Shown here: piece by piece, positions 1 through 45,108 of the stretch | How positions within the stretch are numbered: the stretch's first letter is position 1 | How the letters are laid out: each line of letters starts with the position of its first letter | Assembly (NCBI GenBank): GCA_900320595.1 | Contig: ONSW01000016.1 | Span: forward strand, 1 to 45,108 | Reading direction: 5' to 3' | Length of the DNA stretch: 45,108 bases | Source of the DNA: an uncultured Eubacteriales bacterium | Lineage (GTDB): Bacteria > Bacillota > Clostridia > Oscillospirales > Oscillospiraceae | The notes under the pieces: generated by a model | What the model saw: only the letters and a program-made list of their open reading frames with translations | What the model was told of the DNA's origin: nothing | Database searches by the model: none | Made by a program: the position numbers and the translations under genes

Positions 1-96
1 GAGACCGGCGCCGAGATCAAGGTCCCGCTCTTTATCGAGCGCGGCGAGAAGATCAAGGTCGACACCCGCACCGGCGAGTATCTGTCCAGAGCGTAA
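1..96 (+). CDS. efp: Elongation factor P, C-terminal end (partial)
   Basis: The window opens inside this gene. The 31 visible residues end in [13 protein letters not shown] and a TAA stop, the very conserved C-terminus of bacterial EF-P (third OB-like domain). EF-P binds the ribosome between the P and E sites and relieves stalling at polyproline stretches. Only the tail is present, so the modification-site loop cannot be assessed. It is followed after 51 bases by the CD1247-type gene on the same strand, probably co-transcribed and ending at the terminator at 714-741. Confidence 0.9.
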
Positions 97-147
97 GTGT
101 CCGTATTCCACCACACGGAAGCCTGTTGAGGCAGAAAGGAGCTTGCT

Positions 148-684
148 ATGACGATCGTTGAAAGAGCTGCTTATCTCAAGGGCCTGACCGAAGGCCTTGG
201 TGTGGAGCCCGATTCCCGCGACGGGAAGCTCTGGGCCGCGCTGACCGATCTTTTGAGCGACATGGCTCACGAGATCGAAGACCTCCAGTCCGGTTCTCTC
301 GACTTTGCCGACGCCCTTGACGAGATCGGCGACGAGCTGAGCTATCTCGAGGATCTGACCTGTGATCTCGACCGTCCGGAGGATACGGACGATTTCTGCT
401 CGGGCGAGTGTGACAGCTGCGAACACGACTGCTTCTCCGATGAGGAAGAAGAGGACGAGGACGAGGACAACATCGTCCCCTTCTCCGGCGAGGACGAGGA
501 GGACGAGGAAGGCGAGGAGGACGAGGACGAGGAGATCCCGTTCGACAGCGTGCTGTATGACGTCAAGTGCCCCGTCTGCGGCGAGGAGATCACCTTCGGC
601 GAGGAGACGCTTGAAGAGGGCTCGATCGAATGCCCCAAGTGCGGCGAGACGCTGGAATTCGATCTCTCCGGCGAGAACGACTGA
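148..684 (+). CDS. CD1247 N-terminal domain protein with acidic linker and C-terminal zinc ribbon
   Basis: 178 residues. The N-terminus (ERAAYLKGLTEGLGVE, about residues 5-50) matches the helical CD1247-type domain common in Clostridia. It is followed by a very acidic Asp/Glu linker (about 75-130) containing a Cys-rich stretch (CSGECDSCEHDC), and then a zinc-ribbon end with CPVCGEE and CPKCGE pairs (about 140-170). Function is unknown; by appearance it is a cytoplasmic metal-binding adaptor. The start follows AGAAAGGAG with normal spacing. It lies directly downstream of efp, a frequent neighbour of this family as I recall it. The acidic run creates long Ser-rich reading frames on the opposite strand, which are shadows. 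Confidence 0.8.
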   Translation: MTIVERAAYLKGLTEGLGVEPDSRDGKLWAALTDLLSDMAHEIEDLQSGSLDFADALDEIGDELSYLEDLTCDLDRPEDTDDFCSGECDSCEHDCFSDEEEEDEDEDNIVPFSGEDEEDEEGEEDEDEEIPFDSVLYDVKCPVCGEEITFGEETLEEGSIECPKCGETLEFDLSGEND

Positions 685-713
685 CTTTCATTGAAAACCA
701 AACGAAAAAATGA

Positions 714-741
714 CACCTGCCGCCCGTTCGGGCGGCAGGTG
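714..741. terminator. Bidirectional intrinsic terminator
   Basis: Perfect 13-bp stem (CACCTGCCGCCCG with its complement, TT loop). The plus side is followed by CTTTTCTAT and the minus side by TCATTTTTTCG. It ends the efp/CD1247 transcript from the left and the NHLM/LysM-peptide operon from the right. Confidence 0.9.
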
Positions 742-780
742 CTTTTCTATGGGATTTGCGAAAAGGAGTACGAACGCGAA

Positions 781-1056
781 TTAACGCCAGATGCGCGGAT
801 AGATCGTCAGCTTGGTGTCAGCGTAGATCAGGTCGACGTTCTTGACGGTGGTCGGATTCCAGTCCTTGATGTTCTGGACCGTGACGCCGAAACGCGCGGC
901 AATGCCGGAGAGGACGTCGCCGGGAGCGACGGTATAAACGATGTAGCTGCCGTAGTTGACGAAGCTGCCGTGGGAGTACTGCTGCCAGCTGCCGGCGCCG
1001 CCGGAGACGGATTCTACTTCTGCATCGGTGATCGGGGTTTTCAGTTCTTCTGCCAT
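781..1056 (-). CDS. Double-glycine leader peptide fused to a LysM domain (NHLM-type cargo)
   Basis: 91 residues. A short leader MAEELKTPITDAEVESVSGG (residues 1-20) ends in a double-glycine motif. The rest (about 21-91) is one LysM domain: YTVAPGDVLSGIAARFGV, then IKDWN and a closing LTIYPRIW. LysM binds N-acetylglucosamine polymers such as peptidoglycan. There is no Sec signal, so export would depend on the C39-peptidase ABC transporter at 6393-8573 cutting after GG. The start is fixed by AGGAGGATAG just upstream; the longer upstream frame overlaps the neighbouring gene and lacks a ribosome site. Last gene of the minus-strand locus, ending at the bidirectional terminator. Leader plus LysM is unusual for a bacteriocin-type precursor, and no Cys/Ser/Thr-rich core is seen. 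Confidence 0.8.
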   Translation of the reverse strand: MAEELKTPITDAEVESVSGGAGSWQQYSHGSFVNYGSYIVYTVAPGDVLSGIAARFGVTVQNIKDWNPTTVKNVDLIYADTKLTIYPRIWR

Positions 1057-1083
1057 GGTTCTATCCTCCTGAAAAATATGTTC

Positions 1084-1109
1084 CACAAAAGCCCGCAGGC
1101 TTTCTTGTG
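1084..1109 (-). other. Imperfect stem-loop between the Nif11-like and LysM-peptide genes
   Basis: CACAAAAGCC and GGCTTTCTTGTG can pair with small bulges. On the minus strand the stem is followed by a short T-rich stretch and the AGGAGG of the LysM gene. It could be a partial terminator or an RNA-processing site that sets cargo stoichiometry; this is inference. Confidence 0.35.
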
Positions 1110-1145
1110 TACGGGTTTGGTTCCGCGTGTTTTTCGTCCGGCGGT

Positions 1146-1445
1146 TCAGACGTTTTCGTCCTCCGCGCCCATCAGGCGGCGCAGGAGCGTAACGAACCAG
1201 GAATAGCGGTTGATCTCCTGCTCGGCCATGAGCGCGGGGTCGAGCCCGCCGGCGACATGGTCGAGCTCGTCGTCGGAGAGCGCCTCCTTTTCGGGCGGCG
1301 GCGCAAGATGATAGCCGCGCTCGGCAGCAAGCCTTTCGGCCGTTTCCCACGCGGTCTTCGGATCGGGGCAGGCGCGCAGTGCGTCGAGCAGCGCGGCGTC
1401 ATGCCGCACAAGCTCTTCAAATTCTTCCCGGCTGATCGTCGTCAT
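1146..1445 (-). CDS. Nif11-like leader peptide precursor with GG motif
   Basis: 99 residues. The N-terminal 40-50 residues (EEFEELVRHDAALLDALRAC...) follow the Nif11-like leader pattern, and LSDDELDHVAGG (about 56-67) is a typical double-glycine end. The 32-residue remainder (LDPALMAEQEINRYSW...) has no cysteine and no recognised modification core. Probable cargo of the NHLM transporter in the same locus. Start supported by GGGAGGAG seven or so bases upstream. It lies 31 bases after the sigma-factor gene, in the same transcription direction. Activity of the released peptide is unknown. Confidence 0.75.
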   Translation of the reverse strand: MTTISREEFEELVRHDAALLDALRACPDPKTAWETAERLAAERGYHLAPPPEKEALSDDELDHVAGGLDPALMAEQEINRYSWFVTLLRRLMGAEDENV

Positions 1446-1476
1446 GGTCTCCTCCCGTCCTTTTTGCGTATGTATC

Positions 1477-1956
1477 TCAGCCTCCCAGCATGCCGCGCAG
1501 CTTTTTCAGCAGCGCCTGGTGTCTGCGCTTGAGCACGCTGTAAGGGAGGTCCATTTTATTGGCAATCTCCTGAAGAGAGTTGTTTGCATAGTAATGCAGC
1601 ACCAGGATGTCCCGGTCCTGCTCGTCCAGCTGCCGCAGCGCGACGGCCAGGCGCTCGAGCGAATCGTTGCTGAGGATCTCCTCCTCCACGCTGTCGTCAA
1701 GGGGGATATCCTCGGCCAAAGGCGCGTGTACACGGTGCGTGCGATAATAATCGACGACCGTGTTTCGCGTTATGGTATAGATATAAGAAGACATACCCGT
1801 CCCGCGCTGGGCGTTCATGTTCTCCATGGCTTTGCGAAAAACTTCGCTGCACAGATCTTCTGCGTCCTCCGGACTGCTCACGCGGTTGCGGATATAGTCG
1901 TGAACCTTATGCCGGTATTCGCGGTAGATCGCTTCAAACTGTTCCGCGTCCGTCAT
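1477..1956 (-). CDS. ECF-family RNA polymerase sigma factor
   Basis: 159 residues, the normal length for an ECF sigma factor. Region 2 (FEAIYREYRHKVHDYIRNRV...AEDLCSEVF, about 6-45, with the typical DAEDL segment) contacts core polymerase and the -10 element; region 4 (about 105-155: LDEQDRDILVLHYY, then a helix-turn-helix SLQEIANKMDLPYSVLKRR) binds the -35. Its start overlaps the stop of the 65-residue gene by 4 bases (ATGA), implying translational coupling. No classic transmembrane anti-sigma gene is adjacent; the 65-residue and 300-residue proteins just upstream are the candidates to control it. It presumably directs part of this secretion locus; see the direct repeats at 3989-4172. Confidence 0.9.
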   Translation of the reverse strand: MTDAEQFEAIYREYRHKVHDYIRNRVSSPEDAEDLCSEVFRKAMENMNAQRGTGMSSYIYTITRNTVVDYYRTHRVHAPLAEDIPLDDSVEEEILSNDSLERLAVALRQLDEQDRDILVLHYYANNSLQEIANKMDLPYSVLKRRHQALLKKLRGMLGG

Positions 1957-2150
1957 ATTTTCGGCTCCCGATCCTCTTCTTCCGCCAGCCCTCTCGTGCC
2001 GCCCGCCGCCATGGCCAGGCTGTCATCGCTGAGGGCAAAAAACTGGTTTTGCGCGTACCGATCCAACACTTCGTCGATCACGCCCTGCAGAGCTGTGTTC
2101 TTTTCGAAGCGCTGATAATCAAACAAGGTTTTCAAGGCTGCTTCCAGCAT
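1953..2150 (-). CDS. Small 65-residue protein with a GG motif, coupled to the sigma factor
   Basis: Family not recognised. Helical N-terminus (LEAALKTLFDYQRFEKNTALQGVIDEVLDRYA) followed by LSDDSLAMAAGG at residues 40-51, which lines up with the double-glycine leader ends of the four other small proteins in the locus. Only 14 residues, rich in charge, follow the GG. It overlaps the 300-residue gene upstream by 19 bases and the sigma gene downstream by 4 bases, so the three are almost certainly translated together. It could be an exported short peptide, or a partner of the sigma factor that borrows the leader motif. Confidence 0.7.
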   Translation of the reverse strand: MLEAALKTLFDYQRFEKNTALQGVIDEVLDRYAQNQFFALSDDSLAMAAGGTRGLAEEEDREPKI

Positions 2151-3034
2151 TCGATCTCCTCCTCCAGCCGGATCGCCACGTCATAGGGCGACAGCTCGCC
2201 CTGCTCCGCCAGGAGCTCTTCAAAGCGGCACAGCATCCTGTGGACCTTCTGCGCCAGAAGATCCAGACGCTCGTGTCTGTTCTCCTCCCCGGCGACATAG
2301 TTCTCAAGTCTCCCGCCGACATAGCCCGTCTCGTCCGCGCCGAGGAACAGCTCCTCCATCGCGCGGTCAAAGCGGCCGAAGGCCGCCCACAGGCCGACGG
2401 CGTCGGCCACCAGCTCATCCCAGACGGCGTCCTTCAGCTCCGGGTAAAGCCTGCGGCAGATAAAGTGCGTACATTCGTGCGCTTTGCGGATGGCGTGCGA
2501 ATGCACAAGCCATTCCTCCTCGGAAAAGCCGGCCCGCTCGGCGCTGACAGCGCTGTACGGTCCGACGCTGAGCACGATCAGCGCGTCCTTGTAATTCGCC
2601 CTGTCGGCGGTAAAGCGCGCAAATTCCCCGCTCCAGCTATCGTTTGTGCCGCCCGCCGCCAGAAAAGCCGCCTCGTGCTCGCGGATCTTCGTCCAGTTGA
2701 CGACGCCGTCGAGGATCGCAGCGCCCTGGGTCTGCGGGATCGGCGCACAGGTGCAGCGGTGGGCCATGATCTGCAGAAACAGCTCAAAGTCCGCCCGCTC
2801 GCCGAGCGTGATCACCGGCACCGTGCCGGCCGGGGTCTCCTCCCGGGCGATCTCGTCGCGCTCGTGGCCGCGGAAATGCTTAAGGCTGCGGCATGACGGC
2901 TGCTGCCCCGACCGGACGACTGCGGCGTATTCCGCCGCGCCTTCCTCTCCCGGGGTCAGATAGAGCTGCGGATAGATCTCCGCAAGCGCCGCCATCACGG
3001 CCCTTCCCTGTAAAGCTTTCTCTCCCGCTTCCAT
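2132..3034 (-). CDS. Unknown 300-residue protein with an HExxH motif
   Basis: Family not recognised. Residues about 185-215 contain KAHECTHFICRRL followed by WDELVADAVGL: an HExxH zinc site with a downstream Glu (in ELVADA) well placed as third ligand, as in gluzincin-type metallopeptidases. No signal peptide or membrane segment, so it is cytoplasmic. It also has a Cys pair (RCTCAP, about 95). Start chosen at AAGGAGAGCTT-ATG. It sits between the CW_7 cargo gene and the 65-residue/sigma pair and overlaps the former by 19 bases at its 3' end. It could be a peptidase acting on leaders or on a sigma partner, or an inactive relative; the motif is seen, the activity is inferred. Confidence 0.7.
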   Translation of the reverse strand: MEAGEKALQGRAVMAALAEIYPQLYLTPGEEGAAEYAAVVRSGQQPSCRSLKHFRGHERDEIAREETPAGTVPVITLGERADFELFLQIMAHRCTCAPIPQTQGAAILDGVVNWTKIREHEAAFLAAGGTNDSWSGEFARFTADRANYKDALIVLSVGPYSAVSAERAGFSEEEWLVHSHAIRKAHECTHFICRRLYPELKDAVWDELVADAVGLWAAFGRFDRAMEELFLGADETGYVGGRLENYVAGEENRHERLDLLAQKVHRMLCRFEELLAEQGELSPYDVAIRLEEEIECWKQP

Positions 3035-3064
3035 AAGCTCTCCTTGCTGCGCCGGTATGGAGTT

Positions 3065-3090
3065 CCCCTCCGCCCGTTGGGGCGGAGGGG
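3065..3090 (-). other. Strong stem-loop after the CW_7-peptide gene
   Basis: CCCCTCCGCCC pairs with GGGCGGAGGGG (11 bp, 4-base loop) between the CW_7 cargo gene and the HExxH gene. No T-run follows on either strand, so it is more likely a message-stabilising or processing element that lets the cargo message outlast the downstream genes than a full terminator. Confidence 0.55.
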
Positions 3091-3131
3091 ATGTTTGCTG
3101 TCAGGCTCTTTGCCTGTTAGGGAAAGAAGGA

Positions 3132-3458
3132 TTACAGCAGCAGGTTGTTGACCAGGTTCTGGATGGTCTCGGGCGGGTAGCCGGCCTTGCGGAGTCTGGC
3201 GACACGGTCAGCACCGTTGCCGTACTTGCCGTTGATGACGTCGCGGGCGACATCGCCGTACTTCATGTAGTCGTTGACCAGACCCTGAACGACCTCGTAG
3301 TCATAGCCGGCGCGGGTCAGACGAGCCACGCGATCCTGGCCGTTGCCGTAGTCGCCGCGGATGCAGGCGAGGGCAGCTCTCATGTTTCTGGTAACGCCGC
3401 CGGAGACTTCCTCCAGGGCCTCGTCGGCCAGAACTTCAACTTTCTTTTCTTCGCTCAT
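3132..3458 (-). CDS. Double-glycine leader peptide fused to two CW_7 (Cpl-7) wall-binding repeats
   Basis: 108 residues. Leader with LADEALEEVSGG (about 10-21), then two tandem repeats: about 33-65 (IRGDYGNGQDRVARLTRAGY, then VVQGLVNDY) and about 72-107 (VINGKYGNGADRVARLRKAGY, here split for length, then TIQNLVNNLL). The GxYGNGxDRxxRLxxAGY...VQxxVN pattern is that of the CW_7 motif found at the C-terminus of the Cpl-7 phage lysozyme and other wall hydrolases, which binds the peptidoglycan muropeptide. There is no catalytic domain. Start follows AAAAAAGGAGATACGAAC. Probably exported by the NHLM transporter of this locus with cleavage after GG. Confidence 0.82.
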   Translation of the reverse strand: MSEEKKVEVLADEALEEVSGGVTRNMRAALACIRGDYGNGQDRVARLTRAGYDYEVVQGLVNDYMKYGDVARDVINGKYGNGADRVARLRKAGYPPETIQNLVNNLLL

Positions 3459-3548
3459 GTTCGTATCTCCTTTTTTAATATTTCTCCTCCCGGCAGCACC
3501 GATCCGGCACGGCGGGAAGGGTTTTACAATGATGGTGGGTCGCCGGAC

Positions 3549-3953
3549 TTACAGCTTTTCCGGCGTCCGGGCATTGTGCAGATCTTTGCGCTCCAGGGTT
3601 CTTTTTTCATCCGCGCGGCGCGCCTTTTCGGTGCTGTCGGCGATCATCAGACCGCGCACCAGCGAGCCGATCCAGGCGTTGAGGTCGAACGCACGCCCCG
3701 TGTTGACGCTCCGGCCGCCGGAGACGGCCTCGATCTCGTCATCGTCGACGGGCTGCATCTGCGCCGCCGTCTCAAAAGCGCTTGCGGACAGGTTATAGCC
3801 GATCTGCTCGGCGGCCAGGGCCGCCAGCTCGGACAGGCGGAGAGCGCCGTTCTGCTTGGCCAGGTCCTCGACCTTTTCGCGGTAACGCTCGCGGAGGTCC
3901 TGATCCTCGCTCAGCGCGGTTTCGAGCTTTTTGATCTCTTCGTAAGCTTTCAT
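3549..3953 (-). CDS. Nif11-like precursor protein with VSGG cleavage motif
   Basis: 134 residues from ATG at 3953, chosen for the AGGAAGGGA site upstream; an upstream in-frame ATG at 4115 would run through the direct repeats and is not preferred. The first 80 residues form a long charged helical leader (EEIKKLETALSEDQDLRERY..., SELAALAAEQIGYNLS) of Nif11 type, ending VDDDEIEAVSGG. The 54-residue remainder starts RSVNTGRAFDLNAWIGSLVRGLM, with an amphipathic stretch, then a charged tail. No cysteine is present in the core, so lanthipeptide-type rings are not expected. It is the first gene after the repeat region, downstream of the two ABC genes. Confidence 0.72.
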   Translation of the reverse strand: MKAYEEIKKLETALSEDQDLRERYREKVEDLAKQNGALRLSELAALAAEQIGYNLSASAFETAAQMQPVDDDEIEAVSGGRSVNTGRAFDLNAWIGSLVRGLMIADSTEKARRADEKRTLERKDLHNARTPEKL

Positions 3954-3988
3954 GTCTGTCCCTTCCTGCGGCAGCGGCCGCTTGCTTA

Positions 3989-4172
3989 TCGCTTTCTGTC
4001 TCTTTATACGAACGACTTTTCGTTCGGGACGCTTTCGGTCGAAAATTTTTTTCTTTTTTTCGTCCGGGCTGCGCCGTTCGTCTTTTTTTCGGCAGATCGC
4101 GGCGGGCGATTGCATGTCGCTTTCTGTCTCTTTATACGAACGACTTTCCGCTCGGGACGCTTTTTTCGAAAA
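3989..4172 (-). repeat. Two ~57-bp direct repeats (3989-4045 and 4117-4172), candidate tandem promoters
   Basis: The copies start 128 bases apart; their first 31 bases are identical and the rest differs at a few positions. Read on the minus strand both contain AAGCGTCC, about 17 bases later CGTATAAA, and then GAGACAGAAAGCGA. CGTA is a common -10 core for ECF sigma factors, so these may be tandem promoters for the cargo genes used by the sigma factor of the locus. They fill the 222-base gap between the second ABC gene and the 134-residue precursor. Repeat is seen; promoter role is inferred. Confidence 0.6.
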
Positions 4173-4175
4173 ATT

Positions 4176-6380
4176 TTATTCTTTTTCTTCCGGCTTGGTG
4201 TCCGTGTCCAGCCTCTGCCGCTCGACCAGCTCGGCGAAAAAGCCCTTCTTCGCGATCAGCTCGTCATAGGTGCCGTCCTCGATGATCCGTCCCTTGTCGA
4301 GCACCAGGATGCGGTCGCAGTTGCGGATCGTGGAGAGGCGGTGCGCGATGACGATACGGGTGCACTTGAGGCTGTCGAGCGCGTCGGACACCTGCTTTTG
4401 CGTCTTGTTGTCAAGCGCCGAGGTCGCCTCGTCGAACATCAGCACCTTCGGCTTCGGCGCGACGGCGCGCGCGATCATGAGACGCTGCTTCTGTCCGCCG
4501 GAAATGCCGCCCTGGCCCTCGGAAATGATGGTCTGCATGCCCATCGGCATGGAGCGGATGCTCTCGGCGATGCCGGCCATTTCCGCGGCCTCCCATGCCT
4601 CGTCGAGCGTGAGCTGCGGCGCGGAGATGACGATATTGGAATAGATGTCGCCCTGGAAGAGGCTGCCGTCCTGGGTCACCGCGCCGATCCGGCGGCGCAG
4701 CGAGCGCAGATCGAGCTTGGACATATCCTTGCCGTCGTAATAGATCGCGCCCTTTTCCGGCGTTTCAAAGCCGAGCAGCAGACGCATCAGCGTCGATTTG
4801 CCGCAGCCCGTCGTGCCGACGATGGCGATGTATTCGCCGGCCTTGATCTTCAGGCTCATCCCGTCGACGACATAGGGCATGTTGTCCGTATAGCGGAAGT
4901 AGACGTTCGACAGCTCGATGTTGCCCTTGAGGGAGGTGACCATCGTCTTGTTCTCGGTGGTCTCCGGCTCGGTCTTCAGGATGGGCTCGGCCATCTCAAG
5001 GATCGGGCGGATACGCGCCACAGAGAGCGCCACGCCCGTCAGCGAGGCAAAGGCGCCGGCCACCAGGCCGTAGGCGGCGTTGAAGGCGATATACTCCGAG
5101 GGGCTGACCCTGGTCTGTACCGCGATATAGTACATCAGGATCGTGCCCGCCAGCGAGATCGCCATGGAGATCGCCGCGTTTGCCTTTAAAAGCAGCGGGG
5201 GATTGTAGCTGAGCTCTGCGAGCTCGGTATAGGCGCCGGCCCAGCGGGCAAAGGCGCGCTTTTCCGCACCGGCGAGCTTGATCTTCTGCACGCCGGAAAT
5301 CAGCGCGTAACTGATGCCGTTTTCCTTGGCGCCCTTTTCCATCATCTGACGGCTGATCTTCATCTGGCGGAAGGAGGAGAGCAGGCTGAAGGCCAGGCTC
5401 ACCGCGATGATCCCCAGCGCGGGCACCACCAGCGCCGGCGCGAAGTTGAAGATCTGGGGCACATACAGCAGCGACGAGAGCGACGTGAGACCCAGCGAGA
5501 AGACGCTGCCGAGAAGCAGGCTGCACAGCTGGTTGACCGCGTCGGCGCGGCTGGACAGTTCACCGGAGGCATACTTGCGGAAGAAGTTTGCCGGCAGGTT
5601 CATCAGGCGCATCATCATCGCGGCCTCCACGCTGAGGGAGGTCTTGATCTCGACGCGGTTCATCATCAGCTCGCGCACCGCGCCGATCAGCTGGGATGAG
5701 ACGATGGCGCAGACCATGAATACCGCCGTGCCGAGGAGCAGCCCTGTGCTGCCGCTGTCAAGCACAAAGCCCGTGAGCAGGCGGGTGATGCGCAAGATCG
5801 GGATGCCGAAGAGCGTGACGAGGAGCGTCAGCGCGATCAGCAGCACGAAGTCGCCCGTGCTCAGACAGTTTTTCATGTAAAGGATCAGATCCGGGATGCC
5901 CAGCTTTTTGAGCGGCAGCGGCCGGTAAAAGCAGATGGCGTCCGGGCGGAAGCGTTCCGCCGTCGCGGCGGTGACCCGGGTCTTCTCGCCGGTGACAGGG
6001 TCGCTGAACCAATAGCCCGCGAAGGGATTGGGCAGCAGCGCGACGGGCGTGCCGTCCTCCTTGAGGAAGCCGAGCATCGGCCCGAAGGCGTCCTTCTGCC
6101 AGCCCTTTTCCAGCTTGACGCTCCGGCGCATCAGCCCGTGCGGACGCAGACAGTATTCCAGCTGCTCGTCGATGTCGGTGATGCTGTCGGGGATCTCCTG
6201 GCTTTTATAATGGTAGTATTTCAGGATCTCATCGATCGCGGCCTTCGTCACGATCCTGTCGTCGAGCGCGCCGATGCCCTGTTTGCCGAGCACCGTTGCG
6301 GCCATGCGCAGAATGGAGTCTTCAAAGAGTTCCTGATCGCTTGCTTTGCGCTGTCTTATCTGTTCATCAAACCAACCCAT
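4176..6380 (-). CDS. NHLM-type bacteriocin/peptide ABC transporter, ATPase/permease without peptidase (ABC2 type)
   Basis: 734 residues. About 1-165 is a soluble N-terminal region typical of the second NHLM transporter, without the C39 Cys-His pair; 175-460 holds about six membrane segments; 495-734 is the ATPase with GTTGCGKST, ISGGQKQR, VLMFDEATSALD and the H-loop IAHRLST. It most likely forms a heterodimer with the ABC1 protein encoded 12 bases upstream. The family is named for nitrile-hydratase-leader and Nif11-leader microcins, which fits the Nif11-like precursors here. Confidence 0.9.
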   Translation of the reverse strand: MGWFDEQIRQRKASDQELFEDSILRMAATVLGKQGIGALDDRIVTKAAIDEILKYYHYKSQEIPDSITDIDEQLEYCLRPHGLMRRSVKLEKGWQKDAFGPMLGFLKEDGTPVALLPNPFAGYWFSDPVTGEKTRVTAATAERFRPDAICFYRPLPLKKLGIPDLILYMKNCLSTGDFVLLIALTLLVTLFGIPILRITRLLTGFVLDSGSTGLLLGTAVFMVCAIVSSQLIGAVRELMMNRVEIKTSLSVEAAMMMRLMNLPANFFRKYASGELSSRADAVNQLCSLLLGSVFSLGLTSLSSLLYVPQIFNFAPALVVPALGIIAVSLAFSLLSSFRQMKISRQMMEKGAKENGISYALISGVQKIKLAGAEKRAFARWAGAYTELAELSYNPPLLLKANAAISMAISLAGTILMYYIAVQTRVSPSEYIAFNAAYGLVAGAFASLTGVALSVARIRPILEMAEPILKTEPETTENKTMVTSLKGNIELSNVYFRYTDNMPYVVDGMSLKIKAGEYIAIVGTTGCGKSTLMRLLLGFETPEKGAIYYDGKDMSKLDLRSLRRRIGAVTQDGSLFQGDIYSNIVISAPQLTLDEAWEAAEMAGIAESIRSMPMGMQTIISEGQGGISGGQKQRLMIARAVAPKPKVLMFDEATSALDNKTQKQVSDALDSLKCTRIVIAHRLSTIRNCDRILVLDKGRIIEDGTYDELIAKKGFFAELVERQRLDTDTKPEEKE

Positions 6381-6392
6381 GACTCCACCCCC

Positions 6393-8573
6393 TTAATCGC
6401 TGGAAATGAGCTCTGTATAGAAGCCGCCTTTGGCATAGAGCTCTTCATGCGTGCCGCGCTCGACCACAACGCCCTTGTCGAGCACAATGATCTCGTCGCA
6501 GTCGCGGATGGTGGAAAGCCGGTGGGCGATCACGATGCAGGTGATGCCGCGATCCTTGACGGCCTTGACCAGTTCATACTCGGTCTTGGCGTCAAGGGCG
6601 CTCGTCGCCTCGTCCATGATGATGACCGAGGGATCCTGCGCGAGGACGCGTGCGATCTCGATGCGCTGACGCTGGCCGCCGGAAAGGTCTTTGCCGCCCT
6701 CGGTGAGACGGCTGTAAAAGCCGCCCTCGCGGGCCATGATATCGTCATAGATCTGGGCGTCGCGCGCGGCGAGGATCATTTCAAAGTCCTCGATCGACTC
6801 GTCCCACATCTTGATGTTGTTGGCGATGGTGTCCTCAAAAAGGACGATGTCCTGGTCCACGACGGCGACCGAGCCGGTGAACACGCTGCGGTCGATCTCG
6901 CTGATGGGCTTGCCGTCAAAGAGGATCTCGCCGCTCCAGGGCTGGTAGAGCCCGGAGATCAGCTTGCTCAGCGTGGACTTGCCGCAGCCGGAGGTGCCGA
7001 CGAAGGCGACGCGGCTGCCGGGCTTCATGCTCATGGAGAAGTTCTGGATCAGGGGCTTGCCCAGACGGGAGTAGCCGAAGCTGACGTCCTTGATGTCGAT
7101 CTGGCCGGTGAGCTTGGAATAGTCCGCGTCCTCGTCCAGCGGCAGCTCGGCAAAGGCCGAGTCGGTGGGGTACTCCATGACGTCCTCGACACGCTCCATC
7201 TCGGTGCGCATCTCCTGGATCATCTGACCCGCGGAGATCAGCGTCGTGGCGGGCGCCATGAACGAGGAGAGGAAGCCCTGGAAGAGCAAAACCTTACCGA
7301 GCGTGAACGAGCCCTGCATCGACAGCCAAACGCCCAGGATCAGCACCGCGGCGTCCGCGAGCGTGGTGAGCAGCGCGGGGATCAGACCGAGATACTGGTT
7401 GAGCTTGGCGTACTTGACGCTCTGCGCGTTGACGGAGGCCTGATAGCCGGACCACTTCTGGAAATAGCCGTTTTCCGCGCCGCTGGCCTTGATGGTCTCG
7501 ACCATCTGGATGCCGGAGACCGTGGCGGCGACGAGCTTGCCGCTGTCGCGCATCTGCACACGCGTGATGTTCACGCGCTTGGCAGAGATGATCTGGCTCA
7601 TCAGAAGGTTCAGGATGATGGTCACGATGCCGACCATCGTCAGCAGCACGCTGTAGCGGAGCATGACGATCAGATAGAAGAACATCATGATCGTGTTGAG
7701 CAGCAGCGGGGCAAAGGTGTTGACCAGCGTCGCGGCGATCGAGGCGTTGGTGCCCTGGCGCTGCAGGATATCGCCGGCCATGCGCTGGGTAAAGAACTCC
7801 AGCGGCATCCGCAGCACCTTCCACATAAAGGTACTGCTGCCGACGAGCGCCATCTTGCCGCTGATCTTCAGCTCATAGATGGCCTGGATCCAGGCGACGA
7901 TCACCTGGGCGACGGCCATGACCGACATCAGGCCGATGAAAGGCATCAGCAGCTCGCGGTTTTCGCCGGTGAGCAGCCGGTCCATGAAGAAGCGGGAAAA
8001 GATGGGATTGATGATGCCGAAGAGATAGCCGATGACGGACGAGAGCATCACAAAGGCCACCGCCGCGCCCGCGCCGACAAGGCGCTTGCGGGCAAAGGCG
8101 ATCGTGCTCTTGGGCTTGCCGCCCGGCTGGAAGTCCGGCCCCGGGGTGATCTGGAGGCAGATGCCGGTAAAGGACCGGTCGAACTCCTCCATCGAGACCT
8201 TGACCTCGCCCCGCGCGGGGTCGTTGAGGTAGGCCCAGTCGCCCTTGAAGCCGTCGAGCACCACAAAGTGGTTGAAGTTCCAGTGGATGATGCAGGGGTA
8301 GGACATGTCCTTTTTCAGCGCGCCGACCTCACAGCGGAAGCCCTGGGCGTCAAAGCCGTAGCTGCGCGCCGCAACAAGGACGTTTTTCGCGTTCGAGCCG
8401 TCGCGGGACACGCCGCAGTCGAGCCGGACCTGCTCGAGCGGGACCCACTTGCCGTAATAGGCCATGACCATGGCCAGCGAGGCGGCGCCGCATTCGAGCG
8501 TCTCCATCTGCATGACGACCGGTACTTTGGCTCTGCCTCTGCGTACCGGCTGCTTGACTGTCTTATTCTCCAT
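6393..8573 (-). CDS. NHLM-type ABC transporter with N-terminal C39 leader peptidase (ABC1 type)
   Basis: 726 residues. The N-terminal C39 peptidase (about 15-145) shows the catalytic Cys in METLECGAAS, His in WNFNHFVVLD and Asp in LNDPARG, so it should cut precursors after the double glycine. Membrane segments span about 165-450; the ATPase (490-726) has GTSGCGKST, LSGGQRQR, VIIMDEATSALD and IAHRLST. It couples leader removal to export of the small GG-proteins in the locus. It begins 12 bases after the HlyD-like gene and is followed 12 bases later by ABC2, a standard NHLM order. Confidence 0.93.
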   Translation of the reverse strand: MENKTVKQPVRRGRAKVPVVMQMETLECGAASLAMVMAYYGKWVPLEQVRLDCGVSRDGSNAKNVLVAARSYGFDAQGFRCEVGALKKDMSYPCIIHWNFNHFVVLDGFKGDWAYLNDPARGEVKVSMEEFDRSFTGICLQITPGPDFQPGGKPKSTIAFARKRLVGAGAAVAFVMLSSVIGYLFGIINPIFSRFFMDRLLTGENRELLMPFIGLMSVMAVAQVIVAWIQAIYELKISGKMALVGSSTFMWKVLRMPLEFFTQRMAGDILQRQGTNASIAATLVNTFAPLLLNTIMMFFYLIVMLRYSVLLTMVGIVTIILNLLMSQIISAKRVNITRVQMRDSGKLVAATVSGIQMVETIKASGAENGYFQKWSGYQASVNAQSVKYAKLNQYLGLIPALLTTLADAAVLILGVWLSMQGSFTLGKVLLFQGFLSSFMAPATTLISAGQMIQEMRTEMERVEDVMEYPTDSAFAELPLDEDADYSKLTGQIDIKDVSFGYSRLGKPLIQNFSMSMKPGSRVAFVGTSGCGKSTLSKLISGLYQPWSGEILFDGKPISEIDRSVFTGSVAVVDQDIVLFEDTIANNIKMWDESIEDFEMILAARDAQIYDDIMAREGGFYSRLTEGGKDLSGGQRQRIEIARVLAQDPSVIIMDEATSALDAKTEYELVKAVKDRGITCIVIAHRLSTIRDCDEIIVLDKGVVVERGTHEELYAKGGFYTELISSD

Positions 8574-8585
8574 CTGCGGCCGCCC

Positions 8586-9011
8586 TCAGTTGAACAGCAG
8601 GCGAAGCACCTGCGTCGTGCGGAATACGACGCGGGCCTCATACAGGCCGTCGGCCAGATCGGCGGAGCTGAGCGCAAAGACGTTGCCGTCCTCCATATAG
8701 CCGACGCTGGTGATCGGATATTCTCCCTCGCCGATGGTGAGCGTCATGCCCGTCTCGACGTTTTTGCCGACCTGCGCGTCGTCGAAGATCACGACCACTT
8801 CACCGTTGCGCACGTCCGCGACGCCGGGGGCGAAGCTGTCGATCCGTGCGACGGCGCCCCATACCAGCATGCCGGCCAGCAGCACGATCACCGCGATCAG
8901 CACGACCCACACGGAGGGGTTCGTCACGCGCATATAATCGTTCAGCTGCTCGGGAGACTGGATGCTCTCGACGCTTTCCTTGCGAAACAGGGAGGTCTGT
9001 TCGTTGTCCAT
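8586..9011 (-). CDS. HlyD-like adaptor of the NHLM secretion system
   Basis: 141 residues from ATG at 9011, preceded by GAGGAGAAAAGA. The N-terminus is cytoplasmic and charged, with a single membrane segment (WVVLIAVIVLLAGMLVWG, about 33-51) and a short extracytoplasmic beta-rich part (55-141) resembling the compact NHLM HlyD-type proteins rather than the long coiled-coil adaptors of Gram-negatives. It is the first gene of the minus-strand operon and lies next to the peptidase-transporter. Expected role: link between the transporter and the cell-wall side. Confidence 0.8.
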   Translation of the reverse strand: MDNEQTSLFRKESVESIQSPEQLNDYMRVTNPSVWVVLIAVIVLLAGMLVWGAVARIDSFAPGVADVRNGEVVVIFDDAQVGKNVETGMTLTIGEGEYPITSVGYMEDGNVFALSSADLADGLYEARVVFRTTQVLRLLFN

Positions 9012-9107
9012 TCTTTTCTCCTCTCGGCGGAGGATCTCCGCCCGTCTGCGGGGAAGGAACGCGCTGTGCGGAAAACAGAGCCTATGCTCCCCCAGTATGT
9101 TTATTAG

Positions 9108-9137
9108 AGTATAACGCAACCCACCGCCAAAAATCAA
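9108..9137 (-). promoter_or_regulatory. Predicted sigma-A promoter of the NHLM operon
   Basis: On the minus strand: TTGATT (9132-9137), an 18-base spacer and TATACT (9108-9113), about 97 bases before the HlyD-like start. It faces away from the promoter of the partner-switching genes. Confidence 0.6.
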
Positions 9138-9238
9138 CAAAATATCTGAAAAAGCCGGGAGAACGCGCCGCTCTTTCCGCCTGCTCCGTTCTTCTTTTCG
9201 GTCGGAACAGGCCGAAAAAAGTGGCTTTCTTTTCCATT

Positions 9239-9267
9239 TTCCCCGGTTTTCGAAATTTTTCGGGGAA
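9239..9267. promoter_or_regulatory. Inverted repeat between the divergent operons
   Basis: TTCCCCG and CGGGGAA arms separated by 15 bases with a TTCGAA core, located between the divergent promoters in the 419-base gene-free stretch 9012-9430. It could be an operator; no regulator is assigned. The remainder of that stretch holds only the two promoters, a pyrimidine-rich region and a CGGGACGG/CCGTCCCG pairing in the STAS leader near 9345-9400. Confidence 0.4.
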
Positions 9268-9291
9268 TTATCGGGATGTGCGGATTCACAC

Positions 9292-9320
9292 TTGTTTTTT
9301 TCCCGCAAAAACGATAAGAT
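9292..9320 (+). promoter_or_regulatory. Predicted promoter of the partner-switching operon
   Basis: TTGTTT (9292-9297), a 17-base spacer, then TAAGAT (9315-9320), about 110 bases before the first STAS gene. Confidence 0.5.
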
Positions 9321-9430
9321 GTTCTTGATGCATACGGGACGGCGCAGCCGCCCCTTTCAGAGGAGTTTTCCGTCCCGCACGGGAGGGAAAAAAGCACAAC
9401 AGAATTGAACGACAAAAAGGGGAACGAACC

Positions 9431-9730
9431 ATGCTGAACATCAACAAGAAAACCGAAAACGGAGCTCTCACCGTCGCGCTGGAGGGCCGTCTGGACACCA
9501 CGTCCGCGCCGCAGCTGGAGGGCGAACTGAAGGGAGCGCTCGACGGCGTCACGTCGCTCGTTCTCGATCTCGAGGGGCTCGAGTACATCTCCTCGGCCGG
9601 CCTGCGCGTGCTGCTCTCCGCCCAGAAGCTTATGAACAAGCAGGGCGAGATGACCATCACCCACGTCAACGACGTCATCATGGAGATCTTCGACGTCACC
9701 GGATTTACCGACATTCTGACCATCAAATAA
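9431..9730 (+). CDS. STAS-domain anti-sigma factor antagonist
   Basis: 99 residues, a complete single STAS domain of the SpoIIAA/RsbV type. The signature LEYISSAGLRVLL (about 50-62) carries the phosphorylatable serine, by alignment Ser55. In this family the unphosphorylated antagonist binds a serine-kinase anti-sigma and releases a sigma factor; a PP2C phosphatase restores it. The gene is preceded by AAAAAGGGGAACGAACC and followed 12 bases later by exactly such a phosphatase/ATPase fusion, so the three partners are encoded together. Target sigma factor is not evident nearby, apart from the ECF factor across the divergent promoters. Confidence 0.9.
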   Translation: MLNINKKTENGALTVALEGRLDTTSAPQLEGELKGALDGVTSLVLDLEGLEYISSAGLRVLLSAQKLMNKQGEMTITHVNDVIMEIFDVTGFTDILTIK

Positions 9731-9742
9731 TCGGAGGTCCTT

Positions 9743-11890
9743 ATGCCCGAAAAATCTGTGCGTGAAATGACACGCCTGGAGCAGGCTCACTTCTCGCTGG
9801 CCGCAAAGGTCTTTCACGCGAGCCTGATGGGCTCGGTCGTCCTCGGCCTTGTCGCCATGCTGATCGGTCTGGGGCTGTATACTTATGCGCTCGTCGGCCA
9901 GTACATCGGCGAGGCCTTCGGTCTTGCGCGCAGCACCTCGCTGGTCGTAACCAAGGTCGTGAACACCGACGTCATGGTCGACGAGGTCATGGACCTCTAT
10001 CGCTCGCTCTCCGACGAGGAGCGCGCGCAGACCGGGACGGAGGCTTACCGCGCGCGCTTTGCCCATCTGACCGAAGGGGAGGATTACGCGACGCTCTGCT
10101 CCGTCTTTCGCGTGTTTCGCGATTCGAGCAACGTGGATGACGTGTATCTCGCCGTCTTTGACCGCGAGACCGGCGCGCTCGTCTATGTCTGCGACCCGGA
10201 TGAGCGCGACGGCTATGTCTGCATGCCCGGCGACTGGGAAGAGGTTGAGAAGCGCGAGCTCGAAAAGTTCCTGAACTGGGACGGAAACGGCAAGCTCTAT
10301 GACATCTCCCGGACCGAACACTACGGCTGGCTGTGCACGGCCGGCGTCCCGATCCATGATGCGGGCGGCGAGGTCCGCGGCTTTCTGCTGGCCGATCTGT
10401 CGCTGGCAAACCTCACGGACAGGATGCACGCCTTTGTGCTGCAGTATGTGCTGGCGCTGCTCGTCGTGATCTTTCTGATCGGCTATCTGATCACACGCCA
10501 TATGAAGCGCACGCTCGTCCGCCCGATCAATGAGATCGCAGACGCGGCGCAGCGCTATGCCGCCGACCGCCGCAGCGGCGAAGGCGGGACCGACCATTTC
10601 TCTCTTTTGAACATCCGCACCGGCGACGAGGTGGAAAATCTGAGCCTCGTGATGGCGGATATGGAGCGGGATCTCGCGGCGTATGAGGAGCACCTCACCG
10701 CCATCACGGCCGAAAAAGAGCGCATGAACGTTGAGCTCGCGCTTGCCAACCGCATCCAGTCCGACATGCTGCCGAACATTTTCCCGCCCTTCCCCGACCG
10801 GACGGAGCTGGACATCTACGCCAGCATGGACCCGGCCAAGGAGGTCGGCGGCGACTTTTACGACTTTTTCCTGATCGACGAGGATCATCTCGGCCTTGTC
10901 ATGGCCGACGTATCCGGCAAGGGCGTCCCCGCGGCGCTGTTCATGATGGCCTCGAAGATCCTGCTCAAAACCGGCGCCATGTCCGGCCGCAGCCCGCACG
11001 AGGTCCTCGAGACGGTCAACGCCCAGATCTGCAGCAACAACCGCGAGGAGATGTTCGTCACAGTGTGGCTGGGCGTGCTCGATTTGAAGACCGGCGTGCT
11101 GACGGCATCCAACGCCGGCCACGAATACCCCATCCTGATGCAGCCGGGCGGCGAGTATGAGATCGTCCGGGACAAGCACGGCTTTGTGATCGGCGGGATG
11201 GAGGGCGTCAGCTATCACGATTATGAGCTGCAGCTGCAGAGCGGCGCCAGGCTGTTTCTCTATACCGACGGTCTGCCTGAGGCGACCGACGAAAAGGGAG
11301 AGCTTTTCGGCATGGAGCGGACGCTCGACGTCCTCAACCGCTTCCGCGGCGACGCGCCGCAGGCGCTGCTTGCGCACGTGCACGAAGCGGCGGACGCCTT
11401 TGTCGGCAGCGCGCCGCAGTTTGACGATCTGACCATGCTTAGCCTGCACTACATCGGCACCCCTGTAAAGGAGGGATCCCATGTGAAAAAACTGGAACTG
11501 GAAGCCACCGTTGACAGCATCGAAAAAATCACCGACTTCATCAACGCCGAGCTTGAGGCCATGGACTGCCCCATGAAGGCGCAGATGCAGATCGACGTCG
11601 CTGTCGACGAGGTATTTGCCAACATTGCAAATTACGCCTATGAAGGTGCAAAAGGGGGCGCCGTCGTCTCCTTTGAGGCGCAGGACGACCCGCGCGGCGC
11701 CGTGATCACCTTTGTCGACCGCGGCGTGCCCTTCAACCCGCTTGAGAGCAAGGACCCCGACACCTCGCTGAGCGCCGAGGAGCGGCAGATCGGCGGGCTC
11801 GGCATCTTCCTGGTGAAAAAGACGATGGACGAGATGCGCTATGAGCGGCGCGGCGAAGAAAATGTCCTGCGCATCACGAAGCTGTTTTAA
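9743..11890 (+). CDS. Membrane SpoIIE-type PP2C phosphatase fused to an anti-sigma-type HATPase
   Basis: 715 residues. Membrane segments at about 30-55 and 230-250 enclose a 175-residue extracytoplasmic sensor, followed by a HAMP-like linker (250-310), a PP2C/SpoIIE phosphatase (345-565; Asp motifs in KEVGGDFYDFF, MADVSGKGVPAALF and FDDLTML) and a C-terminal GHKL ATPase of RsbW/SpoIIAB type (575-715; DVAVDEVFANIANYA N-box, DRGVPFNP, GGLGIFLVKK). One chain thus holds both the phosphatase that activates a STAS antagonist and an ATPase of the anti-sigma kinase class, under an external sensor. It lies between two STAS genes. Whether the ATPase phosphorylates STAS or only binds it is not visible. 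Confidence 0.9.
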   Translation: MPEKSVREMTRLEQAHFSLAAKVFHASLMGSVVLGLVAMLIGLGLYTYALVGQYIGEAFGLARSTSLVVTKVVNTDVMVDEVMDLYRSLSDEERAQTGTEAYRARFAHLTEGEDYATLCSVFRVFRDSSNVDDVYLAVFDRETGALVYVCDPDERDGYVCMPGDWEEVEKRELEKFLNWDGNGKLYDISRTEHYGWLCTAGVPIHDAGGEVRGFLLADLSLANLTDRMHAFVLQYVLALLVVIFLIGYLITRHMKRTLVRPINEIADAAQRYAADRRSGEGGTDHFSLLNIRTGDEVENLSLVMADMERDLAAYEEHLTAITAEKERMNVELALANRIQSDMLPNIFPPFPDRTELDIYASMDPAKEVGGDFYDFFLIDEDHLGLVMADVSGKGVPAALFMMASKILLKTGAMSGRSPHEVLETVNAQICSNNREEMFVTVWLGVLDLKTGVLTASNAGHEYPILMQPGGEYEIVRDKHGFVIGGMEGVSYHDYELQLQSGARLFLYTDGLPEATDEKGELFGMERTLDVLNRFRGDAPQALLAHVHEAADAFVGSAPQFDDLTMLSLHYIGTPVKEGSHVKKLELEATVDSIEKITDFINAELEAMDCPMKAQMQIDVAVDEVFANIANYAYEGAKGGAVVSFEAQDDPRGAVITFVDRGVPFNPLESKDPDTSLSAEERQIGGLGIFLVKKTMDEMRYERRGEENVLRITKLF

Positions 11891-11941
11891 GCCGCTCCCC
11901 TCTCCCCGCGTGGGAGACCCTGACAGAAGGAGTTTATGACA

Positions 11942-13123
11942 ATGGAAAACGTCAGCTGGAACAAGACGGACAATGCGCTGGTGCTGTCTCTGCGCGGCCA
12001 TATCGATTCGGCCAACGCCGCCGCGGTCGAGGCGGAGATCGCCCGCATCCGCGAAGAGAACCCGGCCGATTCGATCGTGATCGACTGCGCGGAGCTTGAA
12101 TATATCTCCAGCGCCGGTCTGCGCGTCCTCCTTCGGCTGAAGAAGGCCGCGGCGGACATGCACGTGGAAAACGTCTCCGCCGAGATCTATGAGATCTTCG
12201 AGATGACGGGCTTTACCGAGATGATGGAGATCCGCAAGGCCTATCGCACGCTCAATGTGGAGGGCTGCGAGGTCATCGGTCAGGGCGCGAACGGCAAGGT
12301 TTACCGCATCGACCCGGACACGATCGTCAAGGTCTATTACAACCCCGATTCCCTGCCGGAGATCCAGCGCGAGCGCGAGCTTGCGCGGGCGGCCTTCGTG
12401 CTCGGCATCCCGACGGCGATCCCCTATGATGTCGTGCGCATCGAAAGCGGCGGCTACGGCTCGGTGTTCGAGCTGCTGAACGCCAAAAGCCTTGCCCAGC
12501 TGATCGCCGGCGGCATGTCGGTGGACGAGGCGGCCGGGATCAGCGTCGAGCTGCTCCGGCAGATCCACGCGACCGTCGTCAAGCCCGGCACCATGCCGGA
12601 TATGAAAGAGGTCGCGCTGGGCTGGGCCGATTTTCTCAAGGACTATCTGCCGGCGGAGCAGCATCAGAAGCTGCACGAGCTCGTCTCTGCCGTACCGGCG
12701 GACGACCACATGCTCCACGGCGACTACCATTTGAAAAACGTCATGCTGCAAAACGGCGAGACGCTGCTCATCGACATGGACACGCTCTGCCACGGCCACC
12801 CGATCTTCGAGCTGGCCAGCATGTTCAACGCCTATTGCGGCTACAGCGAGCTGGACCATTCCATCAGCCGGTCGTTCCTCGGCATTTCGCATGAGCTCGC
12901 CGTCGAATTCTGGAAGAAATCGCTCAGTCTCTATCTCGGCACCGACGACGAGGCGGCCTGCCGCGCCGTCGAGGAAAAGGCCTGCGTCATCGGCTATACG
13001 CGCATCATGCGCCGCCGGATCCGCCGCGACGGCTTTTCCACCGAGGAGGGGCGCCGGGAGATCGAAAACTGCGCCGCCCACCTCGCGGAGCTGCTCGGGA
13101 AGGTCGACACGCTCCTGTTCTGA
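11942..13123 (+). CDS. STAS domain fused to an aminoglycoside-phosphotransferase-like kinase
   Basis: 393 residues from the ATG at 11942, preferred over the ATG six bases upstream because GGAG at 11929-11932 is then nine bases away. Residues 1-100 are a second STAS domain with LEYISSAGLRVLL (likely phosphosite Ser57). Residues about 105-393 are an APH/choline-kinase-fold domain with QGANGKVYRI (nucleotide loop), HGDYHLKNVML (catalytic HGDxHxxN motif) and LIDMDTLCHGHP (metal-binding Asp). The kinase substrate is unknown. Physical fusion to STAS suggests it phosphorylates STAS or is switched by it; resistance to aminoglycosides is unlikely. Separated by 51 bases from the phosphatase gene. Confidence 0.85.
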   Translation: MENVSWNKTDNALVLSLRGHIDSANAAAVEAEIARIREENPADSIVIDCAELEYISSAGLRVLLRLKKAAADMHVENVSAEIYEIFEMTGFTEMMEIRKAYRTLNVEGCEVIGQGANGKVYRIDPDTIVKVYYNPDSLPEIQRERELARAAFVLGIPTAIPYDVVRIESGGYGSVFELLNAKSLAQLIAGGMSVDEAAGISVELLRQIHATVVKPGTMPDMKEVALGWADFLKDYLPAEQHQKLHELVSAVPADDHMLHGDYHLKNVMLQNGETLLIDMDTLCHGHPIFELASMFNAYCGYSELDHSISRSFLGISHELAVEFWKKSLSLYLGTDDEAACRAVEEKACVIGYTRIMRRRIRRDGFSTEEGRREIENCAAHLAELLGKVDTLLF

Positions 13124-13153
13124 TCCATAAAGTACGCGGAATAATCCGAAGGG

Positions 13154-14368
13154 ATGATCGCTTTGAAATTCAACACCCGCAGCAAAAAGCCCAAGATCTA
13201 TAACGTCGCCGCCGCTACCGCGGCGGCGCTTTTGGCTTTGCTGATCCTGCGGCTGCGCGGCGGCACGGTGATGGTCTGGGACAATTTCGTGCTGGCCGTG
13301 TATTTCGGCGTCGTGGTCGTGTGCCTTGCGGATGCGTTTGTAAAGCAGCTGCAGTACAACCCCTATTCCTACAACACGATCCTCTATCCGGGCTTTGCGC
13401 TCTTTGCGCTCTCGCTCTTCGGCACCCACGTCTTCGCCGCCGTGCAGGCTTTCCGTGATCCGGCGGGCTTCCGCGCGCTGCAGATGCTCTTTACGCTTCT
13501 CCACTCGGCGAAAAACTATATGCTGCTCACCTCGCCGTTTTTAACGCTCTTCGCCGTCGCGCTCTTCGTATCGAACGTCGCGCTGATCCGGCACGAGGGG
13601 CGGCGCTTCGTCAACATTCTCGCCATCATCCTGGCCTTTGCGCTGGTGGCGGGCGAGGCGCTGATCGGCGTGCTGGACTATTGGAGCTCGATCACGCTGC
13701 GCGGGGCGCTGGCACGGAACCTCATCGTCAATCTGCTGGCCGCGTTTTACCTGTATTTCGAGTGCATGATCGTCGGCGCGATCATCGCCGATCTCATCGC
13801 CGCGCGCTATGTCCCCGAGCCGGACCAGGACTGGCTCATCGTGCTCGGCTGCGGGCTGAAAAAGGACGGCAAGCCCACGCCGCTGCTGCGCGGGCGGCTC
13901 GATCTCGCGCTTTCGTTTTACCGCGATCAGCTGGAGAAGACCGGGAAGAAGGCCCGCTTCGTCGTCTCCGGCGGGCAGGGGCCGGACGAGGTCTGCTCCG
14001 AGGCCGCGGCTATGCGGGACTATCTTTTGTCGCAGGGCGTCGCGGAAGAGGACATCCTTGTGGAGGACCGCTCCGGCGACACGGCGGAGAACATGCGCTT
14101 TTCCAAGCGTCTCATCGGCGCCGAGGCTCCCGAGGCAAAGGTCGCCTTCTTCACGACGAACTATCATGTCTTCCGCGCCGGGCTCAAGGCGCGGCAGGCA
14201 AAGCTGCGCGCCGTCGGGATGGGCGCGCCGACCCGGTGGTATTTCTGGCCGAACGCCGCCGTGCGCGAATTTGTCGGCCTTCTGACCGAGCACCGCGGCA
14301 AGCAGGCGCTGGTGCTCATCACGCTCGCGCTGGCTTATACGGTGCTGACCGTGCTGGCCTACGCCTGA
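13154..14368 (+). CDS. YdcF/SanA-type (DUF218) multi-pass membrane protein
   Basis: 404 residues. About six membrane segments in the first 210 residues, then a DUF218 domain (about 220-375: WLIVLGCGLKKDGKPTPLLRGR, shortened here; VSGGQGPDE; DRSGDTAENMRFSK; TTNYHVFRAGLKA) and a last membrane helix. DUF218 proteins of the ElyC/SanA/YdcF group are linked to envelope integrity. The start is uncertain: ATG at 13154 is almost touching GAAGGG, while TTG at 13163 has better spacing. Last gene of the STAS operon, so its envelope role may be an output of the partner switch. Confidence 0.8.
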   Translation: MIALKFNTRSKKPKIYNVAAATAAALLALLILRLRGGTVMVWDNFVLAVYFGVVVVCLADAFVKQLQYNPYSYNTILYPGFALFALSLFGTHVFAAVQAFRDPAGFRALQMLFTLLHSAKNYMLLTSPFLTLFAVALFVSNVALIRHEGRRFVNILAIILAFALVAGEALIGVLDYWSSITLRGALARNLIVNLLAAFYLYFECMIVGAIIADLIAARYVPEPDQDWLIVLGCGLKKDGKPTPLLRGRLDLALSFYRDQLEKTGKKARFVVSGGQGPDEVCSEAAAMRDYLLSQGVAEEDILVEDRSGDTAENMRFSKRLIGAEAPEAKVAFFTTNYHVFRAGLKARQAKLRAVGMGAPTRWYFWPNAAVREFVGLLTEHRGKQALVLITLALAYTVLTVLAYA

Positions 14369-14391
14369 CAAGACATAACAAAACGAACATC

Positions 14392-14427
14392 GGCCCCGCG
14401 TCACAAGGTGACGCGGGGCCGGTGTTT
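14392..14427 (+). terminator. Intrinsic terminator of the STAS operon
   Basis: 13-bp perfect stem (14392-14404 with 14408-14420), AAG loop, followed by GGTGTTTTTT. It separates the convergent YdcF-like and MscS genes. Confidence 0.88.
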
Positions 14428-14443
14428 TTTTCTGTTTGCTTTT

Positions 14444-17400
14444 TTATTTTTCTGCGGCGGCGCTCTCTCTGTCCGCGCTGTCCTCCACGAGCTTGGCGCG
14501 GGCGGCCTCCTCTTCCTCTTCGAGGTCGCGGATCGTCTTTCTCCCGCTCGGGTCGAGCTGGGAGACCGTGACGTTCGGGAAGGGGACGTTGATATTGTTG
14601 CGGTAGAAGATCTTGAGGATCTCGCGGTTCAGATAGCGTCCGACGCCCTTGACGTCTGTTTCGAAGCACTTGCAGATGACTGTCAGATCGACGCCGCTTG
14701 CGCCGAGCGCCGAAACGCCGAGATAGGTCGGGCCGTCGAGGATCTTGGGGTTGTTTTCCTTGAGCGCGGGCAGCTCGCGTGCGAGCACGGCCTCGACATA
14801 GTCGATGTCCTGGCCGTATTCGATGCTGATCGTCGAAGCGGCGACGGAGGCCTCCTTGGTCATGTTCAGAACGCCGGAGATGTCGCTGTTGTTGAAGATC
14901 TTGATGTTGCCGTCGGCGCCCATGATCTTTGTCGTGCGCAGGCCGATGTCCATGACGGTGCCGCGGTAGCTCGCGATCGTGACGATGTCGCCGACGCGGA
15001 ACTCGCCTTCAAAGACGATGAAGATACCGGCGAGGATATCCTTGATCAGGCTCTGCGCGCCAAGGCCGATGACCAGCGACAGGATACTGGCGCTCGCGAT
15101 CAGGCCGGTCGCATCAAGGCCGAGGAGATACAGGCAGTAGAAGATAGCGCCGATCGCGCCGCCGTATTTGACGATGGAGAGCAGCAGATGGCCGATCGTC
15201 TCGCTGCGCGTGCCGAGGATCGACGTCAGGATCCGCACCGGGATGCGGAAGAGTGCGACCGCGATGGACGTGAAGACCAGCACCAGCGCGCAGGCGCTGA
15301 AGGCGAAGATGTTCGGGCCTTTGTCCCAGTCGCCGCTCAAGATGTACTGGATGATCGAGCCGTCCTGGAAGATCGTATTCACGCCGAGCACCGAGATGAT
15401 CACGTACAGGATCAGCAGCGCGCACAGCCCGCCGATGAGCACCTGCAGCTTCTGCTCGGGTGCCTTCTCGTCCCACGGGATGCGGCTGTTGTCCCAGCGA
15501 GCGGCGGCCTTCACCGTCGAGGTGCGGCGGCCGGAGGGCAGGATGATGCTGAAAATCTTGGCGTCGAGTCCCAGCTGCTCCTGCTCTTCGCTCATCGTGG
15601 CATAGAGCGTTTCCTCCTCTTCCGTCGTGAGCGTGACCGTCAGCGAGAGGACGAGGATCAGCACAAGGCTCGTCAGCGCCGTGATCACCGAGATCGTGCC
15701 GCGCGCCTGGTACATGCCGGAGCGCGGGATCGCCGTCGCGACATAATAGCCCTCGGAATAGCGGAAATACTGAAAATAGGTGACGCCGTTGACGCGGACG
15801 AAGCCGTAATAGTCGCCGGCGGAGAACGCCTTGGGCGACACGCCCAGCTCCTCGGCAGTCAGGCCGACGCTCGATTCATACGGCGAGTAGAGACAGACAT
15901 GCTCCGGGCTCGCGTCGAAGAGCACGATGAAGCCGCCCTTGAGCATGTCGGAGGAGAAGACATAGCTCAGCTCCGTCGAGGCCAGCAGCTTTTTTGACAG
16001 ATTCGCGTCCAGCCCGAGCTGGATCATGGAGCGGTGCGCCGTGATGCCAGACCCCTCAAGCTCCTCAAGCGAAAGCTCGTCCGCGGCCGCTTCTGTTTCT
16101 GCGGCTTCCGCCTCGGCCGGCTCGGCCTCTGCAGCCGCCGCTGCGAAGACGTCCTCCGCGTGCGCGGCGATCTCCGCCCCCTCCGCGGCTGCGGCGATGT
16201 CCGCCTCGTCCGTGAGCTGGGACAGATCCTCCAGCCCCGCGAATTCCACCAGATCCAGCGCGGAGACGGCAAATTCGTTGGCATAGTGGGAGACGTAGAT
16301 CGTCTCGCCGTCAAAGCCCTTGGTCGTGTAATAGGTAAAGGCGACGCCGACATACTGTCCGTTCTCGCCGATATCGTTGACCATGGGCTCCTGCACGTAC
16401 GCGTCGGTCTTGCCGTCGAGCACCTGCAGGAAAGGATAGGACTGGTCGTCCGGGTCATGGCTGATCTCAAAGAACCAGTTTCCGGTGTTGGTGGCGATAA
16501 CGCGGCCGTTCTCGTCGAAAACATAGATCGACTCGATATCGTTCTTGTCGCACAGCTCCTGAAGCCGCGCGGAATAGGGGACGGATCTGAGCCGGTTGCC
16601 CTCGTCGTCGGTCATAAAGTGCTTGTTGCCGTCCTCGTCATAGTAGGAATGGTAACGCCCCGAGGACTCGTTGAGCAGGGAGGGGTCCTCCTCGAGCAGA
16701 TAGGAGATCAGCCTGGCCTTGGAGAGGAAGCGGCGGTTATAGTATTCCTTGATGATGTCGCGGTTGTACAGGCTCTCCTCATAGCGGCCGCTCACCTCGT
16801 CGAGCGCGACGACGGAGCTTTCGATGCCCTCGGAGATCTCGAGCAGGGTCTGGGTATAGAAGGAGATGCCGAAGATCAGCAGCACGCCGAGGATCGTCAG
16901 CGGAAAGACCTTGCGGAAGATCGACTTGTCAAAAATCAGCGGCGAGCCTTTTTTCCGGATGAAGATGCGCTTGTCGGTCTTGACCTCGTGGCGGACAAAA
17001 TCGTTGCGCACGATGACGGCATAGGCCAGGCACAGCAGCATGACCAGGATAAAGCCCATGTCGGACCAGAAGAGCACGTATTTGTCGCTTGAAAAGATCT
17101 CCTTCGTGTCCGCCACAGCGCAGACCACGGTCTGCTCCCCCACCGTGCGGGAGACGCAGTAGTACCGGACGCCCTTGATCGTTTCGATGCCGGCGTAGCC
17201 GTCGCGCAGCGCCGCCTCGGTCAGCCCGGCCTCCAGCGCGCTCTGCCCGGTCAGGACCTCCTCGCCGTTTTTGTAATAGATAAACGAACCGTCCGCGGGG
17301 TTGACCGCGAAGAGGAAGCCGTTGTTGCCGATGGCCGTGCGGCTGAGCACGACGGAGACGTCCTTGAGGGAGCTGATCTGGATATCGAGCGTCGAGGCGT

Positions 17401-18013
17401 TGGCGCCCAGCACCACGCAGAATTCCGAGGGGCCGTAGGCCATGCGCTCGGAATAGAAATAGAAGTAGCCGTAGCTGTTGTTTTCCATCGCGGGCGTGAC
17501 CGTGCCGTCTTCCTCGCGCGTGCCGCGCCGCAGCAGGGCGACGTTATCCTTTGTCAGCAGCCCCATGTCCGCAAGGTCGGCTCCGGTATAGTCCTCATAC
17601 GGTGAGAGCAGGACCTGCCCGTCGTCGGACATGATGAAGAGATAATCCACGCCCGAGCGCTCGACCATGTCGGCAAAGACCTCGCTGCGCGTCGCGGCGT
17701 CCGCCGTGGCGAGCGAATCGAACAGGCCGCTCGACAAAAGCTCCTTGAGATCGTCGAGCATATCCTGGTTCGCGTCATGGTAGACCCGCGTCAGCTCCGC
17801 CGCGTCCTCGGCGTTCTTTTCCAGGATCGAGACCGCTTCGGTGAGCGCCTGCTCGCTGTTCTCCCGCTGCTTGGTCAGCGCGGTTTTGTGCTGCATCTGG
17901 CGCAGGAACAGCGCGATCAGCACCGCGCCGAGCACGATCAGCACCGCGTTGAACACGACCTTGGAGAAGAAATAAATATTTGCTTTTTTCCGGATCTCTT
18001 TCTGTACGGGCAT
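14444..18013 (-). CDS. Very large MscS-type mechanosensitive channel with two extracytoplasmic sensor regions
   Basis: 1189 residues, about four times the length of E. coli MscS. Order: membrane helix (19-41); first extracytoplasmic region of Cache-like appearance (45-310); helices near 315 and 370-392; second extracytoplasmic region (395-765); helix (770-795); a further set of helices (860-970); MscS pore and vestibule (about 970-1150: LIASASILSLVIGLGAQSLI, FEGEFRVGDIVTI, RGTVMDIGLRTTKI). An Ala/Glu-rich low-complexity stretch lies at about 601-645 inside the second sensor. MscS channels release solutes on hypo-osmotic shock; the sensor regions suggest gating or signalling by ligands too. 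Start follows AAAAGGAGTTCCGCC. Transcribed alone. Confidence 0.88.
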   Translation of the reverse strand: MPVQKEIRKKANIYFFSKVVFNAVLIVLGAVLIALFLRQMQHKTALTKQRENSEQALTEAVSILEKNAEDAAELTRVYHDANQDMLDDLKELLSSGLFDSLATADAATRSEVFADMVERSGVDYLFIMSDDGQVLLSPYEDYTGADLADMGLLTKDNVALLRRGTREEDGTVTPAMENNSYGYFYFYSERMAYGPSEFCVVLGANASTLDIQISSLKDVSVVLSRTAIGNNGFLFAVNPADGSFIYYKNGEEVLTGQSALEAGLTEAALRDGYAGIETIKGVRYYCVSRTVGEQTVVCAVADTKEIFSSDKYVLFWSDMGFILVMLLCLAYAVIVRNDFVRHEVKTDKRIFIRKKGSPLIFDKSIFRKVFPLTILGVLLIFGISFYTQTLLEISEGIESSVVALDEVSGRYEESLYNRDIIKEYYNRRFLSKARLISYLLEEDPSLLNESSGRYHSYYDEDGNKHFMTDDEGNRLRSVPYSARLQELCDKNDIESIYVFDENGRVIATNTGNWFFEISHDPDDQSYPFLQVLDGKTDAYVQEPMVNDIGENGQYVGVAFTYYTTKGFDGETIYVSHYANEFAVSALDLVEFAGLEDLSQLTDEADIAAAAEGAEIAAHAEDVFAAAAAEAEPAEAEAAETEAAADELSLEELEGSGITAHRSMIQLGLDANLSKKLLASTELSYVFSSDMLKGGFIVLFDASPEHVCLYSPYESSVGLTAEELGVSPKAFSAGDYYGFVRVNGVTYFQYFRYSEGYYVATAIPRSGMYQARGTISVITALTSLVLILVLSLTVTLTTEEEETLYATMSEEQEQLGLDAKIFSIILPSGRRTSTVKAAARWDNSRIPWDEKAPEQKLQVLIGGLCALLILYVIISVLGVNTIFQDGSIIQYILSGDWDKGPNIFAFSACALVLVFTSIAVALFRIPVRILTSILGTRSETIGHLLLSIVKYGGAIGAIFYCLYLLGLDATGLIASASILSLVIGLGAQSLIKDILAGIFIVFEGEFRVGDIVTIASYRGTVMDIGLRTTKIMGADGNIKIFNNSDISGVLNMTKEASVAASTISIEYGQDIDYVEAVLARELPALKENNPKILDGPTYLGVSALGASGVDLTVICKCFETDVKGVGRYLNREILKIFYRNNINVPFPNVTVSQLDPSGRKTIRDLEEEEEAARAKLVEDSADRESAAAEK

Positions 18014-18077
18014 GGCGGAACTCCTTTTCGTGCGCTCATGACGAGCCGTGACGGGGCGAAAAAATGTTTATCGATTC

Positions 18078-18106
18078 ATTATACACCATATTTCCCGGGG
18101 AATAAA
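18078..18106 (-). promoter_or_regulatory. Predicted promoter of the MscS gene
   Basis: On the minus strand: weak TTTATT (18101-18106), 17-base spacer, TATAAT preceded by TG (18078-18083), 64 bases before the start codon. Confidence 0.5.
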
Positions 18107-18124
18107 TATTTTTCTTGCAAAACT

Positions 18125-18140
18125 GCCTGTTTTTTCAGGC
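18125..18140 (-). terminator. Short terminator-like hairpin at the tctA stop
   Basis: GCCTG/CAGGC stem with a six-base loop overlapping the tctA stop codon, followed on the minus strand by AGTTTTGC. A weak stem, so some read-through into the MscS gene is possible. Confidence 0.45.
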
Positions 18141-19640
18141 GGAGCGCTTCTCCCGCAGGCGGGAGACAGCGCGCCTGACGCCGGGGATGTTCAGGACGAT
18201 CGTCGCCGCGGTCAGCACGAGGAGGATCAGCGTGATCGGGCGCAGGAAAAGCGCCGCGGCGGGGTTTTCCGCGGTCGAGGCCAGCGACACGGCGCGGCGG
18301 AAATTCGCGTCCATCATGCCGCCGAGCACCAGCCCGAGCGTAAGCGGCGCCGTACCGTAGCCGCGGCGGCGGAGGAAAAAGCCCAGCACGCCGAAGAAAA
18401 ACATGACGCCGACGTCAAAGAGTCGGTTCGAGCAGGCATAGGCGCCGATCACGCACAGCACCGTGACAAGCGGCAACAGGATGCGCCGCGGCACGGCGAC
18501 GACGCGGCTGATGCGCGGCGCGGCGAGCAGCCCGAGCAGCAGCAGGAACACGCTGCCCAGCAGCCCGCCGGCGAGGATCGCGTGAAAGCTCGCGGTGTTT
18601 CGCATCAAAAAGGTCGGCCCCGGCTGCAGCCCGTGGACATAGAATACGGACAGGATGATCGCCGTGACCGCGTCGCCGGGGACGGCGAGCGTCAGCATCG
18701 GGATCAGCGCGCCGCCGATGCAGGCGTTGTTGGCGCTCTCCGAGGCGACGACGCCCTCCACCGCGCCCTCGCCGAAGGGGCGCGAGGGCTTTTTGACGAT
18801 GCGGTTCGCCTCGCCGTAGGCGAGAAAGGCCGCGACGGGCGTGCCCGCGCCGGGCAGCGCGCCGACAAGCGTGCCGATCGTGCAGTAATAAAGCGCGCGC
18901 GGGAGCTCCTTCAAAAGCGTCCGAAGCGGGATCTTCTCCCGCCGGAGCGCGCCGAGCGCGCCGTCCGCGGCGCCGTCCGCCACGGCGGAGAGCACCTCGG
19001 CTAAGCCGAAGAGCCCCACGAGGGCGGGAACGGTCGGGATCCCGGCCATGAGCGGCGCGACGCCGAAGGTCAGGCGCGGCGTGCCGACCACGCTGTCAAG
19101 TCCGATCAGCGCCAGAAACACGCCGAGCAGCGCGCTTACCAGCCCCTTGGCATAGTTTCCGGTGCTCAGCCCCCCGACGGTCGCAAGCCCGAAGAGCGAG
19201 AGGAGGAAATAATCCATCGGCTGAAAGCGCAGCGCCAGCGCCGTGACCGGCCGCGCCAGCAGCCCGAGCGCCAGCAGCCCGAACACGCTGCCGACGAAGG
19301 AATAGACTGCGGCATAGAGCAGCGCCTTGTACGCCTCGCCCCGCCGGGCGAGGGGGTAGCCGTCAAGGGTCGTGACAACGCTCGACGGCGCGCCGGGGAT
19401 GTTGATCAAAATCGCGGAGATCGCGCCGGAGAACACGCCGACGACGTAAACGCCCATGATCATGGCAAGCGCGTCGGTAGTCTCCCAGGTATAGGTCAGC
19501 GAGACCAGCAGCGCCGTCGCCATCGAGACCGACAGCCCGGGGATCGCGCCGACGAAGAGCCCGGCCGCCGCGCCGACAAAGCACAGCAGCACAAAGCGGG
19601 GGTCGATAAAATAGGGGAGCATGCCCGCAAACAGTTCCAT
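18135..19640 (-). CDS. tctA: Tripartite tricarboxylate transporter, large permease subunit TctA
   Basis: 501 residues from ATG at 19640, the usual size for TctA; an upstream in-frame ATG would overlap tctB. About 11-12 membrane helices. Family motifs seen include GAIPGLSVSMATALLVSLTY (about 27-46), INIPGAPSSVVTTLDGYPLA (about 93-112) and the second internal repeat with GALPGAGTPVAAFLAYGEA. With TctB and the lipoprotein TctC it imports carboxylates using an ion gradient. It begins 13 bases after tctB. Confidence 0.92.
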   Translation of the reverse strand: MELFAGMLPYFIDPRFVLLCFVGAAAGLFVGAIPGLSVSMATALLVSLTYTWETTDALAMIMGVYVVGVFSGAISAILINIPGAPSSVVTTLDGYPLARRGEAYKALLYAAVYSFVGSVFGLLALGLLARPVTALALRFQPMDYFLLSLFGLATVGGLSTGNYAKGLVSALLGVFLALIGLDSVVGTPRLTFGVAPLMAGIPTVPALVGLFGLAEVLSAVADGAADGALGALRREKIPLRTLLKELPRALYYCTIGTLVGALPGAGTPVAAFLAYGEANRIVKKPSRPFGEGAVEGVVASESANNACIGGALIPMLTLAVPGDAVTAIILSVFYVHGLQPGPTFLMRNTASFHAILAGGLLGSVFLLLLGLLAAPRISRVVAVPRRILLPLVTVLCVIGAYACSNRLFDVGVMFFFGVLGFFLRRRGYGTAPLTLGLVLGGMMDANFRRAVSLASTAENPAAALFLRPITLILLVLTAATIVLNIPGVRRAVSRLREKRSA

Positions 19641-19653
19641 TCTCTGCCCCCCT

Positions 19654-20121
19654 TTACGGCAGACGCACGCCGAGCCCGAGCGCAAAGAGCGCATAGAGCA
19701 CGAGCGGCGCGGCGACGGCCACTGCGGCGATCACCCACCACCGGCGCTCGCCGAGGAAGAGCATCATCGCCGCGAGGAAAAGCGCCGTGGCGGGGAGGAA
19801 GCGGATGAGCGGCAGCAGCGCGCAATAGGCCGCGGCCATAAGCGCGGTTATAAAGACGCGCCGCGCCCGCCGTCCGTCCGGCTTGCCGGCGCTCTGCTCG
19901 TCCCGGCGCTCCGCCGTCTCGCGGCAGCCGCCGAGCAGCGCGGCGCCGAGCAGCGCGGCAAACACGGCCAGCAGCATCGGGAAGAGCCAGGGCGAGAGGA
20001 TCCACGCGGTCTGCACCGCGGAGCGGCGGAAGCTGATAAGACTGTACGCGCCGAGCGCAAGCCCCGCGGCCAGGACGGCAAGTCCCTCCCGGAACGTTTT
20101 GTTTTTCAGTTGTTCGCGCAC
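19654..20121 (-). CDS. tctB: Tripartite tricarboxylate transporter, small subunit TctB
   Basis: 155 residues from a GTG at 20121, chosen because GGAAGGGAGG lies just upstream and because the length then equals the TctB norm of about 150. An earlier in-frame ATG would start inside the tctC gene. Four predicted membrane helices, first pair around 15-60, second pair around 95-150. Sequence is poorly conserved, as usual for TctB; the assignment rests on size, topology and position between tctC and tctA. Confidence 0.82.
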   Translation of the reverse strand: MREQLKNKTFREGLAVLAAGLALGAYSLISFRRSAVQTAWILSPWLFPMLLAVFAALLGAALLGGCRETAERRDEQSAGKPDGRRARRVFITALMAAAYCALLPLIRFLPATALFLAAMMLFLGERRWWVIAAVAVAAPLVLYALFALGLGVRLP

Positions 20122-20158
20122 AGGGGCTCCCTCCCTTCCTCGGTCAAAGGTGTCGAGC

Positions 20159-20186
20159 GGGGTCCGGGTCATCTGTCCCGGACCCC
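20159..20186 (-). other. Stem-loop between tctC and tctB
   Basis: GGGGTCCGGG and CCCGGACCCC form a perfect 10-bp stem with an 8-base loop, 28 bases after the tctC stop. No T-run follows on the minus strand, so it probably stabilises the tctC message or allows partial termination, giving more binding protein than permease. Confidence 0.55.
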
Positions 20187-20213
20187 GTCGTGAGTCTTCT
20201 TTTATAAGTCCGC

Positions 20214-21254
20214 TCAGGCCGCGGGACGGTCGATGCCGAAGTCCGCAGGGCTGTACACGGTAGCCCCCGCGTCGGCCATCAGCCAGCAGACGGTGGATTC
20301 CCATTCGCGGTAAAAGGCGCGGATCTCGTCGACCGTGTGGTATTTCTCATAGAGCTTTTCGATGCTGTTGCTGTCCATAAAATCCACAAATTCGCTGTCG
20401 CGGAAGGCCTCCTCGCACGCGCTGCGGAGCATGGCCTGCACGTCTTCCGGAACGCCGTCCGCGACAAGCAGGCTCAGCGGCGTGTAGGGGATCGAGAGCA
20501 GCGCCTCGCTGCCCGCCATGACCTCGCTGAGCGCGGGGACGTCGGGGTATTTCTCCATGCGCCCGGTCGCGCAGACGGCCAGCAGCCGCAGCTCGCCGGC
20601 CTCGAGATAGTCCGTGACGGTGGAATAGTTGGCGTTGGTGAAGACGACCTGGCCGCTCATGACGGCGACGATGCCGTCCGAGCCGGAGGAATAGGCCGTC
20701 AGCGCGGGGTAATAGCCGAACTCGTTCATGATCAGCGCCTGGACGTGGCCGGAGCCGCCGGGGCCGGTATAGGCCATCTGGATCGTGTTGGGCGCGGCCT
20801 TGATGGCGGCGAGCAGATCCCCGATCGTCTGATAGGGCGATTTTTTCCCGACGACGATGACCTTGATGTCGTTGGCGACGGTATAGATGGGGTCAAAATC
20901 GTCATAGCTCATGTCGCTGATGCCCATGACGCGCTGCGTGCCGAGGCTGTCCGCCGCGAAGAGAACGACCGAGCCGTCCCGCGGCGCGTCCAGAGCCGCC
21001 CGGCAGCCGAGCGAGCCGGAGGCGCCGGGCTGGTTGTCGATGACGACGGAGACGCCGAGCGCGCGCCCGAGCGCCGCGCCGAGCTTGCGGCCGACCAGGT
21101 CGGTCGTACCGTTTGCGCCGTAAGGCACGATCATCCGGATGGTCTTGAAGGGGTATTTCCCCGCCCCGTTTCCCGCCGCGCCGCAGGCGGCGAGCGAGAG
21201 CAGCAGACACACGGCGAGCGCAAGCGCCGTGAGGGTATGGATCATTCTTCTCAT
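20214..21254 (-). CDS. tctC: TctC-type solute-binding lipoprotein
   Basis: 346 residues from ATG at 21254 (AGGAGC upstream). Lipoprotein signal MRRMIHTLTALALAVCLLLS followed by the lipobox LAAC with Cys24. The mature part is a Bug/TctC family binding protein: PYGANGTTDLVGRKLGAALG near 54-73, VIDNQPGASGSLG near 80, TGPGGSGH near 165 and a FxDFM tail helix. It captures a carboxylate and delivers it to TctAB; the substrate cannot be read from the sequence. First gene of the tct operon. Confidence 0.9.
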   Translation of the reverse strand: MRRMIHTLTALALAVCLLLSLAACGAAGNGAGKYPFKTIRMIVPYGANGTTDLVGRKLGAALGRALGVSVVIDNQPGASGSLGCRAALDAPRDGSVVLFAADSLGTQRVMGISDMSYDDFDPIYTVANDIKVIVVGKKSPYQTIGDLLAAIKAAPNTIQMAYTGPGGSGHVQALIMNEFGYYPALTAYSSGSDGIVAVMSGQVVFTNANYSTVTDYLEAGELRLLAVCATGRMEKYPDVPALSEVMAGSEALLSIPYTPLSLLVADGVPEDVQAMLRSACEEAFRDSEFVDFMDSNSIEKLYEKYHTVDEIRAFYREWESTVCWLMADAGATVYSPADFGIDRPAA

Positions 21255-21323
21255 GAACAAAGCTCCTGTTTCTTTCCCAAAAGGGCGCGCCATGCGGCCG
21301 CTCCCCCGTATTATTCCATGTTT

Positions 21324-21352
21324 ACCTTACCTGTTTTCCGCCCGCTTGTCAA
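21324..21352 (-). promoter_or_regulatory. Predicted promoter of the tct operon
   Basis: Minus strand: TTGACA (21347-21352), 17-base spacer, TAAGGT (21324-21329). The -35 is perfect and the -10 is weak. Confidence 0.45.
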
Positions 21353-21403
21353 CGAGGTTTTTCCGCCCCGCGGCGGGGTTTTCTCCTGTTTCACTCCGTT
21401 CGA

Positions 21404-21432
21404 TTTACAAGCGCGCCAAAATATGCTATCAT
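21404..21432 (+). promoter_or_regulatory. Predicted promoter of the ferredoxin-SDR fusion
   Basis: TTTACA (21404-21409), 17-base spacer, TATCAT (21427-21432), 52 bases before the start codon. Confidence 0.55.
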
Positions 21433-21484
21433 GATCTAAACAACCGGGAAATATTAACAGACTTCTCCAAGGAGGCTTCTTCCT

Positions 21485-23128
21485 ATGATTTTATACTTCT
21501 CGGCGACGGGCAACTGCGCCTTTGCCGCCAAACGCATCGCCGAACGCACCGGCGACGAGGCCGTGAATCTGCTGGAAAAATTCCGCGCGAACGACCACAG
21601 CGCGCTCCATTCGGAAAAGCCCTGGGTCGTCGTCTCGCCGGTGTATGTGGCGGAGATGCCCCGGCTCGTGGCCGACTGGCTGAAGGCCACGCCGCTGACG
21701 GGCAGCCGCGACATCTTCTTCGTCTTCACCGCGGCAAGCGAGATGAGCTGCTCGGGCTATTTCGCCAAACAGCTCGTCGAGGAAAAGGGCATGGTCTACC
21801 ACGGCAGCGCCAGCGTCCGGATGCCGACGAACTACCCCGTCTTCTTCACGGTCAAGGAGGACTATGAATGCCGGAAGATCGTCGAGGACGCGATTGCCGT
21901 GATCGACAAGGCGGCGGAGATCATCGCCCTGAACGGCGTCATCCCCGAGAAGAAGCCGGGCAGGGCCACGCTCGCCGCGACGATCCCGGTCAACGAGCTG
22001 TACTACAAATACTTTGTCAAGGCCGACGACTTTTACGCCACCGACGCGTGCATCTCCTGCGGCAAATGCACGAGGGTCTGTCCCTATGCCAACATCACGC
22101 TCCGGGACGGCAAGCCCGTCTGGGGCGGGAAATGCACGCACTGCATGGCCTGTCTCTCCGCTTGCCCGAAGGAGGCCATCGAGTACGGCGCCAAAACGGT
22201 GGGCAAGCGGCGCTATCACTTCCCGAAAAATCTCAAGGTGCAGGAGACTGTCGGTCTCCCGCAGACGAAAGGAGACAAAAAGATGAAAGTTGTTCTGGCA
22301 GGCGCCTTCGGCCATCTCGGGCTCGACATCCTGCGCGAGCTGGTGGCCCGGGGCTATGACGTCGTCGCGAACGGCCGCACGCCGCACGAGGTGCCCGGCT
22401 GCACGGGCTTTACCCCCTTTGCCGCCGACGCGCAGAAGCCCGAGACACTGCGCGGGATGTGCGACGGGGCGGATCTCGTGATCTCCACCGTGGGCCTCAC
22501 CAAGGCCAGCGCCACGGTCAGCAGCTATGACATCGACTATCAGGGCAATATGAACATCCTTGCCGAGGCCAAGCGCGCGGGCGTGAAGAACTTTGCTTAC
22601 ATCTCCGTGCTCAAGGCCGACGGCAACCCCTCCGTCCCGATGCTCGACGCCAAGGCCAAGTTTGAGGAGGAGCTGAAAAAGAGCGGCCTCAACTGGGTCA
22701 TCTTCCGTCCGAGCGGCTATTTCTACGACATCGCCAAGGTCTTCATGCCGATGATCGAAAAGGGCAAGGTCACGCTGCTGGGCAGCGGGGCGGTGCACTG
22801 CAACGTCGTCGACACGCCGGACTTCGCCCGCTTCATCGTCGATCACATGTGCGACAACGGCAAGGTCTACAATGTCGGCGGCAAGGAGACCTGGAGCTAT
22901 GAGGAGCTGGCGCGGATGTTCTTCGCCGCCGCCGGCAAGGAGCCCAAGATCAGCCGCGCGCCGGCCGCGCTGTTCGACGTGCTGGCCTGGGTCAACAAGA
23001 AAAAGAAGAACGGCAAGGAGGCCATCATCCGCTTCTCCAAGTGGACGCTGACCGAGGAGATGGTCGGCGACACCATCGTCGGCGACGCGAGCTTTGCGGA
23101 GTATATTAAGAACTGCTATAAGAAATAA
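21485..23128 (+). CDS. EFR1-type flavodoxin/ferredoxin fused to an NmrA-like SDR protein
   Basis: 547 residues. Residues 1-160 are flavodoxin-like (ILYFSATGNCAFAAKRIAER, FMN loop; VSPVYVAEMPRLVADWL). Residues about 180-230 hold two 4Fe-4S sites (CISCGKCTRVCPY and CTHCMACLSACP). Residues 267-547 are an atypical short-chain dehydrogenase with the NAD(P) loop VVLAGAFGHLGLDIL, STVGLTK and NVVDTPDF. The second part begins at Met267 (22283), which still has AAAGGAG and correct spacing upstream, so it can also be translated alone. Redox partner or substrate unknown. Start follows AAGGAGGCTTCTTCCT. It ends at a strong terminator. Confidence 0.85.
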   Translation: MILYFSATGNCAFAAKRIAERTGDEAVNLLEKFRANDHSALHSEKPWVVVSPVYVAEMPRLVADWLKATPLTGSRDIFFVFTAASEMSCSGYFAKQLVEEKGMVYHGSASVRMPTNYPVFFTVKEDYECRKIVEDAIAVIDKAAEIIALNGVIPEKKPGRATLAATIPVNELYYKYFVKADDFYATDACISCGKCTRVCPYANITLRDGKPVWGGKCTHCMACLSACPKEAIEYGAKTVGKRRYHFPKNLKVQETVGLPQTKGDKKMKVVLAGAFGHLGLDILRELVARGYDVVANGRTPHEVPGCTGFTPFAADAQKPETLRGMCDGADLVISTVGLTKASATVSSYDIDYQGNMNILAEAKRAGVKNFAYISVLKADGNPSVPMLDAKAKFEEELKKSGLNWVIFRPSGYFYDIAKVFMPMIEKGKVTLLGSGAVHCNVVDTPDFARFIVDHMCDNGKVYNVGGKETWSYEELARMFFAAAGKEPKISRAPAALFDVLAWVNKKKKNGKEAIIRFSKWTLTEEMVGDTIVGDASFAEYIKNCYKK

Positions 23129-23143
23129 GAGTACTGAAAAAAC

Positions 23144-23180
23144 GAAGCCGCTACAAAAGCGGCTTCATTTTTGCTCTTTT
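23144..23180 (+). terminator. Intrinsic terminator after the ferredoxin-SDR gene
   Basis: GAAGCCGCT and AGCGGCTTC (9 bp, 5-base loop) followed by ATTTTTGCTCTTTT. Confidence 0.88.
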
Positions 23181-23245
23181 GAGGTCTTTTGCCGCATGAT
23201 CGCCGCCTCTCGGGATGACAGGAGCGGAAGTTGCCCTCGGCCCGA

Positions 23246-23284
23246 ACGGCTGTCCGGACTACCGGACAGTCGTTTTGCTATGAT
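23246..23284 (+). promoter_or_regulatory. Hairpin/palindrome and -10-like box before the SLOG-like gene
   Basis: ACGGCTGTCCGG and CCGGACAGTCGT pair (one G-T) around ACTA, followed by TTTTGC and then TATGAT at 23279-23284. It reads either as a terminator or as an operator palindrome (TGTCCGG-N4-CCGGACA) beside a -10. No good -35 was found. Confidence 0.4.
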
Positions 23285-23317
23285 AAAGGCATCCAAACGG
23301 GAGCGGAGGGGAAAGCG

Positions 23318-23813
23318 ATGACGGATCTGAGAGACAAGACCTGCTGTTTTACCGGGCATTGGGCGTATCCGCCCGCGGTCGGCGGTCGGCGCGGCGCTGC
23401 GGAGCCGCGCGGAGCGGCGCATCAAAGAGCTTTACGAGCGCGGCGTTGTTTATTACGGCTGCGGCGGCTCGACGGGCTTTGACACGCTGATGGCGCAGAC
23501 CTGCTTCTCGCTGCGCGAGAGCGGGCAGTGTCCGCGCATGAAGGTCATTCTGGTCTACCCCTTCGACGGCTTTACGAAGCGCTGGACCGTGGCGCAGCAG
23601 CAGACCTTTCACGATCTGCTCGGCCGATATGACAAGGTCGTGCGCCTGTGCAAGGGGCCGGACTATTACGCGCGCATGATGCGCAACCGCTATCTCGTCG
23701 ACCGCTCGGGCTATTGCATCGCCTACTGCGTCGAGACGGACGGCGCCGCGGCCTACACCGTCGACTATGCTCAGAAGAAAGGTCTCGAGGTCATCAACCT
23801 GGCGGAGGGGTGA
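23318..23813 (+). pseudogene. SLOG-family (DUF1273-like) protein, frameshifted by a 7-bp duplication
   Basis: The first 22 codons read MTDLRDKTCCFTGHWAYPPA and then the frame is lost. The next frame continues RIKELYERGVVYYGCGGSTG, FDTLMAQ and so on to INLAEG at 23813. GGTCGGC is tandemly duplicated at 23377-23390; removing one copy restores one open frame of about 160 codons (AVG-AALRSRAERRIKELYERG). The CCFTGHR-start and GCGGSTGFDTLMAQ segment are typical of a SLOG Rossmann-like family, whose members are thought to bind nucleotide-derived ligands. The usual Arg after GH is Trp here. GAGGGGAAAGCG precedes the start. It is a broken gene unless the duplication is a sequencing error. Confidence 0.85.
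23377..23390 (+). repeat. 7-bp tandem duplication (GGTCGGC twice)
   Basis: Exact tandem copies at 23377-23383 and 23384-23390. Seven extra bases shift the frame by one; deletion of either copy repairs the SLOG-like gene. Confidence 0.9.
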
Positions 23814-23819
23814 GAAAAA

Positions 23820-23848
23820 CCGGGAGACAGCGCGCGGCTGTCTCCCGG
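23820..23848 (-). terminator. Terminator between convergent genes
   Basis: CCGGGAGACAGC and GCTGTCTCCCGG (12-bp stem, 5-base loop). On the minus strand it is followed by TTTTTCTC, ending the small membrane-protein gene; the plus side lacks a T-run. Confidence 0.7.
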
Positions 23849-23924
23849 TCGATATTCTGAATGATGGGGTTGTCTTTTATCCGTCCTGCCGCGGTGCTGT
23901 GCGCAGGGAAAGGCGGGCGCGGGT

Positions 23925-24302
23925 TCAGCGGCGTTTGACGATCTTGCCGCTCTCGTTGCGGACATATTTTGCCGCAAACGCGGGATTTTCCTTGATCAGC
24001 CAATCATAGGCCTCGGGATGGGCCATGACATATTTGTGAGCATAGCCGACCTTCGTGCGAATATTCTTCGGGCCTTCCTTTTCGGCGATCTTCTTCGACA
24101 GCTTGTTCGAGCCGAAAATGTAAATCGGGATACCGACAGCCGCGATGACGACCGCGATCGCGCAATTGACATACTCCTTATCCGACAGCGCCTCCCGGAA
24201 GAGCATGATCCCGGTGATCACAGACATAAAGGCAAGCAGGCTGAAGATGACCGATACCGTGGTCGCTTTCTTCGAGCAAGGATATGTTTTGTAAAAAATC
24301 AT
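23925..24302 (-). CDS. Small membrane protein of unknown function
   Basis: 125 residues from ATG at 24302. Two membrane helices (about 18-40, VSVIFSLLAFMSVITGIMLF, and about 48-68, CAIAVVIAAVGIPIYIFG) followed by a basic cytoplasmic tail (about 70-125) ending GKIVKRR. Family not recognised. The ribosome site before this Met is weak (AGAAAG), and an upstream in-frame ATG at 24350 has none, so the start is uncertain. Codon use is less GC-biased than in neighbours. Transcribed alone, convergent with the broken SLOG-like gene. Confidence 0.6.
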   Translation of the reverse strand: MIFYKTYPCSKKATTVSVIFSLLAFMSVITGIMLFREALSDKEYVNCAIAVVIAAVGIPIYIFGSNKLSKKIAEKEGPKNIRTKVGYAHKYVMAHPEAYDWLIKENPAFAAKYVRNESGKIVKRR

Positions 24303-24548
24303 ACGAACAGGGTCTTTCTGAATATGAAGTTGACAGCAAATAAATAACATATTTGTTGCTTTCTGTCAGTTGTGGATCTCGTCCATCCCGTTCATCAACC
24401 TTCATATTGATAAACAGCCATACATTCCGAACGGTTGAAAGGACGTTCTCCGGAGGCCGGCAGGTATGCACATTGCGGGAGCAGGTTGTTTTTCCTCTTG
24501 TTCAGGCCGTAAAAGGGTGATATATTTATCTTAAACAAAGAGCTTGAA

Positions 24549-24575
24549 CGGATATCCGCGCGCTTGAGATATCCG
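24549..24575 (+). promoter_or_regulatory. Inverted repeat upstream of the SH3-repeat protein
   Basis: CGGATATC and GATATCCG arms 11 bases apart, 28 bases before the start codon. Candidate operator. The remaining 24303-24548 is AT-richer and shows no gene or clear signal. Confidence 0.45.
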
Positions 24576-24602
24576 GACTATCAAAAGAAAGAGGCATAAA
24601 AA

Positions 24603-25487
24603 ATGAACCGTATGACAAGCAGAAAAAGGAGTATTTCCTCCGGCCTTCGGGGCGTGCTGGCCCTGTTCATCCTTTTCGCCATGCTGACGCCGGTCCTGTT
24701 CGTTCCCGTCTCCGCCGACGGCGGAAGGACGGCCGTCCCCTCCGCGACAGAGAGTTCAGAGGAAGATTACAGCTCCTATACCGACGAGGAGCTGATCGCT
24801 CTGGCGCAGGAGGCAGAAAAGAACTGCCGTGATTATTCCACGACCTCCACCGGCAAGGTCGCGCTGGAGCTCCCCTTCCCCGAAGAGCACCTTGACGAGC
24901 CGCTGGACATGCAGATCAAGTTCACCAAGAACGGCGCGCTCCTTATCCTGCCCAAGCCCCAAACCGGAAACGGCAACCTCGGCGCGATCACCGCCGGGAC
25001 CAGGGTCACGGTCATCGCGCAGTACAAGACCTTCTATTTCTTCGTTGCCGAAGACGGCCGCATGGGCTGGACCGGCAAGGCCAATCTGGAGGACGCCCCC
25101 GCCCGCAAGGAGGAGCCCAAGCGCACCGCTGTCACCGCAACGACGAGTAAGGTAGAGTACGATCTGTATTCCAGAGACGAGCTGGCGGCTCTGGCCCAGG
25201 AGGCGGAAACGAACTGCCGTGATTACTCCACGACCTCCACGAACAAGGTCGAGCTGGAACTCCCCTACACAGACGATTATCTTACCGAGTCGCTGGATAT
25301 GCAGATCAAGTTCACCAAGAACGGCGCGCTCCTTATCCTGCCCAAGCCTCAGACCGGAAACGGCAACCTCGGCGCGATCACCGCCGGGACCAGGGTCACG
25401 GTCATCGCGCAGTGCAAGACCTTCTACTTCTTCGTTGCCGAAGACGGCCGCATGGGCTGGACCGGCAAGGCCAATCTGGAAAGCTGA
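24603..25487 (+). CDS. Secreted protein with two SH3-like repeats
   Basis: 294 residues. Signal peptide: basic MNRMTSRKRS, hydrophobic GVLALFILFAMLTPVLFVPV, and VSADG as cleavage region (about residue 38). The mature part is two copies of a ~110-residue unit (about 55-165 and 185-294): a helix with DEELIALAQEAE or DELAALAQEAE, CRDYSTTST, then an SH3b-like strand set (AGTRVTVIAQ, FYFFVAEDGRMGW). SH3b domains of exported proteins often bind cell wall or partner proteins. There is no wall anchor or catalytic domain. Only one Cys per CRDY, plus one extra in unit 2. AAAGAGG lies upstream; a strong terminator follows. Confidence 0.78.
   Translation: MNRMTSRKRSISSGLRGVLALFILFAMLTPVLFVPVSADGGRTAVPSATESSEEDYSSYTDEELIALAQEAEKNCRDYSTTSTGKVALELPFPEEHLDEPLDMQIKFTKNGALLILPKPQTGNGNLGAITAGTRVTVIAQYKTFYFFVAEDGRMGWTGKANLEDAPARKEEPKRTAVTATTSKVEYDLYSRDELAALAQEAETNCRDYSTTSTNKVELELPYTDDYLTESLDMQIKFTKNGALLILPKPQTGNGNLGAITAGTRVTVIAQCKTFYFFVAEDGRMGWTGKANLES
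24909..25480 (+). repeat. Near-identical internal DNA repeat (24909-25090 and 25299-25480)
   Basis: 182 bases repeated at a distance of 390 bases (130 codons) with only four differences, while the flanking halves of the same repeat units are clearly diverged. Confidence 0.9.
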
Positions 25488-25505
25488 GAGGCGGAAAGAG
25501 TAAAA

Positions 25506-25548
25506 AGCGCGGGAGCTTACATGTAAGTTCCCGCGCTTTTTTTGCTTT
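25506..25548 (+). terminator. Intrinsic terminator after the SH3-repeat gene
   Basis: Long stem (25506-25520 with 25523-25537, one G-T pair) followed by TTTTTTTGCTTTTTT. Confidence 0.9.
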
Positions 25549-25635
25549 TTTGCCTATCCGGCCGCACGGAGGACACCTCATCCGGCGAGCCTTCGCTGCG
25601 CCACCTTCCCCTCAAGGGGAAGGCCCTGGCCTTTT

Positions 25636-26433
25636 TCAATACATCACGTCCTGCTTCTGCTTGAGCGAAAGATGGTCGGCGATCATCGCGATGAATTCGC
25701 TGTTCGTGGGCTTTCCCTTGATATTGCTCACGGTGTAGCCAAAGAACTTCTGCAGCGTCTCGAGATCCCCGCGGTCCCAGGCCACCTCGATGGCGTGGCG
25801 GATGGCGCGCTCGACGCGGGAGGGCGTCGTGGCGTATTTGCGCGCGACCTCGGGATAAAGCACCTTGGTGACGGCGTTGATCATGTCCATGTCGCGGATC
25901 GTCAGAATGATCGCCTCGCGCAGATACTGATAGCCCTTGATGTGCGCGGGCACGCCGATCTCGTGGATGATGTCGGTGACCGTGGCCTCCAGCGCGGCGT
26001 CGCTGCGGCTCTGGCGGGAGGCGGCGAGCTCATAGCCCGGAGGCGTGCCCTCGCCCCGGTCCCCGCCGCAGAGCGAGCGGATGCGCGTCAGAAGCGCCGC
26101 CGGGTCGCAGGGCTTGGAGATGAAATAGTCCGCCCCGAGCGCGGAGCATTCGCCCACGACCTTGTTGTTCACAAAGCCGGAGAGCACGATGATATGCGGC
26201 TGTGCGCCCGTCTCGCCGAGACGGCGCAGCACCTCGAGCCCGTCGAGCTTGGAGAGCACCAGATCAAGCAGCAGCACGTCCGGCTTCAGCTCGGCGATCA
26301 GCGCGAGCGCGTCGACGCCGTTGTCGGCCGCGCCGGCGACCTCCATATCCTTTTCCCCCGCGACAAGATCGCTCAAAAGCGAAGAAAAATCCGGGTTGGC
26401 ATCGGCGATGAGAATGCGGGTCTTGGTTTCCAT
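25636..26433 (-). CDS. spo0A: Spo0A, master regulator of sporulation
   Basis: 265 residues from ATG at 26433 (GGGAGGATTACTGTT upstream). Receiver domain (about 3-120) with acidic pair near ADANPD, phosphoacceptor Asp in [16 protein letters not shown] and the switch Lys in ISKPCDP; linker; then the Spo0A effector domain (about 145-265) with [18 protein letters not shown], the recognition helix region [17 protein letters not shown] and the ending [20 protein letters not shown]. Phosphorylated Spo0A binds TGTCGAA boxes and starts the sporulation programme. It shows the host is a spore former or descends from one. Single gene; boxes lie upstream at 26500-26660. Confidence 0.98.
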
Positions 26434-26485
26434 AACAGTAATCCTCCCAAAATACGATATGCGGGGCAAACCTGACTTTTCGCAG

Positions 26486-26517
26486 GTAATTTACCGGTCT
26501 GTCGAACGTAATTTACC
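26486..26517 (-). repeat. GTAATTTACC direct repeat flanking a Spo0A box
   Basis: Identical 10-mers at 26486-26495 and 26508-26517, 22 bases apart (about two helical turns), on either side of the TGTCGAA at 26500-26506, in the spo0A promoter region. Confidence 0.6.
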
Positions 26518-26660
26518 ATAACTGACACTCTCAAACAACAGAATGCTGTCGAATCCGGCGGAGAACTTGTTGACATAATATTACAAGCTTTCAGATATTT
26601 CTATCTCATTCGACAAGTTTTCCGGTTGTTTCCCTGCCCTGCGTGTCGAATTTTGTCGAA
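26500..26660. promoter_or_regulatory. Cluster of five Spo0A boxes upstream of spo0A
   Basis: TGTCGAA occurs at 26500-26506, 26547-26553, 26644-26650 and 26654-26660, and its complement TTCGACA at 26609-26615. All match the 0A-box core exactly. The last two are in tandem 10 bases apart. The arrangement points to strong autoregulation of spo0A. A sigma-H-like AGGGAAA/GAATG pair was noted on the minus strand around 26603-26636, but its spacing is poor. Confidence 0.85.
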
Positions 26661-26687
26661 AACCCTTTTCTTTTGGTGCGCCGCCCG

Positions 26688-27275
26688 TTACGGCTCGCCG
26701 TAAAGCAGCTCGAAGCTCTCGTAATGGTCGGGGGTATAGTAGATCAGCCCGTCATTGGAAAAGACCATCCGCTCCGGCCCGCGCGAGGAGCGGCCGACGC
26801 TGTTGACGTCGCACTCGGTCCAGGTGCGCCCCCTGGCCGTCGGCAGAAGGCCCTCGCGGTTGTGATAGCGGTTGCCGCCGATCGCCATGCCCGGCAGCAC
26901 GCGGTCAAGCGAACCGCCCGTCCAGCCCGCGGCCTCGGCCTCGGACTTGGTGACGAAGTTTTTGGGCAGATGGCCGTAGGTGTGGATATACAGGGCAAGC
27001 TCTTCCTTGCTGTCGTAGGCGCCGTCCTCGTCCGGGATCTCCTGCGCGTCGTCCGCTGTCGGCTGTCCGTCGTCCGGGAGCGGCGCGGCGGCCGTCGGCC
27101 CGTCCGCCCCGTCCGGGGGCAGCAGCGTCAGCTCCCCGCTCTCCTCCGCGGGCTGCGCCGTTGCGGCCGGTGGCGCGGAGGCGTCGCCGAGCCACGACGG
27201 AAGCGCCTCGCTCACCAGCATCACGAGAGCGAAGATCAGGACAAAGGTCAATATGAAGCGCAGCTTGCTTTTCAT
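26688..27275 (-). CDS. Exported barnase-family ribonuclease
   Basis: 195 residues. An N-terminal signal/anchor helix (LRFILTFVLIFALVMLVSEA, about 5-24) and a Pro/Ala/Asp-rich spacer (about 30-85) precede a complete barnase-like domain (about 88-195). Barnase active-site equivalents are all present: Lys27 in NFVTKSEAEAAGW, Glu73 in HNREGLLP, Arg83 and Arg87 in RGPERMVF, His102 in TPDHYESF. It should cut single-stranded RNA, outside the cell or at the membrane. No barstar-like inhibitor gene is adjacent. Ribosome site before the start is weak (GAAAGGACGGCGCTTCC). Divergent from the lipoprotein gene. Confidence 0.92.
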   Translation of the reverse strand: MKSKLRFILTFVLIFALVMLVSEALPSWLGDASAPPAATAQPAEESGELTLLPPDGADGPTAAAPLPDDGQPTADDAQEIPDEDGAYDSKEELALYIHTYGHLPKNFVTKSEAEAAGWTGGSLDRVLPGMAIGGNRYHNREGLLPTARGRTWTECDVNSVGRSSRGPERMVFSNDGLIYYTPDHYESFELLYGEP

Positions 27276-27341
27276 GGAAGCGCCGTCCTTTCCGGGTCGT
27301 TTTCGTCTTTTTATTTTATCACAGTGCCGCGGCAAGCGCAA

Positions 27342-27370
27342 TTGCCTTGCGGGGCGAACTGTGCTACAAT
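27342..27370 (+). promoter_or_regulatory. Predicted promoter of the lipoprotein gene
   Basis: TTGCCT (27342-27347), 17-base spacer, TACAAT (27365-27370), 42 bases before the start codon. Confidence 0.6.
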
Positions 27371-27411
27371 GGGTCGAAACAAGTTTACGCCGCAAAGAGG
27401 TGGACTTTGGG

Positions 27412-28497
27412 ATGAAAAAAAGACTGTGCTGTGCGCTGCTCGCGCTGCTGATGGCCGCGCCGCTATGCGCCTGCGGCGGAGCGGGGCGACGGGGAGAGAC
27501 TGCCGCGTCCCCGGCGGAGGAAGCTCCGGCCGCCGCGGAGACGGTAACGGCGATCGACGAGCCCGCCTTTCCGCTGCTCTCCGCGCCCTTTTCCGAGAGC
27601 GAGAGCGAGGCGATGGTCAACCACAACGCCGCGCGCTTTGCGCTGTTGGTCGATAACTTTTACTACACCCGCGGCTATTACGCCGACGGCGGCTGCGCGC
27701 TCGTGCGCTATGAAGTGATCGACGAATCGCTGCACCACCGCACCGTTTTGGTCGACGACTGCGGGGCGGACTATCTCACAGAGACGGGCGGACGGCTGTA
27801 TTATCTCAATTCGGCGCACACGGTCGAAAGCGTCTCGACGGGCGGCGGCGACGTGCGCGAAGAGCTTGCCCTGCGCTGCCGCAGTCTGCAGCTCTATGAC
27901 GGCGCGCTGCTCGCGCTCGCGGAGGACGGCACGCTGCTCTCTCTGCGCGGCGGCGAGACGGAAACGCTGCTTGGCGGCTGCTCCTGGGCCTTTGCGTCCT
28001 CTGCGGGCGTCTTTTACACCGCGCTCTCGGACGGGCGCGTGCATCTCTACCGCCCCGAGGCGCGGACGGACGTGACACTGACCGCCGTCGCGGCCGAGAC
28101 GCCGACCGTGATCGGGCAGACGCTGTATTATCTCGCGCGCGAGGGCGACGGCGGGCATCTCTGCGCGCTCGATCTTATCGACGGCACAAGTCGCCGCATG
28201 GCGTCCGCCGTGTCGCGCGCGCCGGACTTCATCCGTCTCGGCAGCGGCTGGGGCGTGCGGCTGTTCGGTCTTGTCGGCGAGACGCAGCAGCGCACCGCTG
28301 CCTGTGAGGCGCTGTTTGACGAGCCGCTTGTCTCCACGACGGCGGAGCCGGGACGGCTCTTCGTCTGCCGCGGGCTCGACGGCGATCTGCGCACGGACGA
28401 GATCCTGTATCTCGACGGCACGCCGCTGGGCACGGCGCTTATCCTGCCGGACGGGCGGAGCTATCCGCTCTATGCCGAGGACAACCCCCGGAACTGA
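27412..28497 (+). CDS. Lipoprotein with beta-propeller-like body, unknown function
   Basis: 361 residues. Signal peptide with lipobox: MKKRLCCALLALLMAAPLCA followed by Cys21. An Ala/Glu/Pro-rich spacer (about 25-50) leads into a body of repeated short beta motifs such as GGRLYYLNSA, YDGALLALAEDGTLLSL, SSAGVFYTALSDGRVHLY and IGQTLYYLA, spaced about 40 residues apart, as in DUF5050-like or other propeller-type surface proteins. No catalytic motif seen. The start follows AAAGAGGTGGACTTTGGG. Monocistronic; the SAM-riboswitch promoter follows. Confidence 0.75.
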   Translation: MKKRLCCALLALLMAAPLCACGGAGRRGETAASPAEEAPAAAETVTAIDEPAFPLLSAPFSESESEAMVNHNAARFALLVDNFYYTRGYYADGGCALVRYEVIDESLHHRTVLVDDCGADYLTETGGRLYYLNSAHTVESVSTGGGDVREELALRCRSLQLYDGALLALAEDGTLLSLRGGETETLLGGCSWAFASSAGVFYTALSDGRVHLYRPEARTDVTLTAVAAETPTVIGQTLYYLAREGDGGHLCALDLIDGTSRRMASAVSRAPDFIRLGSGWGVRLFGLVGETQQRTAACEALFDEPLVSTTAEPGRLFVCRGLDGDLRTDEILYLDGTPLGTALILPDGRSYPLYAEDNPRN

Positions 28498-28518
28498 GGC
28501 GGCGCAACAGATTTTTCC

Positions 28519-28546
28519 TTGACAATCCCCGCGCCGATGATATAAT
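28519..28546 (+). promoter_or_regulatory. Strong sigma-A promoter of the SAM-riboswitch operon
   Basis: Consensus TTGACA (28519-28524), 16-base spacer, consensus TATAAT (28541-28546). The leader between it and the aptamer (about 28553-28730) shows no supported gene. Confidence 0.8.
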
Positions 28547-28733
28547 ACCAAAGGAAAGCGATGATCCCTTCGGCAAGAGCAGATCGCGAGATTATTTTTG
28601 TTCTGTCAAAGGATTTTTTCCGCAGGCATACTTTGTGTATGGCAAGGAAAAAAGACGCGGGCAGGGCAAAAATTGGCCGCGAGATGCCGCCGCCGAACGG
28701 GTCAGCGATTTCCTTAATGCGTAAAACTGAACA

Positions 28734-28834
28734 CCTTATCAAGAGCGGTGGAGGGAACGGCCCTGTGAAACCCGGCAACCTGTGCTTTCAAAAGGCAAAA
28801 GGTGCCAAATCCGGCGGTGAAACGAAAGATGAGG
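28734..28834 (+). promoter_or_regulatory. SAM-I (S-box) riboswitch aptamer
   Basis: Conserved S-box blocks in order: CTTATCAAGAGCGGTGGAGG, GGCCCTGTGAAACCCGGCAACC, here 28737-28780, then GGTGCCAAATCC and GAAAGATGAGG closing the P1 stem with CTTATC. When S-adenosylmethionine is bound, the downstream terminator forms and shuts off the transporter/metK operon. Confidence 0.95.
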
Positions 28835-28853
28835 CTTTGTGTAAGCACTTCAT

Positions 28854-28885
28854 GGCGTCCCGCCGAAAAGCGGGGCGCCGTTTTT
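28854..28885 (+). terminator. Riboswitch-controlled terminator
   Basis: GGCGTCCCGC and GCGGGGCGCC (10 bp with one G-T, CGAAAA loop) followed by GTTTTTC; lies 20 bases after the SAM-I aptamer as its expression platform. Confidence 0.88.
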
Positions 28886-28951
28886 CTTTCAGCTAACGCC
28901 GCTCTCCGGCAGGGTCTGTTCCGCAAAAAAGAGAAAAAGGAGCAAGAAATC

Positions 28952-29518
28952 ATGAAAAAGAGATCTCCCATCGTGACGGTCGTCGCCATCGGCATCGGCG
29001 CGGCGCTGTTCTTCGTGCTCGGCCGCTTTGTGGCTATCCCGAGCCCCGTCCCCAACACCAACATCGCGCTGCAGTACGGTCTGCTGGCCTTCATGGCCAC
29101 GCTCTTCGGCCCGCTCGCCGGCATGCTGATCGCGCTGATCGGCCACGCGCTGATCGACTTCAGCTACGGCTGGGGCATCTGGTGGAGCTGGGTCATCGCC
29201 TCCGGCGTGTTCGGTCTCATCTTCGGTCTGATGGCCAAGGGCATCGGCATCAACCGCGGCCTCAACGAGGGCAAGTTCAACGGCGGCGACATCCTCCGCT
29301 TCAATCTCTCCCAGCTGCTCGCTCACCTGATCGCATGGGGTCTTGTCGCGCCGGGTCTGGACGTCGTGATCTACGCCGAGCCGGCCAACAAGGTCTTTGC
29401 CCAGTGCCTCGTCGGCGGCATCTCCAACATCGTGACCACCGCGATCATCGGCACGCTGCTGTGCATCGCGTATGCCGCGACCAAGCCCAAGAAGGGCAGC
29501 CTCAAAGAGGAACAGTAA
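28952..29518 (+). CDS. ECF transporter S component (UPF0397-like) under SAM control
   Basis: 188 residues, about five to six membrane helices. Starts KKRSPIVTVVAIGIGAALFF and continues VLGRFVAIPSPVPNTNIALQ, closely following the UPF0397 S-component family, some of which are annotated for riboflavin. Here the SAM-I riboswitch and co-transcribed metK point to methionine or a methionine precursor, like the methionine-regulated ECF transporters known from comparative genomics. The S component captures the solute and docks on the EcfA/EcfT module encoded next. AAAAAGGAGCAAGAAATC precedes the start. Confidence 0.88.
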   Translation: MKKRSPIVTVVAIGIGAALFFVLGRFVAIPSPVPNTNIALQYGLLAFMATLFGPLAGMLIALIGHALIDFSYGWGIWWSWVIASGVFGLIFGLMAKGIGINRGLNEGKFNGGDILRFNLSQLLAHLIAWGLVAPGLDVVIYAEPANKVFAQCLVGGISNIVTTAIIGTLLCIAYAATKPKKGSLKEEQ

Positions 29519-29589
29519 GAACCCGGAACCATCGGCGGGCAGGCGCGCAAGGCGTCTGCCCGCTTTGAGACCGAAGGAACAGTTTCTGC

Positions 29590-31299
29590 ATGAACGATCC
29601 GATCATACAATTTGATCATTTCTCCTTTCAGTACGACGCCCAGGCCGAGCCCACGCTCCGCGACATCACGCTTTCGATCCGCAAGGGCAAAAAGATCCTG
29701 ATCTGCGGGCCGTCCGGCTGCGGCAAGTCGACACTGGCCCACTGCATCAACGGTCTGATCCCCTTCTCCTACGACGGGGCGTGCAGCGGCAGTCTCAGGA
29801 TCGACGGCCGCGAGAGCCGCGAGCTGGGGATCTTTGCGATCTCCCGCACGGTCGGCACGGTGCTGCAGGACACGAGCGCCCAGTTTGTCGGGCTGACCGT
29901 GGCCGAGGACATCGCCTTCGCGCTGGAAAACGACTGTGTGGGCGAGCCGGAGCTGCACGACCGCGTGGCGAAGACCGCCGCGCTCGTCGGCGTGGAGGGC
30001 CGTCTTTCCCACGCGCCGGGCGAGCTGTCAGGCGGGCAGAAGCAGCGCGTGTCGCTTGCGGGGATCCTCGTGGACGACGTGGACGTGCTGCTCTTTGACG
30101 AGCCGCTGGCAAACCTCGACCCGGCGACGGGCAAGGCCGCCGTCGAGCTGATCGACGAGATCGGGCGGCAGACCGGCGCGGCCGTCATCATCATCGAGCA
30201 CCGGCTCGAGGACGTGCTGCACCGCCACATCGACCGCGTGGTGCTGATGGGCGAGGGGCGCATCCTCGCCGACGTGTCGCCGGACGAGCTGCTCGCCTCG
30301 ACGCTGCTTGCCGAAAACGGCATCCGTGAGCCGCTGTACATCACGGCGCTGAAATACGCCGGGGTCACGATCACGGCGGACATGCACCCCGACAACATCG
30401 GGCATCTTGCGCTTTCCGAAGCGGACAAGACCGCCGTGCGCGACTGGTTCCGCCGCGTGCCGCCCGCCCCGAAGCGGGAGGAGACGCCGGTGCAGCTTGA
30501 GGCGAAGAACATCCGCTTCTCTTACCGGAACGGGCACGAGGCGCTGCACGATCTTTCGCTCGCGGTGCGCGAGGGCGAGATCTCGGCCATCGTCGGCACG
30601 AACGGCGCGGGCAAGACGACCTTCTGCAAGCTGCTCTGCGGCTTTGAGACCCAGCAGGAGGGCACGCTCCTCTTCTCCGGCGAGGATATGGCCGCGCTCT
30701 CGATCAAGGAGCGCGCCGAGAGCATCGGCTATGTGATGCAGGACCCCAACCAGATGATCTCCCAGACGATGATCTATGACGAGGTGGCGCTCGGGCTGCG
30801 CACGCGCAAGGTGCCCGAGGACGAGATCCGCCCGCGCGTGGAGGAGGCGCTGAAGGTCTGCGGTCTGTGGCCGTTTCGCAACTGGCCGGTCTCGGCGCTG
30901 AGCTTCGGGCAGAAAAAACGCGTGACGATCGCCGCGATTTTGGTGCTGCAGCCGAAGGTCATCCTCCTTGACGAGCCGACGGCCGGCCAGGATTACCGCC
31001 ACTATACCGAGATCATGGAATTCCTCCTCGATCTCAACCGCCGCGGGATCACCGTGCTGATGGTCACGCACGACATGCACCTGATGCTCGAATACGCCCG
31101 GCGCGCGATCGTCTTTTCCGACGGGCAGCTCATCGCCGACGCGCCCTGTGCCGAGATCCTGACCGACGGCGAGATCATCCGCCGCGCCAGTTTGAAGGAG
31201 ACCTCGCTCTATGCCCTCGCGCAGCGCTGCGGCATCGAGGACGGACGCGCCTTTGTCTCGCGCTTCATCGACTATGAACGGGAGGTGGCGCGCGCATGA
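29590..31299 (+). CDS. ECF transporter ATPase, two ATPase domains fused (EcfA-EcfA')
   Basis: 569 residues with two complete ABC ATPase halves. Half 1 (about 1-235): GPSGCGKST, LSGGQKQR, VLLFDEPLANLD, IIIEHRLEDV. Half 2 (about 300-545): GTNGAGKTT, LSFGQKKR, VILLDEPTAGQD, VTHDMHL. A middle linker (240-295) resembles the DUF3744-type insert of YkoD-like fused ECF ATPases. It drives uptake with EcfT, whose gene overlaps by 4 bases (ATGA), and the S component upstream. The signature of half 2 has Phe for the second position of SGGQ, which is common in this branch. Confidence 0.92.
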   Translation: MNDPIIQFDHFSFQYDAQAEPTLRDITLSIRKGKKILICGPSGCGKSTLAHCINGLIPFSYDGACSGSLRIDGRESRELGIFAISRTVGTVLQDTSAQFVGLTVAEDIAFALENDCVGEPELHDRVAKTAALVGVEGRLSHAPGELSGGQKQRVSLAGILVDDVDVLLFDEPLANLDPATGKAAVELIDEIGRQTGAAVIIIEHRLEDVLHRHIDRVVLMGEGRILADVSPDELLASTLLAENGIREPLYITALKYAGVTITADMHPDNIGHLALSEADKTAVRDWFRRVPPAPKREETPVQLEAKNIRFSYRNGHEALHDLSLAVREGEISAIVGTNGAGKTTFCKLLCGFETQQEGTLLFSGEDMAALSIKERAESIGYVMQDPNQMISQTMIYDEVALGLRTRKVPEDEIRPRVEEALKVCGLWPFRNWPVSALSFGQKKRVTIAAILVLQPKVILLDEPTAGQDYRHYTEIMEFLLDLNRRGITVLMVTHDMHLMLEYARRAIVFSDGQLIADAPCAEILTDGEIIRRASLKETSLYALAQRCGIEDGRAFVSRFIDYEREVARA

Positions 31300-32123
31300 A
31301 GCCGATCTTCAACTATGTCGAGCGCTCCTCGCCCGTCCACGCTCTCACCGGCGCGACGAAGCTCTGCTGTCTGCTGCTGTGGAGCTTTGCGGCCATGACG
31401 ACCTATGACACGCGGCTGCTCGCCGTGCTCGCCGCTGCGGGCGTAGCCGTGTTCGCCGCGTCAAAGCTTCGCATCTCGGACATCAGCTTTCTTTTGGGCT
31501 TTGTGACGGTGTTCATGCTGCTCAACAACCTCCTTGTCTTCGTCTTTTCCCCCGAGCACGGCGTGGGGCTGTACGGCACGCGCCATGTGCTCTTCTCCCT
31601 CGGCGGCCGCTGGGTCGTGACGAAGGAGCAGCTTTTCTATCATCTCAATCTGGTTTTGAAATATCTCGCGATGCTGCCGGTCGTGATGATCTTCATCTGC
31701 ACGACGCAGCCGAGCGAATTTGCCGCCTCGCTCAACCGGATCGGCGTGAAGTACACCGTGGCCTATTCCGTGGCGCTGGCGCTGCGCTATATCCCCGACA
31801 TCCAGCAGGAGTATCACGAGATCTCCCAGGCGCAGCAGGCGCGCGGCATCGAAATGAGCAAAAAGGAGAGCCTCTTCCGCCGGCTCAAGGCCGCCTCGGC
31901 GATCCTGATCCCGCTGATCCTCTCGAGCGTCGACCGCATCGAGACCATCTCGAACGCAATGGAGCTGCGCGGCTTCGGCAAGCACAAGCGCCGCAGCTGG
32001 TACATGGCGCGTCCCTTCCGTCCGGCCGACTTTGTCGCGATGGGGCTGTGCGCGCTGCTGCTCGCGGCGGCGATCTTCCTGAACATTCACAACGGCACCC
32101 GCTTCTGGAATCCGTTTATTTGA
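31296..32123 (+). CDS. ecfT: ECF transporter transmembrane coupling protein EcfT
   Basis: 275 residues with about five membrane helices. The cytoplasmic coupling helices show the EcfT Ala-Arg-Gly signature twice: [12 protein letters not shown] (about 184-195) and [13 protein letters not shown] (about 223-235). They transmit ATPase movement to the S component. Coupled to the ATPase gene by an ATGA overlap; metK follows 20 bases later. Confidence 0.92.
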
Positions 32124-32143
32124 AAATAAGAAAGGTTTTATCT

Positions 32144-33334
<1,191 letters not shown>

Positions 33335-33353
33335 TCGAAAAAGGAGGCACCGC

Positions 33354-33980
33354 ATGAAACGCGCTGTGATCGTGGGCGGCGCGCCGATCGGGCGGATCGG
33401 GAGCATCCGCTCTTATCTACGCGCGGACGACACGATGATCTACTGTGACGGCGGGCTGCGGCACGTCGCCGCGCTCGGACGCAAAGCCGATCTGATCGTG
33501 GGGGATTTCGATTCGCACGAAAACCCGCACGCCGCGGCCGAGACGATCGTGCTGCCGCACGAAAAGGACGACACCGACAGCTATTACGCCGCAAAAGAGG
33601 CGCTGCGCCGCGGCTATCGCGATTTTCTGCTCCTCGGCGCATCCGGCGCGCGGCTCGACCACACGCTGGGCAACCTCGCGCTGCTGCTGATGCTCGACGG
33701 AGCCGGGGCGAACGCGCTGCTTGTCGACGATTATGCCGAGATGGAGATCGTCTCGCAAAAGGGCGCGCGCGTGTCCGACCGCTATCCCTATTTTTCGCTC
33801 TTCAACCTCGACGGCTCGGCAAGGGCGGTGACCGTCACGGGCGCGAAGTATCCGCTGCACGACGCCGCGCTCCCCTGTGACAGCTCGCTCGGCGTCAGCA
33901 ACGAGCCGCTGCCGGGGCAGACGGCGGAGATCCGCGCGGGCGAGGGGCGGCTGCTGCTCATCCGCGTAAGAGAGGAGTAA
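33354..33980 (+). CDS. thiN: Thiamine pyrophosphokinase
   Basis: 208 residues. Family signatures: IYCDGGLRHVAALGRKADLI (about 24-43), VGDFDSH (metal/ATP site), KDDTDSYYAAKEALRRGY (about 72-89), LGASGARLDHTLGNL (about 95-109) and a small C-terminal beta domain with DSSLGVSNEP. It converts thiamine to thiamine pyrophosphate using ATP. AAAGGAGGCACCGC precedes the start. It is in the SAM-riboswitch operon with no thiamine riboswitch nearby, so its supply would follow SAM status. Confidence 0.92.
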   Translation: MKRAVIVGGAPIGRIGSIRSYLRADDTMIYCDGGLRHVAALGRKADLIVGDFDSHENPHAAAETIVLPHEKDDTDSYYAAKEALRRGYRDFLLLGASGARLDHTLGNLALLLMLDGAGANALLVDDYAEMEIVSQKGARVSDRYPYFSLFNLDGSARAVTVTGAKYPLHDAALPCDSSLGVSNEPLPGQTAEIRAGEGRLLLIRVREE

Positions 33981-33984
33981 AACC

Positions 33985-34805
33985 ATGTACTGTCAACACT
34001 GCGGCTCCGAGATCCGTCGGGGCGAAAAGTTCTGCTCCAATTGCGGCGCGCCCGTCGCGGCGCAGCAGGCCGCCGACGCGGCCGCCGCGATGAAGGCCGC
34101 CCAGGTGCTGTCGAGCACGGCTTTTTCGAGCGGCGCGGCCGGGGTTCTTCCCAACGACCTGTCTGATCATCCCAGCCTGACAAAGGACTTTGCCGTCCCG
34201 GAGGAGCAATATAACCTGATCCTCGGCGGGACGCTGCTGTGGGGCTTTTTGATGAACGTTATATTCTGCATCGCCTTTTGCGCGTCATCACGCGGATCGA
34301 CTTTTCGATGATCCTGATCCCCTATGTCGTGCTGGCGCTCGCGGGCGTGCTGCTCAACACGTTCTCCCACAAGCCGATCTGGAGCTTTGTGGGGTATAAC
34401 CTCGTCGTGCTGCCGCTGGGGCTGGTGCTCTCGGCGCTCGTGGCCGAGGAGGGCGCCGACGCCGTGCGCGAGACCTTTCAGATCACCGCGGCCGTCGCGG
34501 CCGGGATGCTGCTGCTGTCAAACTGGAAGCCGCAGCTTTTCTCCCGCATGGGGCCGTGCCTGCTCGGCTCGCTGCTCGTCGCGCTTGCGGCCGAGGTCGT
34601 GACCTATTTCCTCGGCGGCGGTCTGCAGATCATGAACGCGCTCGTCGCGCTGATCTTCTGCGGCTATATCGGCTATGACTGGGCGCGCGCCCAGATGCGG
34701 CCGAAGACCGCCGACAACGCGATCGACTCGGCCTGCGCGCTGTATCTCGACATCATCAACCTGCTGCTGCGCGTGCTCGCCTCGCGCTCGCGGAGGCGGG
34801 ACTGA
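33985..34805 (+). pseudogene. Zinc-ribbon/Bax-inhibitor-1-like membrane protein, frameshifted at a T-run
   Basis: The first frame encodes a zinc ribbon (MYCQHCGSEIRRGEKFCSNC, residues 1-20), an Ala-rich linker and the start of a Bax inhibitor-1/YccA-like membrane domain (YNLILGGTLLWGFLMNVIF). The frame breaks around 34276-34279, where TTTT follows GCC; one extra T would join it to LRVITRIDFSMILIPYVVLA and on to the typical ALYLDIINLLLRVLASRS ending at 34805. Intact length would be about 273 residues with seven helices. Four bases after thiN, last gene of the SAM-riboswitch operon. Either a true mutation or a sequence error in a homopolymer. Confidence 0.82.
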
Positions 34806-34824
34806 TCCTTTTCCCGCATTAAAA

Positions 34825-34856
34825 CAGCCCGGAACGAACTCGTTCCGGGCTGTTTT
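34825..34856. terminator. Bidirectional intrinsic terminator
   Basis: CAGCCCGGAACG and CGTTCCGGGCTG (12-bp stem, 4-base loop). TTTT follows on the plus side and TTTTAATG on the minus side, serving the SAM operon and the Ptb-like gene. Confidence 0.9.
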
Positions 34857-34868
34857 GCGTATATAGCG

Positions 34869-35813
34869 TCAGTCGAAGAATTTTTTATAGGCAGGGGCGC
34901 TCCACATCGCGGCGCAGGCGGCCAGCGAATAGAAGGCCTGCTCCGGCTTGTCGGCGCGGGAGGTGATCGCGATCGGGATCTTCGCCCCGACGAGCACGCC
35001 GAAGCCGTCGGCGCCGGCGCTCTGCTGCAGGACCTTGACCATCACGTTGCCGGTGGCGAGGTTGGGCACGACGATGCCGTCGAACTCGCCGCAGCAGGGG
35101 CAGTCATAGCCCTTGAGCCGCGCGGCCTCCTTGCTGACGATCAGGTCATAGGCGATCGGGCCGACGAGGTTGCAGTCGGCGAAGGGGCGCTTCTCGTTCT
35201 CGCGGACCATCGTCTGGTCCTCGACGGTGTCGCGCATGTGATAGCTCGGCTTTTCCACCAGCGCGAGCAGCGCGATGTTCGGCTTTTCCACGTCGAAGGC
35301 GTTGAGCGCCTTGACCATGTTCTTCACGACCTGCTTGCGCGCCTCCATGGGCGGGTTTATCAGCAGCGTCACGTCCGAGATCGCGACCATGCGCTCCAGC
35401 CCCGGGATCTTGAGGAAGTTGATGTGCGTGACGAGCGTGTCGGGCACGATCAGGTGGTTCGACTTGTTGAGGACCGGCATCAGAAAGTCGCGCGTGCTCG
35501 AGTTGCCGCGCATCAGGCAGTCGGCGTCACCGGAGTTGATCATCTCGATGGCGAACTGGACCGAGCTGTCGCCGCCCGAGGCGTCGATGATCTGTACGTC
35601 GCGGTCCGCCTGGCCGATGTTCTCCAGCACGGCGCGGATCTTGTGCTCGTTGCCGATCAGGATCGGCTCGACAAAGCCGGCGTCCTGCGCCTGGAACGCG
35701 CCGCGCACGATGTTTTCGGCGTCCGCCGCCGCGATGGCCACGCGCATCGGCTTCTCGACCTTCTTCGCCCGTTCTATGATCCGCTCAAAGCCGGTCAGAA
35801 ATGTTTCGTTCAT
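34869..35813 (-). CDS. Phosphate butyryltransferase/acetyltransferase-family enzyme
   Basis: 314 residues, the usual Ptb length. Features: VRGAFQAQDAGFVEPILIGN (about 36-55), DCLMRGNSSTRDFLMPVLNK (about 97-116), ISDVTLLINPPMEARKQVV, KRPFADCNLVGPIAYDLIVS (about 206-225) and VLVGAKIPIAITSRAD near the end. The family transfers an acyl group between CoA and phosphate; with a kinase it yields ATP and butyrate or acetate. No butyrate kinase gene is adjacent. GGGGAGGATAAC precedes the start. A CPCCGEFDG stretch is an unusual Cys pair. Assignment to butyryl versus acetyl is not decidable by eye. Confidence 0.88.
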   Translation of the reverse strand: MNETFLTGFERIIERAKKVEKPMRVAIAAADAENIVRGAFQAQDAGFVEPILIGNEHKIRAVLENIGQADRDVQIIDASGGDSSVQFAIEMINSGDADCLMRGNSSTRDFLMPVLNKSNHLIVPDTLVTHINFLKIPGLERMVAISDVTLLINPPMEARKQVVKNMVKALNAFDVEKPNIALLALVEKPSYHMRDTVEDQTMVRENEKRPFADCNLVGPIAYDLIVSKEAARLKGYDCPCCGEFDGIVVPNLATGNVMVKVLQQSAGADGFGVLVGAKIPIAITSRADKPEQAFYSLAACAAMWSAPAYKKFFD

Positions 35814-35891
35814 GTTATCCTCCCCTTCGCTTTGCTGTTCCGTTTTTCCCGCCGCGGCGCCTGTCGCCGCGCGCGGACAATTGATAAGGAT

Positions 35892-35921
35892 ATTCTATCA
35901 CAAAGCCCCCGCCGCATACAA
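35892..35921 (-). promoter_or_regulatory. Predicted promoter of the Ptb-like gene
   Basis: Minus strand: TTGTAT (35916-35921), 18-base spacer, TAGAAT (35892-35897). Confidence 0.5.
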
Positions 35922-35953
35922 GCCGCCGGACGAAAGTTTTTGAGCGCGCGCTC

Positions 35954-35982
35954 TTGAAATGTGCCCCGCTCTTTGGTATGGT
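35954..35982 (+). promoter_or_regulatory. Predicted promoter of the GNAT gene
   Basis: TTGAAA (35954-35959), 17-base spacer, TATGGT (35977-35982), 28 bases before the start codon. Confidence 0.5.
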
Positions 35983-36010
35983 AATGTCACTTGCGATCGG
36001 GAGGTGCCAC

Positions 36011-36556
36011 ATGAACGAAACGCCGTGCAAAGAGAGGCTGGAAACGCCGCGGCTGCTGCTGCGCAAGGGCGTGCTCTCCGACTGGGAAAGTCTTTGGCGC
36101 AACGTGTGGTCCCGCCCCGAGGCGGCGCGCTACATGCTCTGGAGCGTGACGGAGAGCGCCGACGAGGCCCGCGCGCGCATGGCGCGCACGATCGAATGGG
36201 AAAAGACCCATCCCTGGAAATATTGCGTCGAAGAAAAGGCAAGCGGCCGGGTCATCGGCTGGGCCGGGGTCGAGCCGCTGCGCGAAGGCGTCTGGGGCGA
36301 GACAGGCATCGCCCTGGGGCCGGACTACTGGCGCTGCGGCTACGGCCGCGAGATCCTGGAGGCGCTGTGCGCTTTCTGCCGCGACGAGGCGCGCGCCGTG
36401 CGCTTTATTTATGCCGCGCGCGAACAGAACACGGCCTCCCGCGCGCTTGCCGAGAGCTGCGGCTTTCTCTTCGACCGCAGCGAGGAGCGCGTCGACGAGC
36501 GAAACGGCGAGAGCTACTTCATGAACTGGTATCACAGGGACCTGAACGGAAACTGA
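36011..36556 (+). CDS. GNAT-family N-acetyltransferase (RimJ/RimL-like)
   Basis: 181 residues from ATG at 36011, preceded by GGGAGGTGCCAC. GNAT fold of the RimJ/RimL type: ERLETPRLLLRKGVLSDWES near the start, GRVIGWAGVEPL (about 78-89), GETGIALGPDYWRCGYGREI with the acetyl-CoA loop (about 96-115) and the late ENTASRALAESCGF, here QNTASRALAESCGFLF (about 139-154). Acceptor unknown; relatives acetylate protein N-termini or small amines. Single gene with its own promoter. Confidence 0.9.
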   Translation: MNETPCKERLETPRLLLRKGVLSDWESLWRNVWSRPEAARYMLWSVTESADEARARMARTIEWEKTHPWKYCVEEKASGRVIGWAGVEPLREGVWGETGIALGPDYWRCGYGREILEALCAFCRDEARAVRFIYAAREQNTASRALAESCGFLFDRSEERVDERNGESYFMNWYHRDLNGN

Positions 36557-36559
36557 CGC

Positions 36560-36588
36560 TTGACTTTCCCGGCGTTATCTGATATGTT
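36560..36588 (+). promoter_or_regulatory. Predicted promoter of the leader peptide/MFS transcript
   Basis: TTGACT (36560-36565), 17-base spacer, TATGTT (36583-36588), placing transcription start about 20 bases before the leader-peptide ribosome site. Confidence 0.65.
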
Positions 36589-36612
36589 TCGATTTGCGAA
36601 AGAAAAGGAAAG

Positions 36613-36785
36613 GAGGTCATCCCGAATGAATCGGAAATGGTTTGCTGCAGCTGAATATCGTTTGATGACCTCGGTCCGCGCCCTGTAAGCCCAGAGAAGG
36701 GGCTTTCTCTGATGATCGGACCGCGGCGGATACGCCGCGGTTTTTGTTTGTCCGTTTACGAGCCGCGGCCTTGCGCCGCGGTTTT
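36613..36785 (+). promoter_or_regulatory. Leader-peptide transcription attenuator with tandem terminators
   Basis: Region 1 (36613-36621, GAGGTCATC, overlapping the leader ribosome site) pairs perfectly with region 2 (36664-36672, GATGACCTC, inside the leader gene). The next bases CGGTCCG (36672-36678) can instead pair with CGGACCG (36717-36723), which would disrupt terminator 1 (CCGCGGCG/CGCCGCGG, 36721-36740, then TTTTTG). Terminator 2 (36763-36781, CCGCGGC/GCCGCGG, then TTTTCTTTTT) follows. This is the layout of an attenuator read by a translating ribosome, controlling the MFS gene. Confidence 0.75.
36626..36688 (+). CDS. 20-residue leader peptide upstream of the MFS exporter
   Basis: MNRKWFAAAEYRLMTSVRAL, then TAA. 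An excellent ribosome site, AAAGGAGGTCATCCCGA, precedes it. The end RLMTSVRAL recalls the MTxSMRLR-type stalling peptides that control macrolide-resistance genes (for example those before ermD and mefA/msrD), but the match is partial. Probably a cis-acting regulatory peptide: ribosome stalling on it would free the antiterminator and allow transcription of the transporter. Confidence 0.75.
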   Translation: MNRKWFAAAEYRLMTSVRAL

Positions 36786-36845
36786 CTTTTTCCGCTTCCC
36801 GAGGTCTCCGCACACAAACAGGGAAGAAAGGAGATTTCCGTCAAC

Positions 36846-38075
36846 ATGACTGTTTTCAATCAATACCGCGGCCTGCGCCGCGAGATCTATATCCTCGCCT
36901 TCGGCAGGATGGTCACGAATCTCGGCAGCATGATCTGGCCCGTCATGACCATGATCCTCAGCCAGAAGATCGGCCTGACGGCGGCGCAGATCTCATATTA
37001 CTTCGTCGGCTCGAGCATCATCATGCTGCCCGCCAGCATCCTCGGCGGAAAGCTGGCCGACCGCGTCAACAAAAAGTGGATGATCGTGGTCTGCGACTGC
37101 GTCAGCATCGTCTGCTTCTACATCAGCGCCGCGATCCCGCTGGGGATGGGCACGATCCTCCTCTTCGTCATCGGCGGCATCTTTCAGAGCATGGAATACC
37201 CCTCGTACGACGCGCTCTTTGCCGATCTGTCCACGACGAAGGACCGCGAGCGCGCCTATTCGCTCGAATATCTCGGCGGCAACCTGGGCCTTGTCCTCTC
37301 GCCGACCATCGCGGGGCTGCTCTTCAAGGACTACCTGTGGCTGAGCTTCCTCATCAGCGGCACCTCCATCGCGGTCTCGACGGTACTCATCGCCGTGCTC
37401 ATCAAGGACGTCACGCCCGTCGAGGACAGCGGCGAGGAGGCGTCGTATCAGGAAAAGAAGGACGGCGCGAGCGTCTTCGCGATCCTGAAGGAAAACCCGC
37501 TGATCATCCTCTATCTGCTCTGCGGCACGCTCTATTCCGCCGCCTACGGGCAGTACAACTTCATCATGCCGCTCGACATGGCCGCCGTCCACGGCGACGC
37601 GGGCGCCGTCATCTTCGGCACGGTCTCGAGCCTCAACTGCGTCACGGTCGTGCTCTTCACGCCGTTCATCACGAAGCTCTTCGTCCGCATGCGCGACACC
37701 GGCAAGATGCTCATGGGCCGGCTGCTCGTCTTCGCGGGCTATCTGGTCTTCCTCCTGCTGCTCGGCTTCATCCCGGGCTACTACCTCGCGATGCTCATCT
37801 TCACCTGGGGCGAGATCTTCGACGTGCTCTCGTCGGGGCCCTACGTCTCGACCCGCATCCCCGCAAGCCACCGCGGGCGGATCAACGCCCTCATGAGCGT
37901 CGCCTATACGGTGATCACGGGCGGCATCGACCTCGTCGTCGGCCAGCTTTACGACCGCGCCGGCTCCACCTGGACCTGGACGCTCATCCTCTCGGTGACG
38001 CTCCTCTCCGCCGCGGCGACGATCCTGCTGCGCGCGCTCGACAAAAAGGCGTATCCGAAACTGTACAGGCAATAA
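36846..38075 (+). CDS. MFS efflux transporter (drug exporter type)
   Basis: 409 residues, about 12 membrane helices in two halves joined by a charged loop (about 190-215, DSGEEASYQEKKDG). MFS motif A-like loop GGKLADRVNKKWMIV at about 61-75. N-terminal half FGRMVTNLGSMIWPVMTMIL resembles multidrug/macrolide-type exporters. GAAAGGAGATTTCCGTCAAC precedes the start. The upstream leader-peptide attenuator suggests induction by a translation-targeting compound and thus an antibiotic or peptide substrate; the substrate itself is not visible. Ends at a strong terminator. Confidence 0.88.
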   Translation: MTVFNQYRGLRREIYILAFGRMVTNLGSMIWPVMTMILSQKIGLTAAQISYYFVGSSIIMLPASILGGKLADRVNKKWMIVVCDCVSIVCFYISAAIPLGMGTILLFVIGGIFQSMEYPSYDALFADLSTTKDRERAYSLEYLGGNLGLVLSPTIAGLLFKDYLWLSFLISGTSIAVSTVLIAVLIKDVTPVEDSGEEASYQEKKDGASVFAILKENPLIILYLLCGTLYSAAYGQYNFIMPLDMAAVHGDAGAVIFGTVSSLNCVTVVLFTPFITKLFVRMRDTGKMLMGRLLVFAGYLVFLLLLGFIPGYYLAMLIFTWGEIFDVLSSGPYVSTRIPASHRGRINALMSVAYTVITGGIDLVVGQLYDRAGSTWTWTLILSVTLLSAAATILLRALDKKAYPKLYRQ

Positions 38076-38090
38076 GGCGCGGCGCGCCCC

Positions 38091-38126
38091 TTTCAGCCGG
38101 TGGAAACACCGGCTGAAATTTTTTTG
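38091..38126 (+). terminator. Intrinsic terminator after the MFS gene
   Basis: Perfect 12-bp stem (38091-38102 with 38107-38118), GAAA loop, then TTTTTTTG. Confidence 0.92.
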
Positions 38127-38136
38127 CGAAAAACGC

Positions 38137-38183
38137 TTGACAAATATATCGAGCCGTGATATATATTATATCGAACTGCGATA
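38137..38183 (+). promoter_or_regulatory. PadR-gene promoter with two palindromic operators
   Basis: TTGACA (38137-38142), 17-base spacer, TATATA (38160-38165). Palindrome 1, ATATATC-N7-GATATAT (38144-38164), fills the spacer and -10; palindrome 2, TATCG-AACTG-CGATA (38169-38183), covers the start site. The two share the pattern TATATCGA-N-CGATA and probably bind the PadR protein encoded next, giving autorepression. Confidence 0.75.
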
Positions 38184-38199
38184 CATCGAGGTGAAATAC

Positions 38200-38523
38200 A
38201 TGGACAACAGGATCGAACGGGTCTATGTCCCGATGACCGAGACGGGCTTTTACATCCTCTACTGCCTGCAGACGCCGCAGCACGGCTACGGCATCGCGCG
38301 GCAGGTGAGCTGGCTGACAAACGGCGAGGTCTCGATCGGCGCGGGAACGATGTACGGCACGCTCTCGAAGATGGAAAAGGACGGGCTGATCGTCTTTGAC
38401 CGTGAGGAGGAAAAACGGCGGCTGTACCGCATCACGGCGCTGGGAGAAGAGGTTTTGGACCGCGAAATGCGGCGGATCGAAAGGCTGTATCGCAACAGCA
38501 GAGGGGAGAACTGGAATGGCTGA
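38200..38523 (+). CDS. PadR-family transcriptional repressor
   Basis: 107 residues from ATG at 38200 (GAGGTG upstream). Winged-helix PadR domain: TETGFYILYCLQTPQHGYGI (about 10-29), recognition region VSIGAGTMYGTLSKMEKDGL (about 43-62), wing REEEKRRLYRITALGEEVLD. Small PadR of the single-domain class. It overlaps the DUF2812 gene by 8 bases, so the pair is co-translated; the usual pattern is a repressor with its membrane partner. Confidence 0.95.
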   Translation: MDNRIERVYVPMTETGFYILYCLQTPQHGYGIARQVSWLTNGEVSIGAGTMYGTLSKMEKDGLIVFDREEEKRRLYRITALGEEVLDREMRRIERLYRNSRGENWNG

Positions 38524-39091
38524 ACAAGTGACGAAGATCGCGGTCTTCACGATCGCGGATTTTAAGGAAGAGGAAGTCTGGCTGCGCGAGCGCGCCCGCG
38601 AGGGGCTGCACCTTGTGCGCATGGTCGTCCCCTGCTTTTATATTTTTGAAAAGGGCGAGCCGGAGGACGTGATCTACCGGCTGGACTTTCCGGACAACGG
38701 AGAGGACCGGGACGACTATGCCCGGATGCTCACGGACTTTGGCTGGGAGAACTGCGGGCGCTGTGCGGGCTGGGTCTACTGGCGCAAGCCGGCCGCCGAG
38801 GCTGAAAATGAGGGCGAGAGCGAGCTCTTCACCGACGACGCGGGGAGGCTCGATATGGTGAAAAACATCGTCCGGACGCGGATGCTGCCGCTGCTGCTGA
38901 TCTTCTTCGCCTGCGTGCTGCCGAATCTTTTCCGCGCGCTCGACGGTGATATATACTACGGCGCGGGCGGCTTTGCGAGCGGCTTTTTCCTGGGATTTTT
39001 CAGCCTCATGACCGCGGTGTATCTCTATCTCTTCATCCACTGCGGCGGCAAGCTGCGCCGCATGCAGCGCGAGCTAGAGCGGAAAGAATAA
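38516..39091 (+). CDS. DUF2812-family membrane protein
   Basis: 191 residues. N-terminal soluble DUF2812 part (about 1-105: FKEEEVWLRERAREGLHLVR, DVIYRLDFPDN, LTDFGWENCGRCAGWVYWRK), then two membrane helices (about 120-140 and 150-175) and a basic tail. Function unknown; DUF2812 genes very often follow a padR gene, as here, and may sense envelope stress. The start overlaps the padR stop. Ends at a terminator. Confidence 0.9.
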   Translation: MAEQVTKIAVFTIADFKEEEVWLRERAREGLHLVRMVVPCFYIFEKGEPEDVIYRLDFPDNGEDRDDYARMLTDFGWENCGRCAGWVYWRKPAAEAENEGESELFTDDAGRLDMVKNIVRTRMLPLLLIFFACVLPNLFRALDGDIYYGAGGFASGFFLGFFSLMTAVYLYLFIHCGGKLRRMQRELERKE

Positions 39092-39107
39092 CGTCTTCTC
39101 ATGCAAA

Positions 39108-39148
39108 CCGCGCCGGGCTGATCGCCCGGCGCGGCTTCTTGCTTTTTC
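39108..39148 (+). terminator. Terminator after padR-DUF2812
   Basis: CCGCGCCGGGC and GCCCGGCGCGG (11-bp stem, TGATC loop), then CTTCTTGCTTTTT. Confidence 0.88.
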
Positions 39149-39166
39149 CGTTTAAGGTTGTATAAT
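39139..39166 (+). promoter_or_regulatory. Predicted promoter of the second MFS gene
   Basis: TTGCTT (39139-39144), 16-base spacer, consensus TATAAT (39161-39166). The -35 lies inside the T-run of the preceding terminator. Confidence 0.65.
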
Positions 39167-39215
39167 GTTTCCAGCGATATTCCCCGTATGCCAAAACCGT
39201 AAAGGAGCGCCGGAA

Positions 39216-40619
39216 ATGGACAAGAAAGAAAAGCTCGCCCTGCGCGAGCAAAAGGAGCTTGCGCGCCTTGACCGCGAGGCTGCGCGTCCGCAGTTCGCGC
39301 ACTATCTGCTGTTTGTGATGATCGTGCTGACGGTCATCTACATCGTCGACGAGATCACCTCGAACATGAACGCGGCGATGCAGCCCTATGTGCTGTTCGA
39401 CCTGTTTTCGATCACGTCGCGCAGCGTCAATTCGCCGGAGTACACCGGGGCGATCAACACGGTCGCGCCGTGGCAGGTGGCCTCGAACCTGTTTCTGATC
39501 ATCTCGCCGTTTTACAAGGCGCTGTCGGACAAGTATGGCCGGCGGCTGTTTCTGATGATCAACACGATCGGCATGGGCGTCGGGATGCTGATCGTCATGA
39601 CGAGCCAGAGCGTCGTGCAGTATATCCTCGGCATGCTCGCGATGATGTTCTTCACGCCCAACGACATGCAGGTGCTCTATATCATGGAGACCGCGCCGAA
39701 GGAGAAGCGCGCGACCTACAGCTTTGTCGCCAAGGGCATCGCGCTCATCAGCGTGTCGCTCATCGGCGTGCTCTCCCGCGCCTTTCTGCGCGAGGACGTG
39801 CCGGGCAGCTGGCGCATGGTGTATCTGATCCCGGTCGTCGTGGCGATCGTGATCGGTCTGATGTCCTATTTCCTCGTGCGCGAGACGCCGGTGTTCCTCC
39901 AGCAGCGCCGCGCCTTTCTCTCGCTGACGGAAGACGAGCGCCGTGCGCGCGCCGAGGCCGACCGGAAAACCGGCGCGGCCGAGGAGGGCGGCGTGTTCCG
40001 CGCGCTGAAGTTCATCTTCACCAACCGCCAGCTCCGCTGGATCCTGATCGCGGGCTTCCTCTTCTTTGCCACGACCTTTTATACCTCCTACTACGCCACG
40101 GTGCTCGAGGGCGCGATGTCCACCGAGCTGGTCGCCGTCGCGCTGATCGTCTATCCCTTCTTCAACGGGCTTGTCACGATCGCAAGCGGATTCTTCTCCG
40201 ACCGGATGGGGCGCAAAAAGGTCTGCGTGCTGCTGGGCTCTCTCGCGCTTGTCGGCCTCGGGCTGTTCGTGGCGGCCTGCCGTCTCGGCTGGGGGCCGGT
40301 GGCCGCGGGCGTCGCCTACGGCTGCTCGATCGGCGGGCTGTGGTCCATGTCCGACACGATCATCCTGACGATGCCGGCCGAGTCCTCGCCCTCCGGGATG
40401 CGCTCGTCCGTCATGGGGACGATCTCGGTGATGATCGGCGCGGGCATGTTCATCGGCCAGATCCTGTTCATCGTGCTGCAGAACTTCCTGCCGATGGACG
40501 TGCTGTTCCTGCTGATCTGTCTGCCGTTCATGGCGCTGTCGCTGCTGGTGCTGCTGACGAAGGTCAAGGAGACGAAGGACGTCGATCTCGACAGCATCAC
40601 CGCGGACACCTATCGCTGA
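39216..40619 (+). CDS. MFS transporter, sugar-porter-like topology
   Basis: 467 residues from ATG at 39216 (AAAGGAG nine bases upstream). A charged N-terminus (DKKEKLALREQKELARLDRE) precedes about 12 helices. Motif A-like loops appear in both halves: ALSDKYGRRLFLM (about 105-117) and FFSDRMGRKKVCVLL (about 327-341). A large charged central loop lies at about 225-265. The pattern DKxGRR and RxGRK fits the sugar-porter or metabolite:H+ symporter families more than the drug exporters. Substrate unknown. Single gene. Confidence 0.88.
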   Translation: MDKKEKLALREQKELARLDREAARPQFAHYLLFVMIVLTVIYIVDEITSNMNAAMQPYVLFDLFSITSRSVNSPEYTGAINTVAPWQVASNLFLIISPFYKALSDKYGRRLFLMINTIGMGVGMLIVMTSQSVVQYILGMLAMMFFTPNDMQVLYIMETAPKEKRATYSFVAKGIALISVSLIGVLSRAFLREDVPGSWRMVYLIPVVVAIVIGLMSYFLVRETPVFLQQRRAFLSLTEDERRARAEADRKTGAAEEGGVFRALKFIFTNRQLRWILIAGFLFFATTFYTSYYATVLEGAMSTELVAVALIVYPFFNGLVTIASGFFSDRMGRKKVCVLLGSLALVGLGLFVAACRLGWGPVAAGVAYGCSIGGLWSMSDTIILTMPAESSPSGMRSSVMGTISVMIGAGMFIGQILFIVLQNFLPMDVLFLLICLPFMALSLLVLLTKVKETKDVDLDSITADTYR

Positions 40620-40652
40620 GATGTAGTTTCTATCTGATATACGCCAAGAAAA

Positions 40653-40692
40653 CCGCCCGGAGCTGTGCAGCTCCGGGCGGCTTTGTTTTTTT
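40653..40692. terminator. Bidirectional terminator between MFS and guaA
   Basis: 13-bp stem (40653-40665 with 40668-40680), TG loop. Plus side followed by CTTTGTTTTTTT; minus side by TTTTCTTGG. Confidence 0.9.
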
Positions 40693-40694
40693 CT

Positions 40695-41678
40695 TTATTC
40701 GTATTCGATCGTGGCGCAGGGCTTGGGCGTGAAGTCGTAGAGCACGCGGTTGACGCCCTTGACCTCGCTCGTGATGCGGCTGACGAGCTTCTGCATCAGG
40801 GCAAAGGGGATCTCCTCGACCGTGGCGCTCATCGCGTCGGTCGTGTTGATCGCGCGGATGATGCAGGCCCACTCGAAGACGCGCTTGCCGTCGCGGATGC
40901 CGGTGGACTTGAAGTCCGGCACGACGGTGAAGTACTGCCACACCTTGCCGGCGAGACCGGCGGCGGCAAACTCCTCGCGCAGGATGGCGTCGGCCTCGCG
41001 CACGGCCTCGAGACGGTCGCGCGTGATGGCGCCGGGGCAGCGGACGCCGAGACCCGGGCCGGGGAAGGGCTGACGGTTGACCATGCCCTCGGGCAGACCG
41101 AGCGCGCGGCCGACCTCGCGGACCTCGTCCTTGAAGAGGATGCGCACGGGCTCGACCAGCTCGAACTGCAGATCCTCCGGCAGGCCGCCGGCGTTGTGGT
41201 GGGCCTTGATGCCATGTTCGCTTTCGAGGATGTCGGGCCAGATCGTGCCCTGGCCGAGGAAGGTGATGCCGTCGAGCTTGCGGGCCTCTTCAGCGAAGAC
41301 GTCGATGAACTCGCTGCCGATGATCTTTCTCTTCGTCTCGGGGTCGGTCACGCCGGCGAGCTTGTCGAGGAAGCGGTCGGTCGCGTCGACATAGATGAGG
41401 TTGGCGTCCATCTCGTCGCGGAACACGCGGATGACCTGCTCGCTCTCGCCCTTGCGGAGCAGACCGTGGTTGACGTGGACGCAGGTGAGCTGCTTGCCGA
41501 TCGCGCGGATCAGCAGCGCCGCGACGACGGACGAATCCACGCCGCCGGACAGGGCGAGAAGGACTTTCTTGTCGCCGATCTGGGCGCGGAGCATCTCGAT
41601 GCGCTCATCGATATAGGCTTTTGCCAGCGCAGGGGTGTTGATGCGCTGCATGCCTTCGGGTCTGGATTCCAGTGCCAT
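40695..41678 (-). CDS. guaA: GMP synthase ATP-pyrophosphatase/dimerisation subunit without amidotransferase domain
   Basis: 327 residues against about 510-525 for a full bacterial GuaA. Present: ATP-PPase P-loop LLALSGGVDSSVVAALL (about 40-56), LGQGTIWPDILES, HHNAGGLPED, LFKDEVREVGRALGLP and the dimerisation domain RQPFPGPGLGVRCPG to the C-terminal TPKPCATIEYE. The N-terminal glutamine amidotransferase is absent, not truncated by a mutation: the gene starts with its own ribosome site (ACGGAGGATAAAGCT) and no amidotransferase reading frame lies upstream. It converts XMP to GMP using either free ammonia or a separate amidotransferase subunit, as in archaeal split GuaAa/GuaAb enzymes. Confidence 0.95.
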   Translation of the reverse strand: MALESRPEGMQRINTPALAKAYIDERIEMLRAQIGDKKVLLALSGGVDSSVVAALLIRAIGKQLTCVHVNHGLLRKGESEQVIRVFRDEMDANLIYVDATDRFLDKLAGVTDPETKRKIIGSEFIDVFAEEARKLDGITFLGQGTIWPDILESEHGIKAHHNAGGLPEDLQFELVEPVRILFKDEVREVGRALGLPEGMVNRQPFPGPGLGVRCPGAITRDRLEAVREADAILREEFAAAGLAGKVWQYFTVVPDFKSTGIRDGKRVFEWACIIRAINTTDAMSATVEEIPFALMQKLVSRITSEVKGVNRVLYDFTPKPCATIEYE

Positions 41679-41715
41679 AGCTTTATCCTCCGTTTTTCTA
41701 TGATTTAACGGCTTT

Positions 41716-41745
41716 ATTATAGTCTCCGCAGTACGCCCGGCGCAA
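41716..41745 (-). promoter_or_regulatory. Predicted promoter of guaA
   Basis: Minus strand: TTGCGC (41740-41745), 18-base spacer, TATAAT (41716-41721), 38 bases before the start codon. Confidence 0.55.
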
Positions 41746-41753
41746 CGGGAAAC

Positions 41754-43032
<1,279 letters not shown>

Positions 43033-43040
<8 letters not shown>

Positions 43041-44583
43041 TGTTCGCTTCTCCTTCCAGGGTCTGTTCTTCCGCCGCGTCTGCCGGCGGCGTCTCCTCCG
43101 GCTCTTCGGTCGGCTCCGGCGTGGCCGGGGGCTCGAGCGGCTCGATCGAGAGGAAGTAATAGTTCTCCAGCGTTCCGCTGCGCTCGACGGAATAGAAGTC
43201 GCCCGGATCGAGGACCCAGCCGCCGTCGCAGGCCACCGCCGGGCAGCCGAGGAAGGCCGTCATCTCCTCGTCCGGCTCGTTCACGCCCTTTTCATAGGCG
43301 TCGCGCCAGGTGAAGTAGCGGTCCATGCGCACCTTGGTGTACATCTCGCCGCCGTCGATCAGCAGATAGCGGCACTGCCGCCCGTCCGGGCCGGGGCCGA
43401 TCAGACGGATCGCGCCGCCCCAGTCGTCATCCGGGCCGAAGTCGACGAGTCGTGTGCAGGGGATCGTAAAGCCGCCGCGGCCGGAGGCGCCGGTGATCGG
43501 CACGTCGACGATCCTGTCCGGCAGAAGCGAGGCAAAGCCCGCCTCGGACAGGCCGCGCAGCAGGCGGAAATGCCTGTCATAGGTCGCGCGGATCAGCTTG
43601 AGGCAGCGCTCCTTCAGCTCCTCGTCCGCGCCGGGGTTGAGATCGGTATAGATGATCTGGTCGTCCTCGTCGTGGCCGGCGTGGATGCGCGCCGTGATCG
43701 ACACGACGTCGGAGCCGAGCTGGCGACCGATCGAGATGCCGATGAGCGCGTCGTCGTTTTCGTTGACCTGGCTCTCGTCGCGGTAGAGGAAGACGACCTC
43801 GCTGCCGGTGTTCTCCAGGATGGTATAGGTGTCCCGCTCGCCGGTGTTGATCCAGCTGCCGACGTTGCCGTACCAGGGCATGCGGCTGATCTTGGAGCCC
43901 GGCCACACGCGGATCTCGAGATAGCTGTCGGAGAACCATCGGCCGCTCGCGCCGCCGCCGCCCTCCATGCGCTTGAGCGTGATGAGCGCCATGTCGTCGA
44001 TATGCCGCAGCGATTCCACCTCAAAGGTCCCGTCGCCGGGCATGCTGTGGATGCCGACGAGCTGCATGGCGAGATCGTCGCCTATCTGCCAGCTCACCTC
44101 GTCGTTCTGCAGCCGCCAAAGCGAATAAACCGCCGGGAAGAACGGGTCGGCCGCGCCGCGGACCATGCTGTACTGCCGCTCGCTTTGCGGCAGGAACTCA
44201 GCGGCCGGGACGGGCGTCTCCGCCGCGGGGAGCTCCGCGCCCTCAATCGGAGCGGCGGACAGCGTCGGCGGCGTCGGGACGCCGTCGCTCTCCTCGACCG
44301 GGGCCGAGACGAGCGATACCACGACCGCCGCAGCCACGATCACGACCGCCGCCGAGAGCAGCATGCCGATCTTTTTCCAAAAGCCGGCCTTGAAAAAGCC
44401 GACCAGCCACGCGACCACGACGACGAGCAGCACCGCGAGGGCGATGAGCGTCGCCTTGTCGCTGAGCGTGGCCGTCCCCGCGCTCCACTCGTGCAGGATG
44501 CGCGAGGTCTCCCCCGCGCGGGAGATCAGCCCGCGCAGCTTGTCCCACAACAATTCCAGATCCCGTAAGATCGTTTCTGCCAT
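43033..44583 (-). CDS. Membrane-anchored protein with large extracytoplasmic domain, unknown function
   Basis: 516 residues. Two membrane helices near the N-terminus (about 45-65 and 72-92), then a low-complexity spacer (95-130, Pro/Ala/Thr-rich) and a ~340-residue extracytoplasmic domain (about 135-480) rich in Asp, Trp and Gly with no recognised motif, and a Pro/Glu-rich tail. The first ~95 residues are clearly homologous to the 102-residue gene upstream. Start preceded by AGAGGTAGAAAC. Located between that paralogue and the GH13 gene, which it overlaps by 8 bases. Role unknown; context hints at surface polysaccharide work. Confidence 0.75.
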
Positions 44584-44601
44584 GTTTCTACCTCTTGATG
44601 T

Positions 44602-44910
44602 TCACGCCGGGATGTCGATCCCGCGCAGTGTGAAAAACAGGATGACCGCCACGATGAGCAGCACGATGAGCGTGTGCAGCAGGATGCCGGGCTTTTCCTT
44701 CCACGGCGCCTTGAGCAGCCGCACGACCCAGGCGAGCAGCGCGATCGCGACCGCAGCCGCCGTGAGGACGACGAACCACCGGTCCGCGAGCTGGCCGACA
44801 CCGGCCGAGCCTTCCCATATGATGCGCGGCGCGTCCTTCAGAAGGCCGGCGAAATAACGCAGCTTCATCCAGAAGAGCGTCAGCTCGCGCAGCAGCATTT
44901 CCTTCGTCAT
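44602..44910 (-). CDS. Small two-helix membrane protein, paralogue of the next gene's N-terminus
   Basis: 102 residues from ATG at 44910 (GGGAGGATCGGAC upstream). Amphipathic N-terminus (LLRELTLFWMKLRYFAGLLK), then two membrane helices (about 46-66 and 76-96). It lines up along its whole length with residues 1-95 of the 516-residue protein, for example ELTLFWMKLR with DLELLWDKLR and WVVRLLKAPWKEK with WLVGFFKAGFWKK. Family not recognised. First gene of the three-gene unit; the two proteins may form a hetero-oligomer. Confidence 0.75.
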   Translation of the reverse strand: MTKEMLLRELTLFWMKLRYFAGLLKDAPRIIWEGSAGVGQLADRWFVVLTAAAVAIALLAWVVRLLKAPWKEKPGILLHTLIVLLIVAVILFFTLRGIDIPA

Positions 44911-44949
44911 GTCCGATCCTCCCGTTTTTGTTTCTAGTTTAACTATAAT

Positions 44950-44979
44950 ATTATACGCCTTGTTTCGCCGCGCGGTCAA
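44950..44979 (-). promoter_or_regulatory. Predicted promoter of the membrane-protein/GH13 unit
   Basis: Minus strand: TTGACC (44974-44979), 18-base spacer, consensus TATAAT (44950-44955), 40 bases before the start codon. Confidence 0.65.
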
Positions 44980-45108
44980 GAAAAACGCCGCGGCGGCAAC
45001 GAAAAGCGGTGTAGGGTTTACAATGATGTGTGACAGTAAGTAAAAAAAGATAGCGAATAGGAGTGGCCTGTATTAAGGTTGAGTTGTCGAGACAAAACCG
45101 AAAGGCAG
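44980..45108. other. Unassigned window edge with changed base composition
   Basis: From about 45005 the sequence becomes AT-richer and purine-rich (for example GACAGTAAGTAAAAAAAGAT) and contains a TTGTCGAGACAA palindrome, with no reading frame or ribosome site visible. It may be the outer end of a mobile element or an upstream region of the next gene. Too short to name. Confidence 0.3.

Follow-up and report, generated by a model that had tools for sequence, protein, structure and literature searches.

The window analysed here, a 45,108-nucleotide stretch of DNA from an uncultured Eubacteriales bacterium, encodes a 108-residue protein made of a double-glycine (GG) leader and two CW_7 repeats. 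Judged by sequence, leader-tagged, non-catalytic wall binders of this type are a real, lineage-restricted class of apparent cargo; new is the cargo class, the kind of exporter being already known. The protein is probably exported by the NHLM transporter, cut by a C39 peptidase and, as a non-catalytic muropeptide binder, most likely coats the wall of the producer alongside LysM proteins.

Domain structure of the CW_7 protein

The ORF at 3132-3458 (minus strand; Table 1) starts with the 21-residue leader MSEEKKVEVLADEALEEVSGG, followed by a short spacer and two CW_7 repeats, in which the motif GxYGNGxDRxxRLxxAGY occurs twice. PF08230 (CW_7) matched the protein with 108.6 bits (cut-off 25, E 1.2e-31) in two stretches. 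No enzyme or catalytic domain exceeded the cut-off in Pfam and NCBIfam (weak sub-cut-off matches only), and no membrane-active stretch was found in the protein. The composition proposed in a preliminary description, a leader with two CW_7 repeats and no enzyme domain, is thus confirmed. No second CW_7 protein was found elsewhere in the source assembly (2.07 Mb, 93% complete).

In an AlphaFold2 model, the leader was of low confidence (pLDDT about 50) and the helical repeats were predicted with pLDDT 91-98. A continuous helix joins the two repeats, and repeat 2 reaches the end of the protein. The top two PDB structure matches were the Cpl-7 wall-binding domain 5I8L (E 1.7e-4, global superposition poor with an rmsd of 12.9) and its single repeat 4CVD (0.6 Å across 36 columns, 47% identity, E 0.03). 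The same two entries were the only PDB sequences matched by a CW_7-family profile at E <= 0.01 (2.9e-32 for 5I8L).

The muropeptide site of Cpl-7 consists of Arg271 and Gln286 and is backed by mutants, according to the available text of PMC5705596. The equivalent residues in the window protein are R43/Q58 in repeat 1 and R85/Q100 in repeat 2. Among the two-repeat leader proteins, the Arg was kept in 55/59 first and 59/59 second repeats, and the Gln in 58/59 and 59/59, respectively. Alignment A1 comprised 32 of these 59 proteins and none of the four with a degenerate repeat 1. These four (L046, L075, L084 and L111) miss the ligand Arg in repeat 1 and have SpoIIE genes overlapping or nearby.

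Leader pattern, spacing and selection

LahT is described as recognising leader residues Val-4, Leu-7 and Leu-12 in the accessible part of PMC6363468. Leaders were selected with a filter for L at -7, V/I/A at -4, at least three acidic residues and an ATG. Position -12 was hydrophobic in 59/59 two-repeat CW_7 leaders, 13/13 leaders of a second CW_7 set and 40/40 LysM leaders. Positions -4 and -7 were hydrophobic in the same sets, bar one LysM leader at -4, a result partly fixed by the filter because it selected on those two positions. At position -15, hydrophobic residues were found in 46/58 CW_7 leaders vs 7/40 LysM leaders. The predicted leaders of both protein types thus match the LahT recognition rule. 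The two-repeat analyses covered 59/61 ORFs; L056, which is complete, was removed by the filter, and L098 has lost its start to a contig end. The second set (n = 13) consisted of 12/14 one-repeat genes (L092 and L100 were dropped by the filter) and the first half of a split gene in L112.

A GG preceded the first CW_7 repeat in 80/90 ORFs from the window and related loci, at a distance of 6 residues in 77 and of 7 residues in three. The ten ORFs outside this count were cut by a contig end (three), long (four) or without GG (three); of the latter, one is the second half of a frame-split gene and two (L037, L040) are from other genera. The arrangement of leader and repeat is thus not due to chance.

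For 1315 CW_7 pairs, the median dN/dS was 0.46, and the 15 closest pairs had values of 0.025-0.283. The largest value was 1.27. Distant pairs were near saturation, and purifying selection is indicated for close pairs only. A derivation of the protein as a hydrolase fragment was considered and ruled out, both by the GG 6 or 7 residues ahead of the repeat and by the low dN/dS among close pairs.

Organization of the operon

From 9011 to 781 on the minus strand, the operon contains genes for the HlyD-like protein, ABC1, ABC2, the 3549-3953 protein, the CW_7 protein and DUF7005, followed by the 65-residue leader-like protein, the ECF sigma factor, the Nif11-like peptide and the LysM protein, with intergenic gaps of at most 222 bases. 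The catalytic Cys, His and Asp of C39 are present in the window ABC1, as in 83/83 aligned ABC1 sequences. The HlyD-like protein scored 24 bits against TIGR03794 (HlyD-like subunit; cut-off 156.2), with positions 3-42 of 421 matched. Shortened HlyD-like proteins recur near ABC1 in related loci.

Table 1. Features of the operon and its surroundings, in window coordinates.
Feature	Position	Strand	Basis or remark
Terminator-like hairpin 3' of LysM gene	713..742	-	15 found in region vs 8.2 in shuffles
GG-leader LysM protein, 91 aa, second wall-binding cargo	781..1056	-	PF01476, 48 bits vs 20.9
Nif11-like leader plus short peptide, 99 aa, no wall-binding fold	1146..1445	-	TIGR03798, 18.9 bits, below 32.3
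ECF-type sigma factor	1477..1956	-	TIGR02937, 96.3 bits
65-aa protein ending in leader-like LSDDSLAMAAGG plus 14 residues	1953..2150	-	Overlaps sigma-gene start by 4 nt
DUF7005 protein, HECTH motif	2132..3034	-	PF22541, 179 bits
GG-leader protein, two CW_7 repeats, 108 aa	3132..3458	-	PF08230, 108.6 bits; model matches 5I8L/4CVD
CW_7 repeat 2	3138..3254	-	Profile match, 60.5 bits
CW_7 repeat 1	3267..3371	-	Profile match, 53.7 bits
Leader, residues 1-21, V-4/L-7/L-12; predicted C39 cut after G21	3396..3458	-	Sequence; rule from PMC6363468
Ribosome-binding site AAGGAG, 8 nt 5' of ATG of CW_7 gene	3467..3472	-	Read from sequence
GG-leader cargo, 134 aa, no Pfam family; core ..FDLNAWIGSLVRGLM..	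3549..3953	-	Pfam scan
NHLM exporter ABC2 (permease/ATPase)	4176..6380	-	TIGR03797, 717.7 bits vs cut-off 709.4
NHLM exporter ABC1 with C39 peptidase	6393..8573	-	TIGR03796, 932.1 bits vs cut-off 853.3
Short HlyD-like protein, 141 aa, one hydrophobic stretch	8586..9011	-	TIGR03794, 24 bits, below cut-off
STAS / SpoIIE-HATPase / STAS-APH genes, divergent from exporter	9431..13123	+	Possible regulator

The hairpin downstream of the LysM gene is likely the end of the operon. A promoter-like site (9108-9137) lies ahead of the operon and is no evidence on its own, as three such sites were found vs 1.8 in shuffles. A further hairpin between the CW_7 and DUF7005 genes (3064-3091; 12 pairs, G+C-rich, listed on the plus strand only) may stabilise the upstream message. 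Many NHLM loci in the genus and the family have STAS and SpoIIE genes nearby, which suggests partner-switch control.

The DUF7005 protein may be a metallopeptidase, judging by its HExxH motif. HECTH is present in 8/10 DUF7005 homologues including that of the window; L234 has HELTH, and a fragment in L236 is without a match. The DUF7005 gene often adjoins the CW_7 gene. The 65-residue protein may be secreted as a signal that is linked to the sigma factor, and similar proteins are found in L042, L061 and L106.

No RiPP modification enzyme was recognised by Pfam or NCBIfam among the operon genes (781-9011), of which DUF7005 has no assigned function, or in a scan of ten flanking ORFs. With no maturase recognised, the assignment of the CW_7 protein as a RiPP precursor was rejected. 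The protein matched neither of the leader families TIGR03793 and TIGR03798, and its Nif11-like neighbour stayed below the cut-off.

Within the operon, membrane-spanning stretches were confined to ABC1, ABC2 and the HlyD-like protein. A typical immunity gene was thus not recognised, with three genes lacking an assigned function. This bears on the possibility that the exported CW_7 and LysM proteins are bacteriocin-like weapons that attach to competitors' walls and stop these cells from growing or dividing. The annotation of NHLM exporters refers to bacteriocin export, and CW_7 recognises a muropeptide common to many bacteria (available sections of PMC3466307), so that foreign walls are possible targets. 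Apart from the missing small membrane protein for immunity, the CW_7 protein has neither a catalytic domain nor a membrane-active stretch, and the low dN/dS of the closest pairs also speaks against a weapon, which we regard as improbable. Killing by wall binding alone is not known.

LysM proteins and other cargo

The LysM protein at the end of the operon bears out the claim of a second wall-binding cargo at the locus. Alignment A2 comprised 39/43 LysM cargo proteins picked by eye among 65 candidates, plus that of the window. All 40 scanned leader-LysM proteins matched PF01476, and at least three sequence types were distinguished by eye. Two unrelated wall-binding folds therefore stand behind equivalent leaders in the genus, as had been proposed, with LysM cargo in the same loci as CW_7. 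In L239 (16595) and L241 (12322), LysM cargo has two successive GG leader-like motifs per protein.

Cargo without a recognised wall-binding fold is represented in the window by the Nif11-like peptide, the 3549-3953 protein and the 65-residue protein. In related loci, such cargo consists of NPYSWFV-type peptides, proteins of the 3549-3953 type, beta-rich proteins of about 125 residues and an SH3-like protein (by eye). The beta-rich proteins have GG leaders and were seen in L073 (1952-2389), L081 (6267-6707), L119 (13599-14036) and L122 (13365-13817). Three of them were scanned without a significant Pfam match, a single-sequence model was of low confidence (pLDDT 49), and no PDB relative was found at E <= 0.1. 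The SH3-like cargo of L122 likewise had no significant Pfam match.

Distribution within the genus

Neighbours of PF08230 proteins were surveyed in genome samples of the genus, the family and the order; LysM was followed with alignment A2 in the order sample only. In the genus sample, CW_7 was found in 55/101 genomes and NHLM ABC1 in 63/101 (E <= 1e-180). Leader-CW_7 genes were present in 53 of the 101; G318 and G367, with CW_7 solely in long ORFs, were set aside. ABC1 was detected in 50/53 genomes with leader-CW_7 vs 13/48 of the remaining ones (Fisher p 6e-13, the genomes being related and not independent). The three without an ABC1 match were G307 (65% complete), G373 (leader-CW_7 gene on a 5-kb contig) and G390, where ABC1 adjoins the leader-CW_7 gene (L109) but is split over two frames. 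Neither of the outcomes at odds with the preliminary description, a lacking CW_7 profile match or a gene occurring mainly apart from NHLM transporters, was thus encountered.

On the level of contigs, 39/67 two-repeat genes were located 0.7-9.2 kb from ABC1 and 28/67 had no ABC1 match on the same contig (contig-cut genes and one frame-split gene are counted among the 67). All 14 one-repeat genes were on contigs without ABC1; their tails are DPYLG (11) or DPYK (3), or end one residue further. The expected NHLM neighbours of CW_7 proteins below 130 residues were therefore found for the majority of two-repeat genes and not for the other 28 or for any one-repeat gene, which makes the class NHLM-associated, not always NHLM-adjacent. 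MAG contigs are short, though some of the unlinked genes sit on contigs of 110-346 kb.

These many unlinked genes would fit a merely cytoplasmic or chance association, in which the leader-like N-terminus does not lead to export and the genes are simply co-located. Such an association is nevertheless very hard to reconcile with the leader pattern, the GG spacing of 6 residues in 77/80 ORFs and the co-occurrence with ABC1, and peptidoglycan, the known ligand, is outside the membrane; we consider it highly improbable.

One-repeat leader-CW_7 genes were observed in L035, L052, L059, L064, L068, L076, L078, L083, L086, L092, L100, L103, L108 and L113. Directly upstream of 11/14 lies an ORF from either of two families; by eye, the two families probably represent the opposite strands of a single phosphoribosyltransferase-like gene.

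An NHLM locus was examined in 12 of the 13 NHLM genomes lacking leader-CW_7: leader-LysM was present in five, including L238 with divergent leaders, and absent in seven. The locus of G385 and second NHLM copies of several genomes were left out of the NHLM set.

Distribution outside the genus

CW_7 was found in 11/300 genomes of the family sample. Seven of these had leader forms, five belonging to this genus and two (G084, G292) to one neighbouring genus. The leader form was absent in G041, G145, G258 and G282, of which G041 (172 aa) and G258 (123 aa) have shorter ORFs without GG; G145 is common to the family and order samples. In the order sample, CW_7 occurred in 18/394 genomes, and among the matches listed, apart from the window genome, the frames had at least 242 residues, except for a 28-residue fragment (G484).

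When GTDB species genomes were scanned for a single peptide pattern, with at most 80 loci retained, 79 loci were listed, a number limited by the pattern. Leader forms or fragments thereof accounted for 50 loci, and the other 29 had CW_7 modules in ORFs of at least 229 residues, lysin-like by eye, or one contig-cut fragment. The record titles of the 50 leader-form loci name Oscillospiraceae, Ruminococcaceae, Eubacteriales, uncultured Clostridia or Clostridiales, and for 11 of them goat, sheep or yak gut is given. CW_7 outside the group is thus mostly found in long ORFs, in line with the statement that it is normally attached to a hydrolase and stands alone here.

The long CW_7 ORFs in other genomes of the order would fit a role as shield or sponge, in which the small proteins would cover muropeptide sites and keep out CW_7-type lysins from phages or rivals, or would sequester free muropeptides. 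The ligand residues are the same as in lysin CW_7, and CW_7 and LysM are also paired in lysozymes (PMC3466307, sections available). Within the genus sample, CW_7 was restricted to long ORFs in just G318 and G367; pressure from the organisms' own prophage lysins is thus not evident, which lends this role no support. We rate it as unlikely, but it overlaps with wall coating as the main explanation and is compatible with it.

A leader-plus-LysM profile matched at least 51/384 genomes of the order sample at E <= 1e-10. At most 15 candidates per genome were scored in the first pass, and some matches were in frames of 51-131 aa. Among the matches listed, that of the window itself was the only one to start in the first half of the leader (position 4); the others began at position 11 or later.

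Elsewhere in the family, 31 NHLM loci from other genera (4-20 kb fetched per locus; three are below the family cut-off) showed neither leader-CW_7 nor leader-LysM genes. Several of these loci carry Cys-rich or Nif11-type leader peptides. In the neighbouring genus, CW_7 cargo occurs together with LysM cargo in G084 and G292, and G156, which is among the 31, has neither. L228 (1-2300), from another genus, has an array of six GG precursors next to an NHLM exporter; their leaders are long and their cores Gly/Cys-rich.

Exporter sub-clade

In a tree of 83 ABC1 sequences, obtained by a quick search and with long branches, wall-binding cargo was assigned to 42/57 rows of one set (SH-aLRT 96) and to 0/26 outside it; 35/83 rows came from loci that had been fetched for holding CW_7. 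The wall-cargo label required six changes on the tree. For this count, L118 (3.97-kb contig) was left out, and the label of L088 was set manually, since the contig ends within its CW_7 gene. The proposal that wall targeting is the purpose of the system stands in part: it is a main use of this exporter sub-clade and not of NHLM systems generally, since NHLM loci of other genera carry other leader peptides. Even the window operon has cargo for which no wall-binding fold is known.

Discussion

In the proposed mechanism, the C39 domain of ABC1 would recognise the 21-residue leader and cut after GG, and ABC1/ABC2 would export the 87-residue domain of two CW_7 repeats. This domain would bind peptidoglycan through both repeats and, together with co-exported LysM proteins, form a coat, structural or protective, on the producer's own wall. 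At the level of the genes, the analysis establishes domain, leader, ligand residues, linkage and lineage restriction, and from these we infer export, cleavage and muropeptide binding of the CW_7 protein. The producer's own wall as the target, and the reason for decorating it, are the least certain elements. Own-wall decoration is the leading reading because of the lack of a recognised immunity-like gene, the low dN/dS of close pairs, the absence of a killing segment and the precedent of MAM.

Fold and ligand residues of the repeats are shared with Cpl-7 (5I8L, 4CVD). Cpl-7 has a muramidase module and three repeats, whereas the class described here has one or two repeats, a GG leader and no enzyme. 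With NHLM/NHLP export (Haft et al. 2010, available text of PMC2887384), the window shares TIGR03796 and TIGR03797 matches over the cut-off and GG-leader substrates. That text describes modified natural-product precursors and contains no occurrence of LysM or cell wall; in contrast, the window cargo includes folded domains, no maturase was recognised and the HlyD-like protein is shortened. The logic of leader and exporter is also that of class II bacteriocins with C39 ABC transporters, from which the window differs by a wall-binding module as cargo and by an operon without a recognised immunity-like membrane protein.

A precedent is MAM of Faecalibacterium duncaniae (accessible text of PMC12184118), likewise a small protein with a GG leader, encoded next to a C39 ABC transporter in an anaerobic gut Firmicute. 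MAM is located in the envelope, and its export by the adjacent PCAT was argued in silico. Its fold is reportedly absent from the PDB, a hexamer has been modelled and a lattice was seen by microscopy; LysM has no occurrence in the available text.

A tentative extension, which we consider possible but doubtful, is that the NHLM sub-clade constitutes a dedicated leader-cleaving display route, the mixed, non-catalytic coat of which shields muropeptides from lysins or host sensing. Separately encoded CW_7, LysM and other modules would then in effect be a lysin's binding half, recast as secreted proteins of the cell surface.

No prior report of such a system was found among top-ranked results of the open-licence literature. 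With one NHLM sub-clade having folded wall-binding domains as apparent cargo, NHLM loci should not be labelled bacteriocin clusters by default. As ligand, leader and cognate peptidase are all predicted, standalone CW_7 and LysM proteins can be tested directly for their function. After MAM, this would be a second candidate for a C39 ABC transporter that supplies the envelope of a gut Firmicute. In a group of uncultured bacteria of the gut, several of which have goats, sheep or yaks as hosts, an exporter of the peptide-antibiotic type apparently sends out small wall-gripping proteins, which hints at an unreported surface coating.
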